From NCBI RefSeq assembly GCF_030407495.1, contig NZ_JASDDG010000037.1, forward strand, positions 1 through 37,034: a stretch of 37,034 nt of DNA. Reading direction: 5' to 3'. The notes under the pieces were generated by a model. It saw only the letters and a list, made by a program, of their open reading frames with translations, had not been told where the DNA came from and did not search any database. Of this stretch, positions 1 to 37,034 are shown piece after piece (within the stretch, counting starts at the first letter, position 1; the number at the start of each line of letters is the position of its first letter). The position numbers and the translations under genes were made by a program. This DNA is from Arthrobacter sp. APC 3897. Lineage in GTDB: Bacteria; Actinomycetota; Actinomycetes; Actinomycetales; Micrococcaceae.

Positions 1-12
1 GGGCGTGTCATG

Positions 13-912
13 TCAGAAGCCGAAGTCCGACGGCGGCCCGAAGCGGCGCCCGCGCATCCCTGCGGCGTAGGCACGAAGCCATGCGGCGAAGCCCCGCGGA
101 TCGCGGGTCCTGGCGAAGTGGACGGGATAGCCCACCGCGTCAGCGGCGAAGGACCGCAGCCGCTTGTATTTCCACGTCAGGTAACCGCGGTTGCGGTAGA
201 AGTAAAACTGCTTGAAGGCGTTTTCGGGAACCAGCACGTGCAGCCGTTCGCCGGCAACCTCCTGCACTTCGGCCCACGCCGCCGGATGCGTCAGGGCCAC
301 GGAGGTGACGGTTCCAAACCGGATCCCGGCGCGCCGCAGGCGGATCATGAAATCGGTCTCATCCCCGCGGATAAACAGGCGCAGATCCGGCAGCCCCACG
401 CGGAAGAAAATATCTGCGCGGATGAGCGCACCGTTGAAGAAATGACCGACGTCGGGGATGAAGCCCAGTTTCTCCACCTGCGCGCGGTCATGCGTCAGCT
501 TGCCGTCCAGCCGGAAGTGGAAGGACAGAGTGTCGGGATGCCCGGGAGCAACAACCAGAGGCAGGACCACGTCCATGCGGTGCTCTTGCGCGGCCTCAAG
601 CAGGGCGGCGAGGCAGTTCGGATCTTCCGGATGCGCGTCGTCGTCCATGATCCAGATCCAGTCCGCCCCGGACGCCATGGCCGTGAGAATGGCCAGCGAA
701 AAACCGCCGGCGCCGCCAAGGTTCGTGTTGGACCGAACGTACGTAACGGGCGCGGGCGAAGCTTCAGCGATATCCTGAACCGGCGTCTTTCCCGAATCCA
801 CCAGGGCCACCGAGGTAATGTTGGCGCTCTGGGCAGCCAGCGAGTCCAGGAGAGTGGACACATCGTCGGGGCGGTCGAACGTTACTGCTGCTACGGCCAC
901 AGAGTCCGGCAA
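13..912 (-). CDS. Glycosyltransferase family 2 protein (GlfT/rhamnosyltransferase-like)
   Basis: 299 aa, cytosolic GT-A fold enzyme expected to move a nucleotide-activated sugar onto a cell-surface glycan; donor and acceptor cannot be read from sequence. The N-terminus VAAVTFDRPDDV is followed by NTNLGGAGGF (about 62-71), typical of the GlfT/RfbF-like branch, then the metal/nucleotide-binding IMDDDAHPED (88-97) and, near 180-195, RGDETDFMIRLRRAG, the usual acceptor-side acidic motif. The start is TTG at 912, chosen because AAAGGA lies 5 nt upstream; no ATG fits. It is divergent from the sugar epimerase/transferase pair, so it probably belongs to the same polysaccharide locus. The gene is complete: TGA ends at base 13. 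The family is clear; the specificity is not. Confidence 0.85.
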   Translation of the reverse strand: MPDSVAVAAVTFDRPDDVSTLLDSLAAQSANITSVALVDSGKTPVQDIAEASPAPVTYVRSNTNLGGAGGFSLAILTAMASGADWIWIMDDDAHPEDPNCLAALLEAAQEHRMDVVLPLVVAPGHPDTLSFHFRLDGKLTHDRAQVEKLGFIPDVGHFFNGALIRADIFFRVGLPDLRLFIRGDETDFMIRLRRAGIRFGTVTSVALTHPAAWAEVQEVAGERLHVLVPENAFKQFYFYRNRGYLTWKYKRLRSFAADAVGYPVHFARTRDPRGFAAWLRAYAAGMRGRRFGPPSDFGF

Positions 913-1069
913 AATGATCCTTTCGAGGCAACCCGGATGAGCGGCCCAAGCCGAACGGAGAAGGGTGTGCAGTTAGAATGCTGATGAGATTCCAGTCTAT
1001 TACACCGGATTCTTCCGAACAGTGTTGCAACCACCGAGAAGAGAACCGGGGAACTACCCGTTGAGGATT
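913..1069. promoter_or_regulatory. Divergent promoter region between glycosyltransferase and epimerase
   Basis: The gap between the divergent genes is AT-richer than its flanks. Candidate -10 hexamers of actinobacterial TAnnnT type are TAGACT on the minus strand (999-994) and TAGAAT on the plus strand (974-979). Neither has a convincing -35. Predicted leaders would be about 75 nt (minus) and 85 nt (plus), and the two start points would nearly coincide and face each other. This is inference from motifs only. Confidence 0.3.
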
Positions 1070-2974
1070 ATGAGGCAGACAAGCACGGACGAGAGCGGTC
1101 CTTTCCGCGGCGAGAAGCCTGCCCTGTGGCTGTGGACGCAGTACGTCCTGGACTCGCTGGCATGGATCGTGGCTATCGTCCTGGCGCTGGTGCTGCGCTA
1201 TGAACTAACGGTGGACCAGATCAATCCCGGGGGCGTAGCCGTTTTCTGCGGCGTGGCCGTGCTGGTGCAGCTGATCGTGGGGTATTCCTTCGCGCTTTAC
1301 CGTGGCAGGTACAGCTTCGGCAGTTTCCACGAGATGCGGCTGCTGGCCATTGTCACGCTCGTTGTCTCCGCCATCCTGGTTATCGTGAGTGCGCTTTTTG
1401 GCCTGGCCATCGATATACCCCGCAGCACCGGCATGATTGCCTTCCCGTTTGCCTGCCTGTTCATGGCCGCCATCCGGTATCTCAAGCGCATGTATGTCGA
1501 GGGAAAGGCACGGCCGGGTGACGAGGCCCAGCGGACGCTGGTGTACGGTGCCGGTTTCCTGGGCAGCTCCCTCGTGACGCGGATGATGAAGGACCCGGAT
1601 TCCCCTTACTACCCCGTTGGCCTGATTGACGATGACCCGGCCAAAAAGCACCTCCGGCTGTCCACAGTGCCCGTGCTGGGCCGGCTGCAGGACCTGCGCG
1701 AAGTTGTCCAGCGCACCCGGGCCACCATCCTGATCATTGCGATCGCCGACGTCGAAGCCCGCCAGGTGCGCGAGGTTACCGACCGTGCGGAGGGGCTGAA
1801 TCTGCGGGTGCTGGTGCTTCCTCCGCTGAAGGACATGCTGAGCAAGGACGCCGGAGCCGGCCTCACCGATTTCCGCGAGGTTGCCGTCGAGGACCTGATT
1901 GGCCGCCGCCCCGTGGATATCCATGTGGAAGAAGTGGCAGGCTACCTCACCGGCCGCAAGGTCCTGGTGACCGGTGCCGGCGGTTCCATCGGCTCCGAGC
2001 TGTGCCGCCAGATCACGGCCTTTGACCCGGCCGAGCTGATCATGGTGGACCGCGATGAAACCGGGCTGCAGCTCACCCAGCTGTCCATTACCGGACACGG
2101 CCTGCTGAACGGCAGGGACACCGTACTGGCCGATATCCGTGATCCCGCAGCGCTGGACCAGATTTTCACCGAACGGCGCCCCGACGTTGTCTTTCATGCT
2201 GCAGCCCTTAAGCACGTTTCCCTGCTGGAGCAGTATCCGCAGGAGGCCTGGAAAACCAACGTGCTGGGAACAGCCAACGTCCTGCGGGCGGCGAAGAAGG
2301 CCAAGGTCAAGTACTTCGTCAACATCTCCACGGACAAGGCGGCTAATCCCACCACGGTGCTGGGGCATTCCAAACGGGTGGCAGAGAAGCTCACGGCATG
2401 GATGGCGCACAATACCCGGGACCGCTACGTCTCGGTGCGGTTCGGCAACGTGATCGGCAGCCGGGGTTCCATGCTGCCCCTGTTTACCGAGCAGATCCGG
2501 CAGGGCGGGCCCTTGACCGTGACTGATCCGGAAGTCACCCGGTTCTTCATGACCATCCCCGAAGCCTGCCAGCTGGTAATCCAGGCCGGAGCCATCGGCC
2601 GCGGCGGGGAAGTCCTCATCCTGGACATGGGGGAGCCGGTGAAGATCCTCGACGTTGCACAGCGGATGATCGCCATGTCCGGCAAGGACATCGAGATTGT
2701 GTTCACGGGGCTGCGCCAGGGTGAAAAGATGCATGAGGTCCTGGTGGGCACCGGAGAAGACGACTCGCGTCCGCTGCATCCCAAGATTTCCCATACATCG
2801 GTGGATGAGCTAAACCCGACGGACCTCAAATTCGAGGACTGGCTGAACAAATGCGGTGTGGATTCGCACGGTGACGTCCTGCCCCCGGTGACTGAAATCG
2901 GCGGCCCCGTTCCTGTCGAACACACACCGCACCGCCCCCGCAATGACGGTTCGGCCGAACGGCGGACGGGCTGA
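1070..2974 (+). CDS. Membrane-anchored nucleotide-sugar dehydratase/epimerase (FlaA1/CapD/WbpM type)
   Basis: About 634 aa from ATG 1070. Four hydrophobic segments (roughly residues 18-125) precede a first Rossmann domain with VYGAGFLGSS and a second, catalytic short-chain-dehydrogenase domain opening with VTGAGGSIGSELC. The catalytic stretch STDKAANPTTVLGHSKR fits the long UDP-sugar 4,6-dehydratase/epimerase family, in which the usual Tyr of YxxxK is replaced (here by Leu). Such enzymes prepare UDP-HexNAc derivatives for capsule, teichoic acid-like polymers or glycoprotein glycans. In-frame GTG 1022, TTG 1025 and TTG 1061 also exist; none has a clear ribosome site, so the start is uncertain by up to 16 codons. 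The stop overlaps the next start (TGATG), so the two genes are translationally coupled. The substrate is unknown. Confidence 0.88.
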   Translation: MRQTSTDESGPFRGEKPALWLWTQYVLDSLAWIVAIVLALVLRYELTVDQINPGGVAVFCGVAVLVQLIVGYSFALYRGRYSFGSFHEMRLLAIVTLVVSAILVIVSALFGLAIDIPRSTGMIAFPFACLFMAAIRYLKRMYVEGKARPGDEAQRTLVYGAGFLGSSLVTRMMKDPDSPYYPVGLIDDDPAKKHLRLSTVPVLGRLQDLREVVQRTRATILIIAIADVEARQVREVTDRAEGLNLRVLVLPPLKDMLSKDAGAGLTDFREVAVEDLIGRRPVDIHVEEVAGYLTGRKVLVTGAGGSIGSELCRQITAFDPAELIMVDRDETGLQLTQLSITGHGLLNGRDTVLADIRDPAALDQIFTERRPDVVFHAAALKHVSLLEQYPQEAWKTNVLGTANVLRAAKKAKVKYFVNISTDKAANPTTVLGHSKRVAEKLTAWMAHNTRDRYVSVRFGNVIGSRGSMLPLFTEQIRQGGPLTVTDPEVTRFFMTIPEACQLVIQAGAIGRGGEVLILDMGEPVKILDVAQRMIAMSGKDIEIVFTGLRQGEKMHEVLVGTGEDDSRPLHPKISHTSVDELNPTDLKFEDWLNKCGVDSHGDVLPPVTEIGGPVPVEHTPHRPRNDGSAERRTG

Positions 2975-3972
2975 TGCTCCTTGCCCTGTGCATTGGAGCA
3001 GCCTTCCTCGCCAGTCTGCTGCTGCCTTTCCTTTTCATCCCCTTCCTGCGCCGCCTCGGCGTCCTGGACATCCCCAACGAGCGCTCTTCCCACAGCAAGG
3101 TCATTATCCGCGGTGTGGGGGTCACCATCGCCGCGGGTGTCCTGCTGGGCACCGGTCTGTCCCTGCTGACCGGTCTGGTGGCCATCGACCGGTCCATCAT
3201 GCTGATCCTGATGGCCCTCATCGCAGCGGCATCGCTGCTCGGCTGGATCGAAGACTTCCGCGGGCTGTCGGTCCGTGTCCGTGCCGGCCTGCAGCTGCTG
3301 CTGGGAATCTTTGCAACAACCGCACTCGTCTGGACCATGGAGCAGAGCTACTGGTGGGTGCCGGTCGGTGCCCTTGCCATCGCCGCGTACATCAATGTCG
3401 CCAACTTCATGGACGGCGTCAACGGGATCTCCGGGCTGCACGGCATCGCCGTTGGCGTCCTGTATGCCGTGGCCGGCCAGCTGAGTGACCACGTGTGGAT
3501 GACCGTGGCCGGTGCCGTCACCGCTGCCGCTTTTGCCGCTTTCCTGCCGTGGAACCTGGGCCGCGGATCTGTGTTTATGGGCGACGTCGGCAGTTACCTC
3601 CTGGGGGCCTGCGTTTCCGGAGTAGCAGTTGCAGCCTTTCTGGCCGGGGTTCCCGTGGAGTATCTGATCTTCCCGATCCTGATTTACCTCGCTGACACTT
3701 TCTCCACCCTTCTGCTGCGCATCAGCCGGGGCGAGCGCTGGTATGCGGCGCACCGGCAGCATGTTTACCAGCGGCTGACCGACGCTGGCCTGAGCCATAT
3801 CCAGTCGGCCTCACTGGTGACCGCCTGCACACTCCTGACCGGGGGAGCGGGCCTGGCCATCGCCGAGGCGGGGAATGTGCCCAAGATTGCTGTGACGTTG
3901 TTTGCCGCCGCCGTGGTGGTGTTCTACCTGCTCTCCCCGAAGATCTTCGGCCGGCGGCGAGCCCGGGTGTGA
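2974..3972 (+). CDS. WecA/TagO/MraY-family polyprenyl-phosphate sugar-1-phosphate transferase
   Basis: 332 aa integral membrane enzyme with about 10-11 hydrophobic helices. It should load a sugar-1-phosphate from a UDP-sugar onto undecaprenyl phosphate, the first membrane step of a glycan pathway. Family motifs are in order: IPNERSSHSK (33-42), WIEDFRGLSVRVR (91-103; the usual Asp-Asp pair is Glu-Asp here), NFMDGVNGI (144-152), FMGDVGS and the C-terminal loop HRQHVYQRL, which distinguishes WecA-like enzymes from MraY. It starts inside the stop codon of the epimerase gene, so the pair probably makes and loads the same sugar. The sugar identity is not readable. Confidence 0.88.
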   Translation: MLLALCIGAAFLASLLLPFLFIPFLRRLGVLDIPNERSSHSKVIIRGVGVTIAAGVLLGTGLSLLTGLVAIDRSIMLILMALIAAASLLGWIEDFRGLSVRVRAGLQLLLGIFATTALVWTMEQSYWWVPVGALAIAAYINVANFMDGVNGISGLHGIAVGVLYAVAGQLSDHVWMTVAGAVTAAAFAAFLPWNLGRGSVFMGDVGSYLLGACVSGVAVAAFLAGVPVEYLIFPILIYLADTFSTLLLRISRGERWYAAHRQHVYQRLTDAGLSHIQSASLVTACTLLTGGAGLAIAEAGNVPKIAVTLFAAAVVVFYLLSPKIFGRRRARV

Positions 3973-4015
3973 GCCTGTGTGACGCCGTCCGGACAGGGAG
4001 GACTTCTATGTGCTG

Positions 4016-4047
4016 TAGAATTTCATCAGTCGCGGAGAATACGCGAC
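4016..4047 (+). promoter_or_regulatory. Candidate atp operon promoter -10 and leader hairpin
   Basis: TAGAAT at 4016-4021 fits the actinobacterial TAnnnT -10 and would place the transcript start near 4028. A perfect 6-bp inverted repeat, GTCGCG (4029-4034) and CGCGAC (4042-4047) with a 7-nt loop, would then sit at the very 5' end of the mRNA, about 37 nt before atpI. No good -35 is seen. The hairpin is directly visible; the promoter is inferred. Confidence 0.35.
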
Positions 4048-4083
4048 GCAACTCCCGCCCCGGCCCGAAGGATGTCTAAAGTT

Positions 4084-4572
4084 ATGAGCCCCGTAGACGG
4101 TGCCCAGACTGGACGTCCCCTTGTTGCCTCCGGGCCCACAGAGAATCCCTGGCTCGGCGTTTTTCGGTCCGCGATGGTGTGGACCGGACTAGCTGCAGCT
4201 GTTCTTACAGCGGCTTCCCTGGTTGTTGCCGGGACTGCAGGTGCCGGCAGTGTGCTGTTTGGTTGGGTCCTCGTCATTGCGTTCAGCGGCGTCAGCTTGC
4301 TGATCGTGCATGTGGTGGGCCGGGACAACCCGCACGGTGCCATGGCGATGTTCGCCCTGATCTACATCGTCAAAGTGGCTGTCTTTGCTGCGGTGCTGCT
4401 TCTAATTGGCAGGCCGGCATGGCTTGAGGCTGCGTGGTTCTTCAGCGCGGCTCTTCTTACTGTGGTGGTGTGGCAGGTTGCGGAAATCCGTGCCTTCTCC
4501 CGGATCCGTTTCCAGCTGTATGACGACACGGCGGGGAAAGAAACATCAGTCAAAGGGAAATTGGATGTCTGA
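4084..4572 (+). CDS. atpI: ATP synthase protein I-like membrane protein
   Basis: 162 aa with four hydrophobic segments (about residues 28-48, 55-77, 88-110, 115-135), matching the size and topology of ATP synthase I chain proteins that precede atpB and assist c-ring/Fo assembly or Mg2+ handling. Sequence identity in this family is low, so position carries much of the call. ATG 4084 is preferred because GAAGGA lies about 11 nt upstream; ATG 4072 is in frame but has that purine tract directly against it. It is the first gene of the atp operon and overlaps the next gene by 8 nt. Confidence 0.7.
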   Translation: MSPVDGAQTGRPLVASGPTENPWLGVFRSAMVWTGLAAAVLTAASLVVAGTAGAGSVLFGWVLVIAFSGVSLLIVHVVGRDNPHGAMAMFALIYIVKVAVFAAVLLLIGRPAWLEAAWFFSAALLTVVVWQVAEIRAFSRIRFQLYDDTAGKETSVKGKLDV

Positions 4573-4834
4573 TAAGCCTAATTACGATCCCGATTCCACG
4601 TACGACTCCGGCATGCGCGTCTTCAGCTACATCATTGGCGGGATCGTCGCCTGGGGTTTGATAGGCTGGTTTCTGGACAATCTGTTCGAAACTCAGTGGC
4701 TGGTGCTCGTCGGTATCCTTATGGGAGCAGCCGCCGGATTCTACCTGACCAAAGTCCACGGCCTGACCGGAAGCAAACCTGCGAAAGCCAGCGTCGGCCA
4801 TCCAGCCCACAACCGTGAAGAAGCCGAACAGTAA
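4565..4834 (+). CDS. atpZ: AtpZ/AtpI-family Fo assembly protein
   Basis: 89 aa with two membrane helices (about 19-37 and 46-62). The hairpin motif GWFLDNLFETQWLVLVGIL followed by GAAAGFY is characteristic of the small AtpZ-type proteins (Gly-rich helix, LD at the turn, Gly-rich second helix) encoded just before atpB. The start lies inside the end of atpI (8-nt overlap) and is preceded by AAAGGGAAA. Its expected role is in assembling the c-ring or in divalent cation supply to the ATP synthase; AtpZ from other bacteria pairs with AtpI. Confidence 0.75.
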   Translation: MSDKPNYDPDSTYDSGMRVFSYIIGGIVAWGLIGWFLDNLFETQWLVLVGILMGAAAGFYLTKVHGLTGSKPAKASVGHPAHNREEAEQ

Positions 4835-4913
4835 TGCCACAGATTTTAGACCGGGCAACTAGTCTTGCCCCGATTCACACGCCCGATGAAGGACACAGCA
4901 GAGAGGAAACGCG

Positions 4914-5720
4914 TTGATCGCGCTTGCACTCCCGGCCACTAATGAAGGTGGATTCGTTCCACCGGCCCTTGAAGAAATGCACCTCCCTGAGATTTTCCCG
5001 TGGGGCGCGGACTACGGCACCGGTGTCGGCAAGCAGATGCTGCTGGTCGTTCTCTCGGTCATCATCATTGCCGTCATCTTTGTTCGAGCTTCCCGCCAGG
5101 GAAAGCTGGTGCCGGGGCGCCTGCAGTTCCTGGGCGAATTCGGTTACGGATTTGTCCGCAACGGCATCGCCAAGGACGTCATTGGTGAGCGGGACTTCCT
5201 GAAGTTTGTTCCGTTCCTCTTTGCACTGTTCTTCTTCATCATCGTCAACAATATTTACGGAGCCATTCCGTTTATTCAGTTGCCGAGCTTCTCCCATCCG
5301 GGTGGCGCCTACCTGCTGGCCGCCATTGTCTACTTCACCTGGATCGGCGTAGGCATCAAGAAGCACGGAATGAAGTACTTCGTGAAGGCCACGGTCCCTT
5401 CGGGCGTGCCGTGGTACATCCTCCCCGTTCTGGTTCCCATTGAGATCATTTCCAACTTCCTGGTCCGGCCGATCACGCACAGCCTGCGTTTGTTCGCCAC
5501 CATGATGTCCGGTCACCTGATCGTCATGCTTGCCGGCGCCGGTATCGAATACCTCCTGGTTCTCCAGGACAACATCCTCCTCCAGGCCTCCTCCGTGCTG
5601 GTACTGGTGGGCGGTATTGCCATGTACATGCTTGAAGCACTGATCATGGTGCTCCAGGCCTACGTTTTCACCCTGCTGACCGCCATTTACATCCAGGGCG
5701 CACTGGCAGACGATCACTAA
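4914..5720 (+). CDS. atpB: F1Fo ATP synthase subunit a
   Basis: 268 aa polytopic Fo subunit forming the proton half-channels against the c-ring. The essential arginine is R192 in THSLRLFATMMSGH, within the conserved penultimate helix; NFLVRPITHS precedes it and the last helix is EALIMVLQAYVFTLLTAIYI. The start is TTG 4914: GAGAGG lies 7 nt upstream, and the first in-frame ATG would be 21 codons later, inside the N-terminal segment. The length is normal for actinobacteria. It is followed by an 84-nt gap with a 22-bp tandem duplication. Confidence 0.96.
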   Translation: MIALALPATNEGGFVPPALEEMHLPEIFPWGADYGTGVGKQMLLVVLSVIIIAVIFVRASRQGKLVPGRLQFLGEFGYGFVRNGIAKDVIGERDFLKFVPFLFALFFFIIVNNIYGAIPFIQLPSFSHPGGAYLLAAIVYFTWIGVGIKKHGMKYFVKATVPSGVPWYILPVLVPIEIISNFLVRPITHSLRLFATMMSGHLIVMLAGAGIEYLLVLQDNILLQASSVLVLVGGIAMYMLEALIMVLQAYVFTLLTAIYIQGALADDH

Positions 5721-5785
5721 GCTTCCCCTCCGGGATAACCAAGCTTCCCCTTCGGGGAAACCCCAAGCAACCTGCCCTCAGGGCA
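5719..5785 (+). repeat. atpB-atpE spacer: 22-bp tandem duplication and three hairpins
   Basis: Starting at the last two bases of the atpB stop, a 22-bp unit (AAGCTTCCCCTCCGGGATAA and two more bases) is repeated at 5741-5762 with three differences. Each unit can fold: TCCC/GGGA (5724-5735) and the stronger TTCCCC/GGGGAA (5745-5759, 3-nt loop). A third hairpin, TGCCC/GGGCA (5773-5785), follows 5 nt before the AAAGGAAAA ribosome site of atpE. There is no U-tract, so termination is not indicated. A role in mRNA stability or in raising atpE translation is inference. Confidence 0.7.
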
Positions 5786-5804
5786 TCTTGAAAGGAAAAT
5801 CAAC

Positions 5805-6014
5805 ATGGAAATCGCAGGTAGCCTCAACGCAATCGGCTATGGTCTCTCCGCAATCGGCGGCGCCATCGGTGTGGGTCTCGTCTTCTTCGCTTACATCAGC
5901 GGTGTTGCACGCCAGCCGGAGGCACAGCGTGTCCTCCAGCCCATCGCATTCCTCGGCCTGGCACTGACCGAAGCTCTCGCTATTCTTGGTCTGGTTCTCG
6001 CGTTCATTGTCTAG
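5805..6014 (+). CDS. atpE: F1Fo ATP synthase subunit c
   Basis: 69 aa proteolipid with two helices joined by the polar loop ARQPEA (35-40). The ion-carrying carboxylate is E56 in [10 protein letters not shown]. The glycine-rich first helix (GGAIGVGL) is standard for ring packing. Nothing resembling a sodium-binding signature is evident, so protons are the likely coupling ion. The start is ATG with AAAGGAAAA upstream, a strong site as expected for a subunit needed in about 9-15 copies per enzyme. Confidence 0.96.
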
Positions 6015-6044
6015 TCCGAACCGACTGACCCACCAAGCAGATAG

Positions 6045-6604
<560 letters not shown>

Positions 6605-6605
<1 letters not shown>

Positions 6606-7420
6606 TGGCAGGAGTATCGAGCGAATCACTGGCCGTGGCCCGCGAACATCTGGAAGCAAAGCTTCCGTTTGCTTCGCTGTCACTGGCAGAGGAACTCTTT
6701 GGAATCCTGGGCGTTCTCGACAGCAGCGCCGGTATCCGGCGTGCGCTGACCGATCCCGCCCGTCAAAGCGATGCCAAGGCGGCGCTGGTTTCACAGCTGG
6801 TACGCGGCAAGGTTTCGGCTGACGCCGAATCCATTGCGGCTGATCTGGTCTCCTCGCGTTGGCGGTCTCCGCGTGACTTGGGTGATGCGCTCGAGGAACT
6901 GGCTGCCACTGTTGTTTCAGCAACGGCAGAAAACAGGGGAGCGGGCCTCGCCGGCCTGGACAGCCTGGAAGATGACCTGATCCGGTTCAACCGGGTGGTG
7001 GCTTCCAACCATGAACTCCAGCGTGCGCTGTCCGAGCCGCAGGCAAAGCCTGAGGCAAAGGTCGCCTTGGCCGAGAAGCTTGTGCCCGGGGCCAGCCCCG
7101 AAGCACTGGTACTGATCCGCCAGGCGGTCACGCATCCGCGTGGCCTGAAGCCCAGTGCCTTGGTAACACGCTTCCTGGAGCTCGTCGCCGGGCGCCAGAA
7201 GCGCTGGATTGCCGAGGTTCGGGCCGCCCGTCCGTTGACCCAAGAGCAGCTTTCGCGTCTGCAGTCCTCTCTTAATGGACTCTACGGCCGTGAGTTGAAG
7301 ATCAACGCCGACGTTGACCCGTCACTGATCGGCGGCGTGCGGATCGCAGTGGGAGACGAAATACTGGATTCATCAGTGGTTTCCCGTCTGTCCGACCTCC
7401 GTCGGAAGCTCGCGGTCTAG
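6605..7420 (+). CDS. atpH: F1Fo ATP synthase subunit delta (long actinobacterial form)
   Basis: 271 aa peripheral-stalk subunit joining the top of F1 to subunit b. It is about 90 residues longer than the E. coli protein, as usual in many actinobacteria, with an expanded helical N-terminal region. The conserved C-terminal signature is DPSLIGGVRIAVGDEILDSS (about 239-258), followed by SRLSDLRRKL. It is not fused to a b-like domain as in mycobacteria. The start overlaps the atpF stop by one base. Confidence 0.94.
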
Positions 7421-7524
7421 CCACCCCGCACGGGGCGGTTGAGACCAGTTCACGAACATTTGAGAATTAATCACGGTCATCGGCAACAAGCGATGATCAC
7501 AACACAGGAGAGCAGGGACTGCAG

Positions 7525-9162
7525 ATGGCCGAATTGACCATCAACGCCGACGACGTCCGTAATGCGTTGAACGAATTTGCGGCGTCCTACGAACCCGGAA
7601 ACGCAGAGCGCGTTGAAGTTGGCCGCGTAACAACCGCCAGCGACGGCATTGCCCGTGTGGAGGGCCTGCCCTCCGTCATGGCAAATGAGCTGCTTCGGTT
7701 CGAGGACGGCACACTGGGCCTGGCCCAGAACCTTGACACCCGCGAAATCGGTGTCGTTGTACTCGGCGATTTCGCCGGGATCGAAGAAGGCCAGGAAGTT
7801 CACCGCACGGGTGAAGTCCTGTCCGTACCCGTGGGCGATGCCTTCCTGGGCCGCGTTGTCGACCCGCTGGGCGAGCCCATGGATGACATGGGACCCATTC
7901 AGGCCGAGGCACGCCGTGCACTGGAACTCCAGGCCCCCGGCGTAACCCAGCGCAAGTCGGTCCACGAACCGCTTCAGACCGGTCTCAAGGCAATCGACGC
8001 CATGATCCCGATTGGCCGCGGCCAGCGCCAGCTGATCATTGGTGACCGCAAGACGGGTAAGACCGCCATTGCCGTTGACGCCATCCTCAACCAGAAGGCC
8101 AACTGGGAGTCCGGCGATGTCCAGAAGCAGGTGCGCTGCATTTATGTAGCCATCGGCCAGAAGGCATCCACGGTTGCTGAAATCAAGCGCACCCTCGAAG
8201 AGGCCGGCGCCATGGAGTACACAACCATTGTGGCCTCCCCGGCATCCGACCCCGCAGGCTTCAAATACCTGGCACCGTACGCCGGTTCGGCCATCGGCCA
8301 GCACTGGATGTACGGCGGCAAGCACGTCCTCATCATCTTTGATGACCTGTCGAAGCAGGCCGAAGCCTACCGCGCCGTGTCACTGCTGCTGCGCCGTCCG
8401 CCGGGACGCGAAGCCTACCCGGGTGACGTCTTCTACTTGCACTCCCGTCTGCTGGAGCGTTGCGCCAAGCTCTCTGACGAGCTCGGTGCAGGCTCGATGA
8501 CCGGCCTGCCGATCATCGAAACCAAGGCAAACGACGTCTCGGCCTACATCCCGACCAACGTCATCTCCATCACCGATGGCCAGATCTTCCTTCAGTCGGA
8601 TCTCTTCAACGCCAACCAGCGCCCCGCCGTCGACGTCGGTATTTCCGTCTCGCGCGTCGGTGGTGCTGCACAGCAGAAGGCCATGAAGAAGGTCTCCGGT
8701 ACTTTGAAGCTGGAACTGGCCCAGTACCGCGACATGCAGGCATTCTCCATGTTTGCTTCGGACCTGGACGCAGCCACCCGCCAGCAGCTCACCCGCGGTG
8801 CGCGGCTGATGGAACTCCTCAAGCAGGGTCAGTACGCTCCGTACCCGGTTGAGGAACAGGTTGTTTCAATCTGGGCCGGCACCAACGGCTACCTGGACGA
8901 TGTTCCCGTGGAAGACGTGCTCCGCTTCGAAGGCGAGTTCATCGACCACCTGAAGCACAGCACGTCCGTCCTGACCACCCTGGCACAGACGGGCAAGCTT
9001 GAGGACTCCACTGTGGATGAACTCAAGAAGCGCGTTGTTTCCTTCAAGGAAGGCTTCTTCGGGGAAGGCGACAACCACATGGTTGCCGCCGGCCACGAAG
9101 AGCACGCCGCCCTGGGCGAAGACGCTGTTGACCAGGAAAAGATCGTCAAGCAGAAGCGCTAG
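7525..9162 (+). CDS. atpA: F1Fo ATP synthase subunit alpha
   Basis: 545 aa regulatory nucleotide-binding subunit of F1. A beta-barrel N-domain (about 28-95) precedes the P-loop GDRKTGKT (173-180). Other alpha signatures include [26 protein letters not shown] and [13 protein letters not shown] with the conserved arginine-containing segment. The C-terminal tail after about 505 is acidic and variable ([15 protein letters not shown]). The 104-nt gap upstream carries an AGGAG tract 14 nt from the ATG and a small CCCC/GGGG hairpin at 7424-7435. Confidence 0.97.
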
Positions 9163-9172
9163 CGGCTTAGGT

Positions 9173-9209
9173 GTTCCGCGTCCGGGTCCCAGCGGCCCGG
9201 ACGCGGAAC
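9173..9209 (+). other. Perfect 14-bp hairpin between atpA and atpG
   Basis: GTTCCGCGTCCGGG (9173-9186) and its exact reverse complement CCCGGACGCGGAAC (9196-9209) flank a 9-nt loop. There is no downstream T-run, so it is not a standard intrinsic terminator, and the operon clearly continues into atpG. A processing or stabilising element, or a partial terminator that lowers expression of downstream genes, are the plausible roles. Confidence 0.75.
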
Positions 9210-9263
9210 CCTTGGCCTATGCCTTAGCCCCTAGTTCAAACGCTAGGAACTGAAAGGAAAAGT

Positions 9264-10157
9264 ATGGGAGCCCAAATTCGGGTCTACCGTCAGAAGATCG
9301 CTTCGACGACGTCGATGCAGAAGATCTTCAAGGCGATGGAGCTGATTGCTGCCTCTCGCATTGGAAAGGCACGCACCCGTGTGGCTGCGTCATTGCCGTA
9401 CTCCAATGCGATCACCCGTGCCGTTTCTGCTGTGGCGTCCCAGTCGGAAATCGATCACCCGCTGACTACCGAGCCGGAGCAGATCCGCCGGGCAGCCATG
9501 GTGGTTATGACTTCCGACCGTGGTCTTGCTGGTTCGTACTCCGCCAGTGTGCTCAAGCAGAGCGAATCCTTGGTCGAATTGCTCCACGAAGAGGGCAAAG
9601 AGGTCAAGACCTACCTGGTGGGACGTAAGGCACAGGCGTACTACGATTTCCGTGACCGGGAATCCGCACGTGTCTGGACCGGAAACACCGACGCACCTGA
9701 CTTCGAAACGGCCCGCGAAATCGGCAGGGCCCTTCTTGATGACTTCAACACAGACTACGAAGACGGCGGCGTGGATGAAATCCACATTGTCTACACCCGC
9801 TTCAAGTCGATGGTTGTCCAGGAACCAACGGTGATCCGCCTGCTGCCGCTGGAGGTCGTGGAGGAAGAAGCACAGTCCGAGACTGAGCTGCTGCCTCTGT
9901 ACGAGTACGAGCCGGAGCCCGAAAAGGTTCTTGACGCACTGCTGCCGCGCTACATCGAGTCGCGCATCTTCGCAGCCATGCTTCAGGCAGCCGCTTCCGA
10001 GCTCGCAGCCCGCCAGCGTGCAATGAAGTCCGCAGGGGACAACGCCTCCGACCTTATTAAGAAGTACACGCGACTTCGCAATAACGCCCGTCAGGCCGAG
10101 ATCACCCAGGAACTGTCCGAAATTGTTGCCGGTGCCGACGCGCTCAGCGCGTCCTAG
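9264..10157 (+). CDS. atpG: F1Fo ATP synthase subunit gamma
   Basis: 297 aa central rotor shaft. The N-terminal helix [20 protein letters not shown] with [10 protein letters not shown] and the C-terminal [20 protein letters not shown] and AMKSAGDNA are diagnostic of the two coiled-coil ends inside the alpha3beta3 ring; the middle ([13 protein letters not shown]) is the Rossmann-like globular part. A Glu/Pro-rich stretch near 200-220 ([23 protein letters not shown]) is a variable surface insertion. The ribosome site is GAAAGGAAAA just before the ATG. Confidence 0.96.
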
Positions 10158-10211
10158 CCCCTGCAGCAGGTACAGCTCCACCCAAGCAAACTTAGTCCAC
10201 ACGCCATCTAA

Positions 10212-11693
<1,482 letters not shown>

Positions 11694-11698
11694 GCCCT

Positions 11699-11992
11699 AT
11701 GGCGAACACTGCTGAACTCGAAGTTGAGATTGTCGCAGCGGACCACTTCGTGTGGTCCGGCGCGGCAAAGATGGTCAAGGCACGCACCAGCGAAGGCGAC
11801 GTCGGGATCCTTCCCGGCCACACCCCGCTGCTGGCCATCCTGGCCGAGGGCGAAATGGCCATCGAGCCGGTCTCCGGTGCCCGCTTCACGGTGAACGTTG
11901 ACGGCGGTTTCTTCTCCGTCGACAGCAACCGCGTAGTGATTGTCGCTGACAACGCTCAGATGAACGACGCAGCCAACGCTGGGACTCGCTGA
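11699..11992 (+). CDS. atpC: F1Fo ATP synthase subunit epsilon, short form
   Basis: 97 aa. The N-terminal beta-sandwich is complete (SEGDVGILPGHTPLLAIL, then VDGGFFSVDSNRVVIVADNA), but the protein ends about 10 residues after it. The C-terminal two-helix domain, which in E. coli and Bacillus extends into F1 and inhibits ATP hydrolysis, is missing. Short epsilon subunits occur in many actinobacteria, so this is a lineage feature and not damage. It is the last atp gene. Confidence 0.94.
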   Translation: MANTAELEVEIVAADHFVWSGAAKMVKARTSEGDVGILPGHTPLLAILAEGEMAIEPVSGARFTVNVDGGFFSVDSNRVVIVADNAQMNDAANAGTR

Positions 11993-12001
11993 CCCTTCCC
12001 A

Positions 12002-12430
12002 ATGAGCAGCTCTTATTTGTTCATTGCGCTGGCAGGGCTCCTGTTCCTGCTGGTACTGGCAGTAGTTCTGTTCGGGGTGCGCCGCAGCCAGCTGCGGCGC
12101 GCCCTGGGTACTTTCGACGCCTCCATCTGCTTCCCGCCCCGCGGCTGGCAGATGGGGGTTTGTCGTTATACAGACACCCATCTGGAATGGCTGCGCCTTA
12201 TCTCCCTCAGCCCCCGCCCGCCGCACCGCTTCCTCCGCAGTTCGCTGGAGATAGGCGGCTGGAGGCAACCCACCGAGGCTGAGCGTGCCCGCATCCAGCC
12301 GGGCGCCATTATTGTCACCCTGGAATACCAGGGCACCGAATTCCTGGTGGCCATGAAGTACGAGGTCTATACGGGGCTGTCCTCATGGCTTGAAGCCGGT
12401 CCGGTCATTGGCATCGGAACCTGGCGCTAA
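12002..12430 (+). CDS. DUF2550 family membrane-anchored protein
   Basis: 142 aa with one N-terminal membrane helix (about 4-24), then a short basic patch (VRRSQLRRAL) and a soluble domain with WQMGVCRYTDTHLEWLRLIS, matching the DUF2550 proteins that commonly sit between atpC and murA in actinobacteria. It begins 9 nt after atpC, so it is probably cotranscribed with the atp operon. The molecular function is unknown; no catalytic motif is visible. Confidence 0.8.
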   Translation: MSSSYLFIALAGLLFLLVLAVVLFGVRRSQLRRALGTFDASICFPPRGWQMGVCRYTDTHLEWLRLISLSPRPPHRFLRSSLEIGGWRQPTEAERARIQPGAIIVTLEYQGTEFLVAMKYEVYTGLSSWLEAGPVIGIGTWR

Positions 12431-12455
12431 GAAAATACGCGACCGTCAACCGCCT

Positions 12456-12470
12456 TAGTATTGAGGAATG
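12456..12470 (+). promoter_or_regulatory. Leaderless-type promoter of murA
   Basis: TAGTAT (12456-12461) is followed by exactly 6 nt and then the murA ATG (12468), the spacing at which the transcript would begin at the start codon. The purines TGAGGA directly abut the ATG, too close for a Shine-Dalgarno interaction. There is no clear -35. Confidence 0.55.
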
Positions 12471-13733
12471 GAAGACGTCATTGTTGTTACGGGACCGGCC
12501 ACGCTCAACGGAGCGGTCAGCGTCCCGGGAGCCAAAAACAGTGTCCTGAAGCTGATGGCGGCAACGCTGCTGGCCGAGGGACGCTCCACTATTACCAACG
12601 TTCCCAATATCCAGGATGTCTGGATCATGGCCGAACTGCTGCGCCGGCTGGGCTGCTCCGTCGATTACGACGTCGAAGCGGCCGCCGTATCCATTGACGT
12701 TCCCGAGCTGCCTCTGCATCAGGCGGACTATGATCTGGTCCGCGCCATGCGTGCCTCAATCTCGGTCCTCGGGCCCCTGGTTGCGCGGTGCCGTCAGGCC
12801 GAAGTGGCCCTGCCCGGCGGTGACGCCATTGGCTCAAGGGGCCTGGACATGCACCGGGCAGGCCTTGAACTGATGGGAACCACCATCACCATAGACCACG
12901 GCTACCTCGTGGCCTCCGTGCCGGACGGCCTGGTCGGAGCCCGTCATCTGCTGGACTTTCCGTCCGTGGGGGCGACGGAGAACCTGATGATGGCCGCCAC
13001 CCTTGCCGCCGGAACCACGGTCATCGACAACGCGGCCCGCGAACCTGAAATCACGGACATTGCCCTCATGCTCAATGAGATGGGCGCGCAGATTTCCGGC
13101 ATCGGTACCAACACCCTGGTGATCGAGGGAGTGGAGCGCCTGGAACCCGTGGTGCACCGGGTGGTGCCGGACCGGATTGTCGCCGGGACGTGGGCCTTCG
13201 CAGCGGCCATTACCGGCGGACGTATTGAAGTGCGCGATGCGGACGCCTCTGCGCTGACCGTGGTCCTGGACAAGCTCACCCAGGCAGGCTGCACCGTGAC
13301 GGTGGGGGAGGACAGCTTCACCGTCAAGGGCAACGGACGCCCGGCACCCATCAATGTTTCCACCCTGCCGTATCCGGGTTTTCCGACGGATCTGCAGCCC
13401 TTTGTCGTAGCCATGAACGCTGTCTCGACAGGCTCCGGAATGGTCACGGAGAATGTCTTTGAGGCGCGCTGGGGCTTTACCTCGGAGCTCGCCCGGCTGG
13501 GTGCCGTGATCCGACTCGACGGGCACCACGCCCTGATCCAGGGAGAGCCCAGGCTGTCCGGCGCACCCGTGGAAGCCAATGACATTCGGGCCGGTGCTGC
13601 TCTGGTCATCGCCGGACTCGCTGCTGAAGGCACCACCGAAGTCCGCGGCGTGGACCACATTGACCGCGGATACGAAAAGTTCATGGAGAATCTCCGCGGA
13701 CTGGGTGCACAGGTCATACGCCGGCGCAGCTGA
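12468..13733 (+). CDS. murA: UDP-N-acetylglucosamine 1-carboxyvinyltransferase
   Basis: 421 aa cytosolic enzyme that adds enolpyruvate from PEP to UDP-GlcNAc, the first committed peptidoglycan step. It has two inverse alpha/beta domains. Seen: K23 in GAKNS, R95 in MRASI and D308 in FPTDLQ. The catalytic loop reads LPGGDAIGSR, with Asp119 where E. coli MurA has Cys115, the residue alkylated by fosfomycin. By analogy with M. tuberculosis MurA this should be active and intrinsically fosfomycin-resistant. The gene is followed by a strong terminator. Confidence 0.96.
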   Translation: MEDVIVVTGPATLNGAVSVPGAKNSVLKLMAATLLAEGRSTITNVPNIQDVWIMAELLRRLGCSVDYDVEAAAVSIDVPELPLHQADYDLVRAMRASISVLGPLVARCRQAEVALPGGDAIGSRGLDMHRAGLELMGTTITIDHGYLVASVPDGLVGARHLLDFPSVGATENLMMAATLAAGTTVIDNAAREPEITDIALMLNEMGAQISGIGTNTLVIEGVERLEPVVHRVVPDRIVAGTWAFAAAITGGRIEVRDADASALTVVLDKLTQAGCTVTVGEDSFTVKGNGRPAPINVSTLPYPGFPTDLQPFVVAMNAVSTGSGMVTENVFEARWGFTSELARLGAVIRLDGHHALIQGEPRLSGAPVEANDIRAGAALVIAGLAAEGTTEVRGVDHIDRGYEKFMENLRGLGAQVIRRRS

Positions 13734-13866
13734 CAGCCATTCCGCGCGGGGCAAGCCGTTCCGCCGCCGATCCGCCCTGAGTTTGTCCTCCCTTTCGGGC
13801 TGTGCTCCGTTGTGGGACATTTCTCCGGTGCCCAGCGGCAGGCTGCCATCAAGTAGCCGGCGGATA

Positions 13867-13904
13867 AAAGGAAAGTCCCCGGCAGATGCCGGGGACTTTC
13901 CTTT
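13867..13904. terminator. Bidirectional intrinsic terminator between murA and the cold-shock gene
   Basis: A perfect 17-bp stem (AAAGGAAAGTCCCCGGC at 13867-13883; GCCGGGGACTTTCCTTT at 13888-13904) has a 4-nt AGAT loop. The A-rich left foot and T-rich right foot give a short U-run on both strands, suiting the convergent genes on either side. Confidence 0.85.
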
Positions 13905-13941
13905 AGCCGGGAGACCCCGGACTGGTGCTGAGTTTTATGGT

Positions 13942-13992
13942 GCAGCGCTCAAGATAAAGCAGCGCTCAAGATAAAGCGGCGCTCAAGGTAAG
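13942..13992. repeat. 17-bp tandem repeat, three copies
   Basis: GCAGCGCTCAAGATAAA occurs at 13942-13958 and 13959-13975 without change, then as GCGGCGCTCAAGGTAAG at 13976-13992 with three changes. Each unit contains GCGCT; in the first two the AGCGCT palindrome is intact. The array lies 20 nt downstream of the cold-shock stop codon, in its presumed 3' untranslated region. Nothing else explains it. Confidence 0.85.
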
Positions 13993-14011
13993 GCTGCGTT
14001 TAGGGCGAAGC

Positions 14012-14215
14012 TTAGAGGGCGGTGACGCCGGTAGCCTGGGGGCCCTTGGCGCCCTGGCCGATTTCGAACTCAACGCGCTGGTTCTCGTCGAGAGTCTTGA
14101 AGCCACCGGTCTGAATCTCAGAGTAGTGAACAAAGACATCGCCGTCTGCATCATCGGGAGTGATGAAGCCGAAGCCCTTTTCAGCGTTAAACCACTTGAC
14201 GGTACCCTGTGCCAT
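14012..14215 (-). CDS. Cold-shock domain protein (CspA family)
   Basis: 67 aa single cold-shock domain, an OB-fold RNA chaperone that melts mRNA secondary structure. RNP1 is KGFGFI (13-18) and RNP2 is VFVHY (27-31). The length is standard, with the common actinobacterial tail [13 protein letters not shown]. The start is ATG with GAGGAGA 8-9 nt upstream on the minus strand. The long, strongly structured leader suggests temperature- or growth-dependent control. Which csp paralog this is cannot be told. Confidence 0.96.
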
Positions 14216-14420
14216 TTTTGTTTCTCCTCATAAGTGGAACTTCAGGCCGCCGCACCCCGCGGCGGCCTCATTGTTACTGAAACGGGAAGGCTCAAGATCC
14301 TTGCCATTCAGCAGTTCCTTGAGGAGCTTCACGCTCGCAACGGTCTTGCGAGCATGAATAACACCTACACAAAGACTGGTTATAGGATTACACACGCCCA
14401 AGGGCAGGTCAACGAATTGG
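14216..14420 (-). promoter_or_regulatory. Structured 5' leader and candidate promoter of the cold-shock gene
   Basis: The 380-nt gap between nucS and csp holds no convincing gene and is AT-richer than its surroundings. On the minus strand TATAAC (14384-14379) is a possible -10; TTGACC (14412-14407) lies upstream but at 22 nt spacing, so it is doubtful. The transcript would have a leader of about 155 nt. Visible hairpins: an 8-bp stem GCTCGCAA/TTGCGAGC (14333-14353) and a 10-bp stem AGGCCGCCGC/GCGGCGGCCT (14244-14268) ending about 28 nt before the start codon. Confidence 0.45.
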
Positions 14421-14552
14421 GGCAAAATATTTCCGAGTATTTTCGAGAGTGTTTTGCCCGCACTTTTTGGCGCAGCCGTCCCGATTCGTTTGACTTCTGC
14501 GGGCGTTATCTGCCGCGGATAATCACACAGGAAATGCAGGCGCAATAGCCGC

Positions 14553-14594
14553 GCCGCGGGACCGGTCCGCTGCCGGGCTAGGACCCGCCGCGGC
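14553..14594 (-). terminator. Terminator-like hairpin downstream of nucS
   Basis: GCCGCGG (14553-14559) pairs with CCGCGGC (14588-14594), and inside it GGTCC (14564-14568) pairs with GGACC (14581-14585). The stem is interrupted and no clear U-run follows, so this may be a weak or Rho-assisted end for the nucS transcript. Confidence 0.4.
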
Positions 14595-14595
14595 A

Positions 14596-15291
14596 CTAAA
14601 ACAGACGGGATTCTGAATCGTCCACCCCGCGCATGGCGTCATAATCCAAGGTGAGGCACTCAATGCCGCGGTCGTTTGCGAGCACACGTGCCTGCGGCTT
14701 GATCTGCTGAGCGGCAAACACACCTTTAACCGGTGCCAGGAGCGGGTCCCGGTTGAGCAGCTCAAGGTAGCGCGTGAGCTGTTCGACGCCGTCGATGTCC
14801 CCGCGGCGCTTGAGCTCCACGGCAACCGTAGTGCCGGAGGCATCCCGGGCCAGGATGTCCACCGGCCCGATGGCTGTCATGTACTCCCGGCGGATCAGCG
14901 TGAAGCCCTCGCCCAGCTTGGTGATCTGCTCGGCGAGCAGACGCTGCAGGTCAGCCTCCACGCCGTCCTTGATGAGCCCCGGATCCACGCCGAGGTCATG
15001 GGAGGTCTCGGAGAAACGTTCATAGATACTGATGACGAGTTTGTCGTCGGTTTTGGCGCTTTGAACGTTCCACGTTTCGATGACGCCGGTTTCGGCGTCG
15101 TCATCCGAGGGGGCGGTGATCCGCAGGGTGGCCGGAGGGCTCATCCAGTTCAGGGGTTTGTAGGAGCCGCCGTCGGAGTGGATGAGGACGGAACCGTCAG
15201 CTTTCACCATGAGCAGACGGACGGCTTGCGGGAGATGGGCACGGAGGCGGCCGATGTAGTCAACAGAGCAGCGGGCAATTACTAAACGCAC
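14596..15291 (-). CDS. nucS: Mismatch-specific endonuclease NucS (EndoMS)
   Basis: 231 aa. NucS cleaves both strands at mismatches and provides non-canonical mismatch repair in actinobacteria that lack MutS/MutL. The N-terminal DNA-binding half is followed by a RecB-like nuclease with D145 (GPVDIL), E159 and K161 (VAVELKRR). The protein ends DDSESRLF, resembling the C-terminal sliding-clamp-binding peptide of known NucS proteins. The start is GTG 15291, supported by TAAAGT exactly 6 nt upstream (leaderless pattern) and by the standard family N-terminus [12 protein letters not shown]. Confidence 0.93.
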
Positions 15292-15303
15292 AGTTGCACT
15301 TTA
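15289..15303 (-). promoter_or_regulatory. Leaderless-type promoter of nucS
   Basis: On the minus strand TAAAGT (15303-15298) is followed by 6 nt and then the GTG start at 15291. No Shine-Dalgarno sequence is present. The arrangement matches several others in this window. Confidence 0.5.
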
Positions 15304-15322
15304 CCGGCTCTGCTCAGGCAAA

Positions 15323-15691
15323 ATGACTTATATGCCCCGTTCCAACCGTCCCCGCCGCCCGCCGGGCGCAGCCAACGCCAACCTGGGACGCAGCGCCCGA
15401 AGCAAGTGGGCGATGCCTGCCGTGGAGCTGGATCTGGAGCGTACCCGTGCCGGAATACCGCACCGGGAAAGCGCGCCCGACGGCGAATGGTCAGTGCGGC
15501 AAATCACGGCCCGGAACGCGGCAAAAGAGTACACGTGCCCCGGGTGCGGCATCACCATTCCGCCGGGAATCCCGCACCTCGTCGTATGGCAGGAAGATTC
15601 GCTCCTGGGCCGTGAAACTGCTGTGGCGGACCGCAGGCACTGGCACGAGCGCTGCTGGCGCACGCGCAGGACCGGCGGCCGACGGCGCTGA
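15323..15691 (+). CDS. Small basic zinc-ribbon-like protein of unknown function
   Basis: 122 aa, Arg/Pro-rich at the N-terminus (MPRSNRPRRPP), then a compact region with CPGCGITIPPGIPHLVVW and later RRHWHERCW, which together could place two or three Cys and His residues around a zinc ion. It is divergent from nucS with only 31 nt between starts. ATG 15323 has AGG 5 nt upstream; ATG 15332 is an in-frame alternative. I do not recognise a characterised family. Nucleic-acid binding would fit the charge but is a guess. Confidence 0.65.
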   Translation: MTYMPRSNRPRRPPGAANANLGRSARSKWAMPAVELDLERTRAGIPHRESAPDGEWSVRQITARNAAKEYTCPGCGITIPPGIPHLVVWQEDSLLGRETAVADRRHWHERCWRTRRTGGRRR

Positions 15692-15733
15692 GCAGCTGCC
15701 GCCGTCGGGCAGTGCCGGGCGTCCGGTCAGCTG

Positions 15734-17035
15734 TCAGCGCTGGTCCTGGCGGGAAATGAAGACTTCCTTGAGCAGCAGCAGTACGGCCGCTGCAGTGGGA
15801 ATGGCAATCAGCGCGCCCAGGACGCCCAGCAGCGTTCCGCCGGCAATCACGGCGATGACGGCAACGGCTCCGGGAACTGCAACGGCGCGCTGCATGATCC
15901 GCGGAGAAACGAAGTACGCCTCGAACTGCAGGTAGGCCACGTAGAAGAGCGCAAAGACCACCGCGGTCTGCCAGCTGACCGTAAGCGCTACCAGGGATAC
16001 CAGCACCAGCGCGATGGGCGGACCCACCAGCGGAATGAAGGCCAGCAGCGCCACCACAAAGGCGAGCAGCACCGAGAACGGAACTCCGGTGATGGTCATG
16101 ACGATGAAGGCATAGGTGGCATCCAGCAGGGCCACCAGCCCCTGGCCGATCACGTAATTGCCCACGCTGCCGCTGATCTCCTCGGAGAGGGCTTCCACGC
16201 GGCGGCGCCTGCTCCTGGGTGCCAGACGGTATGCCCACAACTTCATGGACGGCAGGGACGAAAGGAAGTACAGGGTCAGCACCAGGATAATCAGCGCACC
16301 GAAAAGGCCGTTGGCAATAACCGTGCCCACTGAAAGCACGCCGCCGAAGACCCCGCCCAGCGCGTCAGCGTTGCTGAAGAACTTATTGACCTCTTCTTCG
16401 ATCCGTTCCCGCACATGGAACTGTTCTTCGATATTTACGAAGAACTCCGACTCCAGGAAGGTGTCCACATAGCCGGGGGCATTGTTGATGATCTCGGTAG
16501 TCTGCCGCACGATGGTGGGAATCAGTGTCGCGAAGAAGCCCACAATGATTCCGGCAAGGCCCAGGACGGTAATGGCAATGCCGGCAGGCCGGGGTATCCG
16601 CCGGGCGGCCAGCCAGCGCACAATGGGGTCCAGGCCAAGTGCAATAAAGAGGGCGGCTCCGATCCACACCAGGAGTTCGCCAACATTGGTCAGGATGAAA
16701 TAGCAGAGAAGGGCAATCCCCACGCCAACGGAAAACATGAAGCCGAAATGGATGGGATGGCTGCTCATCCGGGCAGCGGAATCATCGCCGCTGCTGCCGG
16801 GCGCTGCGGGCTGCGCCGGACCGGCCGGGGCTGAACCCTCTGCCGCGCTGTCGGGCGGAAACTCGAAACGCCGCCGGGGGCGGGCACCGGGAATCCCTCG
16901 CGGTGCTGCGTGCCGGATCCGTTCGGAGGCAGCGGACAGGAATCCCGGACGCTTGTCGGACGGAGAATTCGTGCCCCCGGCCGGTCCGGAAACAGGACGG
17001 GACCCCTCAGCCGGCAGGTCCTGATTCTCGGCCAT
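15734..17035 (-). CDS. AI-2E family (PerM-type) membrane transporter
   Basis: 433 aa. The first 90 or so residues are hydrophilic, Pro/Gly/Arg-rich and probably disordered; the rest has about eight membrane helices with the family layout: two early helices, a helix plus a soluble segment (about 190-250), then PFSVLLAFVVALLAFIPLVG and the C-terminal FEAYFVSPRIM and GGTLLGVLGALIAIPTAA stretches. Members of this family export diverse substrates (AI-2, Na+/H+ exchange, others), so the substrate is open. GGAG lies 9 nt before the ATG, and a TAATGT candidate -10 is at 17086-17081. Confidence 0.88.
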   Translation of the reverse strand: MAENQDLPAEGSRPVSGPAGGTNSPSDKRPGFLSAASERIRHAAPRGIPGARPRRRFEFPPDSAAEGSAPAGPAQPAAPGSSGDDSAARMSSHPIHFGFMFSVGVGIALLCYFILTNVGELLVWIGAALFIALGLDPIVRWLAARRIPRPAGIAITVLGLAGIIVGFFATLIPTIVRQTTEIINNAPGYVDTFLESEFFVNIEEQFHVRERIEEEVNKFFSNADALGGVFGGVLSVGTVIANGLFGALIILVLTLYFLSSLPSMKLWAYRLAPRSRRRRVEALSEEISGSVGNYVIGQGLVALLDATYAFIVMTITGVPFSVLLAFVVALLAFIPLVGPPIALVLVSLVALTVSWQTAVVFALFYVAYLQFEAYFVSPRIMQRAVAVPGAVAVIAVIAGGTLLGVLGALIAIPTAAAVLLLLKEVFISRQDQR

Positions 17036-17169
17036 TGTGCAGGTCTCCTAGATTTAGCGAATGCCCCGGTACGAAGCGCCACATTATCAGTCCCGGGGCC
17101 CCCGCGGCGGGGTGCGCCGATGCGGCGGCGGGCTTCGAATGTGTCCTGTCAGAGGATTTCGTTACCATT

Positions 17170-17182
17170 GGGTTATAAACCC
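17170..17182. promoter_or_regulatory. Palindrome GGGTTATAAACCC in a divergent intergenic region
   Basis: A perfect 5-3-5 palindrome lies in the 236-nt gap between the divergent AI-2E gene and the 17272 gene. It contains a -10-like TATAAA. It could be an operator for a dimeric regulator or simply promoter sequence; there is no supporting second copy nearby. Confidence 0.3.
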
Positions 17183-17271
17183 GGCTACCGCCCCGACATC
17201 CATGAGGCTCCACGTCCCGTTCGCCTGCCTAAACGTGAGGCACTTGCACCGAGACTGAAGATAGGTAAGTT

Positions 17272-19050
17272 GTGCGAAACAAATTTGCAGTTCCGCTGAT
17301 CGTCATCGGCGTGCTCCTGATGCTCATTGGCATCGGTCAGCGCACCGTCTGGGCACCGCCCAGCACCGTTACGGCGGCAGCACCGTCCCAAGACCAGGAA
17401 GCGCCCCTGACTGTCATCAGCTCGGACGTCCTCACCCGGCATTCCGACGGGGTGGACGTGACCGTCTCTGCGGACGGACCGTTCCTGATGGCTGTGGGCC
17501 GGTCCGACGACGTCGAGGCCTGGGTGGAGGACGCCTCCGTGCTGCGCATCGGTGCCGACGGCGAGTCACTCACCTCCGAGGTCACGGACGGCACGGACAC
17601 TGTGCCCGATCCTGCCGGATCCGACCTGTGGGTCTCCGAACAGGAAATCGAGGATGAGCTGACCTTCACCTGGGAGCCGCCCGCTGCCGGTGACTGGCAG
17701 ATCCTCCTGGCCGCGGACGGAACCGCCGCCGCGCCGTCGGCTGTCTCGGTGACGTTCGCCAACGATGACTCCACACCGTTTGCCATCCCGCTGATTGTCC
17801 TGGGCGCACTGGTTGCCGTGCTGGGCCTGGCACTCGCCTTCATCTCCGGCCGGGGCAACAGCGCCCGCCGTTCCGGTGGAAGCGGACCCTCGTCCTCGGA
17901 GCCGGGAGAGCAGTCCGAACAGTCGGAAGCCCGTCCGGGAACCGGCTCCGCCGCGCCCGCCGCTGGACCTGCCGGCAGTACCCGTACCTTCGGCATTCTT
18001 CCAGCACTCCGCCGCCGCGGCCCCGCGGCGGCCCTGGGCACCGTTATCGCCGCCGGCCTGAGCTTTGGCGCACCGGCTGCGGCACAGGCAGCCCTTCCGT
18101 TCACCGCGAGCCCTTCAGCGGAGTCCGCCGGTCCCGCGGCCGATGCCGGCAGTGAAGCCACGCCGCCGGTGGTTCTGGATTCCCAGTTGGAGCGGATCCT
18201 CTCCGAGGTCTCAGCCACGGTGACGGAGGCTGATGCAGCAAAGGATGCCAAGCTGCTCTCCACCCGGGCCGCCGGAAGCGCCGCCACCCTGCGCGAGGCC
18301 AACTACACCACCGCAGCGAAGGTGCCGGAGACGGATGCCCCCGAGCCCGTTGCTGCCGAACCGCTGATGACGGACCTGATCATGGGCGGCACCGAGTTCC
18401 CGCGCAGCATCGTGGCGGTAACCCAGGGCCCTGAAAACGAAGTTCCGCAGGCACTAATGCTGGTGCAGGAATCGGCCCGCCAGAATTACAAGCTGGTTTC
18501 GGCCATCAAAATGCTGCCCGGCACCACCTTCCCCCAGCGGCCGGCCGGCGGCACCGGAGTGAACCCGGCTCCGGCGGACTCAGCTGAGGGACTGGCCATC
18601 GCCCCGCAGGCCGCCGTCAACGGCCTGGCGGACGCACTGACCAACCCCGACGGCGAAAACAAGGACACGTTTGCCGCCAATACGTTCGCCGAGGCAGTGA
18701 CCAAGTTCCAGAAGACCGTGCTGTCCAGCCCGGATAATGAGTTTGCCGACATCACGTTCAAGCACACATCAGTGCCGGCCAACACACGGGCGCTGCGGAC
18801 TGCGGACGGCGGTGCCATCGTCTTCGGGTACATGGACAGCAGCTATGCGAGCGTTCCGCGCGAAGCGGGGGACTCGATCAACCTTGAGGGCACCGTCTAC
18901 GAGAAGCTGACCGGTGAAACGAGCACGGAGGACGGAATCGACGTGAAGTACGGCGAGGGCGTCATGCTGTACGTCCCGCCGGCCGGAAGCACGGACCGGA
19001 TCCAGGTCATTGGCGCCGTCCAGGAACTCCTGTCCGCCACCCTTAAATAG
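17272..19050 (+). CDS. Large membrane/secreted protein of unknown function
   Basis: 592 aa. Membrane helix 1 (about 4-22) is followed by an extracytoplasmic segment (27-168), helix 2 (170-192), a Ser/Gly/Glu-rich cytoplasmic linker (193-246), then RRR at 247-249 with a hydrophobic stretch and AQA at 271-273, which reads like an internal signal peptide, and an extracytoplasmic domain (about 280-592). The last domain contains SIVAVTQGP and VFGYMDSSYASVPREAGDSI and may correspond to the uncharacterised domain found in Arthrobacter homologs sometimes mislabelled glycosyltransferases; that is from memory. The start is GTG with AGG upstream. It is followed by the cnoX-like gene. Confidence 0.75.
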   Translation: MRNKFAVPLIVIGVLLMLIGIGQRTVWAPPSTVTAAAPSQDQEAPLTVISSDVLTRHSDGVDVTVSADGPFLMAVGRSDDVEAWVEDASVLRIGADGESLTSEVTDGTDTVPDPAGSDLWVSEQEIEDELTFTWEPPAAGDWQILLAADGTAAAPSAVSVTFANDDSTPFAIPLIVLGALVAVLGLALAFISGRGNSARRSGGSGPSSSEPGEQSEQSEARPGTGSAAPAAGPAGSTRTFGILPALRRRGPAAALGTVIAAGLSFGAPAAAQAALPFTASPSAESAGPAADAGSEATPPVVLDSQLERILSEVSATVTEADAAKDAKLLSTRAAGSAATLREANYTTAAKVPETDAPEPVAAEPLMTDLIMGGTEFPRSIVAVTQGPENEVPQALMLVQESARQNYKLVSAIKMLPGTTFPQRPAGGTGVNPAPADSAEGLAIAPQAAVNGLADALTNPDGENKDTFAANTFAEAVTKFQKTVLSSPDNEFADITFKHTSVPANTRALRTADGGAIVFGYMDSSYASVPREAGDSINLEGTVYEKLTGETSTEDGIDVKYGEGVMLYVPPAGSTDRIQVIGAVQELLSATLK

Positions 19051-19102
19051 CCCTACCCTCCGTCAGGGGTGACCGGGGTGCCGGTGACCCGAGTCCGCGT
19101 AA

Positions 19103-19117
19103 TAAGGTGAAGCCATG
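19103..19117 (+). promoter_or_regulatory. Possible leaderless promoter of the thioredoxin-TPR gene
   Basis: TAAGGT (19103-19108), then 6 nt, then ATG 19115. The overlapping AAGGTG with 5-nt spacing could equally act as a Shine-Dalgarno sequence, so this case is ambiguous. Confidence 0.35.
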
Positions 19118-20077
19118 AGCACTCCGAACCACCGCCCTGCACCTGCCCCTTCCCAGATGAACCTGCGGGGAGCCGTTGACCTGTCCGCGCTGAAAGCCAG
19201 GGCCGCTGCGCCGCCGGCACCCGCCGGCGGTTCGGGCGGGCCGGCAGCTGCCGAGGGCGGCGCCAGCCCTTACATCGTGGAAGTGACCGAACAGTCCTTC
19301 CCGCAGGTGGTTCAGCTTTCCGCACAGGTGCCGGTGATTATTGATCTCTACTCGGCCCGGAGCGCGGAGTCGCAGCAGGTCAGCGCGGTGCTGCAGAATA
19401 TCGTGACGGAGCAGGACGGAAAGCTGCTGCTGGCCCGCGTTGACGTGGACCAGCATCCCCAGATTGCCCAGGCGTTCCAGGCCGCGGCAGTGCCCACGGT
19501 GGCCGCGGTCCTCAAGGGGCAGCCGGTACCGCTCTTTGACCGTGCCGTGCCCGAGGAGCAGATCCGCGCTCTGGTTGCTGAACTGCTCCAGGTCGCCTCT
19601 GCCAACGGAGTCACCGGTTCCCTTAATGAGGGCGGGGCAACGGAGGCAGCTGAGGATGCACCCCTGCCGCCGCTGCACCAGGAAGCCTATGACGCGATTG
19701 TTGCCGGAGATTACGACGGCGCCGCCGCTGCCTACCGCAAAGCGCTGGCTGAACAGCCGGCGGACGCCGAAGCCAAGGCCGGCCTCGCCCAGGTGGAACT
19801 GATGTCCAGGCTTAAGGGGGCCGACGCAGAGAAGCTTCGCACTGCAGCGGCGGAAAACCCCGATGACGTTGATGCCCAGCTGGCCGTCGCTGACCTGGAC
19901 GTCTCCGGCGGACACGTGGAAGATGCCTTCAACCGTGTGGTGCGCCTGATCGCCCGAGTTTTTGGTGAGGACCGCGAGCGTGCCCGGCTGCGTCTGCTGG
20001 ATCTGTTCGAAGTGGTGGGCACCACCGATCCGCGGGTAACCAAAGCCCGTTCCGCCCTCGCCCGGGCCCTCTTCTAG
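19115..20077 (+). CDS. Thioredoxin-fold TPR co-chaperone, CnoX/YbbN-like, cysteine-free
   Basis: 320 aa: a Pro/Ala-rich leader (1-50), a thioredoxin fold (about 52-165) and a tetratricopeptide-like C-terminal half (about 185-318). At the active-site position VIIDLYSARSAESQQVS stands where thioredoxins carry WCGPC; the whole protein contains no cysteine, so it cannot do redox chemistry. The cis-proline is kept (AAVPTVAAVLKG). The architecture is that of YbbN/CnoX proteins, which hold unfolded clients for GroEL or DnaK. It is followed 10 nt later by the OYE gene. Confidence 0.85.
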   Translation: MSTPNHRPAPAPSQMNLRGAVDLSALKARAAAPPAPAGGSGGPAAAEGGASPYIVEVTEQSFPQVVQLSAQVPVIIDLYSARSAESQQVSAVLQNIVTEQDGKLLLARVDVDQHPQIAQAFQAAAVPTVAAVLKGQPVPLFDRAVPEEQIRALVAELLQVASANGVTGSLNEGGATEAAEDAPLPPLHQEAYDAIVAGDYDGAAAAYRKALAEQPADAEAKAGLAQVELMSRLKGADAEKLRTAAAENPDDVDAQLAVADLDVSGGHVEDAFNRVVRLIARVFGEDRERARLRLLDLFEVVGTTDPRVTKARSALARALF

Positions 20078-20087
20078 GCCCGCCGGC

Positions 20088-21200
20088 ATGAGCGATTCCG
20101 CAGTACACCAGTTCCCCGGCCTGTTCGATCCGTTGACCCTGAGGGGGCTTGAATTTGCCCACCGCGGCTGGGTAGCGGCCATGTGCCAGTACTCTGCCGA
20201 CGCGGTGAACGCGCCCGGAGTGCCGAACGACTGGCACCTGATGCATTTGGGCTCGTTCGCCGCCGGGGGAGCGGCGCTGATTATCACCGAGGCCACAGCT
20301 GTCAGTCCCGAAGGCCGGATCAGCCCCCAGGACACCGGGATCTACAACGGGGAACAGGTTCAGGCCTGGCGCCGGATCACCGACTTCGTGCACAGGTACG
20401 GTGCCGCGGACACCAGGATCGGCGTGCAGCTTGCCCATGCCGGGCGCAAAGCGTCCACCTACGCTCCCTTCGCGGAGGGCAGCGGATCTGTTCCCGAGGC
20501 CGACGGCGGCTGGCTGACTGTTGGCCCAACCGCCGAGCCGTTTGGCCGCTATGCAGCCCCGGAAGCACTGGACGAGGCCGGAATCCGCAAGGTCATTGAG
20601 GATTTTGCCGCAGCGGCCAAACGGTCTGTGGAAGCGGGCTTCGACACCATTGAAATCCATGCCGCCCACGGCTATCTGCTGCACCAGTTCCTGACGCCGC
20701 TGGTCAATACCCGGACCGACGGCTGGGGCGGATCGGAGGAGGGCCGCAACCGCCTTACCCTGGAGGTCATCGACGCCGTCCGCGCAGTCATGCCTGATTC
20801 CATGCCGCTGCTGCTGCGCATATCGGCCACGGACTGGACCGCCGGCGGCGTGGACGAGCACACATCAGCCCGGTTGTCCGCCCAGGCCAGTGCCCGGGGG
20901 GTTGACTTCGTGGACGTTTCCACCGGCGGAGCGGTCCCTGGTGCTGCCATACCGGTGGCGCCGGGATACCAGACCGGGTTCGCGGAACACGTCCGAACCC
21001 ACGCCGATGTGCCCACGGGCGCCGTCGGCCTGATCCGGACCGCTGCAGAAGCCGAGCAGACGCTGCGGGAGGGACGCGCCGATGCGGTCCTTATTGCCCG
21101 GGCAGCGCTCAGCGATCCGCACTGGTGGCTGCATGCCGCCGATGCGCTGGACGCCAAGCTGCCGTGGGCGCCGCAGTATGAACGGGCGCACAAGGCGTAG
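20088..21200 (+). CDS. Old Yellow Enzyme, YqjM/NamA-type FMN ene-reductase
   Basis: 370 aa FMN-dependent TIM-barrel enzyme that reduces activated C=C bonds with NAD(P)H. Class signatures: C33 in AMCQYS (the redox-modulating Cys of the YqjM group), HAGRKAS (117-123), the substrate-binding pair H191/H194 in HAAHGYLLHQFL and GWGGSEEGRNR. The usual NR before the first core strand is HR here (AHRGWVAAMCQ). The natural substrate is unknown. The TAG stop of the thioredoxin-TPR gene lies 10 nt upstream, so the two are probably cotranscribed. Confidence 0.92.
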   Translation: MSDSAVHQFPGLFDPLTLRGLEFAHRGWVAAMCQYSADAVNAPGVPNDWHLMHLGSFAAGGAALIITEATAVSPEGRISPQDTGIYNGEQVQAWRRITDFVHRYGAADTRIGVQLAHAGRKASTYAPFAEGSGSVPEADGGWLTVGPTAEPFGRYAAPEALDEAGIRKVIEDFAAAAKRSVEAGFDTIEIHAAHGYLLHQFLTPLVNTRTDGWGGSEEGRNRLTLEVIDAVRAVMPDSMPLLLRISATDWTAGGVDEHTSARLSAQASARGVDFVDVSTGGAVPGAAIPVAPGYQTGFAEHVRTHADVPTGAVGLIRTAAEAEQTLREGRADAVLIARAALSDPHWWLHAADALDAKLPWAPQYERAHKA

Positions 21201-21230
21201 TTCGCATCACCGGCGGCTGGGCAGCAGCAC

Positions 21231-21249
21231 TACTCCGCCAGGCGGAGTA
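21231..21249. promoter_or_regulatory. Near-perfect inverted repeat TACTCCGCC-A-GGCGGAGTA
   Basis: Two 9-bp arms are separated by a single base. As RNA it gives a 7-bp stem with a 5-nt loop but no U-run. As DNA it is a textbook shape for a dimeric repressor site. It lies 30 nt after the OYE stop and 64 nt before the candidate -10 of the ABC operon, so either 3'-end or operator function is possible. Confidence 0.45.
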
Positions 21250-21312
21250 TGCCGGCCGGGCACGGTCTATTTCTGGTCCCTGCGGCCGATCCCCGTGCCA
21301 AGGCCGGAGGGG

Positions 21313-21327
21313 TAGGTTGGTGGCATG
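21313..21327 (+). promoter_or_regulatory. Leaderless-type promoter upstream of the ABC operon
   Basis: TAGGTT (21313-21318), 6 nt, then an ATG at 21325. The first codon of a short ORF would be the first base of the transcript. The ABC ATPase ATG is 22 nt further on. Confidence 0.45.
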
Positions 21328-21354
21328 ACGAAAGTGGTGTGCTCACATGACTGA
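21325..21354 (+). CDS. Possible 9-codon leader ORF overlapping the ABC ATPase start
   Basis: ATG at 21325 opens a reading frame encoding MTKVVCSHD and ending at TGA 21352-21354, 8 nt inside the ABC ATPase gene (ATG 21347), in a different frame. TAGGTT 6 nt before it fits a leaderless start. The ATPase start itself has no good ribosome site, so re-initiation after this ORF would explain its translation. The single Cys codon near the end recalls cysteine-responsive leader ORFs in mycobacteria, but one codon is slim evidence. It may be chance. Confidence 0.35.
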   Translation: MTKVVCSHD

Positions 21355-22141
21355 TTCCCTGCCTCTGGAAACCCCGGCCGTCCCTGCTGCCCCCGCGCTG
21401 GCGATCCGCGGACTGGCGAAGCGTTTCGGCGAGAAAATTGCCGTGAACGGAATCAGCCTCGACGTCCCGGCCGGCTCTTTCTTTGGGCTGGTCGGTCCCA
21501 ACGGAGCAGGCAAGACCACCCTGCTGTCCATGGCCACCGGATTGCTGCGGCCGGAGCACGGCCAGGTGTGGGTGCACGGCACGGACGTGTGGGCGGAGCC
21601 GCTGAAAGCCAAGCGCCTGATGGGGGTGCTCCCGGACGGTGTCCGGCTTTTCGACCGGCTCACCGGCGAACAGCTGGTGACGTATGCCGGTCTGCTGCGC
21701 GGCATGGACCGTGTGACTGTGGCAGAACGGGTGCACGACCTGCTCGAAGCAATGGACCTGACCAAGGACGCCGGCACCCTTGTTGTTGATTACTCCGCCG
21801 GCATGACCAAGAAGATCGCCCTGGCGTCTGCGCTCATCCACGCTCCGCGGCTGCTGGTGCTGGACGAACCTTTCGAAGCGGTGGATCCCGTCTCCGCCGC
21901 GAATATCCGTGACATCCTCGCCGGTTATGTGGCCAACGGAGGCACCGTCATCGTCTCCAGCCACGTCATGGACCTGGTCCAGCGAATGTGTGACCACGTG
22001 GCGGTGGTTTCCGGCGGCAGTCTGCTGGCGGCGGGAACCGTGGACGAGGTCCGCGGCGGCCAGTCACTGGAGGACCGGTTTGTGCAGCTCGTCGGCGGAC
22101 GCACCCACTCGGAGGGACTGCCGTGGTTGCGCACCTTGTAA
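21347..22141 (+). CDS. ABC transporter ATP-binding protein (ABC-2 exporter type)
   Basis: 264 aa ATPase driving the membrane partner encoded next. Walker A is GPNGAGKT (50-57), the signature is the degenerate YSAGM (149-153) in place of LSGGQ, Walker B with catalytic Glu is LLVLDEP (169-175), and the switch His is H206 in VSSHVMDL. The single-domain layout with a C-terminal VVSGGSLLAAGTVDEV is typical of ABC-2 exporters. The 3' end overlaps the permease gene by 19 nt. The substrate is not predictable. Confidence 0.92.
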   Translation: MTDSLPLETPAVPAAPALAIRGLAKRFGEKIAVNGISLDVPAGSFFGLVGPNGAGKTTLLSMATGLLRPEHGQVWVHGTDVWAEPLKAKRLMGVLPDGVRLFDRLTGEQLVTYAGLLRGMDRVTVAERVHDLLEAMDLTKDAGTLVVDYSAGMTKKIALASALIHAPRLLVLDEPFEAVDPVSAANIRDILAGYVANGGTVIVSSHVMDLVQRMCDHVAVVSGGSLLAAGTVDEVRGGQSLEDRFVQLVGGRTHSEGLPWLRTL

Positions 22142-23688
22142 GGCTCAAACTGACACTGCTCCGCAATTCCCTGCGCCGCAGTCCGTGGCAGATTGTGGGA
22201 ATTGTCTTCGGGGCGCTGTACGGGCTGTCGCTCCTGGTACTGCTGCTGGGCGCACTGTTTTTCCTGAGTACCACCGACCCGGAGCTGGCCCGCACCGCCA
22301 TTGTCCTCGCCGGTGCTGCCGCGGTGCTGGGCTGGGCGCTGATACCGGTCCTCGCCTCGGGTGTGGACCTGACCCTGGACCCGGCACGCTTCGTCACGTT
22401 TGCCGTACCTTTGCCTCAGCTGCTGGCCGGCCTGGCGCTGGGCGGCCTGATCGGGATTCCCGGTGTGGTCACCCTGCTGGCTGCACTCGCCTCGGCGGCA
22501 GTGTGGCGGCATTCTCCGGCCGCAGCGGCTGCCGGTCTGCTGACCGCACTCATCGCGGTCTTCACCTGCGTGATCGCTGCCCGGGTGACCGTGGCCGCCA
22601 GCACCTCACTGGCGTCCTCCCGCCGGTTTAAGGACGTCACCGGTCTTCTGGCCATCATTCCCCTGATGCTGCTGGGCCCGATTATCGGCGGGTTCAGCTC
22701 CGTCAGCAATGCCGGGGAGTACCTCGTCTCCCTGTCGAACACCCTGTCCTGGACTCCGCTGGGAGCTGCCTGGTCCGTGCCGGGCGACATTGCCCTCGGC
22801 CAGTGGGGAACCGCGGCCGCCAAGCTGGCGATTGCCGTCGTCTTTCTGGCGCTGCTGGTCTGGGCCTGGAAAGTCCTCCTCGTCCGGGCTCTGGTCACGC
22901 CTCCGTACAACGCCGGGGCCCGGCGCAAGGGCGGCAAGCTGGGGTTCTTCGGCTGGTTCCCGGCCACCCCCACCGGTGCGGTGGCGGCCAGGGCGCTGAC
23001 CTACTGGATCCGGGATCCGCGCTACGGCGCCTCCCTGCTCATCATTCCGCTGCTGGTGGTGGTGCTGCTGTTTGTGAACAACACGGGAGGCACGGTGGTG
23101 CCGCTGCTCATCGGTCCTCTGGTGGCTTTTCTGCTGGCCTTCGGGCTTACGGCGGACGTGGCGTATGACAACACCGCCTTTGCACTGCACATCAGCACCG
23201 GAGTGTCCGGTTTCGCTGACCGTGCCGGACGTGTCCTTGCCTGCGCCGTGTTCGCCGTTCCCACGGTGCTGGCCGCCACCGTGCTGCCCTGTGTGCTGCT
23301 GGGGGAGACGGACCTGCTGCCGGTGCTGCTCGGTGTGTCGATCGGGACGCTGCTCAGCGGCCTGGGCCTGTCCAGCGTGGTGTCCGCCCGCTACACCTAT
23401 AACGTGCCGCTGCCGGGGGAGAATGCGTTCAAGACCCCGCCGGGATCCGGCGGGCGCACCGCTCTTGTCCAGAGTCTGGGGATGCTGGCCCAAATCGTGA
23501 TTGTGCTGCCGGTGGTTGCCCTGGCCGCGGCCGCCGTGGTGACGGGCAGCGCACTGCTCGGCTGGCTTACCCTGGCTGCCGGCGTGGTGCTCGGGGCCGT
23601 TCTGCTGCTGGCCGGCATCCGGATCGGCGGCCGGTGGATGGACCGCCGCGCCCCCGAGCTGCTGGTTGCGGTTACGGTGAACAAATGA
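22123..23688 (+). CDS. ABC transporter integral membrane protein
   Basis: 521 aa with about ten or more hydrophobic helices and a large central loop (RRKGGKLGFFGWFPATPTG, about 265-285) dividing it into two halves; YTYNVPLPGENAFKTPPGSG lies before the last two helices. The start is GTG 22123 inside the ATPase gene, with GGAGGG 7 nt upstream, so the two subunits are translationally coupled. It is likely an exporter permease for a lipid, peptide or drug; nothing in the sequence decides which. Confidence 0.88.
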   Translation: MVAHLVRLKLTLLRNSLRRSPWQIVGIVFGALYGLSLLVLLLGALFFLSTTDPELARTAIVLAGAAAVLGWALIPVLASGVDLTLDPARFVTFAVPLPQLLAGLALGGLIGIPGVVTLLAALASAAVWRHSPAAAAAGLLTALIAVFTCVIAARVTVAASTSLASSRRFKDVTGLLAIIPLMLLGPIIGGFSSVSNAGEYLVSLSNTLSWTPLGAAWSVPGDIALGQWGTAAAKLAIAVVFLALLVWAWKVLLVRALVTPPYNAGARRKGGKLGFFGWFPATPTGAVAARALTYWIRDPRYGASLLIIPLLVVVLLFVNNTGGTVVPLLIGPLVAFLLAFGLTADVAYDNTAFALHISTGVSGFADRAGRVLACAVFAVPTVLAATVLPCVLLGETDLLPVLLGVSIGTLLSGLGLSSVVSARYTYNVPLPGENAFKTPPGSGGRTALVQSLGMLAQIVIVLPVVALAAAAVVTGSALLGWLTLAAGVVLGAVLLLAGIRIGGRWMDRRAPELLVAVTVNK

Positions 23689-23698
23689 CCCCGGGTAC

Positions 23699-23714
23699 TA
23701 AGATGGGAACCATG
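23699..23714 (+). promoter_or_regulatory. Leaderless-type promoter of the DUF3039 gene
   Basis: TAAGAT (23699-23704), 7 nt, then ATG 23712. This favours ATG 23712 over upstream in-frame starts, which lie inside or near the end of the preceding permease gene. Confidence 0.45.
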
Positions 23715-24014
23715 AGTCTTCCTCCCGATCCCTTCGAAAATGACCCCGCCCGCCGCCTTGACGACGGGGGTGGTTCCACCGCTGTCATCGAGCGCGAGGA
23801 ACAGCGCGAGTACACCGAGCCCGGTGACAGCGAGCGGTTTGCCCACTACGTCCGCAAGGAAAAGATCATGGAGTCCGCGCTCTCGGGGGAACCCGTGATC
23901 GCGCTGTGCGGCAAGGTCTGGACCCCCGGCCGTGATCCGAAGAAGTTCCCCGTGTGCCCCACCTGCAAGGAAATCTACGACGGGCTGAGCGCACCCAAGG
24001 ACGGCAAGAAGTAA
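23712..24014 (+). CDS. DUF3039 family protein
   Basis: 100 aa, acidic N-terminus, then ERFAHYVRKEKIMESALSG and ALCGKVWTPGRDPKKFPVCP followed by TCKEIY. The three or four cysteines (CG...CPTC) could bind zinc. This small conserved protein is restricted to actinobacteria as far as I know and has no assigned function. It is followed after 10 nt by the MFS gene. Confidence 0.8.
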   Translation: MSLPPDPFENDPARRLDDGGGSTAVIEREEQREYTEPGDSERFAHYVRKEKIMESALSGEPVIALCGKVWTPGRDPKKFPVCPTCKEIYDGLSAPKDGKK

Positions 24015-24024
24015 TTCCGCGCGT

Positions 24025-25446
24025 ATGAGCGGTGACGTTCAGCAGCCGCGCCCGGCCGGCGCGATGTCCGCCGAGTACCGTGCCCTCACCCTGGGCATCC
24101 TGGCGATCATCACCTGTTCCGCCTTCGAAGCGATGGCGGTGACGACGGCGATGCCGGTGGTGGCGGCGGAACTCTCGGCGGGCGCCGGCTACGGGCTGGC
24201 CTTCTCGATGTTCCGCACTGCCTCGCTGCTGGGGACCGTGGTGGCCGGCAGCCGATGTGACCGCGGAGGGCCGCTGCCGTCTCTTGCAGCAGGCATGGTG
24301 CTGATGACCGCCGGACTGGTGCTCTCAGCCCTGGCCGGTGAGTTCTGGATTGTCACCGCCGGCCGGGCAGTGTCCGGGCTCGGCGGGGGAGCCATGATCG
24401 TGGCGGTCTACGTAATCATTGGCGAGATCTATCCGTCGGCGCTCCAGCCTGTGATCTTCGGCTGGCTGGCGGCGGCATGGATCCTGCCTTCCATGGTGGG
24501 GCCGTTGGCGGCGGGCCTGCTGGCGCAGTATGTCAGCTGGCGGTGGGTCTTCGCCGCAGTCATTCCCATCGTGCTGGCTGCCGGAGTGATGGTCTGGCCG
24601 CGGATCCGCAGCCTGGGTCCGCCCGCCAACCCCGCACTGGACGCAGCGGCGGTCCGCCGCCGGGCGCTCTGGGGTACGCTGCTGGCCGCTGCCGTATTCG
24701 TTGCCCAGTGGGCCGGCAGCGCGGCCGCGGCGTCGTCGTCGGCCGCCGTACTGCAGTGGGCCGCCGCCGCAGCGGGGGCAGCTGCGGCCGGTGTTGCGCT
24801 GGGCCGCCTGCTGCCGCCGGGCACCCTGCGCCTGGCCCGGGGACTGCCCGGCGTGGTTGCCACGCGCGGCCTGCTCAGTGCCGGATTCGTAGCGGCGGAG
24901 GCCTTTCTGCCGTTGCTGGTGCTGGCCACGTACGGTGTGGACCCTGCCACTGCCGGACTGGCGCTGACTGCAGGAGCGGTAGGCTGGGCTGTGGGTTCTT
25001 TCCTGCAGGCACGTGCCGGCGGGCGGCGTCACCGGCTTTTGGTGATCGGCGCAACCATGCTGGCCGCGGCCGTGGGAGGAATCGGGCTGCTTGCCTCGCC
25101 GTCGATCCCCTTCTGGGTGATCGTCCTGGTGTGGACCTTCGCGGGAGCGGCCATGGGCCTGGCCCTCTCCAGCACCTCCGTCATGGTGCTGGCACTGTCC
25201 ACTTCCGCGGACCGGGGACGCAATTCCGCGTCCCTGCAGATTTCCGACCAGCTCGGTGCCGTGGCGGGAACCACGGCGGCGGGGATTCTTTTTGCCCTGC
25301 TGCAGGATCCCGCAGCCTCCGGACAGATCGGCGTATTCCGCGTCATGTGGCTTGTCCTCGCGGTCTTTGCGGGCCTGGGGATTGTCTCCGGAGCCCGCAG
25401 TGCAATTGTTACTTCAAATACAGGAAAGGTGCCGTTCACAGCGTGA
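24025..25446 (+). CDS. MFS transporter (drug/metabolite exporter-like)
   Basis: 473 aa with about 12-14 membrane helices. The first helix contains TCSAFEAMAVTTAMPVVAAE, similar to DHA-type exporters, and the loop 2-3 signature is degenerate (GSRCDRGGPLPSLA). RAVSGLGGGAMIVAVYVIIG is the motif-C-like helix region. A long Ala-rich stretch in the middle (about 225-260) is low in complexity. The stop overlaps the helicase start (GTGA), so the genes are coupled. The substrate is unknown. Confidence 0.88.
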   Translation: MSGDVQQPRPAGAMSAEYRALTLGILAIITCSAFEAMAVTTAMPVVAAELSAGAGYGLAFSMFRTASLLGTVVAGSRCDRGGPLPSLAAGMVLMTAGLVLSALAGEFWIVTAGRAVSGLGGGAMIVAVYVIIGEIYPSALQPVIFGWLAAAWILPSMVGPLAAGLLAQYVSWRWVFAAVIPIVLAAGVMVWPRIRSLGPPANPALDAAAVRRRALWGTLLAAAVFVAQWAGSAAAASSSAAVLQWAAAAAGAAAAGVALGRLLPPGTLRLARGLPGVVATRGLLSAGFVAAEAFLPLLVLATYGVDPATAGLALTAGAVGWAVGSFLQARAGGRRHRLLVIGATMLAAAVGGIGLLASPSIPFWVIVLVWTFAGAAMGLALSSTSVMVLALSTSADRGRNSASLQISDQLGAVAGTTAAGILFALLQDPAASGQIGVFRVMWLVLAVFAGLGIVSGARSAIVTSNTGKVPFTA

Positions 25447-27230
25447 GCCCTGACACCCTCTTCGGCGGACCGGCCCTGCCGCCCGCTTACCCGGAACGAG
25501 CCGCGTGGGGAACGGCCCCGAAGCTGCGCCAGTGGCAGGCCGAGGCCCTCGAGAAGTTCTTCGCGTCCGATGCCGATGACTTCCTCGCCGTGGCCACCCC
25601 CGGTGCAGGCAAGACAACGTTCGCCCTGCGCGTGGCCACCGAGCTGGTGGACCGCGGGATCGTCAAACGGATCACCGTGGTGGCGCCCACCGACCACCTG
25701 AAGCGGCAGTGGGCGGATGCCGCTGCCAAGGTGGGACTGGCACTGGACCCCAACTTCAAGAATGCTGACGGCCGCCACGGCGACGGATTCATCGGCGTGG
25801 CAGTGACCTACGCCCAGGTGGCTTCCAAGCCGATGCTGCACCGGGCCAAGACCGAAGCGGCGCGCACACTGGTGATCCTGGACGAGATCCACCACGGCGG
25901 CGACGCGCTGTCCTGGGGCGACGGTATCCGGGAAGCCTTTGAGCCGGCAGTCAAGCGGCTGTCCCTTACCGGTACGCCGTTCCGCTCCGACACCGCGGCC
26001 ATTCCCTTTGTTGAATACGAAAAGGACCGTGACGGGATCCGCCGGTCCAAGGCGGACTACACCTACGGTTACGGGCAGGCGCTGAAGGACCATGTGGTGC
26101 GCCCGGTGATGTTCATGGCTTACTCCGGCACCATGCGCTGGCGCACCAGCGCCGGCGATGAAATGGCTGCCTCCCTCGGCGAGGCCGCCGTCACCAAGGA
26201 CATCACGGCCCAGGCCTGGCGGACTGCGCTGAATCCCACGGGCGAGTGGATTCCGTCGGTGCTGGCTGCCGCTGACCGCAGGCTCTCCGAAGTGCGCCGG
26301 GCAGTGCCCGACGCCGGCGGGCTGGTGATTGCCACCGACCACGACGACGCCCGCGCCTACGCGGGTCAGCTGAAGAAGATCACGGGGGAGTCTCCCACGG
26401 TCATTCTCTCCGACGACGCCAAGGCCTCGGACAAGATTGATGAGTTCTCCGCCGGCGACCAGCGCTGGATGGTGGCTGTGCGCATGGTGTCCGAAGGGGT
26501 GGACGTTCCGCGCCTGGCGGTGGGCGTCTACGCCACCTCCACGGCAACCCCGCTGTTCTTCGCGCAGGCCGTCGGCCGGTTTGTGCGTGCCCGCAAGCGC
26601 GGTGAAACGGCCTCGGTGTTCCTGCCCTCGGTACCCAACCTGATGGCACTGGCGAACCAGTTGGAACTGGAACGCGACCACGCCCTGGACCGCCCGGAGA
26701 ACCATCTGGAAGAAGAAGGGTTCGCGCTGGAGGACAGCCTCATGGAGGCCGCCAACCGCGAAGAAAAGGCTTCCGATTCCCTCACCAAGCAGAAGTTTGA
26801 GGCACTGGAATCCCAGGCCTCCTTTGACCGCGTATTGTTCGACGGCGGCGAGTTTGGCACCGGGGGAGAGCTGGGCAGCGAAGAGGAACAGGACTTCCTG
26901 GGCATTCCCGGCCTGCTCGACGCAGACCAGGTGGGCATGCTGCTGCGCCAGCGCCAGCAGGAGCAGCAGTCCCGCCGCGGCCGCAAGACGGCTGCAGCGC
27001 CCGAGCCGGAAGCCGCCCCCGCGGTCATGGACCACCGGCAGCTTACGGAACTGCGCGGCCAGCTGGCTAAGAACGTCTCGGCCTGGTCAGCCCGCTCCGG
27101 GATGCCGCACGGCGTGGTGCACAGCGAGCTGCGCCGAATCTGCGGCGGACCGCCCGTGGCACAGGCCAACGAGGAACAGCTCAACCAGCGGCTGAAGAAG
27201 CTGCAGGACTGGTTCATCGGGCGCAAGTAG
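25443..27230 (+). CDS. Superfamily 2 DEAD/DEAH-box helicase
   Basis: 595 aa. Motif I is ATPGAGKTT (51-59), motif II DEIH (147-150), motif III LTGTPF (175-180), motif VI AQAVGRFVRARKRGE; a Q-like WQAEAL (31-36) lies before motif I. It resembles UvrB/RecQ-neighbour type restriction-like SF2 helicases (ResIII/helicase C) without a nuclease domain. The C-terminal third (about 420-595) is acidic then Gln/Arg-rich with a short helical tail. Start GTG 25443 overlaps the MFS stop by 4 nt; AGGAAAGG lies 13 nt upstream. The cellular role is unknown. Confidence 0.9.
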   Translation: MSPDTLFGGPALPPAYPERAAWGTAPKLRQWQAEALEKFFASDADDFLAVATPGAGKTTFALRVATELVDRGIVKRITVVAPTDHLKRQWADAAAKVGLALDPNFKNADGRHGDGFIGVAVTYAQVASKPMLHRAKTEAARTLVILDEIHHGGDALSWGDGIREAFEPAVKRLSLTGTPFRSDTAAIPFVEYEKDRDGIRRSKADYTYGYGQALKDHVVRPVMFMAYSGTMRWRTSAGDEMAASLGEAAVTKDITAQAWRTALNPTGEWIPSVLAAADRRLSEVRRAVPDAGGLVIATDHDDARAYAGQLKKITGESPTVILSDDAKASDKIDEFSAGDQRWMVAVRMVSEGVDVPRLAVGVYATSTATPLFFAQAVGRFVRARKRGETASVFLPSVPNLMALANQLELERDHALDRPENHLEEEGFALEDSLMEAANREEKASDSLTKQKFEALESQASFDRVLFDGGEFGTGGELGSEEEQDFLGIPGLLDADQVGMLLRQRQQEQQSRRGRKTAAAPEPEAAPAVMDHRQLTELRGQLAKNVSAWSARSGMPHGVVHSELRRICGGPPVAQANEEQLNQRLKKLQDWFIGRK

Positions 27231-27291
27231 GCAGAACAGATGTCGCCGGAACCGTGCGGGCTGGTCCGGGTCCATGGTTAGCGTCCGTAGA

Positions 27292-27334
27292 ACAGATAAC
27301 GGGCTTACGGGGGACGGTTAGGCCCGTTATCTGT
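27292..27334. repeat. 13-bp inverted repeat downstream of the helicase gene
   Basis: ACAGATAACGGGC (27292-27304) and its exact reverse complement (27322-27334) have a 17-nt loop. It lies about 60 nt after the helicase stop. It could act as a transcript end but has no T-run. It is formed by the first two copies of the motif cluster. Confidence 0.75.
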
Positions 27335-27513
27335 ACTGGAGAGGTCTCAACCCAGAGCGCCAGGGCAGACGGCGAGTCCAAGCACCGGGGTTGAGCGACT
27401 TTGGGGCCCTGATCCGCACAAAGGACCCCTGGCTGCCATCGACGGTGCAGCTATGGCCGGTTCCAAGCGGCGGAGATTACCGTTTGCCCGTACCGGATCG
27501 TTGTGCTGGATCA

Positions 27514-27665
27514 TTCGTGCAGATAACGGGCCTAAACCCGGGCAGCGCGAATTCTTCGTGCAGATAACGGGCGCGAACAGGCGGATATGGCCGTTATGGG
27601 CCCGGGATCTGCACGAGAGATTTCGGCAAGCCCCGTATCTGCACGAGAGATTTCGGCAAGCCCGT
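27514..27665. repeat. Cluster of direct and inverted CAGATAACGGGC-related repeats
   Basis: TTCGTGCAGATAACGGGC occurs at 27514-27531 and 27555-27572 (period 41). Then a 30-bp unit beginning ATCTGCACGAGAGATTTCGG is tandemly repeated at 27607-27636 and 27637-27665, its first ten bases being the reverse complement of TCGTGCAGAT in the earlier copies. The two pairs can therefore form nested stems. With the inverted repeat at 27292-27334 this makes six related copies. Confidence 0.85.
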
Positions 27666-27685
27666 GCCCTGAACGCAGGACCGGG

Positions 27686-27713
27686 GCGACACAGAAGAGG
27701 CGACACAGAAGAG
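27686..27713. repeat. 14-bp tandem duplication
   Basis: GCGACACAGAAGAG is present twice in direct succession (27686-27699, 27700-27713). The second copy contributes the left arm of the following hairpin. Confidence 0.8.
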
Positions 27714-27747
27714 GCGCCGGAACATTACGCTCCGGCACCCCTTCTGT
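27705..27747 (-). terminator. Imperfect long hairpin downstream of pncA
   Basis: ACAGAAG (27705-27711) pairs with CTTCTGT (27741-27747), GG with CC, and GCCGGA (27716-27721) with TCCGGC (27731-27736), with single mismatches between and a 9-nt loop. It is located 67 nt after the pncA stop and is the best candidate for the end of the pncBA transcript. Confidence 0.5.
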
Positions 27748-27768
27748 CTTGGTGTTCTGCTCTGTTTG

Positions 27769-27796
27769 GTCCGCGCCGTGCAGTCCGCGCCGTGCG
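27769..27796. repeat. Second 14-bp tandem duplication
   Basis: GTCCGCGCCGTGCA (27769-27782) is followed by GTCCGCGCCGTGCG (27783-27796), differing in the last base. It lies immediately downstream of the pncA stop codon on the minus strand. Confidence 0.75.
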
Positions 27797-27813
27797 GTCC
27801 GTCTGAACCGGAA

Positions 27814-28437
27814 TTACAGGTCCAGCAGCTCCACTCCGGCGTCTTCCAGTTCGGCCAGGGCCGCACGGGTGTCAGCGCGGTTGATTCCGGCGCACAGATC
27901 GGGAATGACGAATGTGTCATACCCGGCTGCAACGGAATCCAGCGCGGTGGCCCGGACGCAGTAGTCGGTGGCAAGGCCCACGATGACAACCTCATCGACG
28001 TCGTTCTCGCGAAGCCAATCATCCAGGCTGACCGTCTCGGCCGGATCAGCCGGTGCGGCGGCCGCATCCGGATCGCCCGTCGGCACTTCGTCTTCAGGGG
28101 CAAGCACGCCTTCGAAGCCGGAATAGGCGGCCTCGTACTGGCCTTTGCGGAAGAAGGCATCAATGTGCTCGGTGTCCAGATCCGGGTGCGGGCTGGCTCC
28201 GGTGGTGCCGGCGACACAGTGCACCGGCCAGGATTCCTTGTAGTCCGGGGTGTCCGAGAAGTGGGATCCGGGCTCTATATGCCAGTCCTGAGTCGCAGCC
28301 ACCACGTCGTAGCGGCCCAGCGTCGTCTCGATGTAGTCGGTAATGTCCGACGCCGTGTCGGCACCGCCGGGAACGGCGAGCGAACCTCCTTCGCAGAAGT
28401 CGTTCTGGACGTCAACAACAATCAGGGCGCGCGTCAT
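27814..28437 (-). CDS. pncA: Nicotinamidase (isochorismatase-fold amidohydrolase)
   Basis: 207 aa. Hydrolyses nicotinamide to nicotinate and ammonia for NAD salvage. Catalytic triad D9 (VVDVQNDF), K98 (FRKGQY) and C160 (ATDYCVRATALD); metal ligands D51, H53 and H59 in DWHIEPGSH. An Ala/Pro/Asp-rich stretch (about 113-137) looks like a loop insertion relative to compact PncA proteins. The start overlaps the pncB stop (ATGA), so the two salvage enzymes are coupled, and the product of this one is the substrate of the other. Confidence 0.94.
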   Translation of the reverse strand: MTRALIVVDVQNDFCEGGSLAVPGGADTASDITDYIETTLGRYDVVAATQDWHIEPGSHFSDTPDYKESWPVHCVAGTTGASPHPDLDTEHIDAFFRKGQYEAAYSGFEGVLAPEDEVPTGDPDAAAAPADPAETVSLDDWLRENDVDEVVIVGLATDYCVRATALDSVAAGYDTFVIPDLCAGINRADTRAALAELEDAGVELLDL

Positions 28438-29765
28438 ACTTCCTCCTCGTATTCTGTGGGGATCACCGGTTCGCCGCGCTGCAGGCGGTGCACGGCGTCG
28501 GGCAGTTCAGCCAGTGACGCGGTGTGCCGTTTGGCTGCACGCTCCACGCCTTCGGCCCCGGTCCAGCCGGGCAGGACCTCGCCGTCGGCAACAAACTGTT
28601 CCAGCAGCGGCCGGTCGTTGCCGTCATCCAGCGGCCGGTGGCCAATACCGACGACCTCGGCCGTGGCCGTTGCGTGCTCATTGAGCCGGCGCAGGGCATA
28701 CTTCCTGCCGCCCAGGGAGGCCTTGTTCTTGGCTGCCTTGGCGACGGAAACAAACTCATGGTCATCCCCTTCCCGGCTGACCAGCTTGTAGACCATGCCG
28801 GCGGTCGGGGCGCCGGACCCGGTGACCAGGGAAGTTCCGACGCCGTAGGCGTCCACCGGGGCGGAGGCCAGGGATGCGATGGCGTATTCATCCAGGTCCG
28901 AAGTCACCATGATGCGGGTATCCGTGTTCCCGAGGTCATCCAGCAGCTCCCGAACCCAGCGGGCCTGGGCCACGAGGTCACCGGAATCCAGCCGGACACC
29001 GCCAAGTTTCTGCCCCGCAACAGCAACGGCGTTGCGCACGCCGGCTTCGACGTCGTACGTGTCCACCAGCAGCGAGGTGTTGGCGCCAAGGGAACCCACC
29101 TGGGCTTCGAAGGCATCGCGCTCCGTGTCATGCAGGAGGGTGAAGGAGTGGGCTGCGGTGCCTACCGTCTTCAGGCCGTACCTGCGTCCAGCCTCCAGGT
29201 TGGAGGTGCTGTCGAAGCCGGCGATGATCGCGGCGCGGGCCGCGGCGACGGCGGACTCCTCATGCGTGCGGCGCGATCCCATCTCGATGCAGGGCCGTCC
29301 GCCGGCAGCCATCACCATGCGGGAGGCCGCCGAAGCAATGGCGCTGTCATGGTTCAGCACCGAAAGCACCAGCGTTTCCAGGATGCAGGCTTCGGCAAAA
29401 GTGGATTCCACCGTCAGGATCGGCGAATGCGGGAAGTATGCCTCGCCTTCTGCGTAGCCGAAAATGTTGCCGGAGAAGCGGAAGTCCGCCAGCCATTCCA
29501 GGGTCGTTTCGTCCACTACGGCGGTGTCCGCCAGGAACTGCAGCTGGTCCGCACCGAAGCGGAAAGCGGTCAGGGCTTCGAGGATCCGTCCGGTGCCGGC
29601 GACCACGCCGTACCGGCGTCCGTCGGGCAGCCTGCGGCCGAAGACCTCAAACACCGATCTGCGGGAGGCCTTGCCCGAGTGCAGGGCAGCCTGCAGCATG
29701 GTCAGCTCGTAATGGTCTGTATAGAGGGCGGCATTTGGCTGGCGCCACGTTGAAGGGCTGTTCAC
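28434..29765 (-). CDS. pncB: Nicotinate phosphoribosyltransferase
   Basis: 443 aa from GTG 29765. Converts nicotinate and PRPP (with ATP) to nicotinate mononucleotide, the entry step of the Preiss-Handler pathway. Seen: YTDHYELTMLQAAL near the N-terminus, GTAAHSFTLLH (the active-site His region) and GVRLDSGDLVAQA for phosphoribosyl binding. TTG 29771 is a possible alternative start, but GTG 29765 sits exactly 7 nt after TAGAGT, matching the leaderless pattern. It is divergent from clpS; M. tuberculosis pncB1 lies in the same relation to clpS. Confidence 0.94.
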   Translation of the reverse strand: MNSPSTWRQPNAALYTDHYELTMLQAALHSGKASRRSVFEVFGRRLPDGRRYGVVAGTGRILEALTAFRFGADQLQFLADTAVVDETTLEWLADFRFSGNIFGYAEGEAYFPHSPILTVESTFAEACILETLVLSVLNHDSAIASAASRMVMAAGGRPCIEMGSRRTHEESAVAAARAAIIAGFDSTSNLEAGRRYGLKTVGTAAHSFTLLHDTERDAFEAQVGSLGANTSLLVDTYDVEAGVRNAVAVAGQKLGGVRLDSGDLVAQARWVRELLDDLGNTDTRIMVTSDLDEYAIASLASAPVDAYGVGTSLVTGSGAPTAGMVYKLVSREGDDHEFVSVAKAAKNKASLGGRKYALRRLNEHATATAEVVGIGHRPLDDGNDRPLLEQFVADGEVLPGWTGAEGVERAAKRHTASLAELPDAVHRLQRGEPVIPTEYEEEV

Positions 29766-29854
29766 AGTCAAAACTCTATCCCCCGTTCGCTTATTGAGTA
29801 GAAGACATCCGGTGGCGGTTCGGGAACCGGGTCCAACCTACAATTGGAGTCATG
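29763..29854. promoter_or_regulatory. Divergent leaderless promoters of pncB and clpS
   Basis: On the minus strand TAGAGT (29778-29773) is 7 nt before GTG 29765 (pncB). On the plus strand TACAAT (29839-29844), close to the consensus -10, is 7 nt before ATG 29852 (clpS). The two -10 boxes are 60 bp apart, so any regulator bound between them could affect both genes. GGAG 3 nt before the clpS ATG is too close for a good ribosome site. Confidence 0.55.
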
Positions 29855-30184
29855 ACGTTGAGCACTGCACCCGGCGCTGTCCTGAGCACTTCGGCGGGTA
29901 CCGACACCCTCGAGCGTACCGATACGGAATCCCTGGTTGGCAAGGATGTGCCGTGGGTGGTGATCGTATGGAATGATCCGGTGAACCTGATGAGCTATGT
30001 CAGCTACGTGTTCCGCAGCTACTTTGGCTACTCGGAGGCCAAAGCCAACAAGCTCATGATGGAAGTGCACGAGCAGGGCAAATCGGTGGTTGCCGCCGGC
30101 TCCCGCGAATCCGCGGAGCGCGACACCACGGCCATGCACTCCTTCGGACTCTGGGCCACCTTCCAAAAGACCGACGAGCCTTAA
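29852..30184 (+). CDS. clpS: ATP-dependent Clp protease adaptor ClpS
   Basis: 110 aa. Delivers N-degron substrates to a ClpC/ClpA-ClpP protease. A variable 32-residue N-terminal tail is followed by the conserved core: [19 protein letters not shown] (about 36-54), which contains the N-end-rule pocket, then [20 protein letters not shown]. No clp ATPase gene is in the window, so its partner (probably ClpC) is elsewhere. It is followed by DUF2017, its usual actinobacterial neighbour. Confidence 0.95.
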
Positions 30185-30301
30185 CCGGCCGCCCTGTCCG
30201 CAGCGGCCGTCGAGCGCGGCCGCCTAAAGCGGCGCAGGGGCGGCACCAGAACAGCGGCAACGCAGCACAGACCGGCACCGCCGGCGGATAGGAACACACA
30301 C

Positions 30302-30859
30302 GTGGCTACCGGATTCAAATCCACCCGCAAGGGCATTTCGGCATCGCTGGACGCCGGGGAGCGGGAGCTGCTGCGCAGCCTCTTTGCCGATGTGCTGAAC
30401 ATGCTGGAACCCGAGACCCCCGCCGATGCGGACCCGCTGGCAGCCATGGTGGGTTTGGACACCAGCGCCCGTGTGCCGGATGACTCCGCGCTGCGCCGTC
30501 TGCTGCCGGACGGGGTGCACGGAGACGACGACGAAGCCCTGGAATTCCGCCGCCTCACCGAACGCTCGCTGCGGGAAAACAAGACCGCCGCACTGCGGGC
30601 GGCGTCAGTGCTTCTGGAGTCCAAGCAGCTGCTGCTCAACGCCGATCAAGCCCAGTATTTTGCCCGCGCACTCAACGATGTGCGGCTGGTGCTGGCGGAC
30701 CGCCTCGGGCTGGAAACCGATGAAGACACCGAGCGGCTGCACGGGATCACGGATCCGTCCCAGGCCCGGGACGTGGACGGCTACCTGGCACTCGTTTACA
30801 ACTTCATCACCTGGCTCCAGGAGACCCTGATGCAGGCCATGATTCGTTCCCTGCTGTGA
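30302..30859 (+). CDS. DUF2017 family protein
   Basis: 185 aa, mostly helical and soluble. Contains ISASLDAGERELLRSLFADV near the N-terminus and YLALVYNFITWLQETLMQAM at the C-terminus, matching the uncharacterised protein encoded after clpS in many actinobacteria (Rv1332 in M. tuberculosis). The start is GTG with AGGA about 10 nt upstream. The 117-nt gap after clpS contains a GCGGCC/GGCCGC hairpin (30203-30223) that may lower readthrough. Function unknown; association with ClpS-dependent proteolysis is suggested only by position. Confidence 0.85.
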   Translation: MATGFKSTRKGISASLDAGERELLRSLFADVLNMLEPETPADADPLAAMVGLDTSARVPDDSALRRLLPDGVHGDDDEALEFRRLTERSLRENKTAALRAASVLLESKQLLLNADQAQYFARALNDVRLVLADRLGLETDEDTERLHGITDPSQARDVDGYLALVYNFITWLQETLMQAMIRSLL

Positions 30860-30918
30860 TCAAGAGCACGTTGTACTGAGTACGCGCCGGGGCCGGCGGG
30901 GACTATTGTCGATACATT

Positions 30919-31899
30919 ATGAGCTCTGACCCGGGTAGTTCCACGCTGACGAAACAATCACTGAAGGACGCACAGCGCCGGGATGCACCCATCGGCATCT
31001 TCGACTCCGGAGTGGGTGGCCTGACTGTCGCCCGCGCGGTGATTGATCAGCTGCCCAATGAGTCAATTCTTTATGTGGGTGACACCGCCAGGGGACCGTA
31101 CGGGCCCCTTCCCATTGCCGAAGTCCGTGCCAATGCCCTGGGCGTCATGGATGAGCTGGTGGACTCCGGCGTCAAGCTGCTGGTGATTGCCTGCAATACT
31201 GCGTCCGCCGCTGTGCTGCGGGATGCCCGCGAGCGGTACACCCGCCGCTACGGAATCCCGGTCATCGAGGTGATCCAGCCGGCAGTCCGGCGTGCCGTGG
31301 CGGCCACCCGCTCAGGCCGGGTTGGCGTCATCGGTACTGAAGCCACCGTTGGGTCCCGTGCCTATGACGACACGTTCGCCGCAGCACCGCACCTGGAGAT
31401 CGCGTCCGTGGCATGCCCGGCCTTTGTGCAGTTCGTAGAGGCCGGAGTCACTGCGGGCCCGGAGCTGCTGGCCACCGCCGAAGAATACCTGGCCCCGCTG
31501 AAGTCCCGCGACGTGGACACGCTGGTGCTGGGATGCACCCATTACCCGCTGCTGACCGGCGTGATTTCCTACGTGATGGGCGACGGCGTCACGCTGGTGT
31601 CCAGCGCGGAGGAAACCGCCAAGGACGTCTACCGTGCGCTCATTTCCCACAACCTGCAGCGCATGGCGGACACTGCACCGCAGCATCATTTCGTGGCCAC
31701 GGGTGACGCGGCGTCGTTTGAACTGCTTGCCCGCCGGTTCCTTGGCCCCGAAGTCCTCAGCGTTGAACACGTCGAGCACGTGGCCGCCCACTATCCAACC
31801 GGCAGCATGGCCCGGGTCACCCCGGACATGGTGGCCGCAGCCCGCTCCACCCACCGCGAGAATGGAAGGCCGCACGGCGTCCTTCGGAACGGCACCTAA
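30919..31899 (+). CDS. murI: Glutamate racemase
   Basis: 326 aa. Makes D-glutamate for peptidoglycan. The two catalytic cysteines are C92 (ACNTAS) and C206 (GCTHYP); FDSGVGGLT (28-36) and DTARGPYG carry substrate contacts. About 20 extra residues precede the core, and a 25-residue tail follows. No ribosome site precedes the ATG; TATTGT ends 9 nt before it, so the transcript may begin within a few bases of the start codon. It is directly followed by the metallo-hydrolase gene (TAA then ATG). Confidence 0.95.
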
Positions 31900-32751
31900 A
31901 TGAAACTGACCATTGTGGGCTGCAGCGGCTCCTTCCCCGGACCGGCGTCTCCCGCCTCCTGCTACCTCGTGACCGCCAATGACGGCGTCCGCGACTGGCG
32001 CATTCTGCTGGACCTGGGCAACGGTTCCCTGGGCGTACTGCAGCGCTACATGGATCTGCGCGACATTGATGCGGTGCTGCTCACCCATCTGCATCCGGAC
32101 CACTGCATGGATCTGTGCGGCCTCCATGTGGCAGTGCACTGGGACCCGGCCGGCTGGAACCGGGAGCGGATCACCGTCTGGGGCCCCCGGGACACGGCGG
32201 ACCGGATGGCCACCGCCTACGGGCTGCCCCTGGACCCCGGGATGCACGAGGACTTCCAGTTCCAGAACTGGACAAGTGAACAGCCTGTGACGGTCGGCCC
32301 GTTTACCATCACCCCGTATCCGGTGCGGCACCCCGCGGATGAGGCGTACGCGCTGCGCGTTGAAGCAACGGTCATCGATGCGGACGGCAACCCCGTCACC
32401 CGCACGCTGGCCTATTCAGGGGACACGGACTCCTGCGAGGGGCTGGAAGAGGCCGCCCGCGACAGCGACGTTTTTCTGTGCGAGGCAGCTTTCCATGAGG
32501 GCCGCGATGACGCCATCGAGGGTGTTCACCTGACCGGAAAGCGTGCCGGCGCCGCGGCTGCAGCCGCAAACGCGCGCCGGCTGCTGCTCACGCACCTCCC
32601 GGTCTGGAACGACGCAAACGTGTCCGTCGCCGAGGCCAGGGAGACCTATGCGGGGGACCTGGCGGTCGCCGTCGCGGGCGTCTCCTACGACGTCGGCAGT
32701 CCCTTCACGGCGCCGCTGGTTCTGAATCCGGGAGCCCTCCCGGCAGGCTAG
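31900..32751 (+). CDS. Metallo-beta-lactamase-fold hydrolase (Rv1339-like)
   Basis: 283 aa. The metal site includes THLHPDHCMD (62-71), H at PVRHPAD (about 146), SGDTD (about 172-176) and THLPVWND near the C-terminus. Position directly between murI and rph is that of M. tuberculosis Rv1339, reported as an atypical cyclic-nucleotide phosphodiesterase; the family also resembles RNase Z-like hydrolases. A cAMP-degrading role here is inference from the context. The start directly abuts the murI stop. Confidence 0.85.
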   Translation: MKLTIVGCSGSFPGPASPASCYLVTANDGVRDWRILLDLGNGSLGVLQRYMDLRDIDAVLLTHLHPDHCMDLCGLHVAVHWDPAGWNRERITVWGPRDTADRMATAYGLPLDPGMHEDFQFQNWTSEQPVTVGPFTITPYPVRHPADEAYALRVEATVIDADGNPVTRTLAYSGDTDSCEGLEEAARDSDVFLCEAAFHEGRDDAIEGVHLTGKRAGAAAAAANARRLLLTHLPVWNDANVSVAEARETYAGDLAVAVAGVSYDVGSPFTAPLVLNPGALPAG

Positions 32752-32838
32752 CGATAACTCGTACGGCGTTTCCCCAAGGGCCCCGCGTCCGCAGGTCAAG
32801 CTGAGGGGAGCCGGGCCGGTCCGGAGAATGCCGGCGGA

Positions 32839-32853
32839 TAGACTGGGCTCATG
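32839..32853 (+). promoter_or_regulatory. Leaderless-type promoter of rph
   Basis: TAGACT (32839-32844), 6 nt, then ATG 32851, with no ribosome site. This suggests that rph-rdgB form their own transcription unit inside the murI-rdgB cluster. Confidence 0.55.
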
Positions 32854-33645
32854 ACTACAGCAGCAAACAATGCCTCTTCCACGCCTTCCGCAGGCTCCGC
32901 CGTCGTCCGCTCCGACGGCCGCGCCCCTGACCAGCTGCGCGACATCACCATTACCCGCGGCTGGTCCAAGCAGGCGGAAGGCTCGGCACTGATCGAGTTC
33001 GGCAACACCAAGGTGCTGTGCACCGCCTCGCTGACTGCCGGTGTTCCGCGCTGGCTCAAAGGCGAGGGCAAGGGCTGGGTTACCGCCGAATACGCCATGC
33101 TGCCTCGCGCCACGAACACCCGCAACGACCGCGAATCGGTCAAGGGCAAGCTCGGCGGCCGCACCCACGAGATTTCCCGGCTGATCGGACGCTCACTGCG
33201 TTCGATTATCGATACCAAGGCCCTCGGCGAGAACACCATTGTCCTGGACTGCGACGTGCTGCAGGCCGACGGCGGCACCCGCACCGCGGCGATCACCGGC
33301 GCTTACGTGGCCCTCGCCGATGCCCTGGCCTGGGCCAAGGACAACAAGCTGATTGCGCGTAACGCGCAGCCCCTGCTGGACACGGTGGCGGCCATCAGCG
33401 TGGGCATCATCGACGGCGTACCCATGCTGGACCTGCCCTACGTTGAAGACGTCCGGGCCGAAACCGACATGAACGTGGTGGTCACCGGTTCCGGCAAATT
33501 CGTCGAGGTGCAGGGCACCGCCGAAGGTGCGCCGTTTGACCGTGACGAGCTGAACGCCCTGCTGGACCTGGCCCTGCTGGGCACATCAGAGCTGGCCGAA
33601 ATCCAGCGCCGCACCCTGGGGGAATCCCGCGGGGAAACCGCATGA
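32851..33645 (+). CDS. rph: Ribonuclease PH
   Basis: 264 aa phosphorolytic 3'-exoribonuclease that trims tRNA and rRNA ends. Conserved stretches: [46 protein letters not shown] (basic patch), [15 protein letters not shown] and [20 protein letters not shown]. About 18 extra Ser/Ala-rich residues precede the core. The stop overlaps the rdgB start (ATGA). Length and motifs are normal. Confidence 0.96.
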
Positions 33646-34274
33646 GCACCGCAGCGCCAACCGAACCCCGGCTGGTCCTGGCCACCAGGAACCCCGGCAA
33701 GCTGCGGGAGCTGCGGGAATTGCTGCGCGGACGGATTCAGGGACTCGACGTGGATACCCAGGTCATTGATGCGGCTGCCGCGGGAGTTCCGGACGTTCCC
33801 GAAACGGGCGTAACTTTCGAAGCCAACTCGCTGCTCAAGGCACGCGCGGTGGCAGAAGCCACCGGTCTTGCCGCTATTGCCGATGACTCCGGCCTGGCTG
33901 TGGATGTGCTGGGCGGGGCTCCGGGCATCTTCTCCGCCCGCTGGTCCGGCCGGCACGGCGACGACGCCGCCAACCTGGACCTGCTGCTGCGCCAGCTGGC
34001 AGACATCGGGGAAGAACACCGCGGGGCGGCCTTCGTCTGCGCCGCGGCGCTGGCCCTGCCCGGCGGACACACCGCGGTGGAACGGGCCGAACTGCGCGGG
34101 ACGCTTCTCGCAGCACCGCGCGGAAACGGCGGATTCGGCTATGACCCGATCCTGCGCCCGGTAGGGTACGACCGCAGCTGCGCAGAGCTCTCGGCGGAGG
34201 AGAAAAACGCCATCAGCCACCGCGGACAGGCCTTCCGCGCCCTGCTTCCGGCCATCGTGGAGGCCCTGGCCTGA
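33642..34274 (+). CDS. rdgB: RdgB/HAM1-family XTP/dITP pyrophosphatase
   Basis: 210 aa. Removes non-canonical purine nucleotides (ITP, XTP, dITP). Motifs: [12 protein letters not shown] (13-24), [22 protein letters not shown] with catalytic acidic residues, [11 protein letters not shown] and SHRGQAF near the C-terminus. It is translationally coupled to rph, as in other actinobacteria. Confidence 0.95.
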
Positions 34275-34332
34275 GTCGCCGCGGACGCGGCAGAGAGGTT
34301 CCTGCAGCGTCCGCAGCCCGGCCCCCCGGCAC

Positions 34333-34351
34333 GCCGGTGAAAGCCGGTGAA
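34333..34351 (+). repeat. Short direct repeat GCCGGTGAA upstream of the DedA gene
   Basis: Two copies of GCCGGTGAA (34333-34341 and 34343-34351) have a 10-bp period, about one helical turn, 64 nt before the start codon. This could be a binding site for a regulator; a chance duplication in GC-rich DNA is equally possible. Confidence 0.35.
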
Positions 34352-34414
34352 TTGGCCGCCGGACGGTGTCGGGTTACCACCGGGGCGCCTCCGTAAGGCA
34401 GAATTGGGGTCAAT

Positions 34415-35113
34415 ATGACTACACAGATCCTTGCCTCAGCTGCCACCGCCAATACCGACGGATCGGCGCTGGGAGGGGTCGCTGACTGGGCCGTCAACGT
34501 CATGGAGACCATCGGTGCTCCCGGCGCAGGCCTGGCCATCGCCCTGGAGAACCTCTTTCCGCCGCTGCCCAGCGAGGTGATCCTGCCGCTGGCCGGATTC
34601 ACCGCCAGCCAGGGCAACTTCTCGATTATCGAAGCCCTCATCTGGACCACTCTCGGCTCCGTCGTGGGTGCCTGGGCGCTGTACGGACTCGGCGCCTGGC
34701 TGGGCCGGAACCGGATGCGTGCCCTGGTCTCGAAGGTCCCCCTGGTGGACCTGGAGGACGTGGACAAGGTGGAAGCCTGGTTCAACCGGCACGGTTACAA
34801 AGCGGTGTTCTTTGGCCGGATGATCCCCATCTTCCGCAGCCTCATCTCCATTCCTGCAGGTATTGAACGGATGCCCATCTGGAAGTTCCTGGGCCTGACC
34901 ACCGCGGGCAGCCTCATTTGGAACTCCATCTTTGTCTTTTCCGGGTTCTACCTGGGCGAGAGCTGGCACGTGGTGGAGGAATACGCCGGGGTCTTCCAGA
35001 AGGTCGTCATTGCGGCGTGTGTCCTGATTGCCGTGTGGTACGTGGTGAGCAAGGTCCGCTCGCACCGCCGCAAGAAGGCAGCCCCTCCGGTCCAGACGGT
35101 CGACGGCGAATAG
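34415..35113 (+). CDS. DedA family membrane protein
   Basis: 232 aa. Four to six hydrophobic segments; the re-entrant signature ENLFPPLPSEVILPLAGF (about 45-62) and the conserved FFGRMIPIFRSLISIPAG (about 130-147) with the essential arginines are clear. DedA proteins act as lipid transporters/scramblases (for example undecaprenyl-phosphate recycling) and affect membrane energetics. A basic C-terminal tail (SHRRKKAAP) faces the cytoplasm. GGGG precedes the ATG by 5 nt, and the gene stands alone. Confidence 0.92.
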   Translation: MTTQILASAATANTDGSALGGVADWAVNVMETIGAPGAGLAIALENLFPPLPSEVILPLAGFTASQGNFSIIEALIWTTLGSVVGAWALYGLGAWLGRNRMRALVSKVPLVDLEDVDKVEAWFNRHGYKAVFFGRMIPIFRSLISIPAGIERMPIWKFLGLTTAGSLIWNSIFVFSGFYLGESWHVVEEYAGVFQKVVIAACVLIAVWYVVSKVRSHRRKKAAPPVQTVDGE

Positions 35114-35156
35114 GGTCCGCATCCCTCTGCCTCACCGCAGTCCAGAAGAACGGCCC

Positions 35157-35215
35157 CACATCTGCCTTCACAGACGTGCGGCTGCGCAGAACCCGCTTGA
35201 CCAGAACCAGATGTG
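35157..35215 (+). other. Mutually exclusive inverted repeats in the DedA-exonuclease gap
   Basis: CACATCTG (35157-35164) can pair with CAGACGTG (35171-35178; 7 of 8 positions, 6-nt loop) or with CAGATGTG (35208-35215; all 8 positions). The two structures cannot coexist. The pattern resembles a small attenuator but has no U-run and may be chance. Confidence 0.35.
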
Positions 35216-35241
35216 AACAGAACTAAGGAACCGAACACCGC

Positions 35242-36258
35242 GTGGGAATTGAATTCACGGCCATTGACTTCGAAACGGCCAACGGATTCCGGGGCTCGCC
35301 CTGTTCGGTGGGACTGGTCAAGGTGCGGGACGGCGCCGTCGCAGATCAAGTGTCCTGGCTGATGCGCCCGCCGGCCGGCCACGATTTTTTCGATCCCCGC
35401 AACACCCGTATCCACGGCATCGAAGCCCCCATGGTGGCCGGTGCGCCCCGCTTCGGAGAACTGTTTCCGGAGATCGGCGCGTTTATCGGGGATGACCTCC
35501 TGGTGGCCCACAACGCCGCCTTTGACATGGGGGTCATCCGCTCCGCACTGGAGGTTTCCGGCCTGCCCGGGCCCGCCTATGACTACACCTGTTCCGTGGT
35601 GCATTCCCGCCGAACCTATTCGCTGGTGTCGCATTCCCTGCCGTTCGCGGCCGAGGCTGCGGGAGTACCGCTGAAGAACCACCACGACGCCGCGGAGGAC
35701 GCCCGCGCCTGCGCGGGAATCATGCTGGATATCGTGCGCCGCGCCGGTGCTGCGGATATGCCCGGCTTTTTCGCTGCGCAGGGCATGGTGCCCTCCCGGA
35801 TGCCGGCCTATGTGCCCGGCGTCGACCCGTTGTCCAAAGCGACCCGGGCTGCACTGGAACGCGGAACCGGTTCGGAAACCAAGGCTGCCGCCTCCGGTTG
35901 GACGGGCTGGCCGGTGGAGGGGGAGAACCCGCCGCCCAACCCGTTCGCTGACAGCAGCCACCCGCTGTACGGACAAACCGTGGTGTTCAGCGGAAACCTC
36001 GGCATGTCCCGCCAATCGGCCAAGAAGCTTGCCGCTGATCTGGGGGCCAGGCCCGCGTCCGGCGTCACCCGTGCCACCACCGTGCTGGTCATGGGAGACG
36101 GGTTTGAATCCGGGGACCTGCGCAACGGCGTTCTGACGGGCAAGGCCCGCCGGGTCCTGGATTTGCACGGCAAGGGCCAGCGCATTGAGGTGCTCTCGGA
36201 ACCGGAGTTCCTGCGGATGATCGACGGGACCTGGCCCGGAACGCTCCGGCAGGCTTAG
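35242..36258 (+). CDS. DEDDh 3'-5' exonuclease with C-terminal BRCT-like domain
   Basis: 338 aa. An epsilon-type exonuclease domain (1-165) has all five metal/catalytic residues: D9 and E11 (IDFETAN), D95 (HNAAFD), H148 and D153 (HDAAED). After a linker with PPPNPF, residues about 246-335 (LYGQTVVFSGNLGMSRQSA, then VTRATTVLVMGD) match a BRCT domain as found in NAD-dependent ligases and such exonucleases. It is likely a DNA-repair or proofreading accessory enzyme and not the replicative epsilon subunit. The start is GTG with AAGGA 12 nt upstream. Confidence 0.9.
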   Translation: MGIEFTAIDFETANGFRGSPCSVGLVKVRDGAVADQVSWLMRPPAGHDFFDPRNTRIHGIEAPMVAGAPRFGELFPEIGAFIGDDLLVAHNAAFDMGVIRSALEVSGLPGPAYDYTCSVVHSRRTYSLVSHSLPFAAEAAGVPLKNHHDAAEDARACAGIMLDIVRRAGAADMPGFFAAQGMVPSRMPAYVPGVDPLSKATRAALERGTGSETKAAASGWTGWPVEGENPPPNPFADSSHPLYGQTVVFSGNLGMSRQSAKKLAADLGARPASGVTRATTVLVMGDGFESGDLRNGVLTGKARRVLDLHGKGQRIEVLSEPEFLRMIDGTWPGTLRQA

Positions 36259-36275
36259 CCCGCCGTCCCGGACCG

Positions 36276-36308
36276 AAGACCGGGCCCGCACCTCTGGCCC
36301 GCGGTCTT
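36276..36308. terminator. Bidirectional terminator-like hairpin
   Basis: AAGACC-GGGCC (36276-36286) pairs with GGCCC and GGTCTT (36296-36300, 36303-36308) with a 2-nt bulge and a 9-nt loop. It lies between two convergent genes, and its right arm overlaps the stop codon of the ADP-ribosylglycohydrolase gene. Confidence 0.6.
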
Positions 36309-37034
36309 AACCGGCAGTGGTTGCGGCGGTGAACTGCCGGGCCATCTCTTCGACCACGCTGCGGCCCTCCAGGGCGGCCAGCCACTGGTCCGGCAGCGCT
36401 TCGGTGCCGTACAGCGTGCCCAGGATGTTGCCGGCGACTGAGCCGGTGGAGTCGCTGTCGCCGTCGTGGTTTACGGCCAGTGCCAGGGCAGCGCGGAAGT
36501 GTTCTTCCGGCGTGGCGGCTGACGCCGTTGCCAGGGCCGCGTAGAGGCCGATCGCCAGTGCTTCTTCAGCCACCCACCCTTCACCCAGGGCTGCGGTCAG
36601 TTCCTCCGGAGGCACCGGGCCGGATTCGGCCAGGGACACCGCGGCAGCCAGCCGCTGTGCCAACTCGGGCACTCCGCTGACCTCCGCCCGCTCCAATGCC
36701 GCACCGGCGGCACCCTGCAGGGAAGCCGCCGGGTCCAGGAGGTCGTGGATCAGGGTGGAAAACACGGCAGCGCTGTGCAGTGCCGACGGGTGCCCGTGGG
36801 TGAGTGCAGCGGCGTCTTCGCTGAGCCGGTACACCATGTCCTTTTCCACGTAGGGAAGCAGGCCAAAGGGAGCCGAGCGCATCACAGTGCCGCAGCCCTT
36901 GGAACCGGGGTTGACCGGCCGGGCCTTGGTGCCCATGTCCGGCCCGGACAATCCGGAAATGCAGGCATTCCCGGGCGCGCGGCGCTGGTGCAGGACAGTC
37001 TGCGCATCAATCCACCGGGAGGGCGGGCTGGGAG
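36307..37034 (-). CDS. ADP-ribosylglycohydrolase family protein (5' part outside the window)
   Basis: At least 242 codons; the frame stays open to the right edge, so the N-terminus is missing. Upstream of any possible internal start the frame reads VLHQRRAPGNACISGL, a hallmark of the family, then NPGSKGCGTVMRSAPFGLLP and, near the C-terminus, NHDGDSDSTGSVAGNILG, the di-metal binding motif. Members remove ADP-ribose from proteins or nucleic acids, or hydrolyse related ADP-ribosyl compounds. The N-terminal metal ligands cannot be checked here. Substrate unknown. Confidence 0.88.
   Translation of the reverse strand, partial: PSPPSRWIDAQTVLHQRRAPGNACISGLSGPDMGTKARPVNPGSKGCGTVMRSAPFGLLPYVEKDMVYRLSEDAAALTHGHPSALHSAAVFSTLIHDLLDPAASLQGAAGAALERAEVSGVPELAQRLAAAVSLAESGPVPPEELTAALGEGWVAEEALAIGLYAALATASAATPEEHFRAALALAVNHDGDSDSTGSVAGNILGTLYGTEALPDQWLAALEGRSVVEEMARQFTAATTAG

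Follow-up and report, generated by a model that had tools for sequence, protein, structure and literature searches.

The BIMEs of enterobacteria are extragenic mosaics of inward and direct repeats with a bias towards 3' ends, and REP repeats are found not only dispersed but also flanking the RAYT gene. REPIN-RAYT systems, as presented in the available part of PMC8049555, combine a single-copy, vertically kept gene with dispersed cognate inverted repeats. AbiEi antitoxins bind 23-bp inverted repeats, AbiEi itself bends the DNA, and the gaps within these repeats, 3 bp for AbiEi and 13 bp for Rv2827c, lie one turn apart (PMC7319586, accessible portion). A Vsr-like REase domain, MTES_1575, has been described in a large HEPN fusion protein in the part of PMC3710099 that could be consulted, and the RepRanger table of REP counts, as far as PMC12306157 was available, includes Arthrobacter livingstonensis. 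Here, we report arrays of extragenic sites in Arthrobacter. Their motif varies together with a nuclease-like gene, and this suggests that enzyme and repeats form a partnership not recognised before. Within the accessible text of the open-access literature no description of such a nuclease-repeat system was found, nor is one given in the available portions of PMC12306157, PMC3710099 and PMC3733652; a prior description elsewhere is possible.

Results

A composite array between two convergent genes

The window, by which is meant the whole stretch of 37,034 nucleotides that was analysed, carries a cluster of sites between a gene that is helicase-like by its sequence features and a gene that we take to be pncA, encoding a nicotinamidase-like protein. 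The initial annotation had described six copies of a motif in the order + - + + - - within a gene-free interval, and a scan recovered the same order between the two convergent genes. Exact CAGATAACGGGC lies on the plus strand at 27293-27304, 27520-27531 and 27561-27572 and on the minus strand at 27322-27333, and the two related minus-strand copies lie at 27600-27611 and 27630-27641 with 2 mismatches each. A codon-position gene finder placed 0 genes from the helicase-like stop at 27230 to pncA, where only mechanical open reading frames occur. The features of the interval are the following.

25443..27230, plus strand: helicase-like flanking gene, running towards the array; start uncertain, mechanical open reading frame from 24477
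27283..27660, no strand: whole composite array in the helicase/pncA convergent interval, from the site scan; the interval is also occupied in G007 and G024
27290..27305, plus strand: site 1, B-type element, GAACAGATAACGGGCT, from the scan
27321..27336, minus strand: site 2, B-type, GTACAGATAACGGGCC, 31 bp from site 1 and forming an inward pair with it
27404..27419, minus strand: degenerate site with 4 mismatches, with counterparts in the C58 copy and in G007/G024
27445..27460, plus strand: decayed motif C site, GTGCAGCTATGGCCGG, 2 mismatches, with intact copies in the interval of G007 and G024
27517..27532, plus strand: site 3, A-type element, GTGCAGATAACGGGCC, from the scan
27558..27573, plus strand: site 4, A-type, direct, 41 bp from site 3
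27599..27614, minus strand: site 5, A-type, GTGCAGATCCCGGGCC, inward, 41 bp from site 4
27629..27644, minus strand: site 6, A-type, GTGCAGATACGGGGCT, direct, 30 bp from site 5
27814..28437, minus strand: nicotinamidase-like flanking gene (pncA), running towards the array

Three types of motif (A, B and C) are combined in the interval. Successive 16-mer sites are spaced by 31, 196, 41, 41 and 30 bp, with 31 bp inside the B-type element and 41, 41 and 30 bp inside the A-type element. With up to 2 mismatches to CAGATAACGGGC the window contained 10 matches, 6 of them inside the interval; 100 shuffles gave a mean of 2.9 and at most 7. A weaker match that had been noted near 14504 proved to be a lone 2-mismatch site, CAGATAACGCCC, at 14501-14512, outside any array and at chance level.

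Orthologues of pncA are found in 29/29 genomes of the genus, and the interval was compared in those loci that could be anchored (13 of the 29 could not and were left out). The cluster is present in the same interval of G024 and G007, the two closest relatives of the window genome, G000; 13 other anchored genomes (G002, G003, G019, G023 and nine more distant ones) have no site there. A local duplication accident, which the initial annotation would have concluded from a motif not enriched elsewhere and a cluster missing in close relatives, does not agree with the enrichment of the motif elsewhere and the persistence of the cluster in G024 and G007. The interval was without match among 50,697 phage and 72,556 plasmid records, and a phage or plasmid origin was rejected on this ground. 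A CRISPR array was likewise discarded, with sites in both orientations, several spacings and up to 12 sites.

Beside the array, at 27685-27712, there is an exact 14-bp tandem duplication of GGCGACACAGAAGA, adjoining what by eye is a terminator-like hairpin of pncA. Relatives without an array in the pncA 3' flank (L187, L188, L189, L200, L203, L206) carry long palindromes there, also terminator-like by eye and differing in sequence between clades; they may be either terminators or members of a different family of extragenic palindromes.

A dispersed family in the genome, the genus and beyond

A dispersed repeat family was one of the options raised for the cluster and is borne out by enrichment of the motif across genome and genus relative to reversed controls. 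The 3.79 Mb window genome contained 8 exact 12-mers (reversed pattern, 1) and 55 matches to the degenerate 16-mer (up to 2 mismatches) against 15 in the reversed control. In it 13 arrays were located, the window array and 12 further ones passing the array criterion, as well as two more that are degenerate (L148 and one behind a gene on contig C60). The region at C58:97052 (L142) is 83% alike to window positions 27282-27420 over about 140 bp, non-site sequence included, and this likeness indicates that array segments were copied between places in the genome.

Exact 12-mer copies occurred in 20/29 genomes of the genus, the window genome included, with reversed controls at 0-1. The highest count was 28, in G009, and four of the 20 had only 1 or 2 copies, which could be chance. 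Among 395 genomes of the bacterial family the exact 15-mer was present in 19, namely 16 of the genus, two of genus g26, and G297, where it sits in apparent coding DNA and was taken as chance by eye. The arrays of G002 (Arthrobacter gandavensis JCM 13316) coincide with those of NZ_VTFU01000004.1, and among the matches listed for public contigs there were two array-like flanks, both from Arthrobacter gandavensis. G321, from genus g10, carries the core in two inverted pairs (L323 and L397); on its contig C8 the arms make a 23-bp palindrome, AGTTTTTGGGCAGATAACGGGAC, and its nuclease homologue is followed by an inverted pair of GTTTTTGGACACATACCGGGAC.

Site grammar, helical phase and position

The unit of an array consists of at least one plus site followed by at least one minus site, that is, the sites point inward, and in longer arrays several units follow one another, with a stray site added in a few cases. 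A pair pattern permitting 25 total lengths (35-59 bp) found inward pairs in 17/29 genomes of the genus and in G053, G080 and G321, with reversed controls at 0. Among the matches listed, pairs in these 20 genomes, which we take as genuine, were 43 or 53 bp long, with one of 45, and sites 1 and 2 of the window were picked up as a 43-bp pair. Single pairs in G188, G199, G210, G308 and G334 (50, 50, 44, 51 and 45 bp), all outside the genus, were taken as chance by their length.

Spacings were collected from 77 arrays with at least two sites, drawn from 73 fetched loci and the window and constituting a subset of the arrays of the genus. The 298 adjacent spacings followed a period of about 10.3 bp (R 0.947), with the reservation that orthologous arrays of related genomes are not independent and that tandem duplication inherits spacing. 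Values were mainly 31 and 41, then 51-52, 61-62, 72, 82-84 and 113-115, and the 37 spacings outside 30-32 and 40-42 kept the phase (R 0.71); 12, 16, 29, 33, 56 and 91 were exceptions. As whole-turn spacings recur in direct, inward and outward arrangement, the sites lie on one face of duplex DNA. The binding-site array that had been listed as an option is strongly indicated by this phasing and by the tracking of a DNA-binding nuclease gene described below, from which we infer binding as such.

The arms of inward pairs were not kept complementary. At 31 bp (n=39) they showed 2.51 differences against 2.66 when shuffled, and at 41 bp (n=33) 3.42 against 3.07, which makes them more different than shuffled arms; the sites had been chosen with up to 4 mismatches, which limits variation in this test. 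Since inward arms are no more alike than shuffled ones, their complementarity follows from the shared consensus. Direct neighbours were more alike than shuffled sites, as tandem gain would produce. No compensatory changes emerged when the arms were checked for covariation, and the structured RNA that had been proposed earlier is not supported. Selection on arm pairing is not visible, which speaks against RNA and hairpin readings, and the arrays look like duplex DNA sites, not RNA.

By the codon-position gene finder 75/77 arrays were intergenic (44 co-directional, 26 convergent and 5 divergent), while the remaining two were a single site inside a gene and an array that could not be classified. 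A recount restricted to gaps of 100 bp or more within these loci, related loci not being independent, gave 27 convergent, 43 co-directional and 5 divergent gaps for the 75 with arrays (window included) against 8, 62 and 30 for other gaps. The arrays are thus intergenic with a 3'-end bias, avoiding promoters. Chromosome organisation is a possible effect of such arrays.

A nuclease-like gene at the maf locus

At the maf locus one array lies next to a gene, convergent with maf, whose product joins an AbiEi-like region to a DUF559 domain. The copy of the window genome is located as follows.

Contig C60, matched part 83172-83924 (L384:1321-2262): nuclease gene of the window genome, 314 aa

In this protein AbiEi models (PADLOC) matched within residues 50-147 (E 5e-8; E 1e-10 in the G010 orthologue), and DUF559 (PF04480) matched in the last quarter with 22.7 bits, above the cut-off of 20.6 (E 9e-5). 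DUF559, which we take to be a Vsr-like nuclease domain of the PD-(D/E)XK kind, exceeded the cut-off in 3/6 orthologues scanned, that of the window genome among them, and the MTES_1575 profile stayed below its cut-off wherever it matched in the orthologues scanned. Nine orthologue pairs gave dN/dS values of 0.12-0.25, so that the gene evolves under purifying selection. Sixty residues are invariant in 22 homologues, including W-x-D-L, E-Y-(D/E)-G-x-H-H-L, then Q-Q and R-D; D239, E250, H255, H256, Q261 and Q262 are among the positions without variation and presumably have a catalytic role. Among solved structures there was no convincing sequence match, the best being glucokinases (E 0.06-0.11, taken as chance), and the endonuclease-like 3hrl gave E 0.23 over the DUF559 region. 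Homologues of the fusion protein were present in 25/33 genomes and 23/31 genera searched in the bacterial family; no role for them was found described in the accessible open-access literature.

The neighbours of the gene look like maf, a transporter and a carboxylase, identities that we assume from their appearance; a DUF1814 nucleotidyltransferase toxin, the partner of AbiEi in AbiE, was not noticed among these neighbours. The orthologue is convergent with maf in 25/27 genomes of the genus, the exceptions being G001, with maf on the other side of the gene, and G005, with maf outside the locus. In G013 and G026 only fragments or distant matches of the gene were found. At L303, L273, L265 and L266, all of the maf locus, the codon-bias finder scored the nuclease gene low (4.2-7.8), the likely start having been missed, and this hints at atypical codon usage.

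Repeats accumulate on the 3' side of the gene. Pairs of 11-mers within 400 bp were found 3' of 22/27 genus orthologues versus 4/27 on the 5' side (95 genes in all, two with the 3' flank cut to 140 and 0 bases). The direct-repeat test, run on the 93 genes that remain without these two, was positive behind 20/27 orthologues versus 12/55 control gene ends (p 8e-6). In 18/20 the spacing was 31-32 or 41-42, in all lineages of the gene and whatever the motif, and by eye 4/27 orthologues had no clear array (G001, G005, G016, G022). Among 15 genomes with A- or B-lineage alleles, 12 carry the window motif (up to 2 mismatches) in the 3' flank; the exceptions are G000 and G018, whose best sites have 3 and 4 mismatches, respectively, and G016, which lacks a site. 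The array behind the window genome's own gene is degenerate, with sites of 3 and 5 mismatches to the window motif, and the present specificity of its protein may differ from the arrays of the window.

A general occurrence of 3' arrays behind paralogues and in other genera was not established, direct-repeat frequencies there being at control level (7/20 and 10/43, against the same 12/55). The 11-mer test gave 13/21 on the 3' side versus 10/21 on the 5' side for paralogues, and 19/44 versus 33/44 for other genera. In individual paralogues and other-genus homologues the stop codon is closely followed by palindromes or tandem repeats (L493, L497, L498, L466, L480, L500, L504, L512, L520); examples are GTAAATCGTGCAGACTCGAT-like repeats at 29-30 bp in G018 and G028, and nine 21-bp repeats in G034. 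The homologue of genus g26 at L381 (G080:C1:1276662) is flanked by related repeats both 3' and 5', the 5' ones being 32 bp apart.

Motif C tracks with the allele

The window genome and six genomes whose pncA is 88-96% identical carry three deeply split lineages of the nuclease gene: lineage A in G000, G002 and G003, lineage B in G024, and lineage C in G007, G008 and G019. Alleles are about 49-54% identical between lineages and 66-85% within them. Close relatives with a different allele have a different motif in the array behind the gene. Motif C was derived from the arrays that follow the alleles of G007, G008 and G019; it occurs 23, 39 and 33 times in these genomes, respectively, and 1, 0, 0 and 1 times in their close relatives with alleles of other lineages (G000, G002, G003 and G024). 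The other 25 genomes searched, including G023 with a B allele, have 0 to 3 copies, and reversed controls were 0 in 30/32 genomes, with 2 and 1 in the rest. In the species tree the long branch of G023, whose pncA was misread (151 aa), was ignored. Motif C tracks the gene allele, not the species; of all the evidence, this speaks most strongly for the predicted recognition of the motif by the protein.

A further motif, D, taken from G012, had 7 copies there, 10 in G005 and 5 in G013, with controls at 0. It was matched 7, 4 and 3 times in G019, G007 and G008, whose motif is related, once each in G017, G024 (exact) and G080, and in no other genome.

A homologue of the nuclease gene was found in 32/32 genomes searched (fragments or distant matches only in two), so its mere presence or absence was rejected as the difference between motif-bearing and motif-less genomes, and it is the allele that matters. 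A second paralogue, on contig C17, was considered as the partner of motif C and set aside, as no lineage is markedly closer to it than the others (44-53%). Some copies do not fit the tracking: G007 and G019, with C-lineage alleles, keep 13 and 8 exact A/B 12-mers, and in G024, with a B-lineage allele, 8 of 10 15-mers among the matches listed are A-type. The exact motif D copy of G024, the degenerate flanking sites of the window genome and the four orthologues without a clear array are further misfits. All of these we infer to be remains (fossils) of earlier alleles.

Discussion

We consider it probable that a nuclease and extragenic arrays in helical phase, cognate to it, together form a system with the organisation of REPIN-RAYT but unrelated to it in enzyme and type of site. 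The maf-locus protein, encoded elsewhere in the genome, would recognise asymmetric DNA sites of about 16-23 bp, its AbiEi-like half providing the specific binding. With inward sites on one helix face, several protomers could assemble on a bent or looped array, and the DUF559 half may then nick or cut at or near the sites. Repair or copying of cut arrays would multiply units in place, giving tandem gains of 31 and 41 bp, and might slowly seed new arrays between genes.

More tentatively, and with somewhat less than even confidence, this may be a new class of system, in which an AbiEi-like/Vsr-like nuclease at the maf locus, kept through most of the genus, maintains and spreads its own arrays by cutting and repair. 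Specificity would switch when a divergent allele arrives with its own array, after which the new motif would fill the genome and the older arrays decay as fossils, with motifs A, B and C as three layers of this kind in the window; other genera may have further pairs, formed by paralogues. If this holds, the family of fusion-protein homologues gains a testable substrate, and extragenic inverted repeats have a second origin besides RAYT. The genus would then hold a natural record of specificity change, as close species carry different alleles with different motifs, and paralogues pairing likewise in other genera would provide a large family of unknown function with a role.

The arrays might instead be operators of a transcription regulon, the AbiEi-like protein being mainly a regulator of neighbouring genes. 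Operators would suit the helical phasing, and AbiEi antitoxins are autoregulators that bind inverted repeats, as stated in the available part of PMC7319586. This is nevertheless unlikely given the positions of the arrays, with only 5 divergent gaps against 30 among other gaps and a corresponding excess of convergent ones (27 against 8), and given that 0/27 genus orthologues had an A/B site (up to 3 mismatches) within 320 bp on the 5' side of the matched start, a stretch extending some 140 bp upstream of the likely start codon. In another genus, G053 and G080 do carry A/B sites 5' of the nuclease homologue. Another host protein, such as a nucleoid or domain factor, could also bind the sites, the array beside the nuclease gene being merely long-lived at a convergent locus. 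The placing of arrays at 3' ends and in convergent gaps, as in BIMEs, would agree with such a factor, and binding by the nuclease is itself a prediction, but a factor shared within a close group of species would not predict that motif C follows the nuclease allele there, and we regard this explanation as quite unlikely.

A mobile origin, either as MITE relics of a DDE element or as REP/REPIN elements moved by a Y1 transposase, draws on the observation that homology between loci of one genome often starts at a constant boundary, some 8 bp (ATCCTTC) ahead of the first site. Y1_Tnp (PF01797) was nevertheless found in 0/29 genomes, in a search whose control matched 5/14 known genomes, and REP movement driven by RAYT was rejected for its absence. 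Between arrays about 2.4 kb apart there were apparently ordinary genes, so judged from their sequences on our assumption, in the two loci read, and an autonomous transposon was discarded there; a third neighbouring pair, 6.7 kb apart (L265), was read in part. No target duplication or base-exact empty site was found, boundaries being approximate, and the window interval lacked a match in the phage and plasmid records. In G080 one pair of loci shows 93% likeness across 82 bp, of which about 30 bp are non-site sequence, and this likeness, together with the shared ATCCTTC flank, fits copying more than exact transposition. Mobility of this kind is very unlikely. That the inverted arms act as hairpins, in a structured RNA, a terminator or a cruciform, is highly improbable: the window interval folds 6.9 sd better than its shuffles, which is expected of any inverted repeats, but the arms lack covariation and at 41 bp differ beyond shuffled ones, an Rfam search gave no match at gathering score, and hairpins have no need of two fixed spacings one turn apart.

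The nuclease with its cognate arrays can finally be set beside the described systems. DUF559 together with AbiEi was found in no open-access paper, nor, in the accessible part of that literature, was a link of DUF559/MTES_1575 to dispersed repeats; the C-terminal Vsr-like domain of the maf-locus protein is what it has in common with MTES_1575/DUF559. A single-copy gene kept by vertical descent and dispersed extragenic inverted repeats are shared with REPIN-RAYT systems, which differ in that their gene is a Y1 (HUH) transposase, absent from the 29 genomes as PF01797, whereas the gene reported here encodes a DUF559 nuclease with an AbiEi-like region, and its repeats form phased duplex arrays in place of arms kept complementary. 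Like BIMEs, the arrays are extragenic and 3'-biased, with inward and direct repeats; unlike them, they consist of asymmetric sites at whole-turn spacing and have a different partner. With the type IV toxin-antitoxin AbiE the protein shares the AbiEi-like DNA-binding region matched by PADLOC, but a nuclease domain is attached to it, and in contrast to the sites of AbiEi and Rv2827c the arrays are found behind the gene and dispersed through the genome instead of in the promoter. The one-turn difference between the gaps of AbiEi and Rv2827c, as given in the accessible text of PMC7319586, would suit sites that here lie 31 or 41 bp apart.
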